64,000 nucleotides of DNA. It comes from Gillisia sp. Hel_I_86 (GTDB taxonomy: Bacteria > Bacteroidota > Bacteroidia > Flavobacteriales > Flavobacteriaceae). Shown here piece by piece: positions 1 through 64,000 of the stretch (positions are counted from its first letter, which is position 1; each line of letters begins with the position of its first letter). The notes under the pieces were generated by a model. It searched no databases. It saw only the letters and a list, made by a program, of their open reading frames with translations, and was not told the origin of the DNA. The stretch covers positions 1,550,001-1,614,000 of the forward strand of contig NZ_VISE01000001.1 of the NCBI RefSeq assembly GCF_007827275.1, written 5' to 3'. Made by a program: the position numbers and the translations under genes.

Positions 1-200
1 GCATCGTCACCCTGAACTGGTTTCAGGGTCTTGGATTCACAAATAAATAAAAACACGTCAATGGTAGAGTTTCAGAATCTCATAACATGAAGAACCAATA
101 CAGTAAATTGAGACCCTGAAAACCTCGACACTTTGGGACAGGGAGACGAAACAACTATTAGGATAAAAAACAGATATTCAAAATAATAATATTATTCCTT
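1..200. repeat. Dispersed palindromic repeat, 5' edge of window
   Basis: Gene-free stretch. Bases 1-35 carry a CCCTGAAC-TGGTTTCAGGG palindrome preceded by GCATCGTCA. Related copies lie near 31803, 37531 and 50025. A GAGACCCTGAAA half-copy follows at about 110. The same phrases (TTTCAGAATCTCATAA, GAGACCCTGAAA) recur at 63897-63990, so both ends of the window carry this repeat family. No coding sequence is seen here. Confidence 0.7.
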
Positions 201-220
201 TTTGTTTAACAAATGATTAA

Positions 221-247
221 GAGGCAATTGAATATATTAATTGCCTC
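221..247. terminator. Possible hairpin upstream of the first gene
   Basis: GAGGCAATT (221-229) pairs with AATTGCCTC (239-247), giving a 9-bp perfect stem and a 9-nt loop, followed by an AT-rich tract. It could terminate a gene left of the window or act in the leader of the gene that follows. There is no clean T-run. Confidence 0.35.
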
Positions 248-320
248 ATTTATTTATATAATTTTATAATTGACTATTTTTAGGGCTTTAATAAATAAGA
301 TGCTCTCCTTGAACCATAAT

Positions 321-3305
321 ATGATCAAAACTATACCATACTTTACGCTGTTCTTCCTTCTTTTTTCTTTACAAATAATAGCACAAAAAAGAGAAACATC
401 GGGACCTGTGTATATAGATTCTGCAGTTGCTGTTCCTGTAACAGCAATTTCCAACCGAAAAATGAAGGCGCCCTCTACAGAATATAAATTGGTGAACCCA
501 AGGAATAGGGGAATTAACAAAGTGGTTCCGGGTAAAGGTCTGCCAAAAACACAAGATGCTGCATTGCAATCCAAAATGGGAGAATTACCTGCAAAAGCGC
601 CACTTTTCACCTTTGATGCAGCAGTAACAAGATCTACGCCATCGGACCCAACAGGGGCTGCGGGCCCAAATCATTATGTGAACGGGTGGAACTCGGCATT
701 TTCTATATTCGATAAAAGTGGAAATCAAATTGTGCCTCCAGCTTCCCTTTCGAGTATCGGAGGAGAATTTACAAACGAAACGTTAGGGGATCCAATCATT
801 TTATATGACGAATTTGCAGATCGCTTTTTGATAACCCAGTTCAGTGATACCCCAGAAAGTTTTTTAGTTGCAGTTTCGCAAACTTCCGATCCAGTAAATG
901 GAGGATGGAATACCTATAGATTTCCAACTAATGAAGCATTGCCAGATTATCCAAAAATCTCTGTTTGGAGCGATGGGTATTATGTAACAACCAATAAAAA
1001 TTCGAACACCGCCAGTACTAGTCAAGTTGTCTATGTTTTTGAACGGGACAAAATGTTGGTGGGGCAAAGTGCAAAAGTTGTCTCTTTTCCCTTACCAGGT
1101 ATTAGAACCAATGGGTTTTATAGCCCGGCAGGGTTTCATGCAATGGGGGGCGAGCTTCCGCCAAGAGGAAATTCTCCCATTATCTTTTTACAGGATGATG
1201 CTTGGGCAGGTGTTTTCGAAGATCATTTAAAATTCTGGAACGTTAATATAAATTGGAATTCGCCTGGAAATTCCACAATAGCTGAATCTCAAGAGTTGGG
1301 GACAAGCAATGGGGTGACCCCATTTATTGCCACTTTTGATGGTGGTGCATTTTCTAATCTTGCACAGCCAGAAGGTGCTCCAGATTTAGATGTTTTGCAG
1401 GCTACAATGATGTACATGACGCAGTATAGACGATTTTCAACGTATAATGCAGCGGTGTTGAATTTTGTGGTGGATGTAGATGCCACAGCAGCCGAGCATG
1501 CCGGAATTCGTTGGTACGAGCTAAGGCAGCCTTCCAATGGGGGTCTTTGGGCAGTTTTTCAGGAAGGAACCTATGCGCCAGACAAAAGCGATAGGTATTC
1601 TGGAAGTATTGGTATGGATGCCAATGGCAACATAGGTCTAGGTTTTACGGTATTGGATGACAGTCCCGAAACCCCTATTTTTCCTTCTATTAGATATACG
1701 GGCAGGTATAATAATGATCCTAAAGGACAAATGACCGTAAAGGAAGAGGTGATCGTTAATGGAATTAGCGCCGATCCTTCCTCAAGATATGGAGATTATG
1801 CCCATTTAACGGTAGATCCTGCAGACGATTTAACCTTTTGGCACAATGGAGAATATTTTGATGGTCCAGATAGAAAGAACCGGGTTGGGGTCTTTAAACT
1901 TGCTCCAGATTTTACAAATGATGTTGGAATTGTTGCATTGGTAAGTCCTACCAATGCCACCTTAACCTCTTCGGAAGTAGTTACCGTAACCATTAGAAAT
2001 TTTGGGATTGCTTCCCACACCAATATTCCGGTGAGTTACTCTGTAGATGGTGGAGCTGTGGTTACCGAAACTTTTACGGGGACTATTCCTGGAACAAGTT
2101 CTGTGGATTTTACATTTGCAACACCTGCGAATGTTGGAACAATTGGGCAAATCTATACCTTTGTTGCAGCCACAAATTTAGATACCGATGAGAATGAGAA
2201 CAACGATTCTTTCACTATAGAGGTTAAAAACTTATTTCCAAAAGATGTAGGAATTACGTCCATAGATTCCCCAAGAACAGATCTCAATTTAACCGCTTCG
2301 GAAGAAGTTACAGTTACGATTGAAAATTTTGGCGGGGAGCCACAATCCAATATCCCAGTAGCATATAGAATAGAAAATAACCGAAAAATAAATGAAGTTT
2401 TCCCAGGAACCATTCCAGTGGGAGAAAATGCAGTGTACACCTTTTCCCAAACAGCTAATCTATCAACTTCTGGACGGTTTTTAATATATGCAGAAACAAA
2501 TTTGGAAGGAGATCAAGACAATACCAATAATTCCAAAAACAAGTCTGTTGCCAACTTAAGCTGTATTCCCGAAGGATCGGACTGTGCTAGTTTTGGAGAC
2601 GGATTATCTTATTTTGAATTAGGCGATATCTTGAACGAGCGAATCCCATGTACAAATGGATATGCCGATTATATTGGACTTTCTACCGATTTAGATAGAT
2701 CCATAGGTAATTATACGGTTACTGTTAAAACATTGTTTGACAATCCCCAAGATGAAAAATTCTCTTTGTGGATAGATCTTAATGATAATGGCGCCTTCGA
2801 TGATTCTGAAATTTTGATTTCTTCACAGAATATTCCTGCTGCCAATACTGCTTTTTCTTTCGATTTTACATTGCCAAATGATGCTCCTTTGGGACAACAT
2901 TTATTAAGGGTCCGTGCTGGGGATACTTCCTTTGGGGGCGATCTAAACAATCCATGTAGCGTGATGGATTTTGGAACTACACATGATTATACTGTTAGGA
3001 TTACAGATTCTACCTTAAAAATCGATGATTTCCTTTTGAATGAGGCCAATCTAGAGATCGTGGAACAAAACCCAATACCGCGGGACGGCATTTATAGGGT
3101 ATTCCTAGAAACTCAATTTGACCAACCTTTGCGAATTACCGTTCATAATTTACTAGGTCAAAAAATGATCGAAAATGAGGTCAATAATTTAAATGGACGG
3201 GGATATCAATATGATTTCGATATGTCTTACGCAGCAAGGGGAGTTTATCTTTTGAGGATTGGAACCAGGGATGTAGGAATAGTGAAGAGGTTTATAGTAA
3301 GGTAA
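321..3305 (+). CDS. Secreted multidomain protein with GEVED domain and T9SS C-terminal sorting signal
   Basis: Large exported protein, probably released or anchored at the cell surface by the type IX secretion system. An in-frame ATG exists at 270, but the ATG at 321 directly precedes a signal peptide (MIKTIPYF, hydrophobic run, IIAQ) and is preferred. Numbered from the 270 start, a long N-terminal region without a recognised domain is followed by two CARDB-like repeats (DVGI motifs near residues 549 and 658, each with VTVTI-NFG). A GEVED-type domain follows at about 765-912, with LWIDLNDNGAF as its calcium-site-like core. The last 80 residues form a type A sorting domain (GVYLLRIG...KRFIV). 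No catalytic motif is seen, so it may be an adhesin or polymer-binding protein. It stands alone, followed by repeats and then xth. Confidence 0.85.
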   Translation: MIKTIPYFTLFFLLFSLQIIAQKRETSGPVYIDSAVAVPVTAISNRKMKAPSTEYKLVNPRNRGINKVVPGKGLPKTQDAALQSKMGELPAKAPLFTFDAAVTRSTPSDPTGAAGPNHYVNGWNSAFSIFDKSGNQIVPPASLSSIGGEFTNETLGDPIILYDEFADRFLITQFSDTPESFLVAVSQTSDPVNGGWNTYRFPTNEALPDYPKISVWSDGYYVTTNKNSNTASTSQVVYVFERDKMLVGQSAKVVSFPLPGIRTNGFYSPAGFHAMGGELPPRGNSPIIFLQDDAWAGVFEDHLKFWNVNINWNSPGNSTIAESQELGTSNGVTPFIATFDGGAFSNLAQPEGAPDLDVLQATMMYMTQYRRFSTYNAAVLNFVVDVDATAAEHAGIRWYELRQPSNGGLWAVFQEGTYAPDKSDRYSGSIGMDANGNIGLGFTVLDDSPETPIFPSIRYTGRYNNDPKGQMTVKEEVIVNGISADPSSRYGDYAHLTVDPADDLTFWHNGEYFDGPDRKNRVGVFKLAPDFTNDVGIVALVSPTNATLTSSEVVTVTIRNFGIASHTNIPVSYSVDGGAVVTETFTGTIPGTSSVDFTFATPANVGTIGQIYTFVAATNLDTDENENNDSFTIEVKNLFPKDVGITSIDSPRTDLNLTASEEVTVTIENFGGEPQSNIPVAYRIENNRKINEVFPGTIPVGENAVYTFSQTANLSTSGRFLIYAETNLEGDQDNTNNSKNKSVANLSCIPEGSDCASFGDGLSYFELGDILNERIPCTNGYADYIGLSTDLDRSIGNYTVTVKTLFDNPQDEKFSLWIDLNDNGAFDDSEILISSQNIPAANTAFSFDFTLPNDAPLGQHLLRVRAGDTSFGGDLNNPCSVMDFGTTHDYTVRITDSTLKIDDFLLNEANLEIVEQNPIPRDGIYRVFLETQFDQPLRITVHNLLGQKMIENEVNNLNGRGYQYDFDMSYAARGVYLLRIGTRDVGIVKRFIVR

Positions 3306-3461
3306 AATTCTAAAGCTATTCAATAATCAGATACTTGGACACTAGTTTGCCTTAATTTTTCGGGCAAGCCTCTGTTGATTAAACCCTCATTGAGGGTTTC
3401 TATCTTCAAAATAATAGAAGGTATTTGCTATTTTTTTATTTTTGGAAAATATTAAAAATTT
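3306..3461. repeat. Short repeat fragment and candidate promoter before xth
   Basis: AACCCTCATTGAGGGTTT near 3380 matches the core of the TTAATCCCTCATTGAGGG repeat family found at 20865, 45037 and 52760. A TATTTTTG box (3437-3444), fitting the TAnnTTTG -7 element, lies 17 bp before the xth ATG. No good -33 box is visible. Confidence 0.45.
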
Positions 3462-4244
3462 ATGAAGATAATATCCTACAATGTAAACGGAATTAGGGCA
3501 GCAATTAGAAAAGGATTTATAGAATGGCTATCTGCTGCTAATCCCGATATTGTGTGTTTACAGGAAATTAAAGCGTCCCCAGATCAATTGGATCTTAGTG
3601 TGTTTGCGAATGCTGGATATAAATATAATTACTGGTACCCCGCCAAAAAAAAAGGCTATAGCGGCGTCGCAATTTTGAGCAAGCACGAGCCAAAACATGT
3701 TGAGTACGGTACGGGGATCGATTATATGGATTTTGAAGGTCGGAACATTCGAGTGGATTTTGAGGGTTTTTCGGTGATGAGCCTTTACCTGCCTTCAGGG
3801 ACCAATATTAATAGATTGGAACATAAGCTTCAATATATGGCAGATTTTCAGCGATATATTGATAATTTAAAAACGCAAATCCCAAATTTAATAATTTGTG
3901 GCGATTATAATATTTGCCATGAAGCTATAGATATTCATGATCCCGTTAGGCTAAAAAACACCTCTGGGTTTCTTCCGGTAGAAAGAGCGTGGATAGATGG
4001 GTTTATGAAAAGCGGATTTATTGATTCTTTCAGACATTTTAATAAAGAAGCGACAGATCAATATTCTTGGTGGAGCTATAGAGCGGGTGCTCGTGCAAAT
4101 AATAAAGGCTGGCGCATAGATTATAACTTGGTTTCTCGAACTTTGGAATCTAAATTAAAACGTGCGGTTATCTTGCCCGATGCGATGCATAGCGACCATT
4201 GCCCGGTCTTATTGGAAATAGACTCGGCTTACACCAATATTTAA
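3462..4244 (+). CDS. xth: Exodeoxyribonuclease III / AP endonuclease
   Basis: Metal-dependent 3'-5' exonuclease and AP endonuclease of the exonuclease III (EEP) fold, acting in base-excision repair. At 260 aa it matches the usual family length. The N-terminus MKIISYNVNGIRAA is the standard strand with the NVNG motif. QEIKA carries the metal-binding Glu at residue 35. GDYNICH, near 146, holds the Asp/Asn of the active site. The terminal SDHCP motif near 244 supplies the catalytic Asp-His. All key residues are present. The gene appears monocistronic, with a candidate TATTTTTG -7 box upstream at 3437. Confidence 0.95.
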   Translation: MKIISYNVNGIRAAIRKGFIEWLSAANPDIVCLQEIKASPDQLDLSVFANAGYKYNYWYPAKKKGYSGVAILSKHEPKHVEYGTGIDYMDFEGRNIRVDFEGFSVMSLYLPSGTNINRLEHKLQYMADFQRYIDNLKTQIPNLIICGDYNICHEAIDIHDPVRLKNTSGFLPVERAWIDGFMKSGFIDSFRHFNKEATDQYSWWSYRAGARANNKGWRIDYNLVSRTLESKLKRAVILPDAMHSDHCPVLLEIDSAYTNI

Positions 4245-4316
4245 AGTTTCAAAAAATAATTCAAACTTTTTTAATTCCTTCAGAAATAAACTTCTGAAGA
4301 ATACAAAATTTTTAAA

Positions 4317-5351
4317 ATGAAATATACCACTCTTCCAAATTCCGATATTAAAGTAAGCAAGATCTGTTTAGGCTCCATGACATGGGGACAACAAAATACA
4401 GAAGAAGAAGGGCATGCCCAACTGGATTATGCTTTAAATGAAGGAGTGAATTTTATAGATACTGCCGAAATGTACTCTACGCCTGCACATAAAGATACGC
4501 AGGGAAGCACAGAGAGAATAATAGGGAGTTGGTTCCAAAAAACTGGAAATAGGGATAAAGTAGTATTAGCTACCAAAATCACAGGTCCGGGCAGTGCCAT
4601 GGCTCATATTAGACCAAATCTGGGCTTTTCCAAGGCCGCGTTAAACGATGCGCTCACAAAGAGTTTAAAAAGGTTACAGACAGATTATATAGATCTCTAT
4701 CAATTACATTGGCCGGAAAGGAATTCCAATTTCTTCGGAAAACGTGGGTTTGAAGACGATCCTTCTGAAGAATGGGCAGATAATTTCAAGGAAATCCTTT
4801 TCAATTTAAATGAATTTATCAAAGAAGGAAAAATAAGAAAAATTGGGCTTTCCAATGAATCGCCCTTCGGAGTGATGCGCTGCTTGGAAGAGGCCAGAAA
4901 CGGCGCTCCAAGAATAAGTACGGTTCAAAACCCGTACAGCTTGCTCAATAGAAAGGATGAAATAGGCCTTACCGAAATTTATCATCGGGAAGATGTTGGC
5001 TTGTTCCCTTATTCGCCTTTGGGAATGGGCTCCCTAAGTGGGAAATATTTAAAGGATAAGAATGCAAAAGGCAGACTGACCTTATTTCCACAATATTCCC
5101 GATATGGAAATGTTCAGGCAGTCAAGGCAATTGAAAAATATACAGAGATAGCTGAAAAGCATCAATTGAATCCTTCACAAATGGCATTGGCTTTTGTAAA
5201 TATGCAGCCCTTTGTTACAAGCACGATTATTGGAGCTACTACTTTAGAACAGTTAAAGGAAAATATTGGGAGCATAAAAGTTCATCTTTCCAAAAAGGTT
5301 CTTGAAGAGATCAATGAAGTGCATGAGTCCATCCCTAATCCTGCCCCTTAA
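4317..5351 (+). CDS. Aldo/keto reductase, Tas-like
   Basis: NADP(H)-dependent oxidoreductase with an aldo/keto reductase TIM barrel. At 344 aa it resembles the Tas/YghZ subfamily rather than the shorter 280-aa classical enzymes. The catalytic tetrad is visible: Asp48 and Tyr53 in FIDTAEMYS, Lys87 in VVLATKITG and His131 in YQLHWPERN. KIGLSNESPFG and a C-terminal TIIGATTLEQL segment fit cofactor phosphate binding. The physiological substrate cannot be told from sequence. Its TAA stop (5349-5351) overlaps the convergent stop of the M23 peptidase gene, so the two genes share a 4-bp tail-to-tail overlap with no room for a terminator. Confidence 0.9.
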   Translation: MKYTTLPNSDIKVSKICLGSMTWGQQNTEEEGHAQLDYALNEGVNFIDTAEMYSTPAHKDTQGSTERIIGSWFQKTGNRDKVVLATKITGPGSAMAHIRPNLGFSKAALNDALTKSLKRLQTDYIDLYQLHWPERNSNFFGKRGFEDDPSEEWADNFKEILFNLNEFIKEGKIRKIGLSNESPFGVMRCLEEARNGAPRISTVQNPYSLLNRKDEIGLTEIYHREDVGLFPYSPLGMGSLSGKYLKDKNAKGRLTLFPQYSRYGNVQAVKAIEKYTEIAEKHQLNPSQMALAFVNMQPFVTSTIIGATTLEQLKENIGSIKVHLSKKVLEEINEVHESIPNPAP

Positions 5352-6481
5352 TTTATTGGGGCTGCCAAAGAAGAATGAAGAAAGGATGGAATCTTGGAGT
5401 TTGGGGCTTTAATATGATACCAGTCATCGGTTTTTCCTAAAATCTGGATCGTGTCCCCGGCAGGAATCTTTTGAATAATTTCAGAATTTTTAATTGAATT
5501 CGAGTTTCGTATGTTCGCTTTGTTTTTAACAACCCCTAACTGATTCCCGGGTAAAAAAGGGCTTTTTTTAGGGGGTTCATTTTCCTCCTGTTTAATAAAA
5601 TGGTAGGGATTTATTGCGCCGCCAAACCTGCGATAAATTCCAAAATGTAAATGCGGGGCAGTGGTTCTGGCGTTTCCCGTATTTCCCACAAAACCCAGGG
5701 TATCCCCAGCCTTAACCTGATACTTTTTAATAGCTGCAATACTGTCCAAATGTGCATAATATAAGGATTGCCCCCTTTTGGGATCGCGCAACCACACTTG
5801 TTTTCCTCCCAAACCTTTCTCACCGCTAGAAGTTATCCTTCCATCCACGGCCGCAATTACTGGCGTGCCGCGTTTAGCAAAAATATCCACCCCTTTGTGC
5901 GACCTTTTTCCGCCATCCCGCTGGGCACCCCAAAAACTTTGCGCATCACTGTTTTTTCCACCTGCAACCGGAAAATGGTATAACGGAGACCTTTTTATTT
6001 CTATGGTAAAAAATGAACTGGCATCAATTTCTGGCTGAACCACAATTTTATAAATATTGTCTTCTTCAATTTCAACTTGTAGTGTTTGCTCTCCAAATCC
6101 TGAACTTTTAATATTTTTATAAGCTGAATCCTCCACCGAAAAAATATCGATAAAAGTTAGGGATGAGGTAGAATCCTGCTTGATTTTTACCGAAAGCAAA
6201 TCTCCCCCATGAAGTTCCATTAAATAAGAATAAACCAAAAAACTTTTAGGGAAAAATCTACCAGATTCTCGATAAGGTAAACCGATGGATATACTGTCAT
6301 TCTTTAGCGACTTATCTTTTTCTGACTCCCAGATTGCAAACAACTCATCACTTATTTTTAAATCCCTTTGGTAAACTTCACGTGCCGTAGGATTTGTCAA
6401 AAAATCCCTAGCTTTATCGATTTTGGAACAGCCTTCTAGAACTAAAAGGAGTAAAAACAAGTATATAATCCTACCGTGCAT
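5348..6481 (-). CDS. M23 (LytM) family lipoprotein peptidase with SH3 domain
   Basis: Predicted peptidoglycan endopeptidase at the inner face of an envelope membrane. The N-terminus ends in the lipobox LEGC (Cys18), indicating a lipoprotein. After an N-terminal region without a recognised domain, the LytM zinc site is complete: His195 and Asp199 in SHKGVDIF, then His277 and His279 in APHLHFG. A bacterial SH3-like domain covers about residues 318-375 (NIRN...GDTIQIL...WYHI), as in wall-binding modules. All metal ligands are present, so it is probably active rather than an EnvC/NlpD-like activator. It converges with the aldo/keto reductase gene, and radA lies just upstream on the same strand. 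Confidence 0.9.
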   Translation of the reverse strand: MHGRIIYLFLLLLVLEGCSKIDKARDFLTNPTAREVYQRDLKISDELFAIWESEKDKSLKNDSISIGLPYRESGRFFPKSFLVYSYLMELHGGDLLSVKIKQDSTSSLTFIDIFSVEDSAYKNIKSSGFGEQTLQVEIEEDNIYKIVVQPEIDASSFFTIEIKRSPLYHFPVAGGKNSDAQSFWGAQRDGGKRSHKGVDIFAKRGTPVIAAVDGRITSSGEKGLGGKQVWLRDPKRGQSLYYAHLDSIAAIKKYQVKAGDTLGFVGNTGNARTTAPHLHFGIYRRFGGAINPYHFIKQEENEPPKKSPFLPGNQLGVVKNKANIRNSNSIKNSEIIQKIPAGDTIQILGKTDDWYHIKAPNSKIPSFLHSSLAAPIN

Positions 6482-6522
6482 TCTTCAATTTTTGAGTTTT
6501 AAATCACAGTAATTATGCCATG

Positions 6523-7887
6523 TTAGCCAAATAAATAGCTTACCACATCTTCTATTTTTGCTACTTTTTGAATTGTAATGGCATAGTTTGTTTTTGGAAG
6601 CTTGGTTTGTGAAGAGATCATGATCGTTGCATAGCCTAATTTTTCGGCTTCAATAATACGTTGCTCTGCTCTGGTGACCGGTCTAATTTCTCCTGCCAAG
6701 CCAATTTCAGCAGCAAAACAAATGTCTTTGGGTATCGCTATATCTTCATTGGACGAGAGTATAGCAGCAATCACAGCAAGGTCTATCGCAGGATCGTCTA
6801 CACTGATTCCACCGGTAACGTTCAAGAAAACATCCTTTGCCCCTAACCTAAATCCGGCGCGTTTTTCTAGAACAGCCAATAGCATGTTCAATCTCTTTGC
6901 GTTATAGCCCGTTGTAGAGCGCTGTGGCGTTCCATATACCGCAGAGCTTACCAATGCCTGGATTTCGATCATTAAAGGGCGTACGCCTTCTAAGGTCGAA
7001 GAAATTGCGGTTCCGCTTAAGCCTTCGTCATTCTTGGAGATCAATATTTCAGAGGGATTAGAGACTTCCCGTAATCCGCTGCCCAACATTTCATAGATTC
7101 CCAATTCATGGGTAGATCCAAATCTATTTTTATTGGCACGTAAAATTCTATATACATGATTCCTGTCACCTTCAAACTGCAAAACCGTATCCACCATGTG
7201 TTCCAGCACCTTGGGACCAGCTATGCTTCCTTCTTTTGTGATATGCCCAATCAAAATTACAGGCACTCCGGTTTCCTTTGCGAATTTTATTAATTCTGCA
7301 GTACATTCCCGAACTTGGGAGATGCTCCCGGGAGAGCTTTCTATATAATCGCTATGCAGGGTTTGAATGGAATCCACAATTACAATTTCCGGTTGTAAGG
7401 CTTCAATTTGCTTAAAGATGTTCTGGGTTTTGGTTTCCGTGAGAATATAGCAATTGGCAGGATTTGGATTTATTCGCTCTGCCCGCATTTTAATTTGTTG
7501 CTGACTTTCTTCTCCTGAAACATATAAAGTTTTATGACTTAGATGAAGCGAGATCTGCAATAATAAAGTGCTCTTTCCAATTCCCGGTTCCCCACCCAAT
7601 AGCGTTAGGGATCCAGGAACAATTCCCCCGCCTAGGACCCTGTTCAGTTCGGCATTATTGGTATCCAATCTCGTTTCTGAAGAAACTTCGATCTCTGCAA
7701 TTTTTAAAGGTTTGGAAGTTTTTTTAACCTCTCGAGTTGTGGGGGATTTCCAATCTATTTTATCTGGAGTCTGAATAACTTCTTCCACCAGCGTGTTCCA
7801 CTCCTTACAAGCCGAACATTGTCCTTGCCATTTGGAATGTTGGGTGCCACAATTCTGACAATAAAAAGTGGTTTTTACCTTTGCCAT
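6523..7887 (-). CDS. radA: DNA repair protein RadA
   Basis: RecA-like ATPase that drives branch migration in recombination. From the preferred ATG at 7887 (MAKVKTTFYC) it is 454 aa. The open frame extends 8 codons upstream, but those codons are not conserved-looking. Domains in order: a four-cysteine zinc finger (Cys10, 13, 24, 27), Walker A GEPGIGKST at 99-107, the RadA-specific KNRFG motif near residue 245, and a C-terminal Lon-protease-like domain. Length and motifs are canonical. It lies between the M23 peptidase and an esterase-like gene on the same strand, 40-50 bp from each, so co-transcription is possible. Confidence 0.96.
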   Translation of the reverse strand: MAKVKTTFYCQNCGTQHSKWQGQCSACKEWNTLVEEVIQTPDKIDWKSPTTREVKKTSKPLKIAEIEVSSETRLDTNNAELNRVLGGGIVPGSLTLLGGEPGIGKSTLLLQISLHLSHKTLYVSGEESQQQIKMRAERINPNPANCYILTETKTQNIFKQIEALQPEIVIVDSIQTLHSDYIESSPGSISQVRECTAELIKFAKETGVPVILIGHITKEGSIAGPKVLEHMVDTVLQFEGDRNHVYRILRANKNRFGSTHELGIYEMLGSGLREVSNPSEILISKNDEGLSGTAISSTLEGVRPLMIEIQALVSSAVYGTPQRSTTGYNAKRLNMLLAVLEKRAGFRLGAKDVFLNVTGGISVDDPAIDLAVIAAILSSNEDIAIPKDICFAAEIGLAGEIRPVTRAEQRIIEAEKLGYATIMISSQTKLPKTNYAITIQKVAKIEDVVSYLFG

Positions 7888-7928
7888 AGTGCGATTATGA
7901 TGAAATTTCAATTTATTATTAGAAAGGC

Positions 7929-9077
7929 TTAATATCCGAAATCTTGCTTGATTTTATCTGCTTTATCAAGCATAAAATCTGTTGTTAAAAAGGAAATAGG
8001 TTCTTGTCCATAGCCTCTTTGATAAATACGCATGGCTTTTTTGGGATTCCCGGTTTCTTCCTCGTACCTGGCTTCGAAATACGTAGCGAGCATAGTTGTT
8101 GGATAATGCTTTCCTGCAAGTTTTGAGAGATCATGAAGTTCTTCCCATTTTTCGGTTTTTTCTATAGCATTGTATACTGCCATAAAATCGTTTAATCTTA
8201 TTTGCTTGTTAACATGAAACAAGGTCTTGATACTCTCATATTTTTCGACCAAAAAATTATAAGACGATACCGATGTTTGTAGAAGAATCCTATTATAATC
8301 GAAGATAGAAATTGGCCTGTAAACCTCGAAAATTTGCTCTATAGCTTTTGGGATGGCGTTTCCGGCCAATGTATAATGGGATGCATCGGGAAAATTATCG
8401 AAATTGTATTTTAAATTTTCATTTTTGATGTTTTTCAATTGATTATCGAAACTTAAAATGTCCTCTTTTAGAGACGGGATATCCTCTTCGGCAGTGGCAA
8501 GATAATACCAGATCTTATTTTTGGATTTGGTTAAAGCGGCTGTAACCCTATCTGCCATTTCTGGTGCAAGATCTGGGCTAATATTTATATAACCTTGAAA
8601 AAGCGGATTTTCTTTAAGCAGATAATAATTGATGAAATTCGCGGTATAATCATGCCCCACAATTACTCTAAATGGCGCTGTGCGATATTGAGCATCTAAA
8701 TAGGTCATTAATTCCATGCCTATAAACTCAAAGAATTTCGCCCCGGTTTTTGAGGGTAAAAAGCGTTCGTCGTCATAAAAAGCATCTGAATCTCGGGTGT
8801 TGTTTTGTTTAATTCCAACAACGATCATCTCCGGGATATCCTCCCAATAAGAATAGAAATCTACATTTCCTGCAACAGGTTCGAATAAATAATCGCCATC
8901 CAGAACGATGAGGACAGGATAGGATTTTTCTTTGTTCTTGTCGTAATTTCGGGGAAGTTGGATTTTTAACTCTCGTTCTTCGCCTAGTTTTGAGGACTTT
9001 AAAGATTTGTAAATGGTTTGTGCTGTAAATAGGTTAGGGGCAATAAACAGACAAATTAAAAATAATGTTTTGTGCAT
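7929..9077 (-). CDS. Esterase-D-like alpha/beta hydrolase with an altered nucleophile
   Basis: Exported protein of about 382 aa from the ATG at 9077, which directly precedes a signal peptide (MHKTLFLICLF...FTAQ). The frame could start at 9104. The first 260 residues resemble the putative esterase (COG2819) fold: KIQLPRNYDKN, YPVLIVLDGDYLF and PEMIVVGI. The nucleophile elbow reads VIVGHDYTAN, with Asp where the family has GHS, so it may be a pseudo-hydrolase or use another mechanism. The C-terminal 110 residues look helical, with a TPR-like feel (EARYEEETGNPKKAMRIYQ). It lies in a run of minus-strand genes from panC to the M23 peptidase, with short gaps. Confidence 0.75.
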   Translation of the reverse strand: MHKTLFLICLFIAPNLFTAQTIYKSLKSSKLGEERELKIQLPRNYDKNKEKSYPVLIVLDGDYLFEPVAGNVDFYSYWEDIPEMIVVGIKQNNTRDSDAFYDDERFLPSKTGAKFFEFIGMELMTYLDAQYRTAPFRVIVGHDYTANFINYYLLKENPLFQGYINISPDLAPEMADRVTAALTKSKNKIWYYLATAEEDIPSLKEDILSFDNQLKNIKNENLKYNFDNFPDASHYTLAGNAIPKAIEQIFEVYRPISIFDYNRILLQTSVSSYNFLVEKYESIKTLFHVNKQIRLNDFMAVYNAIEKTEKWEELHDLSKLAGKHYPTTMLATYFEARYEEETGNPKKAMRIYQRGYGQEPISFLTTDFMLDKADKIKQDFGY

Positions 9078-9113
9078 AGGTGAGGTTTTAATTGTCACGC
9101 ACAATATAGCTTT

Positions 9114-10079
9114 TTATTTTTTACGGTTATAAATGGGAAGGAACAAGAAAGATAGTCCCCCCACGATAATTACGAGCAGGGTTTGAGTTCCCCAAGTAAT
9201 CCAACCAAAGGCTTCACCGCCCTGTTTGCTAACTCCAAAAAGCATAAGGCTAGCCCCAATAGCTATAGGATATACCCCGATTCCGCCGTTGGTTGCCGAA
9301 ATAGCAAAGGAACCCACTACAAATGCCAATAAAACCACTCCCAAAGGAAGCCCAGATGTTTCGGGAACCGTAAATATCAAGGCGTAGAACATGCAAATGT
9401 ACATTCCCCAAATAAAGAGGGTATGAAACAAAAATGCTCCTTTTTGTTTCATTTTAAGGATGCTTCGCATTCCTTCCAGTAGGCCTTTGGCAAATTTTTT
9501 AATTTTTTTGAAGATCCCGATTTTTGAAGATCTAATCAATTTTAAAATCAAAATCCCTACCGCGAGAAGGCCTAAAAGAATTGCAATTGTAATAAACGGA
9601 TTGATATTGTTCTCTTCAAAATAAGCAAGAAGATATTCTGTTTGAAGGATCATGGTAATTGTAATTACCAGTGAAAGCATAATGAAATCGGAAATCCTTT
9701 CAGAAATTATGGTTCCGAAGGCTTTTTCAAAAGGAACATTTTCATAACTCGAAATAGTGACGCCTCTAAGTACCTCACCCGATCTTGGGATTCCGAAATT
9801 TGCAAGGTACGCTACCATCACAGCCATGAAACTGTTTGGAAATTTGGGCTTGTACCCCAATGGCTCGAGAAGGAACTTCCATCTATAGGCCCTAGAGAGA
9901 TGGGATAACAAACCGCAAATCATAGAAATTATTATAAAAATTGGATTCGCAGATTTGATATTGTTCAGGAGCTCTTCCCTTTCTATGGGAGTGGAGTTTC
10001 TTATTGAAAACCAGATCAAAAAAACTCCCAACAAAAGCGGGAGTATGATCTTTAAAATTTTAATGGTGGTTTTCTTCAA
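9114..10079 (-). CDS. YbhN/UPF0104-type integral membrane protein (lysylphosphatidylglycerol synthase TM-region family)
   Basis: Polytopic inner-membrane protein of 321 aa with about eight hydrophobic segments. It belongs to the flippase-like family sharing the transmembrane region of MprF (COG0392). Family signatures seen are SRAYRWKFLLEPLGY near residue 65, FGIPRSGEVLRG near 95 and ATNGGIGVYPIAIGASL near 260. The soluble lysyl-transferase domain of MprF is absent, so a transport or lipid-handling role is possible, but the substrate is unknown. It ends 9 bp before the frame of the esterase-like gene and begins 3 bp after panD, so it is very probably in one transcript with panCD. Confidence 0.85.
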   Translation of the reverse strand: MKKTTIKILKIILPLLLGVFLIWFSIRNSTPIEREELLNNIKSANPIFIIISMICGLLSHLSRAYRWKFLLEPLGYKPKFPNSFMAVMVAYLANFGIPRSGEVLRGVTISSYENVPFEKAFGTIISERISDFIMLSLVITITMILQTEYLLAYFEENNINPFITIAILLGLLAVGILILKLIRSSKIGIFKKIKKFAKGLLEGMRSILKMKQKGAFLFHTLFIWGMYICMFYALIFTVPETSGLPLGVVLLAFVVGSFAISATNGGIGVYPIAIGASLMLFGVSKQGGEAFGWITWGTQTLLVIIVGGLSFLFLPIYNRKK

Positions 10080-10082
10080 GTA

Positions 10083-10433
10083 TTAATGTAAAAGGTTGTT
10101 TTCTTCATTTGGAAAAACCAAAGCAGGCTTAAAGGATTTAGCTTCCTCCAGCTCCATAATGGCATACGTAATAAGAATAAGAATATCCCCTTTTGCAACC
10201 CTTCTTGCTGCTGCACCGTTAAGAGTTATCTCCCCAGAATTTCTAGGGCCTGGGATGGCATAAGTTTCTAAACGCTCCCCGTTATTGTTGTTTACTATTT
10301 GAACTTTTTCGCCTTCAATTATATTGGCAGCATCCATAAGGTCTTGATCTATGGTAATGCTTCCAATGTAATTAAGATCGGCGCCAGTACATTTTACGCG
10401 ATGAATTTTAGATTTTACTACGTGAATCAACAT
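10083..10433 (-). CDS. panD: Aspartate 1-decarboxylase
   Basis: Makes beta-alanine from L-aspartate for pantothenate and CoA. The 116-aa proenzyme self-cleaves at Gly24-Ser25 in NYIGSITID, creating the pyruvoyl cofactor at Ser25. The conserved Tyr (Tyr22 before IGS) and the later substrate-site motif [14 protein letters not shown] are present. It lies 9 bp downstream of panC on the same strand and 3 bp upstream of the YbhN-like gene. The pairing with panC supplies both precursors' joining steps locally. Confidence 0.97.
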
Positions 10434-10442
10434 ACAATTTAT

Positions 10443-11294
10443 TTAATAATTTAAGGCTATGTTGTCTATAAGCCTAATGTCTTCGAAATACACCGCGATA
10501 AACGCTCGAACAAGTTTACCATTAACATCATTTGTTATTGGCTTCAATGTTTCGCTATCGGCAATCTCGAAATATTCCAATTTGAAATAGGGATGTGCTT
10601 TAAATTCATTTTCCACCCATTGTGTTATCTGATTTGCACTTTCTATGCCAAATTTATCCTTTGCCTTTAACAGTGTTTCATGTATAAACGATGCCTCAAG
10701 ACGAATTTTTGGGATTAGTCGTTCATTTCTGGAACTTCTTGCTAACCCGTTATGTTCCCGATTAATGGGGCAGGCTATTACTTCTACGGGAAGCTGGTAG
10801 CACTGCACGAGTTTTTTTATTATTTGTAACTGTTGGTAATCTTTTTCCCCAAAAAACGCTTTATCGGGCTGTACCATCTCGAAAAGTTTTTTTATAACCG
10901 TACCAACTCCGTCAAAATGTCCGTTTCTGTATTTTCCTTCCATTTTATGTTCCAAACCGTCAAATTGAAAATGTTCAGACTGGATATTGTTACTATAAAG
11001 TTCGGCTGCAGAGGGAGTAAAACCAATCACATTAAGGTTCAATTCTTCTAATTTTTGGATGTCAGAATCCAATGTTCTGGGATATTTGTCCAAATCTATT
11101 GCATTATCGAACTGGGTGGGATTGATAAAAATACTCACTACAACGACATCACAAACAGCAGCAGCTTGCCTAATCAAAGACAAGTGCCCTTCATGCAATG
11201 CGCCCATTGTAGGCACGAATCCTATGGAGGAATCTTTGGATTTTAATTTGGAAATAACCTCTGTCAAGGTCGCTTTCTCTTTAATAATCTGCAT
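10443..11294 (-). CDS. panC: Pantothenate synthetase
   Basis: ATP-dependent ligase joining pantoate and beta-alanine. At 283 aa it has the nucleotidyl-transferase signature PTMGALHEGHL at residues 28-38, the FINPTQF substrate loop, GEKDYQQ and SSRNERL. All expected motifs are present. It is first in the panC-panD-YbhN-like run. A promoter candidate lies just upstream (TAAGTTTG as -7 on the minus strand), back-to-back with that of the divergent GT5-type gene. Confidence 0.96.
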   Translation of the reverse strand: MQIIKEKATLTEVISKLKSKDSSIGFVPTMGALHEGHLSLIRQAAAVCDVVVVSIFINPTQFDNAIDLDKYPRTLDSDIQKLEELNLNVIGFTPSAAELYSNNIQSEHFQFDGLEHKMEGKYRNGHFDGVGTVIKKLFEMVQPDKAFFGEKDYQQLQIIKKLVQCYQLPVEVIACPINREHNGLARSSRNERLIPKIRLEASFIHETLLKAKDKFGIESANQITQWVENEFKAHPYFKLEYFEIADSETLKPITNDVNGKLVRAFIAVYFEDIRLIDNIALNY

Positions 11295-11317
11295 TTTATT
11301 ATAAAATTAACAGCGTG

Positions 11318-11348
11318 CAAACTTAATATATTACTGGCAAACTGCATA
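11318..11348 (-). promoter_or_regulatory. Promoter for panCD
   Basis: Read on the minus strand, TATG (11345-11348) is separated by 19 bp from TAAGTTTG (11318-11325). This fits the Bacteroidota -33/-7 pattern TTTG-N19-TAnnTTTG with one mismatch in the -33 box. It lies 24 bp before the panC ATG. Confidence 0.55.
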
Positions 11349-11364
11349 AAATTTTGTAATTTTG
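11334..11364 (+). promoter_or_regulatory. Promoter for the GT5-like gene, divergent from panC
   Basis: TAATTTTG (11357-11364) is an exact TAnnTTTG -7 box. The -33 side is weak (CTG at 11334-11336). The core overlaps that of the panC promoter on the other strand, so the two transcription units may interfere. It supports the ATG at 11396 over the GTG at 11366. Confidence 0.5.
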
Positions 11365-11395
11365 CGTGTTTTTTATTCGCAAAAGCAAAACATTT

Positions 11396-12208
11396 ATGAA
11401 AGATAAGAGGATATTGTACGTATCATCTGAAGTTATTCCTTACCTGCCCGAAACCGATATATCATCTATGTCTTTTGAAGCTGCCAGAATGGTAAATGGT
11501 TTAGGAGGACAAATTAGGATATTTATGCCACGTTATGGCAACATCAATGAAAGAAGGCATCAGTTGCATGAAGTGATTAGGTTGTCTGGGATGAATTTGG
11601 TGATAGACGATCTGGATATGCCGTTAATTATTAAGGTTGCCTCTATTCCAAAAGAACGGATGCAGGTTTATTTTATAGATAACGAAGATTATTTCAAGAG
11701 AAAAGCAACACTTACAGATGAGGACGGGAATTTGTTTCCAGATAACGACGAACGTGCAATTTTCTTTGCCAAAGGAGTAATTGAAACAGTAAAGAAATTA
11801 AACTGGTCCCCAGATATTATACACGTTCATGGTTGGTTATCTTCATTATTGCCATTATACCTAAGGAACTACTACGGAAACGAGCCATTATTTTCTGGCG
11901 CAAAAATTGTTACCTCTATATACAATCAAAGTTTCGATGAATCGTTAGATGCAGGAATGCACAAGAAAATTCTTTTTGATGGGTTGGAAAATAATAATGT
12001 AAAGCATTTGAAAAAACCTACCTATGTTAATTTGATGAAAACCGCAATAGATAATTCTGATGCGGTGATTATTGGTGGAAATAATATTCCGGCAGAATTA
12101 TCAAAATACCTAAATAAGCAGGAAATTCCGGTTTTGGATTATAAAACACCAGAAGAATTTTCTACTGCATACCAAGATTTTTACGATACTCAAGTATTAT
12201 CACAATAA
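11396..12208 (+). CDS. GT5-type glycogen/starch synthase N-terminal domain protein
   Basis: 270-aa protein (from ATG 11396) that matches only the N-terminal Rossmann half of bacterial glycogen synthase: RILYVSSEV at the start, GGQIRIFMPRYG near residue 40, and PDIIHVHGWLSSLLPLYL near 145. The C-terminal GT-B half, with its nucleotide-sugar site, is missing, and the family KxGGL motif near the start is replaced by ETDISSM. It therefore probably lacks ordinary synthase activity. It could be a regulator or sugar-sensing remnant, and is well preserved rather than decayed. It is followed after 14 bp by the DUF4270 gene and then glmS, so these three may form one operon. Confidence 0.85.
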   Translation: MKDKRILYVSSEVIPYLPETDISSMSFEAARMVNGLGGQIRIFMPRYGNINERRHQLHEVIRLSGMNLVIDDLDMPLIIKVASIPKERMQVYFIDNEDYFKRKATLTDEDGNLFPDNDERAIFFAKGVIETVKKLNWSPDIIHVHGWLSSLLPLYLRNYYGNEPLFSGAKIVTSIYNQSFDESLDAGMHKKILFDGLENNNVKHLKKPTYVNLMKTAIDNSDAVIIGGNNIPAELSKYLNKQEIPVLDYKTPEEFSTAYQDFYDTQVLSQ

Positions 12209-12222
12209 GTAATTTATACCGA

Positions 12223-13821
12223 ATGAATTTTTTGAAAAGAGCACGCCTGGTTTCAGTAGCAATGCTATTGGTGTTGGCATTTACCTCATGTGATGACGAT
12301 TTTAATACCATTGGCGGCAGGCTTGTGGGACAGTTTGATTCCATCCCCCTTTATGAAGCTGGAGTGATTGGTTATAGCAATAAAATTGGGCCAGTTCAAA
12401 CCAATGGGCGGACTACAGATGGAACTGCTATAAATTTGTTAGGAATTTATAATGATCCAGTTTATGGGCAACAAGTAGCGAGTGTTTTAACCCAATTATC
12501 CTTGTCTACAACTAGCCCCGAGTTCGGGGATCAGCCTGTTGTGGACAGTGTTGTATTAACACTCGCCTATTATAGTACGGTAGTTGAAACGGGAGAAGAT
12601 GGAAATCCGGTTTATGAATTGGATTCTATTTTTGGTGATTCTCCGTATAAATTAACGGTTAGTAGATCTAATTTTTTCCTTAATAATTTTGATCCAGAAG
12701 CCGATTTTGCTAGCGTTCAAAAATATTACTCTAACCAAGGGCCTGTTTTCGAAAATAATTTAATTGGAGCTCCTTTGTATACGAACGAGAATTTTTTACC
12801 ATCAAACAATGAGGTGGTTTATGAAGGGTTCAATGAGCAAAATGAAGTGGACACCATTCGTACTACTCCCCGACTTAGAGCTAATTTACCAGTACAATTT
12901 TTTCAAGAGAATATTATTAATAAAGAAGGTTCTATAGAGCTTTTCAATAATAACAACTTCAATAACTTTATTAGAGGACTCTATTTTAAGGCTGAACCTT
13001 TAAATGGAGGCGGTAATATGTTATTGCTGGATTTCAGTTATCTTACTAATCCAGATGTAGGAATTATGATTTATTATACTTCCCAAGTAGAAGATTCTTC
13101 CGATTCTGATGGGGATGGGGATACTACTGAAATGATAGGACAACCGGCATCTTATAAATTGAATTTTGGAACAAATACCGTAAACACGTTTTCACAAGAT
13201 TTTCCAGCGGGGATAGCTTCAGAAATTACGGAAACAAATTCTGAGGCAGGAGCTAAGAATTTGTTTTTAAAAGGAGGAGAAGGCGTGGTTTCAGTCATTA
13301 GATTGTTCGAAGATGAAGCAGAATTAGCAGAATTGAGAGCTAATAACTGGTTGATCAACGAAGCAAACCTAACCTTTTTTGTAGATCAGGATAGAGTTGA
13401 AATTGGGGAATCTGAACCAGAAAGAATTTACTTATACAATTTAAAAACCAACGAGCAATTGTTCGATTATCTAATAGATCCCACCTTAAATACTGAAAGT
13501 CCTTTAAATTCTCTCATCTCACATTCCAGTAGATTGGAAAGAGATGAAAGCGGTGCAGGAGTTAGTTATAAAATAAGGATTACCGAGCATATAAAGAACG
13601 TTTTAAACAAAGACTCTACAAATGTAAAGCTAGGGCTGGTAGTTACGCAAAACATTAATTTGGTTGGAAATTCAGCTTTAAAAACTGTCATAGATAGTAT
13701 TACAAGAGTTCCTAGAGCATCTGTTATTTCTCCAGAAGGAACGGTGTTGCATGGGAATTTATCTCCAAATGTGGATAAAAGATTAAAATTTAATATTTAT
13801 TATACAGAAACAAACAATTAG
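12223..13821 (+). CDS. DUF4270 family outer-envelope lipoprotein
   Basis: 532-aa lipoprotein: MNFLKRARLV, a hydrophobic stretch and lipobox FTSC followed by DDD, an acidic +2 region that in Bacteroidota often accompanies surface export. The repeated beta-rich body (GVIGYSNKIGPVQ, LGIYNDPVYG, and later NLKTNEQLFDYL) fits DUF4270, a Bacteroidota family without an established function. It sits 14 bp after the GT5-like gene and 3 bp before glmS, an arrangement that suggests a link to aminosugar or envelope metabolism (inference only). Confidence 0.85.
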   Translation: MNFLKRARLVSVAMLLVLAFTSCDDDFNTIGGRLVGQFDSIPLYEAGVIGYSNKIGPVQTNGRTTDGTAINLLGIYNDPVYGQQVASVLTQLSLSTTSPEFGDQPVVDSVVLTLAYYSTVVETGEDGNPVYELDSIFGDSPYKLTVSRSNFFLNNFDPEADFASVQKYYSNQGPVFENNLIGAPLYTNENFLPSNNEVVYEGFNEQNEVDTIRTTPRLRANLPVQFFQENIINKEGSIELFNNNNFNNFIRGLYFKAEPLNGGGNMLLLDFSYLTNPDVGIMIYYTSQVEDSSDSDGDGDTTEMIGQPASYKLNFGTNTVNTFSQDFPAGIASEITETNSEAGAKNLFLKGGEGVVSVIRLFEDEAELAELRANNWLINEANLTFFVDQDRVEIGESEPERIYLYNLKTNEQLFDYLIDPTLNTESPLNSLISHSSRLERDESGAGVSYKIRITEHIKNVLNKDSTNVKLGLVVTQNINLVGNSALKTVIDSITRVPRASVISPEGTVLHGNLSPNVDKRLKFNIYYTETNN

Positions 13822-13824
13822 AGT

Positions 13825-15675
13825 ATGTGCGGAATTGTAGGTTATATAGGGCATAGAGAAGCTTATCCTATAGTGTTAAAAGGATTGCATAGATTAGAGT
13901 ATAGAGGGTATGATAGTGCTGGGATTGCATTGTTTGACGGGGAAGAACTTAATCTTTGTAAGACCAAAGGGAAAGTAGCAGATCTTGAAGCCAAGTTTAA
14001 TGCTACCACTTCCACTAAAGGAAATATTGGGATAGGGCATACAAGATGGGCAACACATGGGGTGCCAAATGATGTAAATTCGCATCCACATTATTCCAAT
14101 TCTGGAAATTTGGTGATAATCCATAACGGGATTATAGAAAATTATTCTTCCCTTAAAAAGGAGTTGATTAAAAGGGGCTATACTTTTCAATCTGATACCG
14201 ATACGGAAGTGTTGGTAAACCTTATTGAAGATGTAATGATCAATGAAGATGTGATGTTGGGGAAAGCAGTGCAAATTGCACTTAACCAAACTATCGGGGC
14301 CTACGCTATTACCATTTTTGATAAAAGAAAAGAAAATGAACTGGTGGTTGCCCGGTTAGGGAGTCCATTAGCAATAGGGATTGGAGAAAATGAATTTTTT
14401 ATAGCATCTGATGCTTCTCCATTTATTGAGTTCACCAATAATGCTATTTATCTTGAAGATGGTGAAATGGCCGTGGTGAGACTTGATAAAGAAATTAAAG
14501 TTAGAAAAATACATGATGACTCTTTAGTAGATCCATATATTCAGGAATTACAATTGAATTTAGAGCAGATTGAAAAAGGAGGCTATGATCATTTTATGCT
14601 TAAAGAGATCTATGAGCAGCCTAATGCCATAACAGATACCTATAGGGGGCGCATGTTGGTGGATAAGGGCATAATTAGAATGGCTGGGGTAGACGATAAT
14701 ATTGAGCGTATTGCAAAGGCAAAGAGAATTCTTGTTGTTGCCTGTGGAACTTCATGGCATGCGGGATTGGTAGCCGAGTATATTTTCGAAGACCTTGCAA
14801 GAATCCCTGTAGAAGTTGAATATGCTTCAGAATTTAGATATAGAAATCCCGTAATTCATGAAAACGATGTTGTAATTGCCATTTCTCAAAGTGGGGAAAC
14901 TGCAGATACCATGGCCGCAATAAAGCTTGCTAAAGAAAAAGGAGCCTTTGTATTTGGGGTATGTAACGTCGTAGGGTCATCAATATCCAGGGAAACCCAT
15001 GCGGGAGCTTACACGCATGCAGGTCCAGAGATAGGGGTTGCTTCAACCAAAGCTTTTACAACCCAGATCACGGTACTTACTTTAATGGCTTTAAAACTGG
15101 CAAAACATAGGGGCACCATATCCGATACAGATTTTAGACATCATTTACAGCAATTGGAAGCCATTCCTGTCAAGATCTCTAAGGTTTTAGAAACAACGAA
15201 CGAGCATATTAAAGAAATCGCCTTTAAATATAAAGAAGCAACAAATTGCCTTTATTTGGGAAGAGGTTATAATTTCCCGGTGGCGCTGGAAGGAGCCTTG
15301 AAATTAAAAGAAATCTCCTATATCCATGCTGAAGGATATCCTGCTGCCGAAATGAAACACGGGCCTATTGCCTTGATCGATGAGCAAATGCCGGTTGTGG
15401 TTATTGCTACCAAAATTGGGCATTACGATAAGGTTGTGAGTAATATTCAAGAAATAAAATCCAGAAAAGGAAAAATTATAGGGATTGTTACAGAAGGCGA
15501 TACAGAAGTGAAGGAACTGGCAGATTATGTGATCGAGGTGCCAGATACTATAGAATCCTTAACGCCATTGTTAACTACAATCCCAATGCAATTGCTTTCT
15601 TATCATATTGCAGTGATGCTGGGTAAAAATGTAGATCAGCCAAGAAACTTGGCCAAATCTGTAACGGTAGAATAG
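13825..15675 (+). CDS. glmS: Glutamine--fructose-6-phosphate aminotransferase (isomerizing)
   Basis: Makes glucosamine-6-phosphate for peptidoglycan and LPS. The 616-aa protein starts MCGIVGYIG, so Cys2 becomes the N-terminal nucleophile of the glutaminase domain. GHTRWATHG and HNGIIENY are glutaminase-site motifs. Two SIS domains follow: CGTSWHAG...SQSGETADT at about 305-360, and RGYNFPVALEGALKLKE at about 480. The C-terminus LAKSVTVE carries the conserved tail entering the active site. It starts 3 bp after the DUF4270 stop, so is probably translationally linked to it. Confidence 0.98.
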   Translation: MCGIVGYIGHREAYPIVLKGLHRLEYRGYDSAGIALFDGEELNLCKTKGKVADLEAKFNATTSTKGNIGIGHTRWATHGVPNDVNSHPHYSNSGNLVIIHNGIIENYSSLKKELIKRGYTFQSDTDTEVLVNLIEDVMINEDVMLGKAVQIALNQTIGAYAITIFDKRKENELVVARLGSPLAIGIGENEFFIASDASPFIEFTNNAIYLEDGEMAVVRLDKEIKVRKIHDDSLVDPYIQELQLNLEQIEKGGYDHFMLKEIYEQPNAITDTYRGRMLVDKGIIRMAGVDDNIERIAKAKRILVVACGTSWHAGLVAEYIFEDLARIPVEVEYASEFRYRNPVIHENDVVIAISQSGETADTMAAIKLAKEKGAFVFGVCNVVGSSISRETHAGAYTHAGPEIGVASTKAFTTQITVLTLMALKLAKHRGTISDTDFRHHLQQLEAIPVKISKVLETTNEHIKEIAFKYKEATNCLYLGRGYNFPVALEGALKLKEISYIHAEGYPAAEMKHGPIALIDEQMPVVVIATKIGHYDKVVSNIQEIKSRKGKIIGIVTEGDTEVKELADYVIEVPDTIESLTPLLTTIPMQLLSYHIAVMLGKNVDQPRNLAKSVTVE

Positions 15676-15766
15676 TTTATATTCTGTTAACAGGTTTTTT
15701 GCTATATTCTTATTTTTAGTCATTTAATTAACTATATTGTTAATGAAATTAACTTAAAATCAGAAT

Positions 15767-18523
15767 ATGAAAAAATCGATCCTCCTTATTGTTTTTTTGT
15801 GTTGCCTTATTTCCCACGCCCAAACTACGGTTACCGGTCGTATTGTAGATAACAACAGCACCCCGGTTGCGGGAGCCAATATACTGGTTCCCGATCTTTC
15901 ACAAGGTACGGTTTCAGATCTCAATGGAGATTTTAGTCTTTCCGTTTCCCAAGCCCCACCATTCAACATTCAAATTAGTAGTGTGGGATATGAAACCCAA
16001 TTGGTTTCTGTTACTTCCAATAATCAGGTAATCAATGTTACGCTACTAGAAGGAAATGCCTTGGATGAAATAGTGGTTTCAGCTTCCAGATCTCCGGAAC
16101 GAATCTTTGAATCTCCCGTAACCATAGAGCGTTTTGGGATCAAGGAAATAAAGAATACTACCGCCGCCTCCTTCTATGGCGGACTTGAAAACCTAAAAGG
16201 AGTAGATATAAACACCAGTAGTTTAACGTTCCAATCTGTAAACACACGTGGTTTTGCCACTTTTGCCAATACCAGATTTGTACAATTGGTAGACGGAATG
16301 GATAATTCCTCTCCAGCCTTGAATTTTGTTCTTGGTAATTTGCTTGGGATGACAGAGCTCGACGTGCATAGTATAGAACTCCTCCCTGGAGCTTCTTCCG
16401 CTTTATATGGCGCAAATGCTTTTAATGGAATCTTGTTTATGACCAGTAAAAATCCGTTTGATTTTCCGGGAATAAGCGCGTATTATAAGCAGGGAATCAC
16501 TTCGCAAGAGGCTGCTGGCACCAATCCGGTTTATGATCTTGGTGTTCGGGTTGCCCACAAATTCTCCGATAAATTTGCAGCCAAGGTCAATTTCTCTTAT
16601 TTAAAAGGAACAGACTGGTATGCCGTAAGTGAGGTAGATGTGCTAAGTCCGGGAAATACGAGAGCCGATCCAAACTATGATGGTTTAAACACTTATGGGG
16701 ATGACTTTAGTGTAAACATTAAAGGAGTTGGCCAATCCCTGGCTGCTGCAGGGATAATCCCTTTGGAGGCAGTAGACTTTATACCTAATGAAAATGTAAC
16801 TAGAACAGGTTATGCTGAAACCAGTCTTACCGATTATGAGGCAGAAAGTATAAAATTTGATGCTGCCCTGCACTACAGGCCTTTTGCAGATGATTTTGAA
16901 ATCAGTTATTTAGGAAAAGTGGGCATTGGATCTACAATTTATCAAGGTGCCAATCGATATGCATTGAAGGACTTTTTTTTGCAACAGCATAAATTGGAAA
17001 TTGGGAATGACAACTTTTTCGTGAGGGGTTATATCACCGATGAAGACGCCGGTGATTCCTATGATACCCGTTTTACAGCGATCAACATTAATAGGCGTTG
17101 GAAATCAGATGAGCAGTGGTTTGGACAATACACCGGAGCATTTTTAGGTGCAACTATGGTGGGCGCTTCTACAGAAGAGGCGCATGCTGTTGCAAGACAA
17201 ACGGCAGATACGGGAAGATTGGAACCGGGAACACCAGAATTTCAGAATGCCTTTGAGCAGGTAACCACCGACCCAAGTCTTGCTACAGGATCTAAATTCC
17301 AAGATGAAACTCAATTAAGGCATGCAGATGCAAATTATAATTTTTCCCACATTACTCAAGATTTTGCTGATATTCAGGTTGGAGGATCGTACAGGCAATA
17401 CAAACTGAATTCCTTTGGAACTATTTTTACTGATGTAGATGGTCCAATAAAATATTCTGAATATGGTATCTATACGCAAATTCAGAAAAAATTAATGGCA
17501 GAAAGATTGAAATTAACTGGATCTATTAGATATGATAAATCCGAATTGTTTGATGGAAACTTCTCTCCACGACTTTCTGTAGGGTATACTGCGGGTGCTA
17601 GAAGATCTCACAATTTAAGAGCATCTGTACAAACAGGTTTTAGATATCCAACTACTCAGGATTTATTTATTGGTTTGGATGCCGGAAGAGCAATTTTAGT
17701 AGGTTCGGCTGAATCTAATTTGGATCGCGATGTTAGAACCTTCCCATTAAGCGGAGTTGGGGCAGCGGTAACTGGTAGTCCAAATGCCACTGTAGTGGGA
17801 AGAGCAGCCTATGAAAATTCATTTTCTTTGAATTCTGTATTAACTGGAGCTCCGGCTAAATCGGATGTAGATATTGTAAAGCCAGAACAAGTAACAGCTT
17901 TTGAAGTTGGATATCGTGGAAGGACTGGAAAAGTGATTATAGACTTAAATGCCTATTACAACACCTACAAAGATTTTATTTCTAATGAAACCGTTTTAGT
18001 TCCGTTGTATGGAGAGGTTGGGGTTGACGACCTTTCTTTATTGGCGCTTCAACAAGGAGATTTTAAAGCATATCAAACCTATACAAATTCTTCGGCAGAT
18101 GTAAAATCCTATGGAGCAACAATTGGGCTGGGAACAAAGGTTTTTGGGAATTTTGATCTGGATGGGAACTATACCTATTCCGAAGAGGATTTCGATCAAT
18201 CTTCGGCTCCAGATTTTAGGACCAGCTTTAATACACCCAAGCACAAAGTGAAGATTTCCTTCGGAAATACAGAGGTGTTCACCAACTTCGGATTCAATGT
18301 AAATTATAGATGGAGCGATACCTATTTATGGCAAAGTACTTTTGGGGATGGAACCGTGCCGGCATACTCTGTAGTAGATGCACAGGTAAATTACAAAGTG
18401 CCTTCTATTAAATCCATTTTTAAGTTGGGAGCCACCAACATTGGAGGGAACGAATATTTTACTGCCTATGGCACCGGATTAATTGGCCAGCAGTACTACC
18501 TATCGATAACATTCAATAACTAA
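15767..18523 (+). CDS. TonB-dependent receptor with carboxypeptidase-like N-terminal domain
   Basis: 918-aa outer-membrane receptor. A signal peptide (LLIVFLCCLISHAQ) precedes a CarboxypepD_reg-like domain at about 20-100 (VTGRIVDNNSTPVAGANILV, DLNGDFSL). A plug (EIVVSASRSPERIFESPVTIERF; LPGASSALYGANAFNGI) comes next, then a beta barrel ending in an aromatic-rich strand, QYYLSITFNN. No SusD-like partner or enzyme gene lies beside it, so the ligand cannot be guessed. This is not a typical polysaccharide utilization locus. A strong terminator follows at 18561. Confidence 0.93.
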   Translation: MKKSILLIVFLCCLISHAQTTVTGRIVDNNSTPVAGANILVPDLSQGTVSDLNGDFSLSVSQAPPFNIQISSVGYETQLVSVTSNNQVINVTLLEGNALDEIVVSASRSPERIFESPVTIERFGIKEIKNTTAASFYGGLENLKGVDINTSSLTFQSVNTRGFATFANTRFVQLVDGMDNSSPALNFVLGNLLGMTELDVHSIELLPGASSALYGANAFNGILFMTSKNPFDFPGISAYYKQGITSQEAAGTNPVYDLGVRVAHKFSDKFAAKVNFSYLKGTDWYAVSEVDVLSPGNTRADPNYDGLNTYGDDFSVNIKGVGQSLAAAGIIPLEAVDFIPNENVTRTGYAETSLTDYEAESIKFDAALHYRPFADDFEISYLGKVGIGSTIYQGANRYALKDFFLQQHKLEIGNDNFFVRGYITDEDAGDSYDTRFTAININRRWKSDEQWFGQYTGAFLGATMVGASTEEAHAVARQTADTGRLEPGTPEFQNAFEQVTTDPSLATGSKFQDETQLRHADANYNFSHITQDFADIQVGGSYRQYKLNSFGTIFTDVDGPIKYSEYGIYTQIQKKLMAERLKLTGSIRYDKSELFDGNFSPRLSVGYTAGARRSHNLRASVQTGFRYPTTQDLFIGLDAGRAILVGSAESNLDRDVRTFPLSGVGAAVTGSPNATVVGRAAYENSFSLNSVLTGAPAKSDVDIVKPEQVTAFEVGYRGRTGKVIIDLNAYYNTYKDFISNETVLVPLYGEVGVDDLSLLALQQGDFKAYQTYTNSSADVKSYGATIGLGTKVFGNFDLDGNYTYSEEDFDQSSAPDFRTSFNTPKHKVKISFGNTEVFTNFGFNVNYRWSDTYLWQSTFGDGTVPAYSVVDAQVNYKVPSIKSIFKLGATNIGGNEYFTAYGTGLIGQQYYLSITFNN

Positions 18524-18560
18524 GGATATAGCAGTTAATACGGAATCAATTTGATGTAAA

Positions 18561-18594
18561 AGCTCTTTAGCATATAAAGCTAAAGAGCTTTTTT
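18561..18594 (+). terminator. Rho-independent terminator after the TonB receptor gene
   Basis: AGCTCTTTAGC (18561-18571) pairs perfectly with GCTAAAGAGCT (18579-18589) across a 7-nt loop and runs into TTTTTT. It lies 38 bp after the receptor stop and well before atpD. The rest of the 302-bp gap (18524-18825) holds only the atpD promoter. Confidence 0.85.
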
Positions 18595-18713
18595 GGTTCA
18601 GGAATAAGTACTGACGTTCAATAAATTATAGCTAAATAAAGCCGTGTACAGGGCTTTCCTTCTTTCAACTTCATTAAAATTGGATTCTTCAAAAAAACTT
18701 GCGCTTTAGGCTA

Positions 18714-18743
18714 TATGATTTTATAAAGAAAAAACTATATTTG
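18714..18743 (+). promoter_or_regulatory. Promoter of atpDC
   Basis: TATATTTG (18736-18743) is an exact TAnnTTTG -7 box. TATG at 18714-18717 lies 18 bp upstream as a degenerate -33 element. The leader to the atpD ATG would be roughly 80 nt. Confidence 0.55.
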
Positions 18744-18822
18744 CAGCCTGAAAATAGGTTAAGATTGATTCATTTTTATCCAACATATTTTAAAGATTTC
18801 AATATTAAACATAAAGAATTAG

Positions 18823-20337
<1,515 letters not shown>

Positions 20338-20340
20338 AAT

Positions 20341-20407
20341 AGTAGTGAGAATTGAGATGTTAGTATTGAGAAATAACTCTTTAACTCACATCTCAATACT
20401 CACTACT
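20341..20407 (+). promoter_or_regulatory. Long intercistronic hairpin between atpD and atpC
   Basis: AGTAGTGAGAATTGAGATGT (20341-20360) and ACATCTCAATACTCACTACT (20388-20407) form a 20-bp stem with one mismatch around a 27-nt loop. The stem begins 3 bp after the atpD stop and ends 15 bp before the atpC ATG. AGTATTGAG phrases recur inside and just outside it. No T-run follows, so it looks less like a terminator than an mRNA-stability or processing element setting beta:epsilon ratio (inference). It could also be a dispersed repeat. Confidence 0.6.
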
Positions 20408-20422
20408 CAATACTAAAAGAAT

Positions 20423-20710
20423 ATGTATTTAGAAATAGTTACTCCGGAAGCAGTTGTATTTGGTGCAGAAGTAGTGTCGGTAAGGGTTCCTGGAATGGAT
20501 GGCGAATTTCAGATGTTAAATCACCATGCTGCAATTGTTTCACTTTTAGTCGAAGGGGAAGTAAAGATCGATCTGGCTTCGGCAACCCCGAAAATGTTGA
20601 AAAACCTTCCTTCAGCTTTTAGAAAAGAAGCCAACAATGTCCTTTTCTACCCTATTAAAGGTGGGGTGCTTGAAATGAAAGACAACAAAGCGATCGTACT
20701 GGCCGATTAA
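20423..20710 (+). CDS. atpC: ATP synthase F1 subunit epsilon
   Basis: 95-aa epsilon subunit consisting essentially of the N-terminal beta-sandwich (MYLEIVTPEAVVF, VRVPGMDGEFQMLNHHAAIVSLL). The C-terminal two-helix inhibitory domain of longer homologues (about 130-140 aa) is absent, as is common in Bacteroidota. It follows atpD after the 85-bp hairpin gap and is followed by repeats. Confidence 0.95.
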   Translation: MYLEIVTPEAVVFGAEVVSVRVPGMDGEFQMLNHHAAIVSLLVEGEVKIDLASATPKMLKNLPSAFRKEANNVLFYPIKGGVLEMKDNKAIVLAD

Positions 20711-20967
20711 TCCCTTATTGAGGGTGTAAGTTTAAACCCCCTGGCCAGCTGCTGGTTCCATGAGGTCTACACGTTGACCCTACACTTATCTATCATAAAA
20801 ATTGGCTCATGGGATTGACTTTTTTGAACGACTTGGCCCTGAAATCTTTCGGGTTGTAGGACTTTTAATCCCTCATAGAGGGTTTAATTCCCCTAGGCTT
20901 GCCTCGAATTTTTAAAAATATTTTCGAGTTCATGCCCCGCGGGATTGTCCCGGGGCTCTTGATTGGT
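20711..20967. repeat. TTAATCCCTCAT repeat, copy A, with a partial copy
   Basis: Bases 20865-20967 match 45037-45139 closely, with near-identity over the first 60 bp. Landmarks are an AATCCCTCAT-GAGGG palindrome, GGCTTGCCTCGAATTTTTAA and a GGGGCTCTTGATTG end. CTCGAATTTTTAAAAATATTTTCGAG is itself palindromic. A partial AATCCCTTATTGAGGG copy starts at 20709. No gene is seen in this 259-bp gap. Confidence 0.7.
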
Positions 20968-20969
20968 AT

Positions 20970-22661
20970 TTACACTCGGGTTAATTCGTCCATTAGCGCT
21001 TTACGTTGTGGATATTGCTTTCTAAACAATTCTATTAATTCAATGACCCTGTCATTTCCCCCCAATTTTTTCATTCTACGCAAATATCTACAAGCTGTTT
21101 GGTAATGCTTTCGCCCAACAAATTTTTCAACATAATTTATGATTCTTTCACTGTACATTTCTATCAATTCAGCTGAATAGTCTTTTGCCAAATACTGTTC
21201 ATTATGCTGAATATTCTCCATAGAAAGATTTTGTTTGAGCATTAAAAACAACCTGTCCCACCATTCTTCCCTTATGTAAATTTTTCGAATTAATTCTGTG
21301 TAGGCCCATCTTTGTTTGGGAGTGATTTCTTTTATTATTTCTTCTAAAAAAGCTTGCCAATTTTCCTCTTCAATGTTGTCCTTTAAAATTTGATAATAAT
21401 CTTGTTCGGGATAAGAATTATCAATAAATAAGAACCTCGAATACTTAATAATTTTAGCCGTGTCTTTTTTAGCTTGAGCAACTTTTAGCAACCAATTGTA
21501 CCATACCTTCACTAAGCCCGGTTTGTCTTTTTCATCACATGTAATTCCGTCCATTGATAGTTTTACAACTCTTTCAAAGTCTTTGGCTTTAAAGGCTTTT
21601 TCTATCTCTTTTGTTCTAATTGATGAATTTGAAATGTGCTTGTTGATATAGGCTTCTACTTCTTTTTCATCCTTGAACCTTCTTAATAAATCCAGTTTAA
21701 AAGATTGAGCTTGTTCTATTTGATAGCTCCCAGTTACCGTATCCAAGCAATTCATTATAATATCGGCATCACTTTCTTTTTCGATTAAATCACAAGCAAT
21801 GTGAAGCATCCCCAAATGCCAGTCCCAACCTTCAAAAAGTTTTTGTTTGAAGGAAGTAATACAATATTCAAAAATTTCTTGTTTTAATGAAATGGGGATT
21901 TCGGATTGTACCAATTTTGAAAGCAATTCCATCGCAGATTCTATAAAAAAGCCCAGATCCCCATTACTATCATCCCCATATTGAAATGCTTCCGTCATTT
22001 CTTCCAATAGTGCGGTGCTAATAAAAAATACGTTTTCAAAATTATTGTTCACCAAATACTTTTCGGCATTTTCTATAAAGGGGGTGGTGGTGTTTACTAC
22101 ATATTTCATGTCTGTCCATCCAATCCAACCCTCCCTACCTGCTGCGGTTTGTAAAATGGAATGAATTTGTTTTTGATAAAATTCCTTCGACTGATTTTGA
22201 CTTAAATGTCCAAATGACGCCAAAAAATAATTTCTGAACTTCTTGTCTTTTTGGCTGTTTTCCTTTACAAAATCCATTAACTCTTGGTGTGAAATCGCTT
22301 TTAACAATTCCCTTACTTGTTGGGAAACCGACTTTGTTTTTTTCTTGGTTTTTTTTGAAGATTTCCCAGATGGCGGTAGGTTTAATTCCAGTTCATCTTG
22401 TTGCAAATGGAATATTACTGCTACCACGTGTTTACAAACCGGGCCCATATCATAAGGACAATCGCAATTATGCCCTACAATGGTATTGTTGCTAACCTCC
22501 AACTTAACGATATATTCATTAGTACCAGAAACAACGGCTTCATATTCTCCCGCTGAAATTTCCAAAAAATCGGTTATTGCACCAGCCTTAAAATAGGAGA
22601 TGCCCCTTTTAAGGATTTTTTCATCAATGAGTTGTTCAAATTCGGTTAATGGTATTTGCAT
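20970..22661 (-). CDS. SWIM zinc-finger protein
   Basis: 563-aa protein with a SWIM zinc-binding motif CxCx7CxH: Cys66, Cys68, Cys76 and His78 in HNCDCPYDMGPVCKHVV. SWIM domains bind DNA or proteins and often accompany SNF2 helicases, but no helicase gene lies nearby. A Lys/Ser-rich linker (SGKSSKKTKKKTKSV, about 97-111) separates it from a long, helical, mostly charged C-terminal half that looks like TPR/HEAT-type repeats. The next gene upstream on the same strand is the acidic 254-aa protein, about 200 bp away. Its function is not established from sequence. Confidence 0.85.
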   Translation of the reverse strand: MQIPLTEFEQLIDEKILKRGISYFKAGAITDFLEISAGEYEAVVSGTNEYIVKLEVSNNTIVGHNCDCPYDMGPVCKHVVAVIFHLQQDELELNLPPSGKSSKKTKKKTKSVSQQVRELLKAISHQELMDFVKENSQKDKKFRNYFLASFGHLSQNQSKEFYQKQIHSILQTAAGREGWIGWTDMKYVVNTTTPFIENAEKYLVNNNFENVFFISTALLEEMTEAFQYGDDSNGDLGFFIESAMELLSKLVQSEIPISLKQEIFEYCITSFKQKLFEGWDWHLGMLHIACDLIEKESDADIIMNCLDTVTGSYQIEQAQSFKLDLLRRFKDEKEVEAYINKHISNSSIRTKEIEKAFKAKDFERVVKLSMDGITCDEKDKPGLVKVWYNWLLKVAQAKKDTAKIIKYSRFLFIDNSYPEQDYYQILKDNIEEENWQAFLEEIIKEITPKQRWAYTELIRKIYIREEWWDRLFLMLKQNLSMENIQHNEQYLAKDYSAELIEMYSERIINYVEKFVGRKHYQTACRYLRRMKKLGGNDRVIELIELFRKQYPQRKALMDELTRV

Positions 22662-22858
22662 AGTATCTTTTTTTTCTCCCGCGGATTCCGCAGAAATTCG
22701 CAGATTATTTTTTTCGTTTTATGCGGATTTTTTTTCATTGTGCATTTCGCCGGGGAAATCATCAATTTACATTGATGCAGGTTTTTCTGCGGAACCTGCG
22801 GGAAATTTTTATGTTGACTTTTCCCGCAAATAGAATTTCTTATCGTTGCGGCACTTTA
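22662..22858. repeat. CCCGCGGATTCCGCAGA-type repeat between the SWIM and acidic-protein genes
   Basis: The gap contains CCCGCGGATTCCGCAGAAAT at about 22678 and CTGCGGAACCTGCGGGAAA at about 22790, partial inverted copies of one another. A related CTCCCGCAGATTTTCG lies near 23748. No terminator or promoter consensus is evident. Confidence 0.5.
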
Positions 22859-23623
22859 TCAATATCCTGATTTTAGAACTGGTTTTTTTTCTAGATCGTA
22901 GATCATACTGGATATTTCCACATGAAACCATTCTTTGAACATTTTATAATTACGGTTTTGTGGCCATTCTTTCTTGTTGGTATGCCATTCATATAATTCC
23001 ATAGTGAAAAACCTGTCAAATTTCTTTTTAAGCCATTCTTCCAAATCCTTCATGGAATCATCTATTAAATAAATATTGGTTTCAGTTATACCTGCTTGAA
23101 ATTCATCATCGGGATTCAAATTGGAATACCAATCAAGGAAGGCTTGTTTTGGCTTAAGGAGAATTGCGGTGCGGTTAATATAATTCTCTTCAAAATTATC
23201 GGGGGAAAGTTCATCATCCATAATATCCATCATCTCTGATAAATAATCTTCTTCAAGTTTGGTAACTACCGTTAATATTGGGTCGGCATTTGTTTGGGTT
23301 AGTTCAAAATCTACAATAAAATTGGGATGCTGTTTAAATTTAAGTATTTTATAATCGATCATTTTTTTCAGTAGCACAGCATTCACGTCTTGTGCTTGGT
23401 CCATTAAATGGGTTGTTTTTTGAAATTCCTCTTTTGGCATAAGAGCTTTCATATTTCCAAAATTCCAAGCATTTATGGCAAATTCAAATATATCTTCAAG
23501 ATATTCCGTATCGGTAAAATCATTGGAAAATGGTGCAATAAATTGTTCCAATAGTTTAGAATATTTAACTTCCTTATCTTGAGCTGCTTTGTTTCCAAAT
23601 AAATCAATCACTTTTTTTTTCAT
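22859..23623 (-). CDS. Unrecognised acidic cytoplasmic protein
   Basis: 254 aa, no signal peptide, no membrane segment and no motif I recognise. It is acidic and rich in aromatic residues, with a DELSPDNFEENYINR stretch near 140-155 and a Trp-rich end (EWHTNKKEW, FKEWFHVEI). The composition looks like a folded helical protein and codon use matches the host. It lies upstream of, and co-oriented with, the SWIM protein gene, so the two may work together. The 258-bp gap upstream (23624-23881) holds a CCCGCAGATTTTCG repeat fragment and no gene. Confidence 0.7.
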   Translation of the reverse strand: MKKKVIDLFGNKAAQDKEVKYSKLLEQFIAPFSNDFTDTEYLEDIFEFAINAWNFGNMKALMPKEEFQKTTHLMDQAQDVNAVLLKKMIDYKILKFKQHPNFIVDFELTQTNADPILTVVTKLEEDYLSEMMDIMDDELSPDNFEENYINRTAILLKPKQAFLDWYSNLNPDDEFQAGITETNIYLIDDSMKDLEEWLKKKFDRFFTMELYEWHTNKKEWPQNRNYKMFKEWFHVEISSMIYDLEKKPVLKSGY

Positions 23624-23881
23624 TCCTTTTTTTTTAATGCATTAAACTTATTGTTCATGGCCTTATTTTGGTTCTATTTCTTTTGCCAATGCCCAAAGTG
23701 CGTTCAAAGGCTATTGATTTTTGATTTGAATTTTTTTTGAAAATTCTCCCGCAGATTTTCGATCACGCATTTGTTGGACTTTCAATTTGATGTTTTCTTC
23801 TTTTCGCCCTGGTACTTGTCTCAGTATGTATTTTCTATTCCCCCACTTGTCCTAAAAAAATTGACATTATAATAATAAAAA

Positions 23882-25654
23882 TTATTTCGTTGCCAACCAA
23901 GCCGCTCTTGCTTTTTGAGCTTTTTTATCGGCATTCTCATCGATACTTATTTCGTAAGTTGGATCTTGAGAAAGCGTTACTTTCATTTTCCCTTCTTTGT
24001 TATTTCTTGAATAAGTTACATCTAAACTGGTTTCAGGTTTGCTTTCATTTATAATAGCTTCCCACTCTTTCATAGTGGTAATGCCTTTTCCATTTACCGC
24101 AGTAATTTTATCCCCTCTGTTTAAATTTGCTTTATACGCCGGGCTACCAATTTTAGGGTTACTGCTTATTTGTACTGAATTTTCAGTTTCTTTTAAGGAT
24201 GCCCCAAAATGCCCTTTTTCGCCATCCTGTGTAAGTTGTAGTCCAACCGATTTAAAAAGTTCACCATAGTTGGGCATTTCGCTTTTGTAAATATAATTTT
24301 CAAAAAATTCTGAACCAAAATGCTTCCCGGCATATTTTGATAAACTTTCCTTAAGATCTTTAATGGTATAAGAAACCTCTGTTTTTCCATAGGTGTTCCA
24401 AACTTGTTGCATATAGTCATCCAGGTTTAGTCCTTGCTCTCTTAGGCTTAAATCCAAAGCCAATCCCAAAACGCTTCCGTAGGAATAATAGGAGATAAAG
24501 GTGTTTTCCCTGTTTACTGGATCTACAGATTTTGCGGCATCCACGAAGGGAGCTTGGTAGCTCATCCCTATCGGGTTAAAATAGGCATGCGCTGGAGAAT
24601 TCCAAACGTAGTTAAAAGTGCCATTTAAGCTCTTCACATACTCATCAGGGGTCAAAATATTAGCTCTGCACAGGATAAGGTTTGTGTAATAGCTCGTAAA
24701 ACCTTCGGCAAACCATAAAGATCCGGACATATTTGCCTTAGAAAAATCGAAAGGTTCCAAATCTGCTGGCCGTATTCTTTCCACATTCCATGCGTGAAAG
24801 AATTCATGGGAAACAGTTCCTATGTTTCCTTTCATTCCTCCATCCGCCAAGCTCTCGGTACCGGTTAAAATGGTGCTGTTCCTATGTTCCATGCCATCGC
24901 CCGAAACATTTGGGAGATAACAGGCGATAAAAGTATATTCGTTAAAATCGAATTCTGGTAATTCTCCAAAAACCATTTTTTCCTGCTCTACAATTCGTTT
25001 TACCTGCTCAAAATAGGCATCTAGCTCAGCCTCTGTTCCATCATGGTGCAATGCAAATCTTATATTCTTGCCATCCATTCTGAATTCCCTTAAACTGAAA
25101 TCACTCAATTCCATTGGGCTATCCATAAAATAATATAAATTGGGAGCTGTGTATCTATTTGTATTTAGTTTTTTTAACTGCGTTGCAACTTTCCAGTCTG
25201 ATGTGTCAGGTAGTATAAATTTCACTTCTATAGGTCTATGTTTTAATGTTTCAGCAAATATAAATGTGGCTGGAATGTTGAGATGGGCATGTGTGTTATC
25301 TATTTGGGAATAAGTACCATCTCCACGATTTGCAAATAAAACATATTCGATATTGACCGTTCCATCATGACCGGAAATGCTCCAAGAATATGGGTTGTTG
25401 CGAGTGACTTTTAATTCCTTTCCCTTGCTGTTTATTGCTTTAAAACCATAAACATTCTTTGCGAATTCGTGCAATGCGTATCTTCCGGGAGAAGTCCTGC
25501 TCATGTTGATAGTAAGGGAATGGGATTTTACATTTGGAAAACTGGCTTTAATCTTTGCTTCATGGGGTACCGCATTTTCAAATGAGATCTCATAGGTGTT
25601 GGTTTGTGCAAAAGAAAAAGCAGAAATTAAAAAGAAAAAAATAAATTTAGGCAT
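23882..25654 (-). CDS. M61 family (glycyl) aminopeptidase with PDZ domain
   Basis: Exported metallopeptidase, 590 aa. Signal peptide FIFFFLISAFSFAQ, N-terminal beta domain, then gluzincin site His283-Glu284-x-x-His287 in VSHEFFHAWNVERIRP and the third ligand Glu317 in LWFAEGFTSYY. A PDZ domain lies at about 480-560 (GSPAYKANLNRGDKITAVNG). The length matches bacterial M61 enzymes. It probably trims peptides in the periplasm. It is divergent from the Mrp operon, 132 bp apart, with the Mrp -7 box in between. Confidence 0.92.
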   Translation of the reverse strand: MPKFIFFFLISAFSFAQTNTYEISFENAVPHEAKIKASFPNVKSHSLTINMSRTSPGRYALHEFAKNVYGFKAINSKGKELKVTRNNPYSWSISGHDGTVNIEYVLFANRGDGTYSQIDNTHAHLNIPATFIFAETLKHRPIEVKFILPDTSDWKVATQLKKLNTNRYTAPNLYYFMDSPMELSDFSLREFRMDGKNIRFALHHDGTEAELDAYFEQVKRIVEQEKMVFGELPEFDFNEYTFIACYLPNVSGDGMEHRNSTILTGTESLADGGMKGNIGTVSHEFFHAWNVERIRPADLEPFDFSKANMSGSLWFAEGFTSYYTNLILCRANILTPDEYVKSLNGTFNYVWNSPAHAYFNPIGMSYQAPFVDAAKSVDPVNRENTFISYYSYGSVLGLALDLSLREQGLNLDDYMQQVWNTYGKTEVSYTIKDLKESLSKYAGKHFGSEFFENYIYKSEMPNYGELFKSVGLQLTQDGEKGHFGASLKETENSVQISSNPKIGSPAYKANLNRGDKITAVNGKGITTMKEWEAIINESKPETSLDVTYSRNNKEGKMKVTLSQDPTYEISIDENADKKAQKARAAWLATK

Positions 25655-25752
25655 AGTAATATTAGATTTTAGGTTCTAAAATAGGTAAATAAAAATCCAA
25701 GTAATTAAATATTAAACTAAATCTCCTTCTACCATTCCTCAATAATAACTAT

Positions 25753-25760
25753 TATATTTG
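25753..25760 (+). promoter_or_regulatory. -7 box of the Mrp operon promoter
   Basis: TATATTTG matches TAnnTTTG exactly, 26 bp before the mrpA ATG at 25787. No convincing -33 TTTG is seen at the usual spacing, so it may need an activator. Confidence 0.45.
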
Positions 25761-25786
25761 CATGAAACTGAATTTTAAAGTTATCT

Positions 25787-28093
25787 ATGCTTGTAGCTAT
25801 ACTTTTAGGGTTTGCATTTTCTTTGTTCCTGGTATTTACCGGGAAATTTTTTAAAGGAAAATTTTCTATTCTGGCAGCAGGGATTCCCTTGGCGCTCTTT
25901 ATATATTTTGCCCAGTTCATTGGTAGAATTTCCAATGGAGAGGTTATCTCGCAATTTCATACATGGATCCCGGCTTTTGGGGTAAACCTTGGGTTTACCT
26001 TGGATGGTTTATCCCTTTTATTCTCCTTAATGATCACAGGGATTGGTTTTTTGGTCTTTATGTATACATCGGCATATTTAAAGGACCATCAATATTTGGA
26101 TCGGTTTTTTGGGTATTTAAGTATGTTCATGGCTGCAATGCTTGGCCTTGTGCTGTCCGATAACCTTATTTCTCTTTTTGTTTTTTGGGAACTAACCAGT
26201 ATAACATCTTTTTTCCTAATCGGGTTTAACAATACCAGTAAGGAATCAAGAAAATCGGCTTTAATAGCACTGGCAATTACTGGAATTGGAGGGCTTTCTT
26301 TGTTGGTTGGAGCATTGTTTTTAGGATCGATAACCGGAACATATAGCATCGCCGAAATGCTAACAATGAACCCGGAGATCGCTTCGAACCCATATTATAT
26401 TTTAATTGTGCTCCTAATTTTTGGCGCTGCCTTTACAAAGTCGGCTCAATTTCCATTTCATTTCTGGTTGCCTGGAGCCATGAAGGCACCAACTCCGGTT
26501 TCCACGTATTTGCATTCTGCCACGATGGTAAAAGCAGGGATCTATCTTTTGATGCGGTTGACCCCTGTATTGGGTGATCATGAATTTTGGAATACCAGCT
26601 TAATTATTGTGGGGGCAATTACTATGGTTTATTCTGCTATACACACCCTTTTCAGAACAGATCTGAAAGGGATTTTAGCTTACTCTACCATTTCAGTACT
26701 AGGAATTTTAGTTTTTTTAATTGGGCAAGGTACTGTGGATGCACTTACAGCTGCAGCGGTATTTATTATTGTGCATGCCTTATATAAAGCTACACTTTTC
26801 TTGGTTACTGGTATTATAGATCATCAAACCGGGACTCGAGACACCACCGTTTTACGCGGACTAAGAAAAGTGTTGTTGCCTGTTGCGATCGCTGGATTTT
26901 TAGCCGCACTTTCCAGTGCAGGAATTCCTCCTACAATTGGATTTATAGGAGAAGAGCTCATCTATGAATCTACTTTCCATTTTGGAAACGTGGCGCTCCT
27001 ACTTACGGCATTAATTGTGGTCACAAAAATATTGTTGCTCTATGCTGGTTTTGTTGCGGGTATCAAACCATTTACTGGAACGCTCCCAGAAAGATTTGAG
27101 AACACCAAAATGCCCAGTTTTTTAATGTGGCTCCCGCCAGTGCTTTTGGCCCTTGGTTGTATTGTTTTTGGGATTTTCCCGGGGCTTATAGAAGGTTCAT
27201 TGGTTAAACCCATGGTTGGTTCTATGGGATTGAACAATGGGGACATTCATTTAAAATTATTTCAGGGCTTCAATGTTATCTTATTGCTAAGTGTGATAAC
27301 CATAGCAATAGGGACAGTTTTGTATTTTGCCCTTAAGCCAACAAAAAAATTGGAAATATGGATTGCTAAATTCGAAAAGCTTTCCCCACAAAGCATCATA
27401 ACCAATTCATGGGCTTTTTTCTATAAATTTTCTAATGGTTGGACCAATTTGTTTCAAAATGGATATCTAAGAAACTACGTCGCTACAATCATGGTGTTCA
27501 CTATCGTATTAATAGGCTATGCCTTGTTTAGGACGGCGACTTATTCGGTAGATTTCAGTACTTTTTCACCAATTACTGTGTATGAGGCCGCGACCTCCCT
27601 CGTGATGCTTATAGCAATTATATATACCGTATTTACAAGGTCTAGATTGGCTGCGGTTGCTTCCATGGGTATAATTGGATATACTATTTGTATTTTATTT
27701 GTGGTATATAGTGCACCGGACCTTGCAATGACTCAATTTTCTATAGATACCCTTACGGTGATACTTTTTGTATTGGTACTTTATAAATTACCTAAATACC
27801 TGAAACTGTCGGATTATAAGATGAGGATTAGGGATGGAGTGCTCTCCCTGGCATTTGGAACAATTATTACACTTCTAATTTTAGAAGTTTTAGCAGAACC
27901 TAAAAGTAGTGAAGTGAGTGATTATTATGCGGCAAACGCATATATCTTGGCACATGGTAAAAATGTAGTGAATGTTATTTTAGTGGATTTTAGGGGTTCG
28001 GATACCTTGTTGGAAATTTCAGTGCTGGCAATTGCTGCTATAGGTGTTTTTGCATTGCTTAAATTAAGGTTAAAAAAATCTGACGAGCGGTAA
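25787..28093 (+). CDS. mrpA: Mrp/Mnh cation:proton antiporter subunit A
   Basis: 768-aa polytopic membrane protein homologous to the NuoL-type proton-channel subunits (HSATMVKAGIYLLMRLTP, LFRTDLKGILAYSTISVLG, DHQTGTRDTTVLRGL). It has the extra C-terminal segment typical of long MrpA (APDLAMTQFSIDTLTVILFVLVLYKLP, then the final GSDTLLEISVLAIAAIG). It is the first gene of a seven-gene operon mrpABCDEFG whose product exports Na+ (or other monovalent cations) in exchange for protons, fitting a marine lifestyle. Confidence 0.96.
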   Translation: MLVAILLGFAFSLFLVFTGKFFKGKFSILAAGIPLALFIYFAQFIGRISNGEVISQFHTWIPAFGVNLGFTLDGLSLLFSLMITGIGFLVFMYTSAYLKDHQYLDRFFGYLSMFMAAMLGLVLSDNLISLFVFWELTSITSFFLIGFNNTSKESRKSALIALAITGIGGLSLLVGALFLGSITGTYSIAEMLTMNPEIASNPYYILIVLLIFGAAFTKSAQFPFHFWLPGAMKAPTPVSTYLHSATMVKAGIYLLMRLTPVLGDHEFWNTSLIIVGAITMVYSAIHTLFRTDLKGILAYSTISVLGILVFLIGQGTVDALTAAAVFIIVHALYKATLFLVTGIIDHQTGTRDTTVLRGLRKVLLPVAIAGFLAALSSAGIPPTIGFIGEELIYESTFHFGNVALLLTALIVVTKILLLYAGFVAGIKPFTGTLPERFENTKMPSFLMWLPPVLLALGCIVFGIFPGLIEGSLVKPMVGSMGLNNGDIHLKLFQGFNVILLLSVITIAIGTVLYFALKPTKKLEIWIAKFEKLSPQSIITNSWAFFYKFSNGWTNLFQNGYLRNYVATIMVFTIVLIGYALFRTATYSVDFSTFSPITVYEAATSLVMLIAIIYTVFTRSRLAAVASMGIIGYTICILFVVYSAPDLAMTQFSIDTLTVILFVLVLYKLPKYLKLSDYKMRIRDGVLSLAFGTIITLLILEVLAEPKSSEVSDYYAANAYILAHGKNVVNVILVDFRGSDTLLEISVLAIAAIGVFALLKLRLKKSDER

Positions 28094-28123
28094 TATTCTG
28101 AAAATAGATAAAAATCAATAAAG

Positions 28124-28537
28124 ATGAAAACAATAATTTTAAGAACAGCATCTACGTATCTTTTGCCACTATTGCTTCTATTTTCAATATTTATCCTTCT
28201 TAGAGGCCATTATAATCCAGGAGGAGGTTTTGTAGGCGGCTTAATAGCATCTATAGCCTTTGTATTGCATTCTTTTGCCAGAGGTCTGGAAAACACAAAA
28301 GCATTGCTTAAGATACACCCAGGATTTTTGATGCCAGTAGGTTTAGCTTTGGCTTTTCTTGCAGGAGTAACCCCAGTCTTGTTTTTTGATCTTCCATTTA
28401 TGACAGGTTTATGGTACCCAGACCATTTACCTGTATTAGGTGCTTTAGGATCTGCCCTATTTTTTGATCTCGGGGTTTATCTTGTTGTTGTTGGGGTAAC
28501 CTTGACTATAATATTTACAATTTCAGAATCTGCTTAA
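28124..28537 (+). CDS. mrpB: Mrp antiporter subunit B
   Basis: 137-aa membrane protein with four hydrophobic segments and the MnhB signature GHYNPGGGFVGGLIAS near residue 28. It lies 30 bp after mrpA and 3 bp before mrpC. Length and position are canonical. Confidence 0.95.
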   Translation: MKTIILRTASTYLLPLLLLFSIFILLRGHYNPGGGFVGGLIASIAFVLHSFARGLENTKALLKIHPGFLMPVGLALAFLAGVTPVLFFDLPFMTGLWYPDHLPVLGALGSALFFDLGVYLVVVGVTLTIIFTISESA

Positions 28538-28540
28538 TTT

Positions 28541-28894
28541 ATGGAAGTAATATTAGCGATAATGATCGGGGTTTTATATGCGGCAGGCATCTACATGATT
28601 TTGCGTAGAAGCCTTGTAAAGCTGATACTCGGAATTATAATTTTAGGGAATGGTGCAAATTTGCTCATATTTCTTTTAGGGAGAATAGTAAAGGGAAGTC
28701 CGCCAATTATTCCCGCAGATTCAGATGTTTTTCGATCTGTATATGCAGATCCGGTTCCACAAGCACTTATCTTGACTGCAATTGTAATTAGTTTTGGATT
28801 ACAGTCTTTTGCCATTATTTTGGTTAAAAGAGCTTATAAAGTGGTAAAAACAGACGATTTAGATGAAATGAACGCAATAGATAAAGATTCATGA
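28541..28894 (+). CDS. mrpC: Mrp antiporter subunit C
   Basis: 117-aa NuoK-like subunit with three predicted helices. Seen: [25 protein letters not shown] and [15 protein letters not shown], which carries the conserved ALxLTAIVI segment. It overlaps mrpD by 4 bp (ATGA), consistent with coupled translation. Confidence 0.95.
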
Positions 28895-30399
28895 CACAAC
28901 AGTTAGTATTATACCCCCTATTGCTTCAAATGTTTCTAAGCATCGTGTTGATGTTTTGCTGGAGAAAAATTTCTTGGCAGCGCGTTATTAGCATTGTAGG
29001 AAGCGTAATTAATGTTGGGGTTTCCATTTGGTTGTTCAGCCACATTTGGGAAAATGGAACGCAAATCGTATTGGCAGGAAATTGGAAGCCGCCCTTCGGG
29101 ATTATTTTTGTTGCCGATACGCTTTCTGCTACCCTAGTGCTGTTAACAGCAATTTCGGGATTGGCGGTGTCTAGTTTTTCATCTGCCTCAGTAGTAACGG
29201 CAAGATTAAAATTCGGGTATTTCCCGATCTTTCATTTTCTGTTATTGGGGTTAAATGGCGCATTCTTAACGGGAGATATCTTCAACCTATATGTTTGGTT
29301 CGAGATTATTATAATTAGCTCCTTTGTGCTTATTACTCTTGGTGGAGAAAAAGCACAATTGGAAGGATCGGTTAAATACTTTACATTAAATATTTTAGCT
29401 TCGATGATCTTTCTTACTGCTATTGCGGTATTGTATGGTCTTACCGGTTCTTTAAATATGGCAGATCTCGCCCTTAAGGTTGCAGCTATAGAAAATCGTG
29501 GTTTAGTTGAAATTACTGCGATCCTCTTTTTTGTTGCCTTTGGGATTAAAGCTGCGGTTTTTCCACTGTATTTCTGGCTGCCAGATTCTTACCATACGCC
29601 ACCATCTGCTATTGCAGCGATATTTGGAGGTTTATTGACCAAGGTTGGAGTTTATGCCCTCATTAGGGTCTTTACATTGATATTTGTGGGCGATCTATTT
29701 CTGGAAAGCATCATTTTAATAGTTGCTGTACTCACCCTTTTTAGTGGTGCATTGGGTGCAATGGTACAGAACAATATACGCAAGGTTTTCTCTTATCTTA
29801 TTATTTGCCATATTGGGTACATGATAGCAGGCTTAGGCTTATTTACTGAAGTTGCTATAGCGGGAACCATATTTTATTTAATTCATGACATTATTGTAAA
29901 AACAAATCTTTTTATGGTAAGCGGCTTGATCTATAGAATACGGGGGATTAATAGTATAAGGGATTTAGGAGGCTTGTATGCAGATCATCCAAAGTTAAGT
30001 TTATTAATAGCTATTCCATTATTTTCGCTAGTTGGTATTCCTCCACTCTCTGGCTTTTGGCCTAAAATTTCATTGCTCATAGCTGGTTTCGAAGCTGAAC
30101 AATGGTGGGTTGTAGGAGCTGTTATCTTTGCGAGTTTAATCACGCTCATAGTTATTGCAAAGGTTTGGGCAGGAGTTGTCTGGAAAGAAAAGAAAGAATT
30201 ACCTGTTAAGTTGAATTTTAGATATTTCGATAAATTAAAAACGGTTAGAAAGGCACAAATGATTGCGCCCATGATATTTTTATCGTTAGTATCTTTGTAT
30301 ATTGGATTTGGTGCAGAGCACATACAGCAGGTATCCTCTAGAGTAGCAAGTGAACTTATAAACAATAAACAATATATAGAAGCTGTTTTGGGCAAATAA
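28891..30399 (+). CDS. mrpD: Mrp antiporter subunit D
   Basis: 502-aa NuoN/NuoM-like proton-channel subunit with about 14 helices. [21 protein letters not shown] carries the conserved Glu near residue 138. [27 protein letters not shown] contains the channel Lys, and [16 protein letters not shown] the later helix motif. It overlaps mrpC by 4 bp. Confidence 0.95.
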
Positions 30400-30412
30400 T
30401 AAATTAGATGTC

Positions 30413-30889
30413 ATGAAGAATAGATTTTTATCCAACATCATTTTAATGGGTATTTGGGTGGCTCTTACGGGAGATTTCACCCTTGCCAATTATATTTTTG
30501 GATTTGCTTTTAGTTTCTTCACGATGCGAATGATTACCACAGGTTCGGGAAATGCAAAGTATTTTAAGATCTTGCCAAAAGTGATTGGATTTATATTCTT
30601 CTTTTTATATGAACTTGTAAAGGCAAATCTACAAGTAGCGTACGAGGTAATGACACCTCATTATAATATGAGCCCGGGGATTGTCAAAGTGCCGCTTACA
30701 GCAACAACAAATGTGGAAATCACACTTCTTGCAAATATGATTACCCTTACTCCTGGAACCCTAAGTTTAGATGTGTCGGACGATAGAAAAGTGTTATATG
30801 TGCATTCCATGTATATCACTTCCAGGGAAAAATTTATAGATGGTATTAAAAACGGATTTGAAAAACGTATACTAGAGATATTAAGATGA
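30413..30889 (+). CDS. mrpE: Mrp antiporter subunit E
   Basis: 158-aa subunit with N-terminal helices and a cytoplasmic C-terminal domain; TLLANMITLTPGTLSLDVS is the family hallmark. It starts 13 bp after mrpD and overlaps mrpF by 4 bp. Confidence 0.94.
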   Translation: MKNRFLSNIILMGIWVALTGDFTLANYIFGFAFSFFTMRMITTGSGNAKYFKILPKVIGFIFFFLYELVKANLQVAYEVMTPHYNMSPGIVKVPLTATTNVEITLLANMITLTPGTLSLDVSDDRKVLYVHSMYITSREKFIDGIKNGFEKRILEILR

Positions 30890-31158
30890 CATTACACGAA
30901 TTTATTTTTTACATCGTACTTCCTATCCTATCAATTTCGGTATTGCTAATTTTGATAAGGTTCTTAAAGGGGCCAAGTATTGTGGATAGAATTATAGCCT
31001 TGGATCTAATTGTTACAACAGGAATAGGATTTATTGCAGGTTATAGTATGCTTACCAATCGATCCTCTTTTTTAGATGTTGCAATGATTGTAGCACTTAT
31101 TGCCTTTTTAAGTACTGTGGCATTTTCGTATTATATTCAAAAAAGAAATAAAAAATGA
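30886..31158 (+). CDS. mrpF: Mrp antiporter subunit F
   Basis: 90-aa protein with three helices and the motif FLKGPSIVDRIIALDLI near residue 27, typical of MnhF. It overlaps mrpE and mrpG by 4 bp each. Confidence 0.94.
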   Translation: MTLHEFIFYIVLPILSISVLLILIRFLKGPSIVDRIIALDLIVTTGIGFIAGYSMLTNRSSFLDVAMIVALIAFLSTVAFSYYIQKRNKK

Positions 31159-31574
31159 CAGATATTCTTGTTGCAATATTTTCCCTATCCGGAGCTATCT
31201 TTATTCTGTTTGCTAGCATTGGCGTACTAAGAATGCCAGATGCTTATTTAAGGATTTCGGTTACCACAAAAGCTGCTACTTTGGGAGTAGGATTATTATT
31301 GTTAGCTGCCTCCATTCATTTCCAGAATTTTGCAATCACTACCAGGGTTTTGGCCATTATACTCTTTATTTTGCTCACTGCTCCAATTAGTGGGCATTTG
31401 ATAGGAAGGGCAAGTTATTTTTCTGGGATAAAATTATGGAAAAACTCTATTATGGACGATTTGGAAGGGAAATACCATAAAGCCACCCAGGAATTAAAAA
31501 GTGAAGATGTAGAGGAATTAAAAAAGCAGGAAAAAAAGAAAGTAATGTTGATTAAGAAGAAGCCCTCAAAATAA
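31155..31574 (+). CDS. mrpG: Mrp antiporter subunit G
   Basis: 139-aa subunit with three helices (IGVLRMPDAYLRISVTTKAATLGVG is the MnhG signature) and a Lys/Glu-rich cytoplasmic tail longer than that of many homologues. Last gene of the operon. No clear terminator is seen before the repeats beginning at about 31685. Confidence 0.94.
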   Translation: MTDILVAIFSLSGAIFILFASIGVLRMPDAYLRISVTTKAATLGVGLLLLAASIHFQNFAITTRVLAIILFILLTAPISGHLIGRASYFSGIKLWKNSIMDDLEGKYHKATQELKSEDVEELKKQEKKKVMLIKKKPSK

Positions 31575-31931
31575 GACGATCCCTACCATCATCTCAATTT
31601 CTTGTTCAGGGACCAGCAGTTATTTTTCATTTCAAATTATACGTTGGTATAATTGGAAACACCTACAAAAAGTGTCTTTTTTCTGGTTCGTTTTTTGGGA
31701 CAAGCAAAAAAATGAACGATCTTGAAAATTAAATAGGTCTTGATGGGCAAAAGGTATTGTTTTCAGATCCTTGGTATATCGGGAACAGCAGGACGACAAT
31801 TCCGCATCGTCACCCTGAACTTGTTTCAGGGTCTCATTTTAAGAGCAGCAATCAATATTAAATAGATGCTGAAACGAGTTCAGCATGACGGTTAAAGGAT
31901 GTAAGAATTACGAATATTGTAATTTAGCACG
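31575..31931. repeat. Composite repeat upstream of bioF
   Basis: Gene-free gap. A palindrome GGTTCGTTTTTT...AAAAAAATGAAC spans 31685-31717. About 90 bp later a double palindrome (CCCTGAAC-TTGTTTCAGGG, then GATGCTGAAACGAGTTCAGCATGACG) covers about 31803-31892. The same two elements recur in the same order and spacing at 34024-34190, upstream of bioA. Confidence 0.7.
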
Positions 31932-33092
31932 ATGCATAAATTCCCATTAAAATTAGAAAAAAGACTTGAAAATAGAAAGCAGCAAAATGCTTTTAGGGAA
32001 TTGGGCGATGACAATAATTTAATAGATTTTGCTTCTAACGACTATCTGGGATTTGCAGGAAATTCAGAATTGTTTTTTAAGAGCCAGCAAATTTTAGAGG
32101 AACAGGATATGCTTCTTAATGGCGCAACAGGTTCCAGATTGCTATCTGGAAATCATAAATTGTTTCCACTTGCCGAAAAACTGATCGCAGACATTCATAA
32201 TGCTGAAGGCGCCTTGATCTTTAATTCCGGTTATGATGCGAATATTGGATTTTTCTCGGCCATTCCCCAAAAAGGGGATTTCATTTTTTACGATGAATTG
32301 GTGCATGCTTCTATTCGGGATGGAATAAAAATGAGCAATGCAAAAGGCTATAAATTCAAGCACAATGATCTCGAAGATCTTCAAAAAAAGCTGAATTTAT
32401 TTACTTTGGAAGCAAATTCAGAAATGTATATAGTTACAGAGTCTGTATTTTCTATGGATGGCGATAGCCCGGACCTAACTGCATTAGCAAATTTTGCTGA
32501 GGAGGGAAATTATCATTTGGTGGTAGATGAAGCGCATGCAATTGGAGTGTATGGTGAAAAAGGAAAGGGGTTGGTACAGGAATTGGAATTGGAGAAAAAG
32601 GTGTTTGCCAGAATTGTCACTTTTGGCAAAGCACTTGGAATTCATGGTGCTGTAATTTTAGGGAGCGAATTGCTTATTCAGTATTTGGTGAATTTCTGTA
32701 GAAGTTTTATTTATACCACCGCACTTGCTCCACATTCGGTCGCATCAATTTTTACCGCATATCAATTTATGGAGAACATGGAATTTTCAGAAAATTCAAT
32801 ATTGATAGAACTTCATGAAAATATTCAATTTTTTAATGCTGAAGTAAACCGACTGGATCTTAAGAAGTCATTTATACCAAGCGATTCTGCCATACATTGT
32901 TGTATTGTTTCCGGGAATAGTGAGGTGAAAGAAATTGCGAATAAAATTCAGAAAAAAGGTTTTAATGTAAAGCCGATTTTAAGTCCCACGGTTCCAAAAG
33001 GGGCAGAGCGACTTCGGTTTTGTTTGCATAGCTTCAATTCCAAAGAAGAGATAAAGAGTCTTCTTGAACTATTGGCTACTTTTATAAAATGA
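31932..33092 (+). CDS. bioF: 8-amino-7-oxononanoate synthase (BioF-like aminotransferase)
   Basis: PLP enzyme condensing pimeloyl-thioester with alanine in biotin synthesis. 386 aa of the alpha-oxoamine synthase fold: FASNDYLGFA, NGATGSRLLSGNH, ALIFNSGYDANIG, VVDEAHAIGVYG, and PLP lysine Lys233 in TFGKALGIHGA. Other members of the fold (KBL, serine palmitoyltransferase) are similar, but the bioD/bioA/bioB neighbours support BioF. Its stop overlaps the ATG of a 56-aa ORF (ATGA). Confidence 0.93.
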   Translation: MHKFPLKLEKRLENRKQQNAFRELGDDNNLIDFASNDYLGFAGNSELFFKSQQILEEQDMLLNGATGSRLLSGNHKLFPLAEKLIADIHNAEGALIFNSGYDANIGFFSAIPQKGDFIFYDELVHASIRDGIKMSNAKGYKFKHNDLEDLQKKLNLFTLEANSEMYIVTESVFSMDGDSPDLTALANFAEEGNYHLVVDEAHAIGVYGEKGKGLVQELELEKKVFARIVTFGKALGIHGAVILGSELLIQYLVNFCRSFIYTTALAPHSVASIFTAYQFMENMEFSENSILIELHENIQFFNAEVNRLDLKKSFIPSDSAIHCCIVSGNSEVKEIANKIQKKGFNVKPILSPTVPKGAERLRFCLHSFNSKEEIKSLLELLATFIK

Positions 33093-33259
33093 AAGAAACC
33101 TTCTCTAAAATAGCGGTATTTCAATACTCTTTAGGAGTGCAAATAATTAAATCTATGTTCTTTTTTCTGGTTTCATTTTTAACTACGGCCTTGCCAATTT
33201 ATACACGTTACGAATACAGGTGCGAAACCTGTAAACAAAAATTTAATTTCAATGAATAA
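33089..33259 (+). CDS. Small membrane protein with CxxC motif, inside the biotin operon
   Basis: A 56-aa ORF fills the otherwise unexplained 159-bp gap between bioF and bioD. Its ATG overlaps the bioF stop (ATGA) and its stop lies 8 bp inside bioD. The protein has a hydrophobic segment at about 23-38 (SMFFFLVSFLTTALPIY), then a Cys-x-x-Cys tail (YRCETCKQKFNFN), like a membrane-anchored half zinc ribbon. The double overlap favours a real, translationally coupled gene. I do not recognise the family. The alternative is a chance ORF, but an unbroken frame exactly bridging two operon genes in AT-rich DNA is not trivial. Confidence 0.6.
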   Translation: MKETFSKIAVFQYSLGVQIIKSMFFFLVSFLTTALPIYTRYEYRCETCKQKFNFNE

Positions 33260-33878
33260 CACTTATTTTATAACCGGGATTGGGACAGATGTGGGTAAAA
33301 CTATTGCCGCAGCCATTATTACTGAATCTTTAAAAGCAGACTATTGGAAGCCAATTCAGGCAGGAGATTTGGAGAATAGCGATTCTATGAAGCTGGAAAA
33401 TCTTATTTCCAATGAAGAAAGCTTTGTTTACCCTGAAGGAGTTAAACTGAAATCGGCAATGAGCCCGCATGCGGCGGCAGAATTGGATGGAGTTAAGCTA
33501 ATTGCTAAAAAGATCCAACGCCCAGACACTTCTAAAGATCTTGTTATAGAAGGAGCTGGCGGATTATTAGTGCCAATAAATTCAAAAGAAACCATAGCAA
33601 ATTTAATTCTGCCTACAGATAAGGTCATTCTGGTTTCCAAGCATTATTTGGGTAGTATTAACCACACCTTACTTAGCATTGAAGTCCTAAAAAGTAAAGG
33701 ATTCAGCATTGCCGGCATCCTATTTAATGGTGATGAAAACAAGACTACTGAAAAAGTGGTTTTGGAAATGACTGGAATTAAATTCATTGGAAGAATAGAT
33801 AAGGAGCCATATTTCGATAGAAATGTGATCAAGGAATATGCAGATCGTTTTCGGGATCAACTTCAGGTCCTTAAATAA
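33252..33878 (+). CDS. bioD: Dethiobiotin synthetase
   Basis: ATP-dependent carboxylase closing the ureido ring of dethiobiotin. 208 aa. P-loop GTDVGKT at residues 11-17, substrate loop KPIQAGD near 36 and VIEGAGGLLVPIN near 98 are all present. Its ATG lies inside the 3' end of the 56-aa ORF. It is separated from bioA by repeats. Confidence 0.96.
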   Translation: MNNTYFITGIGTDVGKTIAAAIITESLKADYWKPIQAGDLENSDSMKLENLISNEESFVYPEGVKLKSAMSPHAAAELDGVKLIAKKIQRPDTSKDLVIEGAGGLLVPINSKETIANLILPTDKVILVSKHYLGSINHTLLSIEVLKSKGFSIAGILFNGDENKTTEKVVLEMTGIKFIGRIDKEPYFDRNVIKEYADRFRDQLQVLK

Positions 33879-34243
33879 TAATTAGGTTCACAGAGGTCTC
33901 GACTTCGCGCGACCAGACGACGTACGGTCCCCTTGAGATCCGTGATAAAAAATTTTACCTAACGTAGGAAATTGACATATTGTGATTCCTTGCAAATTTA
34001 TTTTCTTAAGAACTCCTTTTTTTGGTTCGTTTTTTTGGACAAGCAAAAAAATGAACAATGATAAAGATTACATGAAGCTTTATCGACCAAAGGGAGTGTT
34101 TTGTGTATCTTTAAAATACGTCAATGATAACTTGTTTCAGGGTCTCATCCCCACGTAAATGGGATGCTGAATCGAGTTCAGCATGACGAAAATGAGTTGG
34201 GTGAAAACCTAGATAACAAAAAAATAAATTCAGAAGAAATAGT
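33879..34243. repeat. Composite repeat between bioD and bioA
   Basis: Gene-free gap. A GATCCGTGATAAAAAATT...ACGTAGGAAATTGACATA module lies at 33930-33978 and is related to 37613-37660 and 49695-49740. It is followed by the GGTTCGTTTTTTT...AAAAAAATGAAC palindrome (34024-34056) and the GTTTCAGGGTCTCAT / GATGCTGAATCGAGTTCAGC pair (34130-34190). The order matches the gap upstream of bioF. Confidence 0.7.
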
Positions 34244-35509
34244 ATGACATTATCCAATAGAGACAAAAAACATCTTTGGCATCCCTTAACCCAACATAAA
34301 ACTTCTCCAGACACACTTGCAATTGTGAAAGCGAAAGGAGCGAAACTTTGGGATGAAAATGGGAAAGAATATATAGATGGGATTTCCAGTTGGTATACCG
34401 CTATGTATGGACATTGCAACCCTTACATTACCCATAAGGTGGCAGCGCAAATGCAGCAACTGGACCAGGTGGTTTTTAGCGGATTTACACATGAACCCGC
34501 AATTCAACTTTCTGAAGAGTTGATAAAAATCTTACCAGCGAACCAAGAAAAATTGTTTTTTAGCGATAATGGCTCTACTGCTACTGAAATTGGGATTAAA
34601 ATGGCTTTACAGTATCATTTTAATCTCGGGAACGACAAGAGAGTAATGTTGGCTTTTGAAGAAGGTTTTCATGGAGATACTTTTGGTGCGATGTCGGTTT
34701 CTGGGCTTTCGGTTTATAATGGTGCTTTCGAACATCATTTTTTGAAAGTGGTTCGCATTCCAACTCCAAATGGAAAAAACAATACCGAAGTCCTTCAGAA
34801 GTTAAAGCAATTAATAAAGGAGAACGCCATTGCAGGATTCATTTATGAGCCTTTAGTACAAGGCGCTGCGGGAATGAAAATGCATGATGTAGATGGCTTG
34901 AATGCGGTATTAAAAGTTTGTCAAAAAAATGGAATAATAACCGTTGCAGATGAGGTAATGACAGGGTTTGGCAAAACAGGAAAAAATTTCGCTTCAGAAT
35001 ATATGGACGAGCAGCCGGATATTATGTGCATGTCCAAAGCTTTAACGGCAGGATTGCTTCCTATGGCGATTACTTCTTGTTCACAAAAAATCTATGATGC
35101 ATTTTATTCTGAAGATATTGCAAAAGGCTTGTTCCATGGGCATACGTATACTGCAAATCCACTGGCTTGTACCGCTGCTTTGGCGGGAATAGAACTGTTG
35201 AATTCAGGAGAAATCCAGCAAAACATCCAGAAAGTAATACAATCGCATTCTGAATTTTTAAAAGAGATCAAAGTTCATCCAAAAGTGAGAAATCCCCGGC
35301 AATTGGGCGTTATCCTCGCTTTTGAACTGAATGTGGAAATGGAACGCTATGGGAATCTAAGAAATAAGCTTTTTCAGCATTTCATGGGAGATGGCGTGTT
35401 TCTAAGACCATTGGGAAATACCATTTATATCTTGCCGCCTTATGTTATTTCACAAGAAGAATTACGAAAAGTGTACAATTCAATATGCGCTGCACTAGAT
35501 ATATTTTAA
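34244..35509 (+). CDS. bioA: Adenosylmethionine--8-amino-7-oxononanoate aminotransferase
   Basis: PLP transaminase making 7,8-diaminopelargonate. 421 aa of the class III fold: HLWHPLTQ at the N-terminus, YIDGISSWYTAMYGH, FFSDNGSTATEIGIKMA, the metal-independent PLP site VADEVMTGFGKTG, and Lys265 in CMSKALTAGLLP. The Trp of SSWY that contacts substrate in BioA supports the assignment over other omega-transaminases. Followed by the SET gene after 59 bp. Confidence 0.95.
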   Translation: MTLSNRDKKHLWHPLTQHKTSPDTLAIVKAKGAKLWDENGKEYIDGISSWYTAMYGHCNPYITHKVAAQMQQLDQVVFSGFTHEPAIQLSEELIKILPANQEKLFFSDNGSTATEIGIKMALQYHFNLGNDKRVMLAFEEGFHGDTFGAMSVSGLSVYNGAFEHHFLKVVRIPTPNGKNNTEVLQKLKQLIKENAIAGFIYEPLVQGAAGMKMHDVDGLNAVLKVCQKNGIITVADEVMTGFGKTGKNFASEYMDEQPDIMCMSKALTAGLLPMAITSCSQKIYDAFYSEDIAKGLFHGHTYTANPLACTAALAGIELLNSGEIQQNIQKVIQSHSEFLKEIKVHPKVRNPRQLGVILAFELNVEMERYGNLRNKLFQHFMGDGVFLRPLGNTIYILPPYVISQEELRKVYNSICAALDIF

Positions 35510-35568
35510 CGAATTTTTGAAATAATTGAGTAGTTATTATTCCTAAATTAGTTAGTTATAATTTCTAT

Positions 35569-36162
35569 ATGATACATCCAGACACCGAGGTTAAATTTAT
35601 AGGTAAAGAAATTGGTTACGGGATTGTAGCCACAAAATTAATTCCGGAAGGCACTATTACTTGGGTTCAGGATGAATTGGATCAAATTTATACTGCTGAG
35701 CAAATAGCCAACATGTTGCCGTTTACTCAGGAAATGATAGATAAATTTACCTTTAGAAATAACAAGGGAAATTTTGTGATGTGCTGGGATACCGCCAAAT
35801 ATGTGAATCATAGTTTTAATTCCAATTGCCTTTCCACCCCTTACGATTTTGAAATTGCCATTCGCGATATTCATCCGGGAGAAGAATTAACCGACGATTA
35901 TGGGTATTTAAATGTTACCGATGCCTTTAAAGCCAAAGATGAAGGGACTTCCAGAACCACTGTATATCCAGATGATTTGTTGAATTTTCATAAAGAATGG
36001 GATGCCAAATTATTGAATTCCTTTAGAAAAATAAAACAACTTCCTCAGCCTTTAAAAACCTTGCTTCCTCTAAATATCAGAAATATTGTAAATCAAATTC
36101 TTGCTGGGAAAAAGGAATTGGATTCTATTTTGAACCTTTATTATTCTGAAGATGTTAAGTAA
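35569..36162 (+). CDS. SET domain protein
   Basis: 197-aa cytoplasmic protein with a SET methyltransferase fold: GYGIVATKLIPEGTI near residue 16, NHSFNSNC at 80-87, and DDYG at 109-112, where the Tyr (111) sits at the catalytic position. The post-SET cysteines are missing. Small bacterial SET proteins may methylate protein lysines, but the target is unknown. It sits between bioA and a ketoacyl synthase, so an acyl-carrier or biotin-linked substrate is possible but purely inferred. Confidence 0.8.
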   Translation: MIHPDTEVKFIGKEIGYGIVATKLIPEGTITWVQDELDQIYTAEQIANMLPFTQEMIDKFTFRNNKGNFVMCWDTAKYVNHSFNSNCLSTPYDFEIAIRDIHPGEELTDDYGYLNVTDAFKAKDEGTSRTTVYPDDLLNFHKEWDAKLLNSFRKIKQLPQPLKTLLPLNIRNIVNQILAGKKELDSILNLYYSEDVK

Positions 36163-36224
36163 AACTTGCCTAATAATTCGGCTAACTTTAAGATAAAAAA
36201 CCTGAATAAATATTTTCAAGGCTT

Positions 36225-36232
36225 TATTTTTG
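36225..36232 (+). promoter_or_regulatory. -7 box before the ketoacyl synthase gene
   Basis: TATTTTTG fits TAnnTTTG and lies 16 bp before the TTG start at 36249. The -33 side is only CTG (36202-36204). It suggests the gene has its own promoter as well as readthrough. Confidence 0.35.
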
Positions 36233-36248
36233 CTGAAAAGTATATTTC

Positions 36249-37403
36249 TTGAAAAATCCCGTTTATATAAACTCCATAGCCTCTATTTCTCCTTTGGGAA
36301 CTTCAAGGGAAGAGATCTGGAACAATTACAAAACCGATAAACATTTTATTTCCAAGCACGATTTTTCAGGAACTGAAGCCTTTGCTGCTTTTTTGTCCTC
36401 AGACTTAAAGGAGACATTAGCCAACTTAAGAAATTCTGATTCCAGATTTAAAGGCTTGGACAACTCAGTGTTATTTTCCATTTTCTCAGCCCGAAGCGCA
36501 TTTAAAAAAGCTGGCTGGGCAAAGAATAATTCCATCGGAATAAATATAGGAAGCTCCCGTGGTGCAACTCAGCTTTTTGAAAAGCATCATAAAGAATTTA
36601 TTGAAAACGGAAAAGTTGAGGTTTTGGCTTCCCCAAGTACAACTTTGGGAAATATTTCTTCATGGGTGGCGCAGGATCTACGTACTTCCGGCCCGGACAT
36701 TTCGCACAGCGTAACCTGTTCTACTGGCTTACATGCGGTTTTAAACGGTGTTGTTTGGCTTCAATCTGGATTTGCAGATAAGTTTATCGTCGGAGGGAGT
36801 GAGGCCGCTCTAACCCCTTTTACGATCGCACAGATGAACGCGATGAAGATCTATGCTTCAGAAGATTTGGATTTTCCTTGCCAAGCTCTCAATATGGAAA
36901 AGAAAAGGAATTCCATGGTTTTGGGGGAAGCAGCAGGCGTGGCTTGTATTTCTAATTCTGCTGAAAATAGTATTGCAAAGATTTCGGGGATTGGTTATGC
37001 CACCGAAGAGTTGAAACACCCGGTTTCTATTTCAGCAAACGGAACCTGTTTTCAAAAATCCATGAAAATGGCAATTGGCGAATTGGCATTGAGCGAAATT
37101 GATGCAGTTGTAATGCACGCGCCAGGAACGATTAAGGGAGATGAAGCGGAACTATATGCGATAAATGCCATTTTTGGCAAGGAGCTTCCGGCAATAACTT
37201 CCAATAAATGGAAGATTGGTCACACCTTTGGAGCTTCGGGGATTTTAAGTATGGAATTGGCAATTTTAATGCTTCAGCACGATGAGTTTGTACCGGTTCC
37301 ATTTTCAGCACTAAGTAAAGCACCAAAAAGATTAAAAAACATCCTTGTAAATGCCGTAGGTTTTGGAGGAAATGCGGTTTCAATATTAATCAATAATAGT
37401 TAA
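36249..37403 (+). CDS. Beta-ketoacyl-ACP synthase of the biotin locus
   Basis: 384-aa condensing enzyme. Catalytic triad Cys157 (SVTCSTGLHA), His290 (VVMHAPGTIKGDEAE) and His325 (SNKWKIGHTFGASG) shows a FabB/FabF-type Cys-His-His enzyme, not a FabH/BioZ type with Cys-His-Asn. It starts at TTG: an in-frame stop at 36234-36236 leaves no earlier ATG. Placed between bioA and bioB, it probably extends or condenses the pimelate precursor (inference). The usual bioC/bioH genes are absent from this window. A repeat-filled gap separates it from bioB. Confidence 0.85.
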   Translation: MKNPVYINSIASISPLGTSREEIWNNYKTDKHFISKHDFSGTEAFAAFLSSDLKETLANLRNSDSRFKGLDNSVLFSIFSARSAFKKAGWAKNNSIGINIGSSRGATQLFEKHHKEFIENGKVEVLASPSTTLGNISSWVAQDLRTSGPDISHSVTCSTGLHAVLNGVVWLQSGFADKFIVGGSEAALTPFTIAQMNAMKIYASEDLDFPCQALNMEKKRNSMVLGEAAGVACISNSAENSIAKISGIGYATEELKHPVSISANGTCFQKSMKMAIGELALSEIDAVVMHAPGTIKGDEAELYAINAIFGKELPAITSNKWKIGHTFGASGILSMELAILMLQHDEFVPVPFSALSKAPKRLKNILVNAVGFGGNAVSILINNS

Positions 37404-37808
37404 ATTTATACCTTCCCCTTATTTTAAGCAGAATTGGAAATAAATCTTTTTAATAGTTGTAAAGCGGAATAAGTAGATAAAGTACGTCGTCATTCTGAAC
37501 TTGGTTCAGCATCTCTATGATGTGAATCAAGACCCTGAAACCAGTTCAGGGTGACGATGCGAAATTGTCGTCATGCTGAACTTGTTTCAGCATCCCCTCA
37601 GCTTATATAAAAAACACGTCAATTTCCTACGCTGGATAATTTTTTTATCACGGGTCTCAGGGTGACGAAAGAGCTTTTAGGACAGAAAACGGATATGCAT
37701 AAAAATTGATACATTCTGGCTTCTGGTTAGCACCAACTCAAAAACTTTTAAAAAGTAACTATCCAAGAAAGCTTAGTTTTAGCTATTTTTGAATTCAAAT
37801 ACAATTTC
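37404..37808. repeat. Repeat cluster between the KAS gene and bioB
   Basis: Gene-free gap. Bases 37531-37633 are the reverse complement of 49955-50057 with 4 differences in 103 bp. The element joins a CCCTGAAACCAGTTCAGGG palindrome, a GATGCTGAAACAAGTTCAGC palindrome and an AGGAAATTGACGTG module. A further TTCTGAACTTGGTTCAGCATC palindrome precedes it. TATTTTTG at 37784-37791 is a candidate -7 box for bioB, 17 bp before its ATG. Confidence 0.75.
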
Positions 37809-38900
37809 ATGACGATTAAACACGACTGGACCAAAGAAGAAATTCTTGAAATATACAACAAACCCTTTATGGACCTGCTTTACGAAGCAGCATCTGTGCA
37901 TAGGGGAAATCACGATCCAAATGTGGTTCAGGTTTCTACCTTGCTTTCCATAAAAACAGGAGGATGTCCCGAAGATTGTGGGTATTGCCCGCAAGCGGCA
38001 AGATATCACACAGCTATTGAAGGGAACGATCTTATGAGTGTAAACCAAGTGAAGGCTCAGGCTTTAAGAGCAAAAGCATCTGGGAGTTCCAGGGTTTGTA
38101 TGGGAGCGGCTTGGAGAAATGTGAAAGATGGGGAGGAATTCGATTCTGTTTTGGAAATGGTGAGGACCATCAATAAACTGGATATGGAAGTATGTTGCAC
38201 GTTGGGTATGATTACCGAAAATCAGGCACAACGATTGGCAGAAGCTGGCTTGTATGCATACAACCATAACTTGGATTCTTCAGAAGAATATTACAAAGAA
38301 GTGATCTCCACCAGAGGGTATCAGGATAGATTGGATACCATTGGAAATGTTAGAAAAACCCATGTTACGGTTTGTAGCGGAGGAATAATTGGAATGGGGG
38401 AATCCAACAACGATCGTGCAGGAATGCTGGTTGCTTTGGCCACTTTGAGTCCGCAGCCGGAATCTGTGCCCATCAACGCTTTGGTTCCCGTAGAAGGAAC
38501 GCCTTTAGAAGAGCAAGCACCGGTTTCTATTTGGGATATGGTAAGGATGGTGGCCACAACCAGAATTGTAATGCCAGAAACCCAGGTTAGACTTTCTGCA
38601 GGTAGAACACAAATGAGTAGAGAAGGCCAGGCCATGTGTTTCTTTGCAGGAGCAAATTCCATTTTTGCAGGAGACAAATTATTGACCACTCCAAACCCCG
38701 ATGTTGGTGAGGATATGGAAATGTTCAACGCTTTGGGCCTACAACCACAAAAACCATTTGTGAAAAAATCGCAACCTGAAAGTGTGGAAGCTACCGAATC
38801 TAAATTTCAGAACCTAGGTGAAAAACCAAAATGGTCCAGGCCAGGCCATAAAATTGAGAGAAACCTAGAAGCTCAAAAAAAATCCAAAACCAGTTCATAA
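37809..38900 (+). CDS. bioB: Biotin synthase
   Basis: Radical SAM enzyme inserting sulfur into dethiobiotin. 363 aa. Radical-SAM cluster cysteines 53, 57 and 60 in GGCPEDCGYC; the auxiliary [2Fe-2S] ligands are consistent with later motifs (RVCMGAAWR, EVCCTLGM, and Arg in VRLSAGR). The last 35 residues are a Lys-rich, low-complexity tail (KIERNLEAQKKSK) beyond the core. The next gene starts 17 bp later. Confidence 0.97.
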   Translation: MTIKHDWTKEEILEIYNKPFMDLLYEAASVHRGNHDPNVVQVSTLLSIKTGGCPEDCGYCPQAARYHTAIEGNDLMSVNQVKAQALRAKASGSSRVCMGAAWRNVKDGEEFDSVLEMVRTINKLDMEVCCTLGMITENQAQRLAEAGLYAYNHNLDSSEEYYKEVISTRGYQDRLDTIGNVRKTHVTVCSGGIIGMGESNNDRAGMLVALATLSPQPESVPINALVPVEGTPLEEQAPVSIWDMVRMVATTRIVMPETQVRLSAGRTQMSREGQAMCFFAGANSIFAGDKLLTTPNPDVGEDMEMFNALGLQPQKPFVKKSQPESVEATESKFQNLGEKPKWSRPGHKIERNLEAQKKSKTSS

Positions 38901-38917
38901 AACAATCTCTTTAAAAT

Positions 38918-39787
38918 GTGCAGCTTAACTTAAAACCCATACCGCGCGTTAATACGATAGATAAAAACACTTTTTTAAAGGAGTATTTTATTCCGCAGCA
39001 ACCTGTGGTCATGGAGAATTTAAGTGAAGATTGGCCAGCAAGGGAGAATTGGGATTTTGAATACTTTCGAAAAATGGCTGGGAATATTGTGGTTCCGCTA
39101 TATGATGGAAAACCGGCAAAGGGAAATCAGAAAAGCCATATTGTAGCCCAAAAGATGAAGCTGTCCAGATATATAGACATCTTAAAAACTGCACCCACAG
39201 ACTTGAGAATGTTCTTTTTTAACCTACTTAATAATTGCCCAGATCTTATTAAAGATTTTAGGTATCCGGAGCTTGGGGTAAAATTCTTTAAAAAATTGCC
39301 TGTTTTATTTGTTGGAGGGGAAGGAGCAAAGGTCTTGATGCATTACGATATGGATCTTGCCAACAATTTTCATTTCAATTTCGCTGGCACTAAAAAATTT
39401 ATTCTTTACCCGCCTTCAGAAACAAAATATTTATATAAAGTTCCATATTCCATAGTGAGTATGGAGTCTATAGATATGGATAACCCAGATTTCGAAGATT
39501 TTCCATCCTTGGCTAAAGCAAAGGGTTTTGAGGTAACCTTGAATCACGGAGATGCATTGTTTATTCCAAGTAAGTGGTGGCACTTTGTAAAATATGAAAC
39601 TCCTTGCTTATCTTTAACCCTTCGCTCGCTACCAACAAAACCTACAACTATTTTGGAGGTATTGAATAATGTGGTGGTGATTAGAAATTTCGACAATCTA
39701 ATGCGTAAGCTAAAAGGGCAGAAATGGATAGATTATAAAAATAAGCGTGCTGTGGAGAATACGCATAAAAATGCTGGGATTGGATGA
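38918..39787 (+). CDS. Cupin-like (JmjC-type) Fe(II)/2-oxoglutarate oxygenase, copy 1
   Basis: 289-aa protein of the cupin_8/JmjC-like family. N-terminal fold (PQQPVVMENLSEDWPA) and double-stranded beta-helix core with iron-site residues His142 and Asp144 (MHYDMD) and His222 (WWHFVKY); Lys160 in TKKFILYPP is a candidate 2-oxoglutarate contact. GTG start: an in-frame TAA at 38912-38914 forbids an earlier one and the next ATG is inside the fold. Related hydroxylases modify proteins or tRNA, but the target is unknown. It follows bioB by 17 bp and overlaps its paralogue by 4 bp. Confidence 0.85.
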   Translation: MQLNLKPIPRVNTIDKNTFLKEYFIPQQPVVMENLSEDWPARENWDFEYFRKMAGNIVVPLYDGKPAKGNQKSHIVAQKMKLSRYIDILKTAPTDLRMFFFNLLNNCPDLIKDFRYPELGVKFFKKLPVLFVGGEGAKVLMHYDMDLANNFHFNFAGTKKFILYPPSETKYLYKVPYSIVSMESIDMDNPDFEDFPSLAKAKGFEVTLNHGDALFIPSKWWHFVKYETPCLSLTLRSLPTKPTTILEVLNNVVVIRNFDNLMRKLKGQKWIDYKNKRAVENTHKNAGIG

Positions 39788-40665
39788 TGACAGAAAGACT
39801 TCGATTAGTTGAAATACCACGGATTAAAAATATCTCTAAAACAGATTTTGTTGAGAGCTATGTAAAACCGCAAAAACCTGTGGTGATAGAGCATTTAATT
39901 GAAGATTGGCCGGCATACAAAAAATGGTCCTTGGAATATATAGATGAAGTTGCCGGCGAAAAAACGGTGCCTTTGTACGATGACCGGCCAATAAGTCCCG
40001 AGTTCAAATTCAATGAGCCTCATTTAAAGATGAAAATGAGCGAATATATCGCCCTTCTTAAATCGGAACCTACTAATTACAGGATCTTTTTATATCATTT
40101 AATGAGGGAAGTGCCTGCTTTGCAAAAAGACTTTAAGTTTCCCGATATGGGACTGCTATTTTTAAAACAATTGCCCATGTTGTTCTTTGGGGGAGAAAAC
40201 TCCAAGGTGTTTATGCATTACGATATAGATTTTGCCAATATCCTCCATTTCCATTTCCACGGAAAAAAGCAATGTATTCTTTATCCGCCTTCACAGAGCA
40301 AATACCTTTATAAAGTGCCACACGCGTTGATTTCTAGGGAAGACATCGATTTTACAAATCCAGATTTTAAAAAATTCCCGGCTTTAAAAGAAGCCGAAGG
40401 TTATATTACGCAGCTAAACCATGGGGAGACCTTATATATGCCGGAAGGCTATTGGCACCAAATGACCTATTTGACCCCGGGGTTTTCCATGAGCCTTCGC
40501 GCGACTTCCAGAAATATCACCAATTTTTCCAAAGCAGTGTACAATCTAGCTTTTATGCGTTATTTCGATAATTATATGCGGAAGTTGAGGGGGCAGAAAT
40601 GGATTGATTATAAAAATGAACAAGCCCTTATTAAAACCCATAAAAAGAACAATATTAAAGTTTAA
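39784..40665 (+). CDS. Cupin-like (JmjC-type) Fe(II)/2-oxoglutarate oxygenase, copy 2
   Basis: 293-aa paralogue of the preceding protein along its whole length. It keeps the iron triad His145, Asp147 (MHYDID) and His225 (YWHQMTY) and the LYPPSQSKYLYKVP segment. Both end with an almost identical MRKLRGQKWIDYKN motif, so the C-terminal helix is under strong constraint. Coupled to copy 1 by an ATGA overlap, this suggests a hetero-oligomer or two related targets. Its 3' end overlaps recX by 11 bp, tail to tail. Confidence 0.85.
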   Translation: MMTERLRLVEIPRIKNISKTDFVESYVKPQKPVVIEHLIEDWPAYKKWSLEYIDEVAGEKTVPLYDDRPISPEFKFNEPHLKMKMSEYIALLKSEPTNYRIFLYHLMREVPALQKDFKFPDMGLLFLKQLPMLFFGGENSKVFMHYDIDFANILHFHFHGKKQCILYPPSQSKYLYKVPHALISREDIDFTNPDFKKFPALKEAEGYITQLNHGETLYMPEGYWHQMTYLTPGFSMSLRATSRNITNFSKAVYNLAFMRYFDNYMRKLRGQKWIDYKNEQALIKTHKKNNIKV

Positions 40666-41137
40666 GTTGCGCGATCACTTCCAGGATTATGGGGAATTCA
40701 TAGCCTTTTTGGTGTAGGAAAGAAACCAGTTTTTGCTTCTTTTTATAAGGATTGGATTCTTTGATAAGTGGGATTTTTTTCTCGGCCAGTTCGTTTAGCG
40801 TAGAGTAATATTCTGAAAGCTCGATCTCAGAAAATGCGATTTTTATTAGGGGCTCAGAAATTTCCCTTTTTTTTAGTTCCTGCTTGATCTTGATCCTTCC
40901 CCATTTTTTTATTCTGAACCTCCCTCGAACAAAACTTCTGGCAAAACGCTCTTCATTCAGGAAATTCTCCCGCATTAGCTGAATGGTGATTTGCTCGCAA
41001 GCTTCAGGAATCATCCTCATCTCTTTAAGTTTTTCCTGAACTTCCTTTTGAGAGCGATCACGATACGCACAATACTGTATCAGCTTTATTGTGGCTTCTT
41101 GTATGGTGTAGGATTTTTCGGAGGGATCTGAATTCAT
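40655..41137 (-). CDS. recX: RecA regulator RecX
   Basis: 160-aa three-helix-repeat protein that modulates RecA filaments. Seen: LIQYCAYRDRSQKEVQEKL, NEERFARSFVRGRFRIKKWGRIKIKQEL and a third repeat ending KGYEFPIILEVIAQL. Length is normal. It is convergent with the cupin gene (11-bp overlap). recA is not in the window. Upstream sequence (41138-41439) lacks a good promoter but holds an orphan terminator. Confidence 0.93.
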   Translation of the reverse strand: MNSDPSEKSYTIQEATIKLIQYCAYRDRSQKEVQEKLKEMRMIPEACEQITIQLMRENFLNEERFARSFVRGRFRIKKWGRIKIKQELKKREISEPLIKIAFSEIELSEYYSTLNELAEKKIPLIKESNPYKKKQKLVSFLHQKGYEFPIILEVIAQLKL

Positions 41138-41439
41138 GAGATCAAAAATAAGAAATAGGTTTAACTTGGGAAGTTATGAAGTTATGATGTTGTGCTGATG
41201 TGACGTTGTGCTGCTGGGACATTATTAGACTGTTACTCGGTTACTTCATCACTTCATCACTTCGTCCCTTGGTCACTCTTCAAAATTTCATCAACAAAAA
41301 AACCGCTACTCAAATAAATGAATAGCGGTTTAAAATTTTAGTCTAAAACCAACACTTTAATAGAGAGGGGCTAAATTTTGTAAATAACCCAACAAGATTT
41401 TTCCTTATATTACTACTTATTATTTAAGCTATTCGTTCT
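41138..41439. other. Gap between recX and tricorn gene with degenerate tandem phrases and orphan terminator
   Basis: Imperfect tandem phrases (GAAGTTATGATGTTGTGCTGATG; TTACTTCATCACTTCATCACTTCG) fill 41170-41270. Then 41272-41301 is identical to 46244-46273, and a minus-strand-style hairpin follows each. No gene is seen. Confidence 0.6.
41294..41330 (-). terminator. Orphan minus-strand terminator, twin of the rng terminator
   Basis: On the minus strand the stem AACCGCTA / TAGCGGTT (41323-41330 with 41301-41308) is followed by TTTTTTTG, a classical rho-independent terminator. No minus-strand gene ends here: to the right is the plus-strand tricorn gene. The loop and the downstream 30 bp match those of the rng terminator at 46265-46299, while the stem sequence differs. 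Confidence 0.7.
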
Positions 41440-44400
41440 ATGACATCAAAAATACTTTCGCTTTTCTTTCTTTCTTGTTGTTTTTTTGGATTTTGTCCTG
41501 TAGATGTAAATGCTCAGGGTACGAGGCTGTTACGCCAGCCAACCATTAGTGATTTACATATTGCTTTTGTTCATGCCAATGATCTCTGGATCGTTGAGCA
41601 ACGGCAGGGAGAGACCAATCTTGGTAATGCCCGTCGCCTCACTTCAAATGAAGGAGCTGAAACCAATCCGCATTTTTCCGCGGATGGAAAATGGATAGCT
41701 TTTACCGGGGAGTATGATGGAAATGTAGATGTATATATTATTCCGACTGAAGGTGGACAGCCAAAAAGGCTTACCTGGCATCCGGGAAACGACATTGTTA
41801 TGGGTTGGGCCCCTGATGGAAAATCGGTTTTATTTTCTTCCGGAAGGGAAGGGTATCCAACGGCAGTTTCTAAATTATATACTATCGCTACGAATGGGGG
41901 TATGCCATTAGCTCTCAAAGTTCCAAGAGCTGCGAACGGAGAATTGTCTGAAGATGGTAATTTTCTGGCCTATACTCCAATCTCCTTTTGGGATCCTGAA
42001 TGGCGTAACTATCGTGGCGGACAGGCACAGCCAATATGGATCCTGAATTTAAAAAATTACTCACTCAAACAAACTTTACGAACTGATAATGAGAGGCATA
42101 CCGATCCTGTTTGGCTTAGCGGTAAAATATTCTTTCTATCTGAAAGGGATTATGCCAACAATATCTGGTCTTATGATCCTGCTTCCGAAGATGTTAAACA
42201 GATAACTTTTCACAAGCAATTTGATGCTAAAAGCCTTGATGCAGGCGGTGGAAGGATCGTTTATGAACAGGGAGGATATCTTCATTTGCTCGACCCATCC
42301 AACGGAACGAGTGAACAACTTGAAATAAACGTGAACGGAGATTTTAACTGGGCCAGGCCAAGATGGGAAGATGTTGAAACCACGAGGCTTTCCAATTCGT
42401 CCCTAAGTCCAACTGGGCAACGTGCATTATTTGAATACCGCGGGGAGATCTTTACTGTTTCAAAAGAAGAAGGGAACTGGAGAAACATCACCAACTCATC
42501 CGGGGCGGCAGATCGATTTCCTGTCTGGTCTCCTGATGGTTCTAAAATAGCATGGTTTTCTGATGCTTCCGGAGAATATAAGCTTATGATTGGCAACCAA
42601 GAAGGATTAGGAGATATCCGAAGTATAAAGATACCAAATCCAACCTTTTTCTTTAAACCAGAATGGTCTCCAAATGGAAAGTATATTGCATTTACTGATA
42701 CAAATTATAACCTGTGGTATATAAATGTAGAAAGCGAAAAGATCACCAAAGCCGACGTAGAGGGTTATGCTCATCCTAATCGTTCACTTAACCCGGTTTG
42801 GTCTCCAGATAGCCAGTGGATTGCATATGTACGAATCATGGATAATCTGTTCAAATCGGTGAAAGTGCATAATGTTGAAACCGGTAAAAACCATCAACTG
42901 ACCAATTCCATGGCCGATGCCATTTCGCCGGTATGGGATGCAAGTGGGAAGTATCTTTACTTTCTTGCTACTACTAATTACGGGCTCAATACCGGCTGGT
43001 TGGATATGACAAGTTATGAAAGGCCCATAACAAGGAGCCTTTATATGATGGTACTTTCAAAAGATACTCCATCTCCCCTTATGCCCAGGCTTTTTGATGA
43101 AAAGGAGCAAAAGGAAGAGGAGGATAACAAAGCTAAGGAAGAGAAAAAGAAATCTTCGGGCAAAAAGGAACCTGAAAAGAATGTCGCACGTGTAAAAATC
43201 GATTTTGACGGATTGGAAAATCGAATTGAAGTGTTGGGTGCTCCAGATAAAAGTTATACCAATTTGTTATCAGGACCAGAAGGTTATGTATTCTATATGG
43301 AAGACATCCCAAACGAATCTGAATTCTCAATGAGTCGGTATAGCCTGGAAGAGCGGGAATCTATCCCATTCCTTTCTAAAGTAAATGAGGCTTCTGTTTC
43401 CCATGACCGGAAAAATATGCTCTATCGCAATGGCATTAATTGGGGGATTGTCCCCACCTCTAATGGAGCTCCTAAGGAAGAAGACAATAAACTGGTGGTT
43501 TCCAATCTAAGATTGAAAATTGATCCTACAGAAGAATGGAAACAAATATTCAGAGAAGGATGGCGGTATCAAAGAGATTTTTTATATGTGGACAATATTC
43601 ACGGAGCTCCTTGGGATAAAATCCTGGAATGGTATACCCCTTGGGTAGAGCACGTGCACCATAGATCAGATCTCAATTACTTGGTAGATATACTGGGAGG
43701 TGAAGTGTCTGTTGGGCATTCATATACTTCAGGAGGAGATTTTCCAGATATCAAAGAAGTTGCGGTAGGATTGTTGGGAGCAGATTACGCTGTGAGATCG
43801 AACAGATATTATTTCAGCAGGATTTATAACGGTGAAAGCTGGAACCCAGAAGTAAAGGCTCCTTTAGGCCTTTCAGGGCTGAATGTTAACGAAGGGGATT
43901 TTCTTTTAGAGGTAAATGGAAAAGAAGTAAAAGCTTCCCAAAATCTTTATACTTATTTTGAAGGGACCGCAGGAAGACAAACTTATATATTAGTGAATGA
44001 TAAACCTTCGAAAGATGGAGCAAGATTGATCACAGTTGTTCCTGTTGATGATGAATATCAATTGAGAAGTTTTGCCTGGATCGAGGACAACAGAAGGAAA
44101 GTTGATGAAATGTCCAATGGGAAACTGGCGTATGTGTATGTTCCTAATACAGGGCAACAAGGTTATCAGTATTTTAATAGATATTATTTTGCCCAGCAAG
44201 ATAAGCAGGGAGCCATTATAGATGAAAGAAACAACGGCGGAGGTTCTGCCGCAGACTATATTGTGGACGTGCTCGCAAGGGAACTTCATGGATATTTTAA
44301 TAGCAGGGTGGAGGGGAATAAGCCCTTTACGACCCCTATGGCTGGAATTTGGGGGCCAAAAGTGATGATTATTAACGAAAGAGCAGGATCTGGAGGAGAT

Positions 44401-44769
44401 CTGTTACCTTACCTATTTAGAGAGATGGAAATAGGTCCCCTTGTAGGTACTCGTACTTGGGGCGGGCTTGTTGGCACTTGGGACACTCCTGCTTTTGTAG
44501 ATGGAGGGAGAATGGTGGCGCCGCGTGGAGGATTCTTCGATGTGGAAGGGAACTGGGCTATAGAAGGAGAAGGGGTAGCCCCCGATATTGAAGTACAGAT
44601 GACTCCGGCAGATGTTGTTTCGGGAAGAGACCCACAGTTGGAGCGTTCTGTTCAGGAAGCATTAAGACTCCTAAAAAAAACACCTGTAGAGCTGAAAAAA
44701 GAACCTGCCCCTCCTGTAAGATGGAAACGCCCAAAAGGTTGGGAACAGGAAGCAGAAAATGAAAATTAG
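41440..44769 (+). CDS. Tricorn-like S41 family exported protease
   Basis: 1109-aa tricorn-core homologue. Signal peptide SLFFLSCCFFGFCPVDVNAQ, then WD40/PD40 beta-propeller repeats (NPHFSADGKWIAFTGEYDG; FPVWSPDGSKIAWFSD; PVWSPDSQWIAYVR) over about 40-540. A Lys/Glu-rich linker near 555-580 precedes the C1/PDZ/C2 catalytic part. His760-Ser761 in VGHSYTSGGD and the nucleophile Ser984 in NERAGSGGD match tricorn's His and Ser. The closing stretch after PVELKK is short and charged. It probably degrades peptides outside the cytoplasm. It lies alone, flanked by the two terminator copies. Confidence 0.92.
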   Translation: MTSKILSLFFLSCCFFGFCPVDVNAQGTRLLRQPTISDLHIAFVHANDLWIVEQRQGETNLGNARRLTSNEGAETNPHFSADGKWIAFTGEYDGNVDVYIIPTEGGQPKRLTWHPGNDIVMGWAPDGKSVLFSSGREGYPTAVSKLYTIATNGGMPLALKVPRAANGELSEDGNFLAYTPISFWDPEWRNYRGGQAQPIWILNLKNYSLKQTLRTDNERHTDPVWLSGKIFFLSERDYANNIWSYDPASEDVKQITFHKQFDAKSLDAGGGRIVYEQGGYLHLLDPSNGTSEQLEINVNGDFNWARPRWEDVETTRLSNSSLSPTGQRALFEYRGEIFTVSKEEGNWRNITNSSGAADRFPVWSPDGSKIAWFSDASGEYKLMIGNQEGLGDIRSIKIPNPTFFFKPEWSPNGKYIAFTDTNYNLWYINVESEKITKADVEGYAHPNRSLNPVWSPDSQWIAYVRIMDNLFKSVKVHNVETGKNHQLTNSMADAISPVWDASGKYLYFLATTNYGLNTGWLDMTSYERPITRSLYMMVLSKDTPSPLMPRLFDEKEQKEEEDNKAKEEKKKSSGKKEPEKNVARVKIDFDGLENRIEVLGAPDKSYTNLLSGPEGYVFYMEDIPNESEFSMSRYSLEERESIPFLSKVNEASVSHDRKNMLYRNGINWGIVPTSNGAPKEEDNKLVVSNLRLKIDPTEEWKQIFREGWRYQRDFLYVDNIHGAPWDKILEWYTPWVEHVHHRSDLNYLVDILGGEVSVGHSYTSGGDFPDIKEVAVGLLGADYAVRSNRYYFSRIYNGESWNPEVKAPLGLSGLNVNEGDFLLEVNGKEVKASQNLYTYFEGTAGRQTYILVNDKPSKDGARLITVVPVDDEYQLRSFAWIEDNRRKVDEMSNGKLAYVYVPNTGQQGYQYFNRYYFAQQDKQGAIIDERNNGGGSAADYIVDVLARELHGYFNSRVEGNKPFTTPMAGIWGPKVMIINERAGSGGDLLPYLFREMEIGPLVGTRTWGGLVGTWDTPAFVDGGRMVAPRGGFFDVEGNWAIEGEGVAPDIEVQMTPADVVSGRDPQLERSVQEALRLLKKTPVELKKEPAPPVRWKRPKGWEQEAENEN

Positions 44770-45306
44770 GCTAAAGCTGGAGATCTCTCGGGTTGTTTAA
44801 TGGGCCGTATTTAGATTAGGTAATGAGTGAAGGGATAGGTTATAAGATTACTTATAAGGAAATAAGGTCTTTTGTTAACGGGATAATGAAGGTGAAAAGG
44901 ACTTTTTAAAACCTATTATAAACAAGATAAAAAACCATCTCGTCAAACATATTTGGTTTTTGCCAGCGTACAAAAGCGGTGTTAAAAAACAAATAGAGCT
45001 GAGCCTTTAACACTGCCACTCAAACTTAAGATGAATTTAATCCCTCATTGAGGGTTTAATTCCCCGAGGCTTGCCTCGAATTTTTAAAAATATTTTTCAA
45101 TGCATCCCTCGTGGGCTTGCCCCGAGGTTCTTGATTGTTTATCTAGCAAGGTGTTAAAAATAGTTTTTGCGCAACGGTCTCGTTTAACGCAAGTGGCGTG
45201 GAATGGGGACGCTTTCTTGTCGGCTTTGTTCTTTTTTATTTGGTCTCTAAAATAACATTTTTCACCAGGATACCCGCTATTTGCTGTTACGATGTTGTGT
45301 GCAGCT
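44770..45306. repeat. Gene-free gap with TTAATCCCTCAT repeat, copy B
   Basis: Bases 45037-45139 are copy B of the repeat also found at 20865-20967 (a GAGGCTTGCCTCGAATTTTT block, ending GAGGTTCTTGATTG). GTGTTAAA near 44978 and TTTAACAC near 45006 form a small inverted pair. GCGCAACGGTCTCGTTTAACGC follows at about 45170. TTGTGTGC at 45295-45302 is the left flank of the parDE cassette. No supported gene. Confidence 0.6.
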
Positions 45307-45606
45307 CTATTCCTCTATCCTTCTCTTCAAGTCCATTCTTTCGTGTAAAATTCTAGTTATTTCTACATAATTTTCGCTCAAAGTTCTGTAGAAAATTATA
45401 TGTCGATTTGCTTTCATTCCGACAAGTCGCTTTGATATTCCTTCGTAATTTCTTCCTAAATTTGAATTTTCAGCAATTTCTTGAAAATTGATAATTAATT
45501 CATCGTAATATTTGTCAGCTTGTCTTTCCGACCAAATCTCAAATGTATAATTCCAAATCTTAGATAAATCCTCAACAGCTTTGTATGTCAACTTATATTC
45601 AGCCAT
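45307..45606 (-). CDS. parE: ParE/RelE superfamily toxin
   Basis: 99-aa toxin of the ParE-like plasmid-stabilisation fold: YKLTYKAVEDLSKIWNYTFE at the N-terminus, then GRNYEGISKRLVGMKANRHIIFYR with the conserved basic and aromatic residues, and EITRILHERMD. ParE proteins poison gyrase and RelE relatives cut mRNA; the sequence fits ParE better. It overlaps parD by 8 bp downstream of it, the usual antitoxin-first order. Confidence 0.92.
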   Translation of the reverse strand: MAEYKLTYKAVEDLSKIWNYTFEIWSERQADKYYDELIINFQEIAENSNLGRNYEGISKRLVGMKANRHIIFYRTLSENYVEITRILHERMDLKRRIEE

Positions 45607-45850
45607 TCGAGTGTTTTTTCGCCTTTAATGATTGAAGATGCTTTTTTGGGTCAAAATCGGGAGCTATTCCGCTATCTATTCCTTCTTGAATAGCATTTTT
45701 TAAAGCAATTACTTTACTTTCTTCTTCTTCTAAAAGCCTTAATCCTGCTCGAATAACTTCGCTAACGTTTTTAAATCTACCTTCATTTATGCTACTTTGC
45801 ACGAATTGGTCAAAATAATTTCCGAGTGATATTGATGTGTTTTTGTTCAT
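45599..45850 (-). CDS. parD: ParD-like antitoxin
   Basis: 83-aa antitoxin: an N-terminal ribbon-helix-helix (NTSISLGNYFDQFVQSSINEGRFKNVSEVIRAGLRLLEEEE) followed by a flexible C-terminal part that would wrap the toxin (GIAPDFDPKKHLQSL). The frame extends to 45916, but a perfect promoter (TATATTTG, -7) sits inside that extension, so the ATG at 45850 is the start. The protein probably represses its own promoter. Confidence 0.93.
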   Translation of the reverse strand: MNKNTSISLGNYFDQFVQSSINEGRFKNVSEVIRAGLRLLEEEESKVIALKNAIQEGIDSGIAPDFDPKKHLQSLKAKKHSNG

Positions 45851-45867
45851 TTTAAAACTATTTGCTT

Positions 45868-45898
45868 CAAATATACCAAAAATAGGTATTTTAGCAAA
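45868..45898 (-). promoter_or_regulatory. parDE promoter
   Basis: On the minus strand TTTG (45895-45898) is followed after exactly 19 bp by TATATTTG (45868-45875), a full match to the Bacteroidota TTTG-N19-TAnnTTTG consensus. The leader to the parD ATG is only about 10 nt. An AATACC / GGTATT inverted pair overlapping the spacer is a possible ParD operator. Confidence 0.8.
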
Positions 45899-45974
45899 AT
45901 TTTTCTGGAATTGCACACAATTCCTTATATGGTGAAGTATTTCTGAAATACACTCGGCTTTATAATATGAAAAT

Positions 45975-46199
45975 CTAATTTACTTTGATCGCGCTAAGGT
46001 CAAGCTTATTAAGCTGTTTTACCCAATCTGATCTGTCAAGATTATAAACCTTAGTGGCTAAAAGATATTTTTCAACAGAAGTTTCAATTGGTTGGTACGC
46101 ATCGAGAAGTAATGTGTTTACATCCATAATAGTTCCACGTTGTAAACCTCCATCGGCAAATATTCTATAAGCAACGCCTTCATATTTATAGGCTGGCAT
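45975..46199 (-). CDS. Unrecognised 74-aa protein or 3' gene fragment
   Basis: Soluble-looking 74 aa (MPAYKYEGVAYRIFADGG...IKVN), with no motif I recognise. The even composition and the way it begins in mid-domain style suggest either a small protein or the C-terminal remnant of a larger one. It lies between parDE and the rng terminator, inside the segment bracketed by the two terminator copies. No promoter consensus is seen upstream. Confidence 0.45.
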   Translation of the reverse strand: MPAYKYEGVAYRIFADGGLQRGTIMDVNTLLLDAYQPIETSVEKYLLATKVYNLDRSDWVKQLNKLDLSAIKVN

Positions 46200-46264
46200 G
46201 TTTCTTATGATCTTTTGAATATTTTGGCCTACTTCATCAATTCGTCACTCTTCAAAATTTCATC

Positions 46265-46299
46265 AACAAAAAACGCCTCCCAAATGAATGAAAGGCGTT
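46265..46299 (-). terminator. Rho-independent terminator of rng
   Basis: On the minus strand AACGCCT (46293-46299) pairs with AGGCGTT (46272-46278), followed by TTTTTTG. It lies 20 bp after the rng stop. Its loop and downstream 30 bp are shared with 41272-41330. Confidence 0.85.
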
Positions 46300-46318
46300 G
46301 GTTTTAAGAATAATAAGT

Positions 46319-47857
46319 TTATTCTAATACTTCCCCGTTTTTGTCGTGAAAGTGATATTCCATGTACGTGTAAGCGTCTCTTGGTAAAATTTTTACCCAG
46401 CGCTTATGGTCAAAAAACCATTGGGAGCGGGGCGATGGAAAGCCTCTTGTTAAAAAGGCCGCAATAAATGGGTGCGCACTTAAGGTGATCTTTTTATGAT
46501 TCTTCTTGATCAGTCTTTCTAGATCGGTTTTTATTTTATCAATAACAATAATAGGAGCCTCAATCTCTCCTGTTCCGTTCGGGTTTACCTCACGGGTCTT
46601 GATATTTGTTTCCGGCCTTACGCGTTGTCTTGTAATTTGTATTAACCCAAATTTACTTGGGGGCAATATTTTGTGTTTAGCACGATCATCGCTCATTTCT
46701 TCGCGTAAATGATCAAATAGTGCTTTTCTGTTTTCGGCCTTGTTCATGTCTATAAAGTCAACCACAATAATTCCACCCATATCACGTAATCGTAATTGTC
46801 GGGCTATTTCTGTGGCGCTTATAAGGTTCACTTCTAAGGCGGTCTCTTCCTGGTTTTTAGCTTTATTGGAACGGTTTCCACTGTTCACGTCTATAACGTG
46901 CATGGCTTCTGTGTGCTCAATAATCAGGTAAGCTCCTTTGCTCATCGATACGGTGCGACCAAAGGAAGTTTTTATTTGTCTTTCGATACCGAATTTTTCA
47001 AAAATTGGAACATTGGATTGGTACAGCTTTACTATGGATTCTTTATTTGGAGCAATTTCTGCCACATAATCTTTTAGCTGCGCATAAAGCTCTTCGTCAT
47101 CTACCGTAATAGAGGTGAAAGTGTCGTTAAAGATATCCCTCAAAATGGAAGATGCCCTATTTAACTCTCCCAATACCTTGGATGGATGGGGTGCTTTATA
47201 TAATTTTTTGCACATTGCTGTCCAGCGACTCATTAAATTCTGAAGATCTCTGTCTAGCTCTGCTACTTTTTTGCCTTCTGCTACGGTTCTAACAATTACA
47301 CCAAACCCCTTGGGTTTAATGCTTTTTACCAATCTCTTTAATCGATCCTTTTCTTCTTTGCTTTCAATTTTTTGAGAAACTGAAACCCTGTTGGAAAAAG
47401 GGACCAATACAATATAACGGCCTGGCAAGGAAAGCTCGGAGCTTATTCTTGGGCCTTTTGTGGAGATTGGTTCTTTCATTACTTGAACCAGTAACGACTG
47501 ATTTGATTTTAAGACTTCAGTAACACTGCCGTCTTTATCAATATCTTGTTCAAAAGTAAAATTCTGTAAAGAATAATCTTTTAATTTACCTGTGCTTACA
47601 CGTTTTACGAACTTCAACAAAGTTTGGACTTGAGGGCCAAGATCATGATAGTGCAAAAAACCATCTTTTGTATAGCCAACATTTACAAATGCGGCATTTA
47701 ATCCTGGAACAGCTTTCCTGATTTTGGCAATAAAAATATCACCTACAGCAAAGTTGCTATCGTCTTCTTCCTTGTTTAATTCGACTAGTTTTCCATCTTT
47801 AATTAAGGCAAAATCTATAGCAGAGGAACCAGATCTAATAATCAATTCTTTGTCCAC
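46319..47857 (-). CDS. rng: Ribonuclease G/E family endoribonuclease
   Basis: 512-aa RNase G-type enzyme processing rRNA and decaying mRNA. An S1 domain covers about 35-120 (VGDIFIAKIRKAVPGLNAAFVNVG; KDGFLHYHD). The catalytic DNase-I-like part has AMHVIDVNSG and GGIIVVDFIDM, supplying the metal-binding aspartates. The tail lacks the long degradosome scaffold of E. coli RNase E. It lies downstream of the 29-aa basic protein and HU on the same strand. Confidence 0.95.
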   Translation of the reverse strand: MDKELIIRSGSSAIDFALIKDGKLVELNKEEDDSNFAVGDIFIAKIRKAVPGLNAAFVNVGYTKDGFLHYHDLGPQVQTLLKFVKRVSTGKLKDYSLQNFTFEQDIDKDGSVTEVLKSNQSLLVQVMKEPISTKGPRISSELSLPGRYIVLVPFSNRVSVSQKIESKEEKDRLKRLVKSIKPKGFGVIVRTVAEGKKVAELDRDLQNLMSRWTAMCKKLYKAPHPSKVLGELNRASSILRDIFNDTFTSITVDDEELYAQLKDYVAEIAPNKESIVKLYQSNVPIFEKFGIERQIKTSFGRTVSMSKGAYLIIEHTEAMHVIDVNSGNRSNKAKNQEETALEVNLISATEIARQLRLRDMGGIIVVDFIDMNKAENRKALFDHLREEMSDDRAKHKILPPSKFGLIQITRQRVRPETNIKTREVNPNGTGEIEAPIIVIDKIKTDLERLIKKNHKKITLSAHPFIAAFLTRGFPSPRSQWFFDHKRWVKILPRDAYTYMEYHFHDKNGEVLE

Positions 47858-47988
47858 TCTTTTAGATTTTTATCCCGGAAATCGGGATGGATTAAACAAT
47901 AAATTTTCACAGGGTTTTTAAGCCTGGAGAAACCTGAATTAAACTTTAAAGCAAATTCGGTTTCAATTTCAAAGAACGTCTTTTACTA

Positions 47989-48016
47989 AAAAAAGTAGTG
48001 GGAGCACTACTTTTTC
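47989..48016 (-). terminator. Terminator overlapping the end of the 29-aa gene
   Basis: AAAAGTAGT and ACTACTTTT form a 9-bp stem with loop GGGAGC. On the minus strand it is followed by TTTTTTT. The stem includes the stop codon of the 29-aa gene, so HU plus the small gene would end here and rng needs readthrough or its own promoter. Confidence 0.75.
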
Positions 48017-48096
48017 TTATGGCGGTTGGCCCTGCTTCTCTTTTTGCGCTTGTGAGTAGCTACCTTATGTCTTTTTCTTTTTTTACCACTTGGCAT
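48007..48096 (-). CDS. 29-aa very basic protein, candidate small ribosomal protein
   Basis: Short gene between HU and rng. Its product starts MPSGKKRKRHKVATHKRKKR and ends SRANRHKKK: 29 residues, of which about two thirds are Lys, Arg or His, with no acidic residue. Such composition fits a ribosomal or RNA-binding protein. Very similar short proteins are, to my memory, common in Bacteroidota between HU and rng. It resembles small extra ribosomal proteins such as Thx in style, but I cannot confirm which family. Tightly followed by a terminator hairpin. Confidence 0.75.
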   Translation of the reverse strand: MPSGKKRKRHKVATHKRKKRSRANRHKKK

Positions 48097-48150
48097 AGTG
48101 TTACTTTTTTTTAAAATTAATAATATACTTTAAACTTCTGGTCAAGGAAG

Positions 48151-48444
48151 TTATTCTTTTACTTCAACATTAGTCTTTACACCATCTACAAAAACACGTG
48201 CTGGTTTAAATGCAGGGATATTGTGTGCAGGGATTTTTATTGTAGTATTCTTGGAAATGTTTCTTCCGGTTTTTTCAGCTCTTGTTTTAATTACAAAGCT
48301 TCCAAATCCTCTTAAGTAAACATTATCTCCACTTTCCAAAGAAGTTTTTACTTCTTCCATAAATGTTTCAACAGTAGCTTGAACATCACCTTTTTCCATT
48401 CCTAACTTCTCTGAAATCTTTGCTACGATATCTGCTTTCGTCAT
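48151..48444 (-). CDS. hup: HU family DNA-binding protein
   Basis: 97-aa nucleoid protein: TKADIVAKISEKLG, then the beta-arm motif GFGSFVIKTRAEKTGRNISKN, with the DNA-bending PAHNIPAFKPA tip and tail. Length is standard plus a short tail. A promoter with an exact TATATTTG -7 box lies just upstream. Confidence 0.95.
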   Translation of the reverse strand: MTKADIVAKISEKLGMEKGDVQATVETFMEEVKTSLESGDNVYLRGFGSFVIKTRAEKTGRNISKNTTIKIPAHNIPAFKPARVFVDGVKTNVEVKE

Positions 48445-48492
48445 TTTCGTACTATTTAATATTATAATTGGGGTTCTTAATTTTCAAGGGGG

Positions 48493-48524
48493 CAAATATA
48501 AGAATTAAATCTCCAATATTTCAA
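48493..48524 (-). promoter_or_regulatory. Promoter of the HU gene
   Basis: On the minus strand TATATTTG (48493-48500) is an exact -7 box. TTG at 48522-48524 lies 21 bp upstream, slightly long for a -33 element. About 48 bp to the HU ATG. Confidence 0.6.
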
Positions 48525-48585
48525 TCCTAATTCATTAAATAGTAACCAAATAAAGAATTATTATTGCAAGCAAACAATGCTATTC

Positions 48586-49635
48586 ATGATTTTTCATAAA
48601 ATATTGATTAATTGGTACTTAAACAATAAGAGGGAATTGCCTTGGAGAAAAACCAGCGATCCCTATCGTATTTGGTTAAGTGAAATTATGCTTCAACAAA
48701 CACGAATAGAGCAAGGACTGCCTTATTATTTGGCATTTATCAAGGTTTTTCCAAGTGTTTTTGATCTTGCCAATGCTTCCCAAGAAAAGGTTTTAAAGTT
48801 GTGGCAGGGCTTGGGCTATTATTCCAGGGCCAGAAATTTGCATGAAACCGCAAAATATATTGCTAAAGAATTAGACGGTAAGTTTCCAGACAACTACAAA
48901 AATTTATTAAAATTGAAGGGGATTGGAGATTATACAGCAAGTGCAATTGCCTCTATATGCTATAATGAAGCTGCTCCCGTGGTGGATGGAAATGTTTATA
49001 GAGTGCTGGCAAGATATTTTGATATGGACACCCCTATTAATAGTACTGCAGGAATTAAAGAATTTAAAGCCTTGGCAACCGAGTTGATAGATAAAGAAGA
49101 CCCTGCCACTTATAATCAAGCTATTATGGAGTTTGGCGCCCTGCAATGTAAGCCCCAAAACCCTTTGTGTGAGAGTTGTCCACTTTCTGGTAGTTGTTTA
49201 GCGCTGAAAAATAATAAGGTCGCTTTGCTTCCTGTGAAGTTGAAAAAGGCCAAGGTCAAAAAACGCTTCTTTAATTATTTGGTATTTCTTTCAGAAGAAA
49301 ATGAAACTCTTTTGGAACAAAGGATTGGACAAGGAATTTGGGAAGGTTTGTACCAATTCCCCCTGTTGGAAACAGGATCTTTAATAACAATAGACCAATT
49401 ATTAAAGGAACCCAAACTCCTTCAGTATAATGAAGCTTCAGAAAAGGGGATTAGTTTGTATAATGATGCTCCTATTGTACATAAACTTTCCCATCAACAT
49501 ATTTATACCCAATTTTGGATCATAGAAAATGCCGATTTGCTTGAAAAAGCGATTCCTTTATCCAAAATTCAAGAATATCCGGTTCCGGTCTTGATAGCCA
49601 ACTTTATAAATGAATTTGAATTGAGCGGATATTAA
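48586..49635 (+). CDS. mutY: A/G-specific adenine glycosylase
   Basis: Removes adenine mispaired with 8-oxoguanine. 349 aa from ATG 48586 (an ATG three codons earlier is possible). Helix-hairpin-helix LKGIGDYTASAIASIC near 115, catalytic Asp in VVDGNVYRVLAR near 140, and the [4Fe-4S] loop C-x6-C-x2-C-x5-C near 190 are present. The C-terminal NUDIX-like domain recognising 8-oxoG covers about 225-345. It belongs to a conserved mutY-ssb-gldE-gldD order, here split by repeats. Confidence 0.95.
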   Translation: MIFHKILINWYLNNKRELPWRKTSDPYRIWLSEIMLQQTRIEQGLPYYLAFIKVFPSVFDLANASQEKVLKLWQGLGYYSRARNLHETAKYIAKELDGKFPDNYKNLLKLKGIGDYTASAIASICYNEAAPVVDGNVYRVLARYFDMDTPINSTAGIKEFKALATELIDKEDPATYNQAIMEFGALQCKPQNPLCESCPLSGSCLALKNNKVALLPVKLKKAKVKKRFFNYLVFLSEENETLLEQRIGQGIWEGLYQFPLLETGSLITIDQLLKEPKLLQYNEASEKGISLYNDAPIVHKLSHQHIYTQFWIIENADLLEKAIPLSKIQEYPVPVLIANFINEFELSGY

Positions 49636-50266
49636 ATTTAGTTGAGATAATTTATGGACGTCTTTTTTTTGACAGAATAGCTATCTCGTCCCCCTGAGAC
49701 CCGTGATAAAAAAATATCTAGCGCAGGAAATCGACGTGTTTAAAAATTACCTCAAATTTAGCCTATTGAAGGATCTCAGAGCAGATCCCTCCTAGGTGGG
49801 GAAGACAATAAAAAAGGATTGTCATTCTGAAGGAATCGCAGTGGACTGAAGGATCTCAATACAACAGAATCAATTTAACCAGAGATCCCTCCTAGCGTCG
49901 GGATGACAAAGTATTCAAAATACGTCAATGGTAGACCCATAAGAAAAAAAAATTAGCGCAGGAAATTGACGTGGTTTTTATATAAGCTGATGGGATGCTG
50001 AAACAAGTTCAGCATGACGACAATTCCGCATCGTCACCCTGAACTGGTTTCAGGGTCTCTATTACGGCATTGATTCTTAGTGTTATAAGAATCTAAAACA
50101 ATTCCTATAGCTATCGGAACAGAATGAAGTCCTTTATCAGTTTAGGATGCTATACGGATCAACAAAAAATTGTGAGACTGGTAATATTGACATTAATAGG
50201 ACGTGATACTGGATAAATTTCTTTAATTTTAAACTATAGAACGAGCTAAAATTTAAATAAAAAATA
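49636..50266. repeat. 630-bp nest of dispersed repeats between mutY and ssb
   Basis: Elements in order: CCCCCTGAGACCCGTGATAAA...AGCGCAGGAAATCGACGTG at 49690-49740; a pair of GGATCTCA...AGATCCCTCCTAG phrases with GTCATTCTGAAGGAATCGC at 49775-49910; then 49955-50057, an inverted near-copy of 37531-37633; then an isolated GTTTCAGGGTCTC end. No gene. The usual close mutY-ssb linkage is interrupted here. Confidence 0.75.
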
Positions 50267-50725
50267 ATGACTGGCACACTTAATAAGGTAATGCTAATAG
50301 GGCATACAGGAGACGACGTAAAAATGCATTATTTTGAAGGAGGCGGGGCAATTGGACGTTTTCCTTTGGCTACCAATGAAGCTTATACAAATAAATCTAC
50401 GGGCCAACGGGTGGAAAATACCGAGTGGCACAACGTTATAGTTCGAAACAAAGCTGCCGAAATTTGCGAGAAGTACCTTAAAAAAGGTGACAAGGTTTAT
50501 GTGGAGGGTAGGTTGAAGAGCAGAAAATGGACAGACGATAAAGGGATCGAACGTTATTCGGTTGAAATCCAATGTACAGATTTTACCTTTTTGACCCCTA
50601 AAAATGAAACCACCGGGAATTCAGCACAAAATTCAGCTTCTGCAAAACCGGTTTCCAATACTAAAAATGATACTTTTGCCGATCAAACCAAGGGCAACGA
50701 GGAAGAAGATGATTTACCTTTCTAA
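50267..50725 (+). CDS. ssb: Single-stranded DNA-binding protein
   Basis: 152-aa SSB: OB fold (NKVMLIGHTGDDVKMHYFEGG; TEWHNVIVRNKAAEICEKYLKKGDKVYVEGRL), a Ser/Asn/Gln-rich disordered linker and the acidic tip EEEDDLPF that recruits partner proteins. Followed after 21 bp by gldE. Confidence 0.96.
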   Translation: MTGTLNKVMLIGHTGDDVKMHYFEGGGAIGRFPLATNEAYTNKSTGQRVENTEWHNVIVRNKAAEICEKYLKKGDKVYVEGRLKSRKWTDDKGIERYSVEIQCTDFTFLTPKNETTGNSAQNSASAKPVSNTKNDTFADQTKGNEEEDDLPF

Positions 50726-50746
50726 GTCTAACTAAAATATAAGCAT

Positions 50747-52084
50747 TTGGATCCAGATCCTCCCAGTTTAATTTTATCGTTTATCTCTCTAGAATTTTCA
50801 CAAGTAGTAAGTCTTGTTATACTTGTTGCACTATTAATTTGCTCTGCACTTATCTCTGGTGCAGAAGTTGCTTTTTTCTCTCTTACGCCTTCGGATTTTC
50901 TGGGAGATAATGGAAAGCGCACCAATGCCCAAAAAATTGTGACCAGATTGTTGGAAAAGCCCAAGAAATTATTGGCGACAATTTTAGTTGCAAATAACAC
51001 TATAAATATTGCTATTGTGTTGCTGTTTGATACGCTTACCGATGAGTTCTTTGGAAACATGAACGCTGTTTTCTTAGGGATAAATTTTAAATTTATTATT
51101 GAAGTTGGAATTGTAACCTTTCTTATTTTGCTTTTTGGCGAAATCTTGCCGAAAGTTTATGCAAGTAGGAACAATGTGAAATTCAGCAATTTTATGGCGT
51201 ATCCATTAAATGTTTTGGACTTTTTGATTTCGCCACTTAGTACCCCCATGAGGGCGGTTACTATTTATATCCATGATAAGTTAGGGAAGCAAAAAGGGTT
51301 TTTAAGTGTAGATCATCTCTCCCAGGCGTTAGAAATGACAAGGGAAGAGGATACCACACATGAAGAACAGAAGATTTTAAGGGGAATTGTTTCTTTTGGA
51401 AACACAGACACTAAACAGGTCATGCATCCAAGAATGGATATTTTTGCCTTAAATGAGAATCAAACCTATAAAGAGATAATTCCCGAGATCGTAGAGCATG
51501 GGTTTTCCAGAATTCCCGTGTACAAGGAGAATATAGACCAGGTTAGTGGAATCCTCTACGTTAAGGATCTTTTGCCTTTTCTGGATCAAAAAGAGTTTGA
51601 ATGGACTTCTCTCTTGCGGGAGCCATATTTTATTCCGGAGAACAAGAAATTGGATGATCTTTTAAATGAATTTAAGGACAAGAAAATCCATTTGGCAATC
51701 GTTGTGGATGAATATGGTGGTACAAGCGGGTTGGTCTCTTTGGAAGATATAATCGAAGAAATTGTAGGAGATATAAGCGATGAATTTGATGATGAAGATT
51801 TGGTGTTTTCCAAATTGGATGAGTCCAATTTTATTTTCGAGGGAAAAACTCCACTAAAGGATTTCTACAAAATTATAAAATTGGAAGATTCTTCAAATTT
51901 TGAGGAAAACAAAGGGGAATCTGATACCCTTGCTGGTTTTTTACTTGAAATATCGGGTGGATTTCCAAAGAAGAACGAAACTATATCTTTTCAGAATTAT
52001 CACTTTACCATTGAGGTTATAGATGATAAAAGAATAAAGCAAATCAAATTAAGTATAGAGCCAGAAATCTCTTCAGAAGAGTAG
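50747..52084 (+). CDS. gldE: Gliding-motility-associated membrane protein GldE (DUF21/CBS/CorC_HlyC)
   Basis: 445 aa. An N-terminal DUF21 membrane domain with several helices (VSLVILVALLICSALISGAEVAFFSLTP) is followed by two CBS domains at about 215-345 (VMHPRMDIFALNENQTYKEI; IVVDEYGGTSGLVSLEDIIEEIVGDISDEF) and a CorC_HlyC domain at the end. TTG start: an in-frame stop at 50729-50731 leaves no alternative. Position after ssb and before gldD marks it as GldE, which in flavobacteria partially overlaps GldD function. Confidence 0.93.
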   Translation: MDPDPPSLILSFISLEFSQVVSLVILVALLICSALISGAEVAFFSLTPSDFLGDNGKRTNAQKIVTRLLEKPKKLLATILVANNTINIAIVLLFDTLTDEFFGNMNAVFLGINFKFIIEVGIVTFLILLFGEILPKVYASRNNVKFSNFMAYPLNVLDFLISPLSTPMRAVTIYIHDKLGKQKGFLSVDHLSQALEMTREEDTTHEEQKILRGIVSFGNTDTKQVMHPRMDIFALNENQTYKEIIPEIVEHGFSRIPVYKENIDQVSGILYVKDLLPFLDQKEFEWTSLLREPYFIPENKKLDDLLNEFKDKKIHLAIVVDEYGGTSGLVSLEDIIEEIVGDISDEFDDEDLVFSKLDESNFIFEGKTPLKDFYKIIKLEDSSNFEENKGESDTLAGFLLEISGGFPKKNETISFQNYHFTIEVIDDKRIKQIKLSIEPEISSEE

Positions 52085-52126
52085 ATTAAGGTTTTGATCA
52101 TTTAATTTGTTTCATAATCTTTCAGG

Positions 52127-52687
52127 ATGAAAAAAATAAGTTTCATATTAATAGTTTTTGCAGTTGTTGTTTCGTGTAAAGATGAAGTGCTGCCCAAGCC
52201 AAAGGCTTTTTTGGATTTGGAATTTCCTGCTGTAAATTATGAGGAAACAAACTTGGATTGTCCATTTGTTTTTGAGTATAATTCTACCGCGAAAATCGTG
52301 AAGCCCAAAGGGAACAGCCCTTGTTGGATCAATCTAAATTACCCTAAATTAAATGCCTCTGTTTTTATTACCTATCAGGAAGTGCATAACAATTTGGATT
52401 CCCTCTTGATGGACTCTCAAAAATTACCTTTACAGCATACAATAAAAGCCGATTTTATAGAAGGGGATGTGTATGTGAATCCCGTGAATAAGACCTACGG
52501 AATGTTTTACGCAATAGACGGGGATGCCGCTTCTCAAGCACAATTTTATGTTACAGATAGTGTAAAGCACTTTATGACGGGCTCGCTATATTTTAATCAG
52601 AAACCTAATTTTGATTCTATTATGCCTGCTGCATCTTACATTAAATCAGACATTAAGAGGTTGATGGAATCGTTGAGGTGGCAATAA
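52127..52687 (+). CDS. gldD: Gliding motility lipoprotein GldD
   Basis: 186-aa lipoprotein: signal ISFILIVFAVVVSC with lipid Cys17, followed by KPKAFLDLEFPAVNYEE and CPFVFEYNSTAKI. Required for gliding and T9SS function in Flavobacterium johnsoniae. It lies 42 bp after gldE. Length is normal. Confidence 0.94.
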   Translation: MKKISFILIVFAVVVSCKDEVLPKPKAFLDLEFPAVNYEETNLDCPFVFEYNSTAKIVKPKGNSPCWINLNYPKLNASVFITYQEVHNNLDSLLMDSQKLPLQHTIKADFIEGDVYVNPVNKTYGMFYAIDGDAASQAQFYVTDSVKHFMTGSLYFNQKPNFDSIMPAASYIKSDIKRLMESLRWQ

Positions 52688-52759
52688 ATGGAAATTTTTA
52701 ATAGCTCCTATTGGATGTACAATTCCCTTTGTCTTTAATTTTTTTGCTGTTTTTTAGTT

Positions 52760-52845
52760 TTAATCCCTTATTGAAGTATTAAAGGCTTAACCCCGCCTGA
52801 TAGGAAGGACAGGTTCTCCACGGCTTGCCCCGAGGTTCTTGATTT
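52760..52845. repeat. TTAATCCCTTAT repeat, copy C, at the broken edge of the EamA remnant
   Basis: A shorter, diverged copy of the family at 20865 and 45037: it starts TTAATCCCTTATTGAAG and ends CGGCTTGCCCCGAGGTTCTTGATT. Its end abuts the truncated transporter frame. The rest of the 389-bp gap 52688-53076 is the remnant and a terminator-like hairpin. Confidence 0.6.
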
Positions 52846-52851
52846 AGACTT

Positions 52852-53046
52852 ACCCAGATCTTAAACCCTGTCTTTTCAACCTCTGTAACCTATACCATTC
52901 CGGTAGTGGCATTGGGTTGGGGCTTTTTGGATGGAGAGGTGTTTACTGGCCTCCAGTTAGTTTCCATGTTGATTATTTTATTGGGCGTTTTTCTGGTGAA
53001 CAGATCGAGAAACCTATATTCTAAAAACAAAAAAACCGACCAATAA
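52852..53046 (+). pseudogene. EamA/DMT transporter 3' remnant
   Basis: An open frame without a start codon reads NPVFSTSVTYTIPVVALGWG, then FLDGE, then a hydrophobic helix and VNRSRNLYSK before TAA at 53044. This is the unmistakable last two helices of an EamA-family drug/metabolite transporter (PVFASSVTYxIPIVAxxWG). The rest of the gene is absent: the frame is closed by TGA at 52840-52842, at the end of repeat copy C. It is best read as the tail of a transporter gene lost by deletion or repeat insertion. Confidence 0.8.
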
Positions 53047-53058
53047 GGGCCGGCTTTT
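53031..53058 (-). terminator. Possible terminator of the M16 peptidase pair
   Basis: On the minus strand AAAGCCGGCCC, a 5-nt loop and GGTCGGTTTTTTT form an imperfect stem ending in a T-run, 19 bp past the peptidase stop. Confidence 0.45.
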
Positions 53059-53076
53059 TCAACATTAACAAAAAAA

Positions 53077-55140
53077 TTATTCCATAAAATCCTCATCGGT
53101 TACTCCTTCATTCACTTTAAGGGTTTGCACCTTAAAATCGAATGTTTGAGGCCCCATGGATTGGGATATCGAAAATGGAAATTTAATCCCGTTTACTTCT
53201 TGGTAATCGCTGTAAGTAATTGGAACTTCCATGGTTTGATCTCCTTGGGAAACTTTACTTACTTCTTTTACTTTCAATCCGCTTTCTACATCGTAGTAAG
53301 CAGTTTTGTCCTCTGTAAGTGCAACGGCATAAGCATCTTTACCATCTACTGGTTCAATCCCCATTACTTTTGCATCTTTGGTATCCAATTCTGGGAACGG
53401 GTTGGCATCGGCTTTTGCGGCCATCAATTGCTCTTCGGTAAAGTCTATTTTTTGACCTTGTGCCATTGTAAATCCAGTTGCCCCGTTGTAAACCTGCTTG
53501 CTTAGAACATTACCGCTCATAGAAATTTTTTGGGATGACTTTCCTTTGGCAGTTTTTACTTCAAGATCCAATTTCTGACCTTGAATATCTGCTTGTGCAA
53601 CCATATAAACGCTTTCTGCTGTAGATACAGCTTCTTTTCCGCCGATTGCCTTGATATACTTGTCGAAAATAGATTTTGGTGTTACTGAAGCATCAACTGC
53701 CTTGTTGAATTCTGGTCTGTCTATTTCTTCACCGTAAGAATTGTAATATTTAACTGGTACTTTAACTCCATTTAATTTCACCTTTTCAAGATTTGCAGCA
53801 ACATCAGCTCCTTTTCCTGCAATTACAATTCGCATATTATCAGTATTGTAATATTTGTTTGCTACTCGTTTAACATCCTCTGCAGTAACGGCATTTATGT
53901 TTTTTAAATAGTTTTCGTAGAAATCCTTAGGAAGATCATTTGTTTGAATATCAAGAGCATAGTTTGCAATTGTTTCCGGTCTCTCCAATCTTGTTATGAA
54001 ATCTCCAGCAAACTGACTCTTTGCGTCTTTCAATGTTTGAGGATCTACTAATTCAGATTTAATTCTATTTATCTCCTTCATTGTTTCTACCACTGCACTA
54101 TCGGTAACAGCATTTCTTACACTAGCAGAAGCAATGAATCTTGACGCATATTTATCAGCTCCAGTGGACGTTCTAGCTCCATAAGTGTAGCCTTTACCCT
54201 CTCTTAGGTTCATGTTTAAATAACTTCCAAAACTACCTCCAAGTATTTGGTTGGCAACTAACGCTGCAAAGTAATCTTCATCATTCATTTTAAGATTGAT
54301 GGTATTTTGAACTTTTAATTCACTTTGAACAGCATTGGGCATATCCACAAAGTTGATCTCAGTTAAAGAAACATTAGCTACTTCTGGAAGTTGTTGATCT
54401 TTTGGTGCAACTCTATTCCATTTTCCAAATTCTTTTTTAACTTGCTCTTTAACCTCTGAAGTTTTTACATCTCCTATAATTACTAAGTAAGCATTTTTTG
54501 GAGCGAAGTATGTATTATAATAAGTTTCAACATCTTTTAAGGTTACAGCTTCTGTATTCTCAACAGTAGAGAACTCTCCATAAGGATGTCTTTTCCCATA
54601 TGCTAAAGCTGAACTTACCCTATTAGCAACCGCCCCAACATTTTTTTCGTTTGATTTTAAACTTTCTATTAGTTTGGTTTTTTCTGAATCAAATTCTTTT
54701 TGGTCAAATTTTGGATTTAAAGATCCATCAGCCATTAATTCAATTATTCTCGGAAAAAATTTAGAGAGAGCCCTAGCCGATACACTCTCTGAACCGAAAT
54801 AAATAGTTGCACCTAAAAAGTCTACCTCTTCATTAAACGCATCCTTGGACATTTTTTGAGTACCACTACCTAATAAGGCAGATACAAGACTTGATGTTGC
54901 TGGTTTATCTTTTTCAGTATGAGGTTTGTTATCTATAATTAAATTAGCAGTAACCCTAGGTAATTTATGGTTTTCTACCACTAAAACACGTAGCCCATTT
55001 TTTAACTGAAAGGTTTCTGGTTCTCCAAGATCAATCGAAGGCGCAGGGCCAGGCTCGGGTTGTTTCGATCTGTCTATTTGCGCAATGGCACTGGTGGTCA
55101 TTAAGCAAATTAATAGCATTGTAAATATATTGGTTTTCAT
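53077..55140 (-). CDS. M16 family peptidase-like subunit lacking the zinc motif, with C-terminal LolA-like domain
   Basis: 687-aa exported protein (signal FTMLLICLMTTSAIAQ). Residues about 40-460 form two pitrilysin-type halves (FQLKNGLRVLVVENHKLPRV), but where HxxEH is expected the sequence reads SSLVSALLGSGT, so it cannot bind zinc. KGYTYGARTS, near 310, keeps the conserved Arg/Tyr-type region of the partner subunit. Residues about 490-687 form an extra beta-rich domain resembling outer-membrane lipoprotein-carrier (LolA-like) folds. It follows the active M16 gene by 17 bp, matching alpha/beta heterodimeric M16B peptidases. Confidence 0.88.
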   Translation of the reverse strand: MKTNIFTMLLICLMTTSAIAQIDRSKQPEPGPAPSIDLGEPETFQLKNGLRVLVVENHKLPRVTANLIIDNKPHTEKDKPATSSLVSALLGSGTQKMSKDAFNEEVDFLGATIYFGSESVSARALSKFFPRIIELMADGSLNPKFDQKEFDSEKTKLIESLKSNEKNVGAVANRVSSALAYGKRHPYGEFSTVENTEAVTLKDVETYYNTYFAPKNAYLVIIGDVKTSEVKEQVKKEFGKWNRVAPKDQQLPEVANVSLTEINFVDMPNAVQSELKVQNTINLKMNDEDYFAALVANQILGGSFGSYLNMNLREGKGYTYGARTSTGADKYASRFIASASVRNAVTDSAVVETMKEINRIKSELVDPQTLKDAKSQFAGDFITRLERPETIANYALDIQTNDLPKDFYENYLKNINAVTAEDVKRVANKYYNTDNMRIVIAGKGADVAANLEKVKLNGVKVPVKYYNSYGEEIDRPEFNKAVDASVTPKSIFDKYIKAIGGKEAVSTAESVYMVAQADIQGQKLDLEVKTAKGKSSQKISMSGNVLSKQVYNGATGFTMAQGQKIDFTEEQLMAAKADANPFPELDTKDAKVMGIEPVDGKDAYAVALTEDKTAYYDVESGLKVKEVSKVSQGDQTMEVPITYSDYQEVNGIKFPFSISQSMGPQTFDFKVQTLKVNEGVTDEDFME

Positions 55141-55157
55141 TTCTTTTAATTTTAAGT

Positions 55158-56483
55158 TTATTCTTTAGCGCTTTCAGCTAAGTAATCTAATTCCAATCTT
55201 TGATTTTTATTCAAATATTCTTTGGCTACTCTTTGAATATCCTCACGTGTAATATCTTGGTAGATTTTAATTTCTTCGTTAATTAAATCAGTGTTGCCAT
55301 ACAGCATGTTGTAAGTGGCTAATGATGAAGCGATGCCTTGAATACTACTGTTTGAATTAACAAAATTGTTTTCAAATTTATTTTGTAGTTTTTGGTATTC
55401 TTTTTCTGAAATAATTTCAGATTTCAATTTTTCGATTTCTTGATCCATAGATGTTGCAAGATCACTCAAAGGAGTTTCTCCTAAAGCTAAGGCTCCCATA
55501 ACATAGGTGCCGTAATCTTCTTGGGATCTGGAAAAAGCTATCACCTGTAATGCGATTTTTTCATCATCTACCATTTTTTTATACATCCTAGAACTCTTTC
55601 CGTCAGTAAGTATCGAGGAGATCATTTCTAATACGTAGGCATCTTTTTCCTTCATGGAAGGAGTACGGTAAACAAATAATTTAACTGGAATTTGAATATT
55701 ACTATCATATTCTGTAGCAACGATAGTTTCTGTAATTGGTTCCTCAGTAATGTTAATACGTTCTACTTTTTCACCTTTTGGAATGTCCCCAAAATATTGT
55801 TCTATTAAATCTTTGGTCTTATCTAGTTCAATATTTCCTGCAACAACTAAAGTTGCATTATTAGGTCCATAGTACTTATCGAAGAAATCATTGAATTCTG
55901 ATAATTCTGCAGCATCAAGATCTTCCATAGTTCCTATGACAGAATTTTTATATGGGTGTTTATCAAATACATATTTGTTGATTCCTGTAGAATAAATAAT
56001 CTTTCCATAAGGCGCATTGTCTATACGTGATCGCTTTTCCTCTTTAACAACTTCATTTTGGGTATCCACACCAATTTTATTGATAATTGGATGTAACATC
56101 CTTTCAGACTCCATCCATAAACCTAGTTCCAAATTATTGGAAGGAAAAGTTTCGTAATAATATGTTCTATCTTGAGTAGTGCTTGCATTATTGCGCCCGC
56201 CATTAGCCGAAACAATTTTGAACCATTCTCCTCGTTCAATATTTTCGGTACCCTCAAATAATAGGTGCTCAAAGAAATGAGCAAAACCTGAGCGACCAGC
56301 TTCTTCGTCTTTAGCTCCCACGTGATACATTACTCCGGTTGTTACAACTGGTACGGTTTTGTCTTGATGCAAGATAACGTGCAGGCCGTTATCCAGATCG
56401 TATTCTGTAAATTCAACTTCTTGTGCAAATCCGGTTATCCCCAGAAATAGCACACAGGCTGATAATTTAATTTTGTTGATCAT
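55158..56483 (-). CDS. M16 family zinc metallopeptidase (active subunit)
   Basis: 441-aa exported peptidase (signal SACVLFLGITGFAQ). Zinc motif His69-x-x-Glu72-His73 (HFFEH) is intact, with the downstream Glu region EVVKEEKRSRIDN near 145. The size is that of M16B (mitochondrial-processing-peptidase-like) single-chain subunits, which pair with an inactive partner. The partner gene follows by 17 bp. Confidence 0.93.
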   Translation of the reverse strand: MINKIKLSACVLFLGITGFAQEVEFTEYDLDNGLHVILHQDKTVPVVTTGVMYHVGAKDEEAGRSGFAHFFEHLLFEGTENIERGEWFKIVSANGGRNNASTTQDRTYYYETFPSNNLELGLWMESERMLHPIINKIGVDTQNEVVKEEKRSRIDNAPYGKIIYSTGINKYVFDKHPYKNSVIGTMEDLDAAELSEFNDFFDKYYGPNNATLVVAGNIELDKTKDLIEQYFGDIPKGEKVERINITEEPITETIVATEYDSNIQIPVKLFVYRTPSMKEKDAYVLEMISSILTDGKSSRMYKKMVDDEKIALQVIAFSRSQEDYGTYVMGALALGETPLSDLATSMDQEIEKLKSEIISEKEYQKLQNKFENNFVNSNSSIQGIASSLATYNMLYGNTDLINEEIKIYQDITREDIQRVAKEYLNKNQRLELDYLAESAKE

Positions 56484-56676
56484 TTTTTAATGGTTTTTAT
56501 TAATGTGCTCTATAAGTATTACAAATTGCATTTTTGTTACGTGAAAACCCATAAAACACTGGATGTTATATTAAGTTTAATAAAAATACCCAATTAATTG
56601 TTAAAATTAACAGCTTTTAAGGGACAATACTGCGTGTTTTTTTGGAACTTTACTAGAAACATAAAACCCCGGAACA

Positions 56677-57147
56677 ATGAAAAAGTTCAGTATTCCTATT
56701 AAATACGGCATTGCAATAGCTGCAGGGTTAATTGCCTATTTTTTGGTGCTTTCTCTATTTGGTGCCCATAGAAATCCGGTTTTCAGCTTATTCAATGGGG
56801 TAATTATGGCGTTTGGAATGTATGAGGCCATTAAAAAATACAGATTGAAAAGTGGAACAAAATTTAAATATCAAAAAGGCTTTATGACCGGGCTTCTTAC
56901 CGGTTTTAATGCAACTATAATTTTCACGATTTTCTTCGGACTTTATTCTACTGAATGGAATCCGGACTTCCTTAATGAACTGCTTAGCATGTGGCGTAGC
57001 GATTACGATACCAGTGTGGGGCTTATTTTATTTGTGGTTGCTATAATGGGATTCGCAACCAGTTTCATTCTTACCTTAGCATATATGCAGCTCTTCAAAG
57101 ATTCTTGGAATACTAAAGATGCAAAAAAGCATACTTTAGGAAATTAA
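56677..57147 (+). CDS. DUF4199 membrane protein
   Basis: 156 aa with four predicted transmembrane helices (KYGIAIAAGLIAYFLVLSLFG; VFSLFNGVIMAFGMYEAI; GLLTGFNATIIFTIFFGLYST; GLILFVVAIMGFATSFIL). Matches the DUF4199 pattern in Bacteroidota, function unknown. It stands alone between the divergent M16 pair and rplU. Confidence 0.8.
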   Translation: MKKFSIPIKYGIAIAAGLIAYFLVLSLFGAHRNPVFSLFNGVIMAFGMYEAIKKYRLKSGTKFKYQKGFMTGLLTGFNATIIFTIFFGLYSTEWNPDFLNELLSMWRSDYDTSVGLILFVVAIMGFATSFILTLAYMQLFKDSWNTKDAKKHTLGN

Positions 57148-57155
57148 CCAAAGAC

Positions 57156-57186
57156 TTTGTGAATTAATTATTTAGAAGTATATTTG
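57156..57186 (+). promoter_or_regulatory. Promoter of rplU-rpmA
   Basis: TTTG (57156-57159), exactly 19 bp, then TATATTTG (57179-57186): a perfect TTTG-N19-TAnnTTTG Bacteroidota promoter. The leader to rplU is about 55 nt. Confidence 0.85.
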
Positions 57187-57247
57187 CACCCGCTTGTGAG
57201 AAATTCGCAAGTTGTTTGTTTTAAAATAATTAACTAATAAATACGCT

Positions 57248-57958
57248 ATGTACGCAATTGTAGAGATAGCAGGGCAGCAATTTAAAGTTGCAAAAGACCA
57301 AAAAGTATTTGTAAACCGTTTAGCGGGAGAAGAAGGAGACAAAGTTTCTTTTAATAAAGTTCTTCTTTCAGGCGATGGTGACAATATTACTTTAGGCGCC
57401 CCAGCTATAGACGGAGCTTTGGTGGATGCTAAAATCACCAGGCACGTTAAAGGAGACAAAGTTATTGTCTTTAAAAAGAAAAGAAGAAAAGGATACCGTG
57501 TGAAGAATGGTCACCGCCAATCCTTGACTGAAATTTCGATTGTAGGAATTACACTTCCAGGGGGAAAGAAATCTTCTTCTGCCAAAGCTGAACCTAAGAA
57601 AGAAGCTCCAAAAGCTGCTCCTAAGGCAAAAGCAAAAAAAGAAGTGGAAGTAAGTGAAAATTTAGTAACTCGTGCCGAGAACAGAACTGAAGGAATGGAG
57701 ATCAATATCGATAAACTTCTTCACAGTATCGGGACTGCTACTAAAGCTGATGCTGATGACTTGAAAGAAATTAACGGAATTGGACCTGCTTACGAAACCA
57801 AATTGAACGAAATAGGTATTTATACTTATGGGCAAATTAGTAAGCTCAAAGCTGCCGATAGAGAGGAACTTTCTGCTATCGATGGTATTACCCGTGAGAA
57901 GATCGAATCTGAAGAATGGGTAAAGCAAGCTAAAGAATTGCTTAAGAACAAAAAATAA
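57248..57958 (+). CDS. rplU: Ribosomal protein L21 with long C-terminal helix-hairpin-helix extension
   Basis: 236 aa where ordinary L21 has about 103. Residues 1-103 are canonical L21 (MYAIVEIAGQQFKVAKDQ; KKRRKGYRVKNGHRQ). An Ala/Lys linker (about 110-140) leads to a C-terminal domain at about 165-236 with a helix-hairpin-helix signature (LKEINGIGPAYETKLNEIG; ELSAIDGITREKIESEEW) like those in DNA-end-binding nucleases and topoisomerases. Such extensions occur in flavobacterial L21, but their role is not known to me. rpmA follows 26 bp later. Confidence 0.94.
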   Translation: MYAIVEIAGQQFKVAKDQKVFVNRLAGEEGDKVSFNKVLLSGDGDNITLGAPAIDGALVDAKITRHVKGDKVIVFKKKRRKGYRVKNGHRQSLTEISIVGITLPGGKKSSSAKAEPKKEAPKAAPKAKAKKEVEVSENLVTRAENRTEGMEINIDKLLHSIGTATKADADDLKEINGIGPAYETKLNEIGIYTYGQISKLKAADREELSAIDGITREKIESEEWVKQAKELLKNKK

Positions 57959-57984
57959 CATACTAACTAGAAAAACTTTAAGCC

Positions 57985-58245
57985 ATGGCTCACAAAAAAG
58001 GTGTTGGTAGTTCCAAGAATGGTAGGGAATCCGAATCAAAACGCTTAGGTGTGAAGATATTTGGAGGACAAGCCGCAATCGCCGGAAATATCATCGTTAG
58101 ACAAAGAGGCTATACACACAATCCAGGTGAGAATGTGTATGGAGGAAAAGATCATACTTTACATGCTAAAGTGGATGGTCTTGTAAAATTCACAAAAAAG
58201 AGAGATAACAAATCTTACGTTTCTATTGAACCGTTTGAAGCATAG
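57985..58245 (+). CDS. rpmA: Ribosomal protein L27
   Basis: 86-aa L27: [30 protein letters not shown] and [12 protein letters not shown]. The N-terminus reaches the peptidyl-transferase centre. A strong terminator follows. Confidence 0.97.
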
Positions 58246-58265
58246 TTTATCTTTTTATACTTATT

Positions 58266-58302
58266 AAAAAGCCCTTTCTGGAAACAGAAAGGGCTTTTTT
58301 TG
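58266..58302 (+). terminator. Terminator of rplU-rpmA
   Basis: AAAAGCCCTTTCTG (58267-58280) pairs perfectly with CAGAAAGGGCTTTT (58285-58298) around GAAA, followed by TTT. A GNRA-type tetraloop on a 14-bp stem. It lies 20 bp after the rpmA stop. Confidence 0.93.
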
Positions 58303-58328
58303 TATCTTATTTTTAAAAGATATAAAAC

Positions 58329-58544
58329 ATGAATTTTATTACTGTTTATAATAGCAATCAATCTTTTCAAATCGCCATTGTGAAGAATTTATTCGATAAT
58401 GAAAACATTAACTATAGGATTCCAGATGAATTTTTGGATAGTGCTGCTGGTATTGGGGGACTTGGAATTACCGGGATGAGAGTTCAAGTAATAGAAGAAG
58501 ATGGATATTTCGGTGGGACCAGGCCACTGATTTCGGTCAAATAG
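58329..58544 (+). CDS. DUF2007-like small protein
   Basis: 71 aa: FITVYNSNQSFQIAIVKNLFDNENINYRIPDE is the typical start of the DUF2007 (putative signal-transducing) family. The fold would be a ferredoxin-like alpha/beta. No cysteine or metal motif. The insertion element begins 36 bp after its stop. Confidence 0.75.
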   Translation: MNFITVYNSNQSFQIAIVKNLFDNENINYRIPDEFLDSAAGIGGLGITGMRVQVIEEDGYFGGTRPLISVK

Positions 58545-58580
58545 TGCCACTTTGAAAGATCCTACAGTTATATAAAAAAA

Positions 58581-59544
58581 TTGACTTAGGCACTTTGTTA
58601 TTAAAGCTAAAAGCAATAAATTCAGGCAAACAATAATCTATATCATGGAGCAAAGATTTAAAAGCCCATCCCTGTTCGAGTTCCAGGGGATGTTCTCCAG
58701 CAAGGAGGACTGTCTTTCCTATCTGGCAGAGCTCAAGTGGGGCGATGGTTTTCAGTGCCGTAAATGCGGCCACACCAATTCGTGCAAGGGCGTTCCGGCA
58801 GGCTCTCGGCAATGTACCAGTTGCAACTATACCGAGAGTCCTACGGCCAATACGCTGTTCCACCAAGTCAAGTTCGACCTTGTTAAAGCTTTCCACATCG
58901 TATACTTTGTGGCTACCAACAAGAAAGGTATCACCTCTACTGAGCTTAGCCGTAAACTGGATCTTAGGCAGAAGACCTGCTGGGCTTTTAAGCGGAAGGT
59001 AATGAAGGCGATGAAGAGCTCGGGGAACCATCCTATAACCGGTACGGCCGAGGTGGACGAGACCGTTTTCGGAGGTGAGGAGGAGGGCGTGCGCGGCAGG
59101 AAGAACAACAACAAGAGGCTCGTGGCAGTAGGTATCGAGAAGAAGAAAAAAGGCGTGTTCCGGCTCTATGGGTTATCCCTGATGCAAGCTCTGCATCCCT
59201 TGGAGGGTTCATGAGGGATCATATCGATACCTCCGCCAAGGTCACCACCGACCAGTGGGCGGGTTATGGCCCATTGGAAAAGGACTTTGCCAACCTTGTA
59301 CGCATCCCCTCGGGCAAGAAGGGAAGCAATTTTCCTGAACTGCACAGGGCAATAATGAACCTGAAGGGATGGCTCAGGGGCATGCATCACCACGTATGGC
59401 ACCTGCAGGACTATCTGGACGAATACTGCTATCGCTTCAACCGTAGTTTTATGCAAGAAGGAATATTCGAAAACCTGATGCACCGTATGGTCAAAACAGC
59501 ACCCTGCTATATCAAAAACATTAGTAATTAAATGCCTAAGTCAA
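58581..59544 (+). mobile_element. IS1595-family insertion sequence, copy 1, with 8-bp target duplication
   Basis: A 964-bp element bounded by the inverted repeat TTGACTTAGGCA (58581-58592) and TGCCTAAGTCAA (59533-59544). TAAAAAAA flanks it directly on both sides (58573-58580 and 59545-59552), an 8-bp target duplication as expected for IS1595. Internal base composition is clearly richer in G+C than the host, indicating recent transfer. It carries one transposase gene, frameshifted. Confidence 0.88.
58645..59531 (+). pseudogene. IS1595 (ISXO2-like) transposase, frameshifted
   Basis: N-terminal zinc ribbon (CRKCGHTNSC and CTSC), then the DDE core start AEVDETVFGGEEE and, after the break, TTDQWAGYGPL. 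Frame 1 (58645-59214) ends prematurely. Frame 2 (59211-59531) continues the protein. The shift lies near 59167-59173, where YG should pass into VIPDASSASLGGF: one base appears missing after TATGGG. There is no classical slippery heptamer there, so mutation is likelier than programmed frameshifting. Confidence 0.85.
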
Positions 59545-59565
59545 TAAAAAAATTCTGTTATTCGT

Positions 59566-60537
59566 TTTTTAGAGCTGTCTACCTAAATACTTATATTTTG
59601 TTAGGTAAAATAAAAGGAAAATGGAAAAATCCAAGGGCCAAGGGATGCTGGAATATTTTGATAAATTTAAAACCGATTTGGATTGTTTGGAATATTCAGC
59701 AAATCCTAAATGGAAGGATGGCTTCCTTTGCGTAAAATGTGAACATACAAAATTCACGATCCGTAAAGCTAATTTAGCCAGGGATTGCAATAGATGCCAC
59801 CATATTGAAAGCCCAACTGCCAATACCTTGTTTCACAAAGTTGAAATTGGTGTAAGAAAAGCATTTATGATCGTCTTTGAAATGAGTGCCACAACAAAAA
59901 GCATGTCTTCACGCCAAATGGCAAAACGATTAAATGTTAGCAGGAGCACAACTTGGTTGTTTATGCATAAAGTTCGGAGTGCTATGAAAAGCAGTGAATG
60001 CTACCCAATTACAGCCACTGTTATCGTTGATGAATTTGTGTTTGGGGGAAAAGAAGATTTAAAACCCGGAAGAAGTACAAATACCAAGAAAAAAAAAGTA
60101 GTGGCAGCTGTTGAAATCGACAAAAAAGGTGGTGTTAAAAGAGCCTATTTCAAAAGTATCAAAGATTATTCATCTACATCATTATAAAAAATATTCGATG
60201 CCCATATTTCAACAACAGCAAAGGTGGAAACAGACCAATGGACAGGGCATGAACCATTAATGGGCTTGTATGACATAACTCAAACAAAGAGTAATAAAGG
60301 TGCTACATTTTTTGAAATGAACACGATAACCCATCACGTGAAATCTTGGTTAAGGAGCACTTTTTCATGGATGCATGAGGGGCATATTGAAAAGTATTTA
60401 GATGAGTACAGTTACCGACTTAACAGATCGAACAGCAAGGAAACAATATTTGATAATCTAATTAACAGGAGGATTGAATCCAAACCACTGACTTATGAAC
60501 AAATTTCAATAAGTAGTTAATTGTACACCTCTAAAAA
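59566..60537 (+). mobile_element. IS1595-family insertion sequence, copy 2, degenerate
   Basis: Ends are imperfect inverted repeats about 29 bp long: TTTTTAGAGCTGTCTACC at 59566 and, on the other strand, TTTTTAGAGGTGTACAA ending at 60537, both leading into TACTTAT. No matching 8-bp target duplication is seen. The A+T content equals the host's, so this is an older or host-adapted element than copy 1. Confidence 0.65.
59621..60520 (+). pseudogene. IS1595 (ISXO2-like) transposase with in-frame stop
   Basis: Same architecture as copy 1: zinc ribbon (CVKCEHTKF, CNRCHH), VIVDEFVFGGKED and VETDQWTGHEPL. A single TAA at 60185-60187 interrupts an otherwise open frame: KDYSSTSL, stop, KIFDAHISTTAKV. 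No indel is needed to restore it, so it is a nonsense mutation. The proteins of copies 1 and 2 are related but clearly different. Confidence 0.85.
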
Positions 60538-60545
60538 TACATACA

Positions 60546-61641
60546 GGGGTTGTTTTTTGAAAAGGTTATCTTTTAGAAAGTTGTGGAACTATCAATTTCT
60601 CATACTTCCTTTCGATAGAGCTATAGATTTTTATTGCACCGATGTTCTTGGCGACGCACCTTGCAAGTTCCAAGCCCTGTAGGGCGGATTTCTTTATCTT
60701 TTCCAGAAAGACAAACCAGTTCAAGTAGCCCTGAAGGTACTTGGTCGAAACCCCATAAAACTTCTTGACCCATCTCTCATAGCGGTTGTCTCGGGAATTG
60801 ACGTGCTGTACGTGATAGCACCTGTCCTTTACATGTTGGCGCGACGCCACAAAGGTATGGTGCTCGAGTTGGTTGTCTCTTGCCCATTTGATTATCGAGG
60901 GATGGGAATCGGAACACAGTACGTTGCCCGGTGCGATGAACCCACCTATCGTGCTCTGGACGCTTTCCGCATCTATCCTGCCGATCTTTGCCACAAGCAT
61001 GGTCCTCCCGCCGTTCCTGCCCGAGGCGACCACCACCGAGACCTTGTCGTTGCTCACGCCCCTTTTGGCTTCCCTGTCGCTGGGCCTCTTGTAGGATCCC
61101 TTCCCAGGTTCCGCCGCCCCTTGTCGTTGATGTCTAACTGCTTGTCGTCGCACTCCACGATTCCTGAAAATCCCGTCCCGTTGAGCACTTCCAGAGAAGA
61201 GAGCAATTTATGTCTCCAGTCGAATATTGTCTTGACGTTCACCCCGATCTTTTCCGCAGCCTTCCGGATGGTGACGCTCTCCACCACCAACAACAGGTAT
61301 TCTTGGAACTTTTCCAGCTTCTTTATGCCGTCAACGGCAGTACCGGTAAAGTCGTTGAAGGTCTTGTGGCAAGGCCTGCACTTGTAGCGCCTGCGCCCCT
61401 TGTAGTGCCCGTGACCGTATATGTCCGAGTCTTCGCAGTGAGGGCAATACACCGGGCGGTCGTTGCCGATGTCCCTGCCCACAAGCCCTAGGTCGGGGAC
61501 GTTGAGCTCCCGATGGAGAAGCTGCGCCAGCTCGATCTTCTCGGCTCGATCCAGATCGTTTAAAATATTGCGTAAATCCATTTGTCGTAAATTTGATCGA
61601 TGTATAAATAATAAATTCCCACATTATTCTAAAACACAACC
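60546..61641 (-). mobile_element. IS1595-family insertion sequence, copy 3, opposite orientation
   Basis: Imperfect ends GGTTGTTTTTTGAA (60548) and, on the other strand, GGTTGTGTTTTAGAA from 61641. No 8-bp duplication is evident. The interior is G+C rich, unlike the host. It transposes in the reverse direction to copies 1 and 2 and belongs to a different IS1595 subgroup. Confidence 0.65.
60566..61581 (-). pseudogene. IS1595-type transposase, frameshifted
   Basis: The 5' part (61581 down to 61054) has a zinc ribbon (YCPHCEDSDIYGHG, CRPCHKTFND), a HTH-like segment and the first catalytic Asp in VECDDKQLDI. The 3' part (61153 down to 60566) holds KRGVSNDKVSVVVASGRNG, the second Asp in VLCSDSHPS, and the family ending SRDNRYERWVKKFYGVSTKYL. 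The frames overlap. The break lies near 61100-61115, where one base appears missing between the GRRNL and KGSYKRPSD segments. Confidence 0.82.
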
Positions 61642-61739
61642 TATTTTTATAACCAAGTTCTCATTCGATTTAGGTTTTATGAATATCTTAGTAAACGCAT
61701 TATTAACAATTTTAAGTTTAATTACTGTACAAACCAAAA

Positions 61740-62552
61740 ATGAAAAACAAACTAACAACCGAACAATCTTCAAGTTATAATAATCTTGAAAAAATGAACA
61801 CCTTTGAGTTGCTCTCAAATATAAATGCTGAAGACAAAACTGTTGCATTTGCAATAGAAAAAGCAATTCCTTCAGTTGAAAAATTAGTAGATGTTATCTT
61901 TGATAAAATGGATAAAGGAGGCCGGTTATTTTATATTGGTGCAGGAACAAGCGGAAGGTTAGGAGTTCTTGATGCCTCTGAATGTCCTCCTACATTTGGT
62001 GTTTCAGATAATAAGATTATTGGACTTATTGCAGGTGGAGATTCTGCTCTAAGAAAAGCAATTGAAAATGCAGAAGACGATGAAAACTTGGCTTGGACGG
62101 ATTTGCTAAAATATAAAATTACTGAAAAAGATGTTTTAATTGGTATTGCCGCTTCCGGAACTACTCCCTATGTAATTGGCGGACTCGAAAAAGCCAATAA
62201 AAACCATATTATTACTGGATGTATTGTTTGCAACAAAAACAGTCCCTTATCCTTAGCTGCAAAATATCCAATTGAACTAATAGTAGGCCCTGAGTTTCTA
62301 ACCGGAAGCACCAGGATGAAAGCAGGTACTGCTCAGAAACTGGTATTAAACATGATTTCTACTGCTGTGATGATTAAATTAGGGAGAGTGAAAGATAATA
62401 AAATGGTAAACATGCAATTGTCCAATAAAAAATTAGTGAATCGGGGTGTCCTTATGCTTATGGATGAACTAAATATAGATCAAGCTTTAGCTTCTAAACT
62501 TTTAGAAAAACATCAAAGTGTAAAAAATGTTTTAGATAATTATAAAAATTAA
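61740..62552 (+). CDS. murQ: N-acetylmuramic acid 6-phosphate etherase
   Basis: 270-aa lyase splitting the lactyl ether of MurNAc-6-phosphate in peptidoglycan recycling. SIS-domain signature FYIGAGTSGRLGVLDASECPPTFG near 60, catalytic Glu region AIENAEDDENLAW near 103, and GPEFLTGSTRMKAGTAQKLVLNM near 185. It directly precedes anmK, the enzyme making MurNAc-6P, so both steps are local. It starts 98 bp after IS copy 3; a new promoter may have been brought or removed by the element. Confidence 0.95.
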   Translation: MKNKLTTEQSSSYNNLEKMNTFELLSNINAEDKTVAFAIEKAIPSVEKLVDVIFDKMDKGGRLFYIGAGTSGRLGVLDASECPPTFGVSDNKIIGLIAGGDSALRKAIENAEDDENLAWTDLLKYKITEKDVLIGIAASGTTPYVIGGLEKANKNHIITGCIVCNKNSPLSLAAKYPIELIVGPEFLTGSTRMKAGTAQKLVLNMISTAVMIKLGRVKDNKMVNMQLSNKKLVNRGVLMLMDELNIDQALASKLLEKHQSVKNVLDNYKN

Positions 62553-62562
62553 TTTGTGCTGT

Positions 62563-63637
62563 ATGATAAATTCTACTAAATATGTCATTGGGGTAATGAG
62601 CGGAACCTCATTAGACGGAATTGACATTGTTTATGTAAAAATTAATTATACTGAAAATTATAGTTTCGAAATATTGAATGCTGCGACAATTCCGTATAGC
62701 AATGAATGGAAATTAAAGTTAAAAGAAGGTTTTTCATTTATCGGGTGAAAAATTGGTGAAATTAGATGCAGATTATGGGATATTTTTAGCAAATACGATC
62801 CTAAACTTTATTAAAGAAAACAGCGTTCAGAAACTTGATTTTATAGCTTCTCATGGTCATACCATTTTCCATAATCCTGCTGAAAATTACACATTCCAAA
62901 TTGGGAATGGACCTTATATATCTTCAATTACCGGCATAAAAACAATTTGTAATTTTAGGGTTCAGGATGTGGCTAGGGGTGGACAAGGTGCGCCTCTGGT
63001 TCCTATTGGCGATAAATTGTTGTTTTCTGAATATGATTATTGCTTAAATCTTGGCGGATTTTCAAATATTTCATTCTCTGAGAAGGAGCAACGAATTGCT
63101 TATGATATTTGTCCAGTAAACATTGTCTTGAATCACTATGTTGCACCTTTGAAGATGGAATATGATGACAAAGGAGCACTCGCTTCCACAGGAAACTTAG
63201 ATAAAAATTTACTAGAAGAACTCAATTCTTTGGTATTTTACAGCGATGCTAAACCAAAATCATTAGGATACGAATTTGTAGTTGACACAATTTTTCCAAT
63301 TATTGATAAATGCAATCTTACCATAAGAGATATTCTAAGAACATTTGTAGAGCACGTTGCTATACAAATTTCAAGAAAAATGAATTCAAATTCAGGAAAA
63401 ACAATGTTGGTTACAGGTGGTGGGGCTTTCAATACATTTCTCATGGAAAGGTTACAAGCGTATACAAAAACACAATTGATAATTCCAGAAATTCCAGAAG
63501 AAACCATTATCAATTATAAGGAAGCCTTAGTTTTTGCGCTGCTTGGTTTTTTAAAAGACGAAGGAAAAATCAACTGTTTAAAAAGTGTCACAGGCGCAAG
63601 AAAAAATCATAGCAGTGGGATGATTTTTGAGTTGTGA
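62563..63637 (+). pseudogene. anmK: Anhydro-N-acetylmuramic acid kinase, frameshifted
   Basis: Kinase opening 1,6-anhydroMurNAc to MurNAc-6P. The first frame (62563-62748) has the ATP-site start IGVMSGTSLDGIDIVYV and stops after KEGFSFIG. The second (from about 62735) continues LSGEKLVKLDADYGIFLA, HGHTIFHNP, RVQDVARGGQGAPLVPIGD and LVTGGGAFNTFLMER to the end. One extra T in the run 62730-62734 accounts for the shift: with four Ts the protein reads straight through (GFHLSGEKL). Everything else is intact, so it is either a very recent inactivation, a phase-variable tract or a sequencing error. Confidence 0.9.
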
Positions 63638-64000
63638 ATTGTGAATTGCTCTCAAAATTAGTTACTCCTAAACTTTATGGACGGATAGCTGGCCACATTT
63701 TATCTGCAATAACTTCAATTAAATACGACGTTACGTGAGATAAAGTAATTCAACTTAAAACGATAACCAAAAAATAAATATTTTAAGTTTTCTCAATATA
63801 AGGAGACTTCGATTTTTTTATTCTTTTGAGATTAAAAAATATAGTGTTTGTCCGTAAAGTATCCTAAACTGACTAAAATAAGTTCATTCTGAACTTGTTT
63901 CAGAATCTCATAATACTGTATGTGAATATATTAAACAGAGACCCTGAAACCCGCCCGAACGGTACGGGCAGGTAAATTCTGGGTGACGAGATACTATTAG
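63638..64000. repeat. Gene-free right edge with dispersed repeat
   Basis: Bases 63890-63990 hold TTCTGAACTTGTTTCAGAATCTCATAA and GAGACCCTGAAACCCGCC, the same phrases as at positions 80-125 of the window. CCCGCCCGAACGGTACGGGCAGG is a further inverted element. No terminator is clear after anmK. Confidence 0.6.

Follow-up and report, generated by a model that had tools for sequence, protein, structure and literature searches.

The window (the whole 64,000-nucleotide stretch analysed here) belongs to a genome of 4.25 Mb, present as one contig, whose named close relatives are Gillisia species. Family models identified genes of a biotin operon in it, including bioF, bioD and bioA, with bioB lying further downstream at position 37809. 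Between bioF and bioD sits an ORF whose predicted product is 56 amino acids long. The features of this region are as follows.

31932–33092, + strand: bioF (8-amino-7-oxononanoate synthase), by family model; its stop codon overlaps the start of the ORF
33089–33259, + strand: 56-amino acid ORF, by sequence comparison with relatives very probably an in-frame, internally deleted remnant of a 138-amino acid DUF2007/zinc-ribbon gene
33089–33154, + strand: retained 5′ part, corresponding to codons 1–22 of the intact gene, with the private changes S15L, E16G and A17V
33146–33155, + strand: deletion junction; in relatives, either side of the missing 246 bp matches its sequence, ATTAAATCTA
33155–33256, + strand: retained 3′ part, corresponding to codons 105–138 of the intact gene, with a hydrophobic stretch and the second Cys knuckle, CETC
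33221–33232, + strand: codons for CETC (residues 45–48), one of the two members of the CPxC...CxxC set in the intact protein
33252–33878, + strand: bioD (dethiobiotin synthase), by family model; its first 8 nt overlap the 3′ end of the ORF
34244–35509, + strand: bioA, by family model; the next gene of the operon, in the same order in relatives

The ORF begins within an ATGA sequence (33089–33092), in which its start codon and the stop codon of bioF overlap, and ends with a TAA (33257–33259) located 8 nt inside bioD, the ATG of which is at 33252. Its product possesses a hydrophobic stretch of 19 amino acids, IIKSMFFFLVSFLTTALPI, averaging 1.87 on the Kyte-Doolittle scale, and a single CxxC, namely CETC at residues 45–48. 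The frame, its overlaps with both neighbours, the hydrophobic segment and the Cys-x-x-Cys motif had all been described in an initial annotation of this DNA and were seen again here. The ORF is open to a greater extent than expected by chance, with just 1.2% of shuffles leaving a 55-codon frame of the same composition open, because it descends from a longer conserved gene, whose two ends it joins; this ancestry rules out a chance ORF.

A number of other elements were noted within the operon. A 41-bp T-rich element, TTTTTTGGTTCGTTTTTTGGGACAAGCAAAAAAATGAACGA, lies before both bioF (31679–31719) and bioA (34018–34058), as does a REP-like element, TTGTTTCAGGGTCTCAT (31821–31837 and 34132–34148), and this intergenic pair recurs far above chance. 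The gap between bioD and bioA is much shorter in most close relatives. Between bioA and bioB are a gene for a SET-domain protein (35569–36162, + strand) and one for a divergent beta-ketoacyl synthase (36249–37403, + strand, TTG start as listed), which could belong to pimeloyl-chain synthesis.

When 99 related whole genomes were searched with the 56-amino acid product, each close relative gave two matches, to window residues 1–23 and 15–56, both within one longer open frame. In G. mitskevichiae, G. hiemivivida, Gillisia sp. CAL575 and the MAG LH_M84, this frame is a gene for a protein of 138 amino acids and occupies the interval from bioF to bioD. At all four loci it overlaps bioD by 8 nt, and its start overlaps or almost touches the end of bioF. 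As the relatives match in two pieces of a single 138-amino acid frame, a native 56-amino acid gene is ruled out. The comparison of related bioF-bioD junctions proposed in the initial annotation did find the ends of the frame and the CxxC conserved, but as parts of a gene that is 82 codons longer.

The intact protein possesses a DUF2007 domain (PF09413), a CPxC at residues 85–88, a hydrophobic stretch at approximately 101–119 and a CxxC at 127–130. Three of the intact proteins score 26.6–29.0 bits for DUF2007 over residues 6–71 or 12–71, the curated cut-off being 25.7 bits, and none of the four Cys residues of the two knuckles varies among the 36 intact relatives compared. Pfam describes DUF2007 as a putative prokaryotic signal transducing protein. 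An AlphaFold model built from a five-row alignment gives the order E-H-E-E-E-H of strands and helices over residues 7–71; its confidence is low (mean pLDDT 52.7) and it contains no trustworthy zinc site or membrane topology. No convincing solved relative was found in the PDB by sequence (best E-value 3.9), and of the four papers found to mention DUF2007, none has a title or abstract dealing with this gene. From its anatomy, one might guess that a membrane-associated zinc ribbon accompanies a DUF2007 domain that is sensor-like; the structural model is too weak to back this guess.

Compared with this protein, the window product consists of residues 1–22 and 105–138, with residues 23–104 (82 codons, 246 bp) missing in frame. 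The edges of the missing part lie exactly 246 bp apart in all four intact Gillisia copies and share short direct repeats resembling ATYAAATCTA. In G. mitskevichiae the left edge reads ATCAAATCTA and the right edge ATTAAATCTA, while the window keeps one copy, ATTAAATCTA at 33146–33155. Deletions between short repeats typically leave a single repeat copy at the junction, as seen here. No other copy of the deleted part was found anywhere in the genome, which rules out its relocation.

The window ORF has the same place, start, stop and overlaps as the bioF-bioD form of PF09413 in Flavobacteriaceae and is 86% identical to an intact Gillisia protein over the first 22 residues and 85% over the last 40. 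Since both ends, the location and the overlaps match those of intact orthologues, with a clean 246-bp gap, descent of the ORF from a DUF2007 gene is well indicated. Unlike the intact protein, however, it lacks 82 of the 138 residues, a stretch that takes in CPxC, the first Cys knuckle, and almost the entire DUF2007 domain. According to the low-confidence model, the retained 5′ part would comprise the opening strand of the domain together with a portion of helix one. By its content the ORF is neither a DUF2007 protein, because it gives no match to this domain (curated cut-off 25.7 bits), nor a complete zinc ribbon. A four-Cys zinc ribbon requires two knuckles, of which the ORF has the second only. 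It does show a weak match, below curated cut-offs, to the FmdB-type zinc ribbon (PF09723 Zn_ribbon_8, TIGR02605) over 13 residues around CETC, but in contrast to that zinc ribbon keeps one of the two knuckles.

Private to the window copy are five nonsynonymous changes (S15L, E16G, A17V, F28V and L54F) and two synonymous ones. E16 and A17, replaced by G and V in the window, are the same in every one of the 36 intact relatives. The synonymous/nonsynonymous comparison called for in the initial annotation gave 5:2 nonsynonymous to synonymous private changes in the window versus 6:20 pooled over five relatives (Fisher P 0.027, with few sites), but P becomes 0.13 when the adjacent codons 15–17 are treated as one event. 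These small numbers would fit relaxed constraint following loss of the gene's function.

The same junction is also altered in other members of the genus. In G. marina (L031) one additional T in a T run breaks the frame after approximately 33 codons, and the frame ends early at 62 amino acids; this extra T could be a homopolymer sequencing error. Another Gillisia (L074) has a larger deletion, what is left being the 3′ part of the gene, interrupted by stops, and in two more (L075 and L078) no recognisable trace of the gene was detected in the short gaps between bioF and bioD. The initial annotation had regarded related junctions with a lacking or broken frame as evidence against its proposal, and such junctions were found in part, being one with a frameshift, one with stops and two without the gene. 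All four of these Gillisia retain bioF, bioD and bioA. Because the junction is frameshifted, stop-ridden or empty in these members, the DUF2007 gene looks dispensable and decaying in Gillisia.

A second DUF2007 gene, which is stand-alone, was noted elsewhere in the window (58329–58544, + strand) and also looks broken. It follows its 72-amino acid relatives to approximately residue 58 (..VQVIEED) and then enters sequence beside an IS1595-type transposase gene (PF12760; 58645–59214, + strand). With this copy, damage extends to both of the genome's clear DUF2007 genes, and only a weak match at position 4003313 of its contig remains.

The distribution of the intact gene was examined in 249 genomes of the family, which yielded 50 strong matches (E < 1e-40) and 74 weaker ones (1e-34 to 1e-14), the latter being counted by position only. 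The order bioF - DUF2007 - bioD occurs at dozens of loci. In genomes having bioD, 92 of 98 matches are linked to it, lying directly upstream on the same strand in 32 of 32 strong and 60 of 66 weaker cases. Another 26 matches come from genomes in which bioD gave no match; none of the 23 of these genomes tested has a bioD above the TIGR00347 cut-off, and 18 of the 23 also lack bioB. At ten bio-free loci the neighbours, judged by eye, are diverse and include genes for GntR/MocR-like regulators, TonB-dependent-receptor-like and UmuC-like proteins. Conversely, 47 of the 141 genomes with bioD, that of the window included, have no match to the gene at E < 1e-14. So the DUF2007 gene travels with the biotin operon without being tied to it. 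A role as a dedicated biotin factor is not supported, as the gene persists in genomes that have no bioD and mostly no bioB either, and a third of the bioD genomes do not have it; the same findings speak against the membrane factor of biotin synthesis suggested initially. The idea of a coupled operon gene fared better, since a coupled gene between bioF and bioD is real in many Flavobacteriaceae, but that gene encodes the 138-amino acid protein and not the 56-amino acid product.

In a genus outside Gillisia (G139:C10:409675-410086), a DUF2007 gene adjacent to bioD was matched in two overlapping pieces with stops, and by its sequence looks like another frameshifted copy.

Taking these results together, the 56-amino acid ORF is very probably what remains of a biotin-operon DUF2007 and zinc-ribbon gene after an 82-codon in-frame deletion between direct repeats, and is probably functionless. 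Gene decay by deletion between short repeats is ordinary. In this case the deletion, probably by replication slippage, end joining or another short-homology event, removed almost all of DUF2007 along with the first Cys knuckle, while the ancestral start and stop codons and the overlap with each neighbouring gene survived. The remnant may still be translated, in which case it would at most pass ribosomes from bioF to bioD, and its product most likely has no protein function. What stands against decay is that the frame is still open with both overlaps intact, and that the nonsynonymous excess rests on few sites and weakens when codons 15–17 are merged. The proposal that the product is instead a functional small membrane protein whose CxxC serves as a metal or redox site can point to the open frame, the hydrophobic stretch, the kept CETC and a 3′ part that differs from relatives mostly at synonymous sites. 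It is nevertheless very unlikely to be correct, given that most of this synonymous divergence may predate the deletion, that invariant residues in the kept part have changed, and that nearly all of DUF2007 is deleted together with CPxC, the partner knuckle invariant in all 36 intact relatives. The CxxC noted in the initial annotation is half of a conserved four-Cys set.

Selection may alternatively keep the short ORF as a translational bridge, whereby ribosomes ending at 33259 restart at bioD (33252) and the protein itself is irrelevant. The deletion being a multiple of three and the preservation of the ATGA overlap with bioF and of the 8-nt overlap with bioD would agree with this, but we hold it to be doubtful, as chance alone would put one deletion in three in frame and bioD is intact despite the early end of the frame in G. 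marina and the stops in L074. It is more doubtful still that the deletion created a new minimal membrane peptide, translated to this day and kept for coupling bioF to bioD translation; were that so, it would mean that a coupled gene can lose its content until it serves only as a bridge for ribosomes. The deletion comes from a single strain and a single assembly, and short direct repeats flank the missing part, as might be expected of an assembly or sequencing artefact concealing an intact gene. This is extremely improbable, however, as the genome is one contig, the codons beside the junction also carry substitutions, and repeats of approximately 10 bp normally do not collapse in assembly.

A deletion remnant can present itself as a bridging ORF with good overlaps, which comparison with relatives reveals at once, and the reading as a decayed DUF2007 gene corrects what was a plausible microprotein call. 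The lasting interest lies in the DUF2007 zinc-ribbon gene itself, which is found directly before bioD in most of the sampled Flavobacteriaceae that have both and elsewhere persists where the biotin pathway is gone. Gillisia, in which it occurs intact, shortened, frameshifted or not at all, offers a natural set for probing the role of this gene.
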